This document shows, one piece after another, positions 1 to 5,516 of a stretch of 5,516 bases of DNA. Below the pieces are notes generated by a model, which was given only the letters and a program-made list of their open reading frames with translations, had not been told where the DNA came from and searched no databases. A program made the translations under genes and the position numbers. Position 1 is the stretch's first letter. Every line of letters begins with the position of its first letter. The stretch comes from Desulfoplanes sp. (GTDB lineage: Bacteria; Desulfobacterota; Desulfovibrionia; Desulfovibrionales; Desulfomicrobiaceae), in the NCBI GenBank assembly GCA_028708105.1, contig JAQVZR010000151.1, forward strand, positions 1 through 5,516, in the 5' to 3' direction.

Positions 1-705
1 ACCTGTTTTTTCAGGGAGGTTATGGTTTTGCCGAACATATATTCTTTGATATCCGGATGTCCCTTAGCCTTAGTCATTTTTGTTATGGAAGGATGGAAAG
101 TTGCGGTTCCATTGATATCTGAATGGGTAGAGTAGGCTCAAATGTTCCGCTACCTCGTATCTTATCTTCCTTCTCAAACCTCCCCTCTTGGACATTCTGT
201 TCCCAGGCCTCATGCGTCTGTATGACAACATTTTTATGAAAACATTCTTGTCCTTCAAAATGTTTCGTCGTAATTACAGAGAGCTTTTTATGGATCTGTT
301 TGGTAATCATGGGCTTCGGGCGGCTCTTTTCCGTGCTGGATACGGTAATGGCAATAACATCGCTGATGAGCATGGGGGGAATATCCTACGTATGTGCTTG
401 ATGAACAGTGCAGAGGCAGAACCTCCACAATCTTTGGAATCAGCAACTATCTTTTTTTGAGCGACAACAGTGCCCCTTGCGTCCTATCTGCCGGTACAAT
501 GCCTGCTACATCAGGAAAATCAGATAAACCAGATGTTGAGTTGTTTCTTTATAGGGATATGACTTCAAGGCCTGACAAAGAGTGCCTTCGATGTCTTTGG
601 CGGGGTCATAAACACATTGGCAGATTTTTAAGTAGCCTGGCCAAATCATACCATTGTCAAGATGTAAGATTATTACAACATTTCCCAGGAGTTTGTAACG
701 TTATC
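1..705. other. Region upstream of cas3 with no recognised gene
   Basis: I recognise no gene, RNA or mobile element here. Several short open frames exist on both strands, but none has a convincing ribosome binding site or a familiar motif. At the left edge a - strand frame starts with ATG at 77-75 and stays open to base 1 (25 codons, beginning MTKAKGHPDIKEY). It could be the start of a divergent gene running off the window, but no Shine-Dalgarno sequence precedes it. The frame of cas3 stays open upstream back to 394, but that stretch does not look like any Cas3 N-terminus. A TACAAT hexamer (495-500) and a TTGTCA hexamer (654-659) are possible promoter pieces, but neither has a good partner at the right spacing. 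The cas3 promoter is presumably here but cannot be placed. Confidence 0.5.
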
Positions 706-2889
706 ATGAAATATTACGCACATTCGACGGATAATCCGGACAAATCTGACTGGCAGGGGCTTAAAGAACATCTTCAGAATGTGGCGGATCTGGCTTCGGG
801 TTTTGCTGAGGTGTTCAGTGCAAGAGAGTGGGGGGTTATGGCGGGATTGTTGCACGATGCGGGCAAGGCCACCCATGCGTTTATTCGGCGTCTCGAAGGT
901 CAGCCCATTCGTGTCAACCATTCCATTTTTGGGGCCAGACTCAGCCGGGAACTGGGGGGAAAACTGGGGCTTCTCATGTCCTATGCCATTGCCGGACATC
1001 ATGGCGGCCTTCCCGATGGCGGCATTCAGGAAGGTCAATTGCATTATCGTCTCAAACATGAACGGATACCAGACGTGGCGAAGATTATGCCCGCCATGGA
1101 AACTCCGATTGATTTGCGACTGCCGTTTACCAAGCGTCCGGAGCATCCCGGTTTTGCTTTGTCCTTTTTTACCCGCATGATTTTTTCCTGCCTCACAGAT
1201 GCGGATTTTCTTGATACTGAAGCCTTTTGTGATCCAAACAGAAATGTTGCACGCACACGTATCTGTACACGTAAGAGTGACCTTGCTTCACTGAGGGACG
1301 CATTGAATGACCGGCTCACCAATTTGGAGAAACATGCTGTGCCGTCCAGAGTCAACACGTTACGTCGGTCGGTTTTGAATGATTGTCGTGTTGCAGCCAG
1401 AAAAGAGTCCGGTTTCTTTTCCCTGTCTGTGCCCACGGGCGGGGGAAAAACGCTCTCATCCATGGCCTTTGCCTTAGATCATGCCGTGACGCACGGGTTG
1501 CGCCGTATCATCTACGCCATTCCTTTTACCTCCATCATCGAGCAGAACGCCCACGTTTTTTCTTCTGTGTTTGGCAGAGAGAACGTGCTGGAGCATCATT
1601 GCAATTACAAGAACAAAGATGTTCCCGAAGAAGAAGGGTATGACCGCTGGCGGGGCTTGGCCGTTGAAAACTGGGATGCACCCGTGGTTGTCACCACCAA
1701 CGTGCAATTTTTTGAATCCCTGTTCAGCAACAAGCCTTCACGATGTCGCAAACTGCACAATATTGCACGTAGCGTCATTGTGCTCGACGAGGCCCAGGCC
1801 ATCCCCACGGAATATCTGGAACCATGCCTTTGCGCCTTGCGCGAGCTGGTGGAGCATTATGGCTGTTCTGTGGTGTTGTGCACAGCCACCCAGCCGGCTC
1901 TGGATGACGAGAGCCTCCGCAGTCGTCTACAGCAGGTACAGGAAATTGTAACCGATCCGAAAAGACTTTATGCTGAACTCAAACGTATCAAGGTTATTTT
2001 TGAGGGTTCCTTGACGGATGAACTATTGTCCGAGCGGATCGCCAGCTTAAGGCAGGTCTTGTGCATTGTCAGCACTAAGCCTCAGGCGAGGAAGGTGTTT
2101 GAACGGTTGCCTGAACGCGACGGTGCGTTTCACTTATCAACCAACATGTATCCCGTGCACCGGCGCCGGGTACTGGATACCATTTGTCAGCGGCTGAAAG
2201 AGGGCCTTGCATGCCGGGTTATTTCGACGTCGCTCATTGAGGCCGGTGTTGATGTGGATTTTCCTGTGGTCTATCGGGCCATGGCCGGACTGGATTCCAT
2301 TGCCCAGGCTGCAGGTCGTTGTAACCGGGAGGGCCGGCAACGCGGTCTTGGGCGTGTTGTCGTTTTCGAGCCGGAAAATCCGCCTAAAATGCCCTGGCTG
2401 CAACGCTGTGCCAGCCGTGCAGGTGAAACGCTGCGTACCTTGCCCGGGGAAGATCCCCTTGGACTTGGGGCCATGCGTCGTTATTTCGAGCTGCTTTACG
2501 ACGTGCAGGATCTGGACAAGAAACAGATCGTCAAGCGGTTGAACGCGCCGGTAGACAGGAATTTGTGTTTCCCTTTTAAAGAAATCGCCCAAGATTTTCG
2601 CTTCATCGAAGATGAAGGAACCGCTGTGATCATCCCTGGAGAACCCGAGGCAGAATCCCTTCTCCAGCAGCTGCAATTCACGGAAAATCCGCGTCCTGTC
2701 TTGCGCAGGTTGCAGCAGTATGTGGTCACGGTCAGGTCCAGGGAACTGGCCAAGCTTTATTCGGATGGAGCCATTGAAATGATTCAAGATTCCTACCCTG
2801 TGCTGCGCAATATGGCCGCCTATAATGAACATGTGGGCCTGTGCGTGGATGAAAGTGAGGTGTGGGATGAATCCAGTTTGATTCTTTAA
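706..2889 (+). CDS. cas3: CRISPR-associated nuclease/helicase Cas3, type I-C (HD domain fused to DExH-like helicase)
   Basis: This is the effector nuclease-helicase of type I interference: once Cascade forms an R-loop, Cas3 nicks the displaced strand and unwinds and degrades it. The product is 727 aa. The N-terminal HD nuclease shows H22, the HD pair H50-D51 in GLLHDAGKA, H72 (NHSIFGARL), H98-H99 (AGHHGG) and D165/D167 near its end. The helicase shows Walker A at 243-249 (PTGGGKT, K248), motif II DEAQ at 361-364, motif III TAT at 393-395, motif V around 511-518 (IEAGVDVD) and motif VI QAAGRCNREG at 534-543. All core motifs are present, so it looks active. The ATG at 706 is chosen because MKYYAHSTDNPDKSDW is a typical I-C Cas3 start. 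AGGAG at 687-691 is its likely ribosome site, though 14 nt spacing is long. In-frame ATGs upstream, back to 394, give no Cas3-like sequence. The stop codon lies inside the sequence matched by the downstream pseudo-spacer. Confidence 0.96.
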   Translation: MKYYAHSTDNPDKSDWQGLKEHLQNVADLASGFAEVFSAREWGVMAGLLHDAGKATHAFIRRLEGQPIRVNHSIFGARLSRELGGKLGLLMSYAIAGHHGGLPDGGIQEGQLHYRLKHERIPDVAKIMPAMETPIDLRLPFTKRPEHPGFALSFFTRMIFSCLTDADFLDTEAFCDPNRNVARTRICTRKSDLASLRDALNDRLTNLEKHAVPSRVNTLRRSVLNDCRVAARKESGFFSLSVPTGGGKTLSSMAFALDHAVTHGLRRIIYAIPFTSIIEQNAHVFSSVFGRENVLEHHCNYKNKDVPEEEGYDRWRGLAVENWDAPVVVTTNVQFFESLFSNKPSRCRKLHNIARSVIVLDEAQAIPTEYLEPCLCALRELVEHYGCSVVLCTATQPALDDESLRSRLQQVQEIVTDPKRLYAELKRIKVIFEGSLTDELLSERIASLRQVLCIVSTKPQARKVFERLPERDGAFHLSTNMYPVHRRRVLDTICQRLKEGLACRVISTSLIEAGVDVDFPVVYRAMAGLDSIAQAAGRCNREGRQRGLGRVVVFEPENPPKMPWLQRCASRAGETLRTLPGEDPLGLGAMRRYFELLYDVQDLDKKQIVKRLNAPVDRNLCFPFKEIAQDFRFIEDEGTAVIIPGEPEAESLLQQLQFTENPRPVLRRLQQYVVTVRSRELAKLYSDGAIEMIQDSYPVLRNMAAYNEHVGLCVDESEVWDESSLIL

Positions 2890-2905
2890 TAAAAACTCAT
2901 TTGAA
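2886..2905 (-). promoter_or_regulatory. Self-target site of the mini-CRISPR pseudo-spacer, with TTC PAM
   Basis: Read on the - strand, the sequence is TTC (bases 2905-2903) followed by AAATGAGTTTTTATTAA (2902-2886). Those 17 nt are identical to the first 17 nt of the pseudo-spacer at 3102-3118. TTC directly 5' of the protospacer is the established PAM of type I-C systems. Identity stops after position 17, so a 34-nt protospacer here (2869-2902) would be paired only in its PAM-proximal half. The match covers the cas3 stop codon, and the PAM lies 8 bp upstream of the TTGACA hexamer. The repeat end next to the spacer reads AAC at the PAM position, so the mini-array would not target itself. Cascade loaded with this RNA should bind here and could repress the adjacent promoter or block transcription coming from cas3. 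That outcome is inferred. Confidence 0.82.
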
Positions 2906-2913
2906 ATTTTTTA

Positions 2914-2942
2914 TTGACATTGGCAAGCACTATTCATATTCA
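2914..2942 (+). promoter_or_regulatory. Candidate promoter of the putative creT-like RNA
   Basis: A perfect sigma-70 -35 hexamer, TTGACA, lies at 2914-2919. The -10 is less clear. TATTCA at 2937-2942 has the ideal 17-bp spacing but only three consensus bases. CATATT (2935-2940, spacing 15) and TTCAAT (2939-2944, spacing 19) match at four. Transcription would start at about 2949-2951, just before the ATG AGG AGG TGA mini-ORF. The PAM-flanked self-target ends 8 bp upstream, close enough for a bound Cascade to interfere with polymerase. Read-through from this promoter could also supply cas5c-cas8c mRNA. Confidence 0.5.
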
Positions 2943-2955
2943 ATAGGCAAAATTG

Positions 2956-2967
2956 ATGAGGAGGTGA
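2956..2967 (+). CDS. Mini-ORF Met-Arg-Arg-stop (ATG AGG AGG TGA), candidate tRNA-sequestering element
   Basis: This is a three-codon reading frame with two consecutive AGG arginine codons immediately followed by a stop. Minigenes of this kind (start, rare codons, stop) are known to trap peptidyl-tRNA, and CreT toxins use the same principle. The alternative reading is that AGGAGGTGA is simply a ribosome binding site, but the downstream start spacing is poor. Whether AGG is rare in this host cannot be judged fully from one window. AGG does occur in cas3 and cas8c, but far less often than CGN codons. Confidence 0.3.
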   Translation: MRR

Positions 2968-2980
2968 GCTTAGGAAAAGT

Positions 2981-3010
2981 ATGTTTTGCCTGTGGAATTT
3001 GTGGCTATGA
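2981..3010 (+). CDS. Possible 9-codon leader-like peptide MFCLWNLWL
   Basis: The ATG at 2981 is preceded by TAGGA (2971-2975) with 5 nt spacing, and upstream by the AGGAGGTGA block. The peptide MFCLWNLWL is hydrophobic and has two tryptophans in nine residues. Its TGA overlaps a further ATG (ATGA at 3007-3010) that opens a 25-codon frame ending at 3084, inside the CRISPR-like repeat. It is too short for any statistical support. It may be part of the toxin RNA, a translated leader, or chance. Confidence 0.2.
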   Translation: MFCLWNLWL

Positions 3011-3025
3011 ATTATGTGAAATCGG

Positions 3026-3047
3026 ATTCTCCACGAATTCTCCACGG
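3026..3047 (+). repeat. Tandem 11-bp repeat complementary to the CRISPR-like repeat
   Basis: ATTCTCCACGA (3026-3036) is followed directly by ATTCTCCACGG (3037-3047), identical at 10 of 11 positions and spaced one helical turn apart. Each copy contains TCCACG, the reverse complement of CGTGGA in the CRISPR-like repeat. The first copy extends this to TCCACGAA (3030-3037), pairing with TTCGTGGA (3087-3094). The pair of boxes occupies the -35 region of the candidate mini-CRISPR promoter, so it could be an operator. In a longer transcript it could also act as an anti-repeat that disrupts the repeat hairpin. Confidence 0.5.
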
Positions 3048-3055
3048 AACCCCCA

Positions 3056-3061
3056 TAAAAT
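3056..3061 (+). promoter_or_regulatory. Candidate -10 element of the crRNA-like RNA
   Basis: TAAAAT matches the sigma-70 -10 consensus at five of six positions. A start about 7 nt downstream falls at A3068, two bases before the first base of the CRISPR-like repeat at 3070. No good -35 hexamer lies 16-18 bp upstream; that position is taken by the tandem 11-bp boxes, which may bind an activator or repressor instead. Confidence 0.45.
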
Positions 3062-3069
3062 GGTTCTAT

Positions 3070-3101
3070 GTCGGCTTCTTTTGAAGTTCGTGGATTGAAA
3101 C
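3070..3101 (+). repeat. Single type I-C CRISPR repeat-like sequence
   Basis: This 32-nt element has the length and layout of canonical I-C repeats. It begins GTCG and ends CGTGGATTGAAAC (3089-3101), 13 nt identical to the 3' end typical of I-C repeats. In the middle CTTC (3075-3078) pairs with GAAG (3083-3086) around a TTTT loop, extended by two G-U pairs on the + strand RNA. This replaces the usual GC-rich stem while keeping its place and the 4-nt loop. Only one clear copy is present, so it is not a normal array. The G-U pairs show that the + strand is the intended RNA. Confidence 0.85.
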
Positions 3102-3135
3102 AAATGAGTTTTTATTAAGTGTTATGTGGCAGTAG

Positions 3136-3170
3136 ACTGCACGAAATTACAAAAATTTCGTGCAGTTTTA
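3136..3170 (+). terminator. Hairpin with T tract: terminator and likely 3' stem-loop of the crRNA-like RNA
   Basis: ACTGCACGAAATT (3136-3148) and AATTTCGTGCAGT (3154-3166) form a perfect 13-bp stem with a 5-nt ACAAA loop, followed by TTTTA. This looks like a Rho-independent terminator with a short T tract. Its start lies exactly 34 nt after the repeat, so it probably also serves as the 3' stem-loop of the mature guide RNA. The right arm shares TTCGTG with the CRISPR-like repeat and may descend from a second, degenerated repeat. It lies 10 nt before the cas5c ribosome site, so it may limit transcription into the Cascade genes. Confidence 0.8.
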
Positions 3171-3188
3171 TCAGCTAAGGAGGCGCTT

Positions 3189-3857
3189 ATGGCATTCGGT
3201 ATCAAACTGCGGGTCTGGGGAGAGTATGCCTGCTTCACCAGACCGGAAATGAAGGTGGAGCGGGTCTCCTATGACGTGATGACCCCGTCTGCAGCACGGG
3301 GCATCCTGGAGGCCGTTTATTGGAAACCGGCCATTCGTTGGGTGGTGGACAAGATTCATGTGCTCAAGCCCATCGTTTTTGACAATGTTCGGCGCAATGA
3401 AGTCAGCTCCAAGATCTCAAAACCCAATCCTGTTACGGTGGTTAAGAATAAAAAACCGCTTTATTTTTTGGTTGATGACGGTGGAAACCGGCAACAGCGG
3501 GCTACGACTCTGCTTCGCAACGTCGAATATGTCATTGATGCCCATTTCGACCTTACCGACAAGGCCGGACCAGGAGACAATGCGGGCAAGCATCTGGATA
3601 TATTCAACCGTCGGGCCAGGGCCGGGCAGTTTTTCCATCAGCCCTGTTTGGGTTGCAGGGAGTTTCCGGCGTTTTTCGAGTTGCTGGAAGAGGAGGATAT
3701 CCCCGCCTCCTGCTACACGGGTGAGAAGCGGGAACTGGGCTATATGCTCCTGGATATTGATTTCGAGCACGACATGACTCCGCTTTTCTTCAAGGCTGTT
3801 ATGAAAGACGGAGTCATAGAACCGCCTTCGCGTTTTTCGGTGGAGGTGCGGGCATGA
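3189..3857 (+). CDS. cas5c: Cas5c (Cas5d), pre-crRNA endoribonuclease and Cascade subunit, type I-C
   Basis: In type I-C, which lacks Cas6, Cas5c cuts the pre-crRNA at the base of the repeat hairpin and stays bound to the 5' handle within Cascade. The product is 222 aa, normal for the family. MAFGIKLRVWGEYACFTRPEM is the typical N-terminal RAMP strand. Y44 in EAVYWKPAI and K134-H135 in NAGKHLDIF align by motif with the catalytic Tyr-Lys-His of the Bacillus halodurans enzyme (Y46, K116, H117). Also present are RRARAGQ (141-147) and LGCREFP (154-160). The ATG at 3189 has a near-perfect site AAGGAGG (3177-3183) with 5 nt spacing. A GTG at 3126 would extend the frame through the upstream hairpin and is rejected. 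The stop overlaps the cas8c start. Since a CRISPR-like repeat lies just upstream, Cas5c may also cut any mRNA that reads through it. Confidence 0.95.
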   Translation: MAFGIKLRVWGEYACFTRPEMKVERVSYDVMTPSAARGILEAVYWKPAIRWVVDKIHVLKPIVFDNVRRNEVSSKISKPNPVTVVKNKKPLYFLVDDGGNRQQRATTLLRNVEYVIDAHFDLTDKAGPGDNAGKHLDIFNRRARAGQFFHQPCLGCREFPAFFELLEEEDIPASCYTGEKRELGYMLLDIDFEHDMTPLFFKAVMKDGVIEPPSRFSVEVRA

Positions 3858-5516
3858 TTCTCCAGGCTTTGTATGAGTATTACCAACGCATGAATGCCGA
3901 TCCGGATTCAGGCATACCGTCTTATGGCACAAGCATGGAAAATATCTCTTTTGCCCTGGTGCTGGATGCGAAGGGACATTTACGCAACATTGAAGATTTG
4001 CGGGAACAGGAAGGCAAAAAGCTTCGCCCCCGTAAGATGGCTGTGCCTATTGCAGAAAAAAAAGCCAACGGTATCAAGCCTAATTTTTTGTGGGATACGA
4101 CAAATTATGTACTGGGGAAAGGCAAGGAAAAAGACACGGAGAATGAAAAAAAGAAGATTAAAAATGTAGAGCGCATAGCCAAATGTCATGCTTCTTTTGT
4201 TGAATACATGAAGACGTATTGTGATGAGTCCGATCCCGGCCTCGCGGCTGTGCGCACATTTCTCACAGGCGAGGGTAACGATATCTCCGGTTTTCCAAAT
4301 TCCGAGGAAGTCATCGGAACCAATGTTGTTTTTCGGTTAGAAGGAGAACGGGGCTTTGTGCACGATCGTCCGGCAGCTCGCAAGGCTTGGGCATCATGTT
4401 TACGCCAGCGTGAACAGGGCGTCCTTGGTCAATGTCTGGTGACGGGAGAGACATCCAAGCCTATTGCTCGGCTTCATCCCTCAATTAAAGGCGTACGAGG
4501 TGCTCAGTCGGCAGGAGCGTCCATTGTTGCCTTCGAGCTTGCCTCTGTTAAATCATACGGCAAAGAACGTTCCTATAACGCGCCTGTTAGTCAATATGCA
4601 GCTTTTAGCTATGTTTCTGCACTGAATTTTCTTTTGAGTGGAATCAATCGTCAAAAAGTCACCATCGGCGATGCCACCATTGTTTTCTGGGCCGAGCGCA
4701 TGAGCCCGGCTGAGGATTTTCTGGCCGATCTTTTTGATCCGCCATCCGAGGTGACCCCGCCCGTTACCTCGGAGGACCCTCAAACCACAACCAAAATTCA
4801 CGACCTGCTCCAGGCCCTACGTTCCGGCAGACGGGCCGTGGATATCATGCCGGATCTTGATGAATCCGTGCATTTTTATCTGCTGGCTTTGGCTCCCAAC
4901 GCAGCCCGTTTGTCCATCCGCTTTTGGGACGTCGATACGGTGGGTGGTCTACTGAAAAAGGTCGGAAAATATTTTCAGGATCTCGAAATCGTTCGGCAAT
5001 ATGATAACGAACCGGAATTTCCGCCCCTCTGGCGTTTACTGCGTCAGACAGCAGTTTTGGATAAAAGTGAGAATATTTCTCCTGTGCTGGCAGGAGGTAT
5101 GGCAAGAGCCATGCTTTCCGGCGTGCGGTATCCGCAGAATCTGCTTCCAGCTGTACTGGGCCGCATACGGGCCGAGCACAAGGTAACGTATTTTCGTGCA
5201 GCGCTCATCAAGGCATTTCTTACAAGAAACAAACGAATGGAGGTTCCCGTGTCACTTGATCCTTCAAGGACTGACCGTCCTTATTTACTCGGCAGACTGT
5301 TCGCTGTTCTGGAAAAAGCCCAGGAAGATGCTGTGCCCGGTGCCAACGCGACCATCAAAGATCGCTATCTCAGTTCTGCATCGGCCACTGCGGGGCAGGT
5401 TTTCCACATGTTGCTTAAAAATGCGGCTAATCATACGGCCAAGCTGCGCAAGGACCCGGAAAAGAAAGGCCGGGCGTTCCACTACGACACAATGATTCAG
5501 GATATCATGAATGCCT
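3854..5516 (+). CDS. cas8c: Cas8c (Csd1), large subunit of type I-C Cascade, 3' end outside the window
   Basis: Cas8c recognises the PAM and helps recruit Cas3. The frame is open for 554 codons to the right edge without a stop; family members are about 570-620 aa, so only a short C-terminus is missing. The N-terminus MILQALYEYYQRMNADPDSGIPSYG and the block around 195-245 (CLVTGETSKPIARLHPSIKG, GAQSAGAS, SYGKERSYNAPVS) are characteristic of Csd1/Cas8c. Further hallmarks are FWAERM (278-283) and LSIRFWDVDTVG (353-364). The start overlaps the cas5c stop as ATGA, with GGAGG at 3842-3846 and 7 nt spacing, which indicates translational coupling. A lysine-rich stretch at residues 89-104 is probably a flexible loop. 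The last third doubles as the small subunit Cas11c. Confidence 0.95.
   Translation, partial: MILQALYEYYQRMNADPDSGIPSYGTSMENISFALVLDAKGHLRNIEDLREQEGKKLRPRKMAVPIAEKKANGIKPNFLWDTTNYVLGKGKEKDTENEKKKIKNVERIAKCHASFVEYMKTYCDESDPGLAAVRTFLTGEGNDISGFPNSEEVIGTNVVFRLEGERGFVHDRPAARKAWASCLRQREQGVLGQCLVTGETSKPIARLHPSIKGVRGAQSAGASIVAFELASVKSYGKERSYNAPVSQYAAFSYVSALNFLLSGINRQKVTIGDATIVFWAERMSPAEDFLADLFDPPSEVTPPVTSEDPQTTTKIHDLLQALRSGRRAVDIMPDLDESVHFYLLALAPNAARLSIRFWDVDTVGGLLKKVGKYFQDLEIVRQYDNEPEFPPLWRLLRQTAVLDKSENISPVLAGGMARAMLSGVRYPQNLLPAVLGRIRAEHKVTYFRAALIKAFLTRNKRMEVPVSLDPSRTDRPYLLGRLFAVLEKAQEDAVPGANATIKDRYLSSASATAGQVFHMLLKNAANHTAKLRKDPEKKGRAFHYDTMIQDIMNA
5249..5516 (+). CDS. cas11c: Cas11c, small Cascade subunit from an internal in-frame start in cas8c (partial)
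   Basis: Type I-C systems make their small subunit by internal translation of the cas8c 3' end. Here GGAGG (5239-5243) precedes an in-frame GTG at 5249 by 5 nt, inside coding sequence where no ribosome site is otherwise needed. The product would begin (M)SLDPSRTDRPYLLGRLFAVLE, the conserved block at which Cas11c begins in studied I-C systems (by family memory). At least 89 codons lie in the window, and about 120-130 aa would be expected. Alternative starts are ATG at 5237 (overlapping the ribosome site) and the ATGs at 5099 and 5111 behind AGGAGG (5092-5097), which would give a longer form. The 5249 GTG has the best spacing. Confidence 0.7.
   Translation, partial: MSLDPSRTDRPYLLGRLFAVLEKAQEDAVPGANATIKDRYLSSASATAGQVFHMLLKNAANHTAKLRKDPEKKGRAFHYDTMIQDIMNA

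Follow-up and report, generated by a model that had tools for sequence, protein, structure and literature searches.

Organisation of the locus

The window (the whole 5,516-nt stretch of DNA that was analysed) carries a type I-C operon, with a lone repeat-like sequence, a spacer-like sequence and a site matching the latter located around the gap between cas3 and cas5c. Its features are as follows.

706..2889, plus strand: cas3 (type I-C helicase/HD nuclease; NCBIfam TIGR01587 and TIGR01596, both above cut-off)
2887-2889, plus strand: cas3 stop codon, inside the guide target
2886..2902, minus strand: guide target (17-nt protospacer), an exact match to the pseudo-spacer, kept in many relatives
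2903..2905, minus strand: PAM of the target, TTC, read from the sequence
2914..2942, plus strand: predicted promoter (TTGACA at 2914-2919, 17 nt, TATTCA at 2937-2942), from the sequence and from enrichment of a -35-like box in relatives
3047..3058, plus strand: remnant (Glu-Pro-Pro-stop) of a 24-aa small ORF, intact in five relatives and interrupted in the window
3070..3101, plus strand: lone pseudo-repeat, with a short stem and, at its 3' end, the type I-C sequence GTGGATTGAAAC
3102..3133, plus strand: pseudo-spacer of about 32-34 nt, with its seed at 3102-3118
3134..3168, plus strand: 15-bp hairpin directly 3' of the pseudo-spacer, then TTTT (3166-3169)
3189..3857, plus strand: cas5c, the predicted pre-crRNA processing enzyme (TIGR01876, 184 bits)
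3854..5516, plus strand: cas8c/Csd1 (TIGR01863, 562 bits), continuing beyond the contig end

An Rfam search of the window gave zero matches up to an E value of 1. In the draft genome, cas7 was not found with TIGR02589, and cas1 gave only a weak and partial match.

The pseudo-spacer matches the end of cas3

Positions 3102-3118 of the pseudo-spacer are identical to the minus strand at 2902-2886, positions 6 and 12 of the spacer included, and the minus strand at 2905-2903 reads TTC. The repeat search returns this match as two 18-nt arms (2886-2903 and 3101-3118; 100% complementary, 197 nt apart), with the spacer match proper comprising 17 nt because the eighteenth base, 3101, belongs to the repeat as its final C and corresponds to the C of TTC. 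Pairing runs from the PAM-proximal end and halts after 17 nt, with position 18 mismatched and agreement at 3 of the next 18 positions. The cas3 stop codon falls within the target, and TTGACA lies 8 nt outside the PAM. A sequence-only reading of this DNA had described the inverted copy, its PAM, the register and extent of pairing, and the location of the target in the cas3 stop region upstream of TTGACA in just these terms, with the coordinates confirmed here by repeat search and alignment. Its judgement that a chance match is improbable also holds: when 20,000 spacer/region pairs matching the gap in composition were simulated, TTC-adjacent runs did not exceed 10 nt. Across the 2.26 Mb draft genome, TTC followed by the 17-mer (positions 6 and 12 left open) occurs at a single site; among the matches listed, the next closest are the spacer itself, at 2 mismatches with AAC for TTC, and three others at 3 mismatches.

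Conservation among related loci

The comparison covered 69 distinct related loci in which cas3 and cas5c are 60-1200 nt apart; near-identical loci, but not near-identical guides, were removed from this set. Retention of the seed-target match and PAM in homologous loci, on which the sequence-only reading had staked its interpretation, is borne out in 37 of the 69, where at least 12 of the 17 positions match beside a TTC, compared with 18 of 2,271 control pairings; the other 32 fall below this threshold. A repeat-like end is found in 46 of the 69. The covariation that the sequence-only reading had proposed looking for is also seen in related pairs of loci, with matched letters co-changing, for example, at position 4 between L132 and L133, and at positions 5, 9, 14, 15, and 16 between L156 and L164. 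Scored without penalty at every sixth position, the own guide outscores all 50-52 controls (the guides of other loci) in 35 of 53 elements, and by plain score at least 12/17 is likewise reached by 35 of 53 elements (31 with near-identicals removed) vs 15 of 2,744 control pairings. When whole loci were searched without a PAM requirement and with positions 6 and 12 unscored, 29 of 47 unique elements reached at least 13/15; 28 of these 29 strong matches lie inside the gap, which averages 4% of the sequence searched, and TTC precedes 26 of them.

Carriers are found among the Desulfobacterota, the Alpha-, Beta-, and Gammaproteobacteria, and the Gastranaerophilales, with a guide match of 16/17 in Halomonas sp. 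Y3 (L085) and of 12/17, at the threshold, in Azotobacter vinelandii (L032). The majority of type I-C gaps examined are without the element, 111 of 181 measured gaps being at most 60 nt long and leaving no room for it, and in the nearest relative, of the same genus (L126), the gap is 13 nt and the element absent. These gap counts cover loci with a cas3 hit and a Cas5c identity above 40%, and near-identical loci or guides were removed from the 47 elements, the 181 gaps, and the 29 seed-picked sites and 35 unique matches described below. The region upstream of cas3, used as a negative control, gave at least 12 for 1 of 40 own guides vs 8 of 1,554 controls, which is background level, and guides upstream of cas3 were rejected as candidates. 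A DNA search for whole-gap homology across 101 genomes found two weak matches (L003 and L004) to the AT-rich target region, both beside unrelated genes and ascribed to chance.

Every sixth base is free

Mismatches in the 35 unique matches, picked by plain count, are near-random at position 6 (24/35) and position 12 (25/35), affect 0-9 of 35 at the other positions of 1-17, and affect 22-28 of 35 at positions 18-30. Where sites were instead chosen on positions 1-5 and 7-11 only, positions 13-17 were mismatched in 4-8 of 29 sites and position 18 in 22 of 29. The pattern recurs among the 10 plus-strand targets (p = 4e-12) and the 24 minus-strand targets (p = 6e-20), with one minus-strand row whose repeat is unconvincing (L156) counted within the 35 unique matches and omitted from the strand comparison. 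As judged from these alignments, free sixth and twelfth positions, with pairing that ends at 17, make up the every-sixth-base pattern of a type I Cascade R-loop, whichever strand is targeted. The two free positions were not part of the sequence-only reading.

In the available text of PMC8501985, repression guided by type I-B Cascade required seed positions 1-5 and 7-11 beside TTC, with positions 6 and 12 dispensable. According to the accessible part of PMC10989794, a 24-nt type I-B spacer gives repression without interference, whilst 16- and 20-nt spacers repressed only to about 67 and 65% respectively, in one strain; because that repression was only partial, 17 paired nucleotides need not confer strong repression here.

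Promoter, hairpin, and pseudo-repeat

The -10 sequence of the window (TATTCA, 2937-2942) is weak. Of the 25 minus-strand targets, 19 have a hexamer resembling a -35 box (at least 5/6) no more than 18 nt from the PAM, and 21 start 8-36 nt past the cas3 stop; the mean best hexamer for minus-strand targets is 5.0 vs 3.50 ± 0.13 in mononucleotide shuffles. The hairpin at 3134-3168 folds at -19.4 kcal/mol (z = -7.1 vs shuffles), and predicted hairpins also lie 3' of the guide in relatives. It is likely, on this modelled fold, that the hairpin replaces the 3' hairpin of a crRNA, terminates transcription in part, or both; the hairpin and TTTT may stop transcription before cas5c, and the promoter would then mainly feed the guide. 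A generic promoter and terminator scan of 2700-3300 reported neither element, although TTGACA and the hairpin with TTTT can be read directly from the letters; the run of T falls short of the length that the scan demands.

GTGGATTGAAAC occurs exactly once in the draft genome, in the pseudo-repeat, whose fold (3070-3101), at -5.2 kcal/mol, is no better than that of shuffles (z = -0.55). Stems of at least 5 bp occur in 23 of 35 pseudo-repeats vs 32% of shuffles, a modest excess. Where an array was found (22 loci), the 12-nt handle of the pseudo-repeat is identical to that of the array in 10. Comparison of the eight loci whose array handle differs from GTGGATTGAAAC is mixed, with the pseudo-repeat carrying the same 12 nt in four (L050, L064, L081, and L156), sharing the altered base in two (L085 and L033), and not tracking the array in two (L227 and L045). 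This eight-locus comparison offers weak backing for a guide, and the modest stem excess and the handle identity in 10 of 22 loci count rather against one.

A short reading frame ahead of the guide

A 24-aa ORF ending in EPP-stop lies between the promoter and pseudo-repeat, intact, in L017 (whose own guide match is under threshold), L020, L022, L025, and L227, with the EPP-stop 153-165 nt from the cas3 stop in these five relatives and 157 nt from it in the window. Comparison of the ten pairs gives 129 third-position, 87 first-position, and 48 second-position codon differences. A model of the EPP peptide run against 395 genomes gave one strong match, in the genome of one of the model's own rows, and five further weak matches (E 0.007-0.04). 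Putative ORFs of 43-70 aa with a Shine-Dalgarno match of at least 4 nt occupy the same place in other loci, and none of nine such small ORFs had a Pfam match above cut-off, one matching DUF3094 weakly (E 0.075). In L194, L185, L021, and L092 the promoter nearly abuts the pseudo-repeat, leaving scant space for an ORF.

Proposed mechanism and alternatives

Since related operons retain the match while its letters vary, a guide RNA for self-repression is likely, and we consider it highly probable, from comparison of sequences, that the lone type I-C repeat and pseudo-spacer form a CreR-type guide that would bring Cascade to repress the downstream cas5c-cas8c operon without cutting. The comparisons thus support the earlier suggestion that binding of Cascade, without cleavage, is what the match would guide. 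The guide would be carried in the leader of the cas5c transcript, which Cas5c would cleave at the pseudo-repeat. At the target, guide-loaded Cascade would form three R-loop segments (5+1+5+1+5 nt), presumably insufficient for attack by Cas3, and its presence over the -35 region would keep transcription low. The operon would be freed when Cascade is scarce, when array crRNAs divert it, or when anti-CRISPR proteins block it, resulting in a feedback loop that senses the amount of free Cascade.

An accidental self match by a spacer left over from a decayed array would fit the single repeat, whose end has no second copy in the draft genome, but is very improbable given like matches across several phyla (34 loci), whose letters change together and which usually adjoin a promoter-like box. 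Pairing of the two arms as RNA, in a long-range mRNA hairpin or as antisense, or else an origin of the arms as terminal inverted repeats bounding a small mobile element, would account for the 18-nt perfect inverted repeat with arms 197 nt apart, and for the pairing of positions 6 and 12 in the window. These positions are, however, free in most relatives, TTC stands before 26 of 29 strong matches, and the 10 plus-strand targets would not pair with the sense transcript because the guide has the sense of the target; RNA pairing and terminal inverted repeats, which we give almost no chance of being correct, were rejected on the periodicity and the plus-strand targets. It is also distinctly unlikely that guide and Cascade act mainly as a roadblock at the cas3 stop, halting read-through from cas3 into cas5c and setting the Cas3:Cascade ratio. 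The cas3 stop (2887-2889) does lie within the target, and most minus-strand targets start shortly after the stop (8-36 nt in 21/25), yet a roadblock has no need of the -35-like box found near the PAM in 19/25, and plus-strand targets are located elsewhere.

The gene order of CreTA is promoter, toxin, and creA. A CreTA/CrePA-like module, in which the small ORF encodes a toxin or alarm peptide freed on loss or blockage of Cascade and is the main repressed item, the cas genes being secondary, would be consistent with the codon-position bias of the 24-aa EPP ORF in five relatives, with the putative 43-70 aa ORFs of other loci, and with the repression of PcreTA by CreA (PMC8501985, in the text available). 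For H. hispanica, the available parts of PMC8501985 and PMC9458426 describe a form of CreTA that has one repeat and a terminator. As far as these sources describe it, CreTA resembles the window in its type I guide, TTC, seed at 1-5 and 7-11, and dispensable positions 6 and 12, and differs in being haloarchaeal and repressing an RNA toxin, whilst the window has its promoter ahead of cas5c and an interrupted small ORF. We regard such a module as unlikely: the 17/17 match is kept in the window despite the interrupted ORF, four loci (L194, L185, L021, and L092) have little space for one, toxicity is putative, and the nine ORFs have no Pfam match above cut-off. A broader proposal, which we offer as speculative and rather doubtful, is that the cas3-cas5c gap across type I-C is a Cascade-controlled switch in which a guide in the cas5c leader, through an R-loop of strictly 17 nt in three segments, represses the effector operon together with a tiny gene lying from promoter to guide, with the 24-aa EPP peptide or the 43-70 aa, often hydrophobic, protein serving as an alarm or addiction peptide released on loss of Cascade or its inhibition by phage.

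On the preferred reading, a CreR-type guide repressing cas5c-cas8c, comparison of these loci provides evidence that type I-C systems in several bacterial groups may use RNA-guided autorepression. They may also represent a natural experiment on the extent of R-loop sufficient for binding without attack, with 17 nt kept, positions 6 and 12 freed, and pairing then stopped. A repeat end, a 17-nt guide, TTC, and a -35 box provide a search rule for such guides, and the tiny genes that share the predicted promoter and have no Pfam family may act as sensors of Cascade loss.

Relation to known systems

In 2023, Shmakov et al. reportedly described isolated repeats and mini-arrays, mostly in type I systems, whose spacers show partial complementarity to cas promoters, and these predicted crRNA-like elements resemble the window in their standalone repeat and partial complementarity to a cas promoter. 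CreR (cas-regulating RNA) has been shown for types I-B, I-E, and V-A, as related by the accessible portions of papers citing Liu et al. 2023 (PMC13131331 and PMC12737573), and one review terms it widespread in type I. In those accounts CreR, like the window, has a crRNA-like guide near the cas genes, a partial match at a cas promoter, and autorepression by the Cas effector, the last predicted here. The window has a solitary degenerate repeat beside the cas genes (3070-3101; a repeat-like end in 46/69 gap loci) and a guide partly complementary to its own predicted cas promoter beside a PAM (17 nt, TTC), with pairing that, by its length, would be too short for interference (17 of about 32-34 nt, and 17 in relatives). 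Unlike CreR as described there, the system is type I-C, its guide is predicted to lie in the cas5c leader between promoter and gene, within the cas3-cas5c gap, the match is 17 nt (5+1+5+1+5), and a small ORF often separates the promoter from the guide. Such an ORF, present in many relatives and broken in the window, is less familiar than the CreR guide itself.

In the available part of PMC8616872, the natural guide tracr-L silences a cas promoter without cutting through an 11-nt match beside a PAM, similar to the short PAM-adjacent match at the operon's own cas promoter for which repression is predicted here; tracr-L is described as type II-A, with Cas9 and tracrRNA, whilst the present operon is type I-C. 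Viral contigs, scanned with the window's Cas5c only, which detects close relatives only, gave zero matches. Racr RNA anti-CRISPRs, including RacrIC1, are repeat mimics in viral genomes (PMC10651486, in the text available), and share with the window a solitary type I-C repeat mimic. Unlike the viral Racr RNAs so described, the element here sits within a cas operon, between cas3 and cas5c, together with a conserved target.

Locus organisation and self-match

The 299-nt gap between cas3 and cas5c in the window is arranged as follows, with the flanking genes included.

706-2889, +, cas3, type I-C
2902-2886, -, target, the first element in gap order
2905-2903, -, TTC PAM of the target, from sequence
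2914-2919, +, TTGACA, next after the target
2937-2942, +, weak -10, paired with TTGACA at 2914-2919
3047-3058, +, Glu-Pro-Pro-stop (EPP-stop) trace, closing the stretch 3' of the predicted promoter
3070-3101, +, solitary repeat (pseudo-repeat), in the gap after the EPP-stop trace
from 3102, +, pseudo-spacer (guide), directly 3' of the repeat
3134-3168, +, 15-bp hairpin then TTTT, 3' of the pseudo-spacer
ahead of cas5c, +, Shine-Dalgarno-like AAGGAGG, the last gap element
3189-3857, +, cas5c, type I-C
start part only within the window, +, cas8c, type I-C

The sequence-only reading had described a 17-nt self-match beside a TTC PAM; match, register and TTC all proved exact on re-checking, and its judgement that chance is an improbable source agrees with a longest run of 10 in 20,000 simulated pairs. 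The TTC-plus-seed pattern occurs once in the draft genome (G000; 2.26 Mb, 392 contigs, 77.6% complete), where the guide's own copy, flanked by AAC, lies two mismatches from the pattern and each of the other three sites listed differs from it by three. In this draft genome cas7 (TIGR02589) was not found and cas1 gave one weak partial match, at a contig end, so the remaining operon and array are probably unassembled.

We infer from the sequence that the guide would be expressed and processed, and would direct Cascade to bind and repress its own operon. No report of type I-C autorepression was found in a literature search of titles, abstract starts and passages of some papers, mostly outside the subscription journals; with that reservation over coverage, the type I-C element would be a new form of the known guide-type autorepression. 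A broad prediction of crRNA-like elements by Shmakov in 2023 is said to be mostly of type I, so type I-C cases may be listed there.

Conservation among Cas5c relatives

Relatives were drawn from contigs of named genomes (80 used, the best of 583 confirmed), genomes of the class (101 with a match among 348 searched) and phylum (89 among 395), these two together contributing 30 loci from the search and 140 fetched stretches, and one plasmid. The 252 loci, window included, gave 224 without near-duplicates and 181 with both genes and Cas5c identity >40%. The gap measures ≤60 nt in 111 of the 181 and 60-1200 nt in 69, with a repeat-like end in 46 of the latter.

Where the gap is long, homologous loci often retain both match and PAM, a check proposed by the sequence-only reading, with a TTC-adjacent guide-gap match of at least 12/17 in 37 of the 69 long gaps, against 18 of 2,271 pairings with guides from other loci. 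In the negative-control region upstream of cas3, own guides matched in 1/40 and controls in 8/1,554. A prior set of 53 elements had 35 that outscored all of their 50-52 control guides under a score lenient at each sixth position, and a plain score of at least 12/17 gave 35/53 versus 15/2,744 controls. When neither PAM nor place was required, and positions 6 and 12 were unscored, 29 of 47 unique guides matched at least 13/15 within their own locus, 28 of these 29 in the gap, with flanks of TTC (26), TTT (two) and TGC (one). Among the named carriers are Halomonas sp. Y3 (L085), Marinobacterium weihaiense (L033), Sinimarinibacterium flocculans (L050), Desulfonema magnum (L092) and, barely at threshold, Azotobacter vinelandii (L032); MAG carriers include Desulfobulbaceae (L020, L022, L025) and Gastranaerophilales (L044).

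The remaining 32 of 69 long gaps fall below threshold. At L174, L167 and L200 the best guide site, in the gap, has TTT for TTC (15, 13 and 11 of 15 positions, the last being chance level), perhaps a variant PAM; other such gaps may have repeat ends outside the search pattern, and some may hold no guide. The nearest Cas5c relatives, L126 (same genus), L128, L127 and L129, have guide-less gaps of 13-14 nt, so the element has been gained or lost between close relatives. In L158, a 14-nt stretch (TTC plus target start) occurs twice, 43 and 166 nt past the cas3 stop, with one copy continuing into TTGACA.

Mode of recognition

In 35 unique matches, selected by plain count over 17, position 6 is mismatched in 24 and position 12 in 25, compared with 0-9 at the other 15 positions. 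That pairing ends after 17 nt, as the sequence-only reading had it, is borne out in relatives by mismatches in 22-28 of the 35 at positions 18-30; at sites picked on 1-5 and 7-11 alone, mismatches number 4-8 of 29 at positions 13-17 and 22 of 29 at position 18. Each sixth base is flipped out in a type I R-loop, and the mismatch pattern is, on these counts, such a signature, ended after three segments. The window and L227 pair 17/17, neither displaying the gaps at 6 and 12. Passages of PMC8501985 describe a type I-B CreA guide as needing 1-5 and 7-11, with the 6th and 12th nucleotides dispensable.

Targets on the plus strand (10) and on the minus strand (24) show the same pattern, which RNA pairing fails to account for and on which ground it was rejected; DNA recognition by Cascade explains both strands alike. 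Guide and target have changed together in the related pairs L132/L133 (position 4) and L156/L164 (positions 5, 9, 14, 15 and 16). Type I-B spacers of 16 and 20 nt repressed weakly, to about 67 and 65%, in one strain described in part of PMC10989794, so the strength of the predicted 17-nt repression is not assured.

Predicted promoter and repression

Of 25 minus-strand targets, 19 have a -35-like hexamer (at least 5/6 to TTGACA) on the outer side of the PAM and no more than 18 nt from it, so bound Cascade would contact the -35 region. The best -35 hexamer averages 5.0 versus 3.50 ± 0.13 in shuffles, and the full promoter 8.24 versus 6.53 ± 0.19; L032, L081 and an L156 row of doubtful standing do not outscore shuffles. 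The guide starts 57-108 nt upstream of cas5c in 23 of 34 loci, and further away in 11 (L044, L081, L086, L092, L118, L156, L158, L161, L164, L188, L196). Since the hairpin present 3' of the guide in most loci mostly lacks a T run (by eye), the predicted promoter probably drives cas5c; the window's hairpin, with TTTT, may terminate partially.

The pseudo-repeat handle (repeat 3' end) is identical to the array handle in 10 of the 22 loci that have an array, and, where the array handle is unusual (8 loci), is the same in 4, carries the change in 2 and differs in 2, which weakly suggests that the same Cas proteins serve both. The pseudo-repeat appears split in L118, L161, L168, L190 and L141, where an 11-14-nt arm before the handle pairs with another arm beyond the spacer, and the stem would thus close across the spacer.

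Small open reading frames

The stretch from cas3 to the pseudo-repeat holds putative ORFs of 43-70 aa in L050, L032, L033, L027, L086, L141, L168 (own guide match below threshold), L190 and L170. By eye, several of them include a hydrophobic segment; those of L190/L170 form a Cys-containing pair. Nine small ORFs, among them those of all these loci except L170, gave no Pfam match over cut-off. The short gaps of L194, L185 and L021 leave scant room for an ORF, as does the locus L092. From their position, small ORFs would be repressed together with the operon; their products may be alarm peptides, toxins or other.

A 24-aa ORF is located between promoter and pseudo-repeat in L017, L020, L022, L025 and L227, its EPP-stop falling 153-165 nt past the cas3 stop, with differences over the ten pairs numbering 129 at third, 87 at first and 48 at second codon positions. 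The window keeps the EPP-stop, at 157, with the frame interrupted, and an 11-nt tandem duplication (3026-3047) is seen in the sequence of the interrupted stretch. By eye, ..LKLKVWG.. in the L017 copy is similar to ..IKLRVWG.. at the N-terminus of Cas5c.
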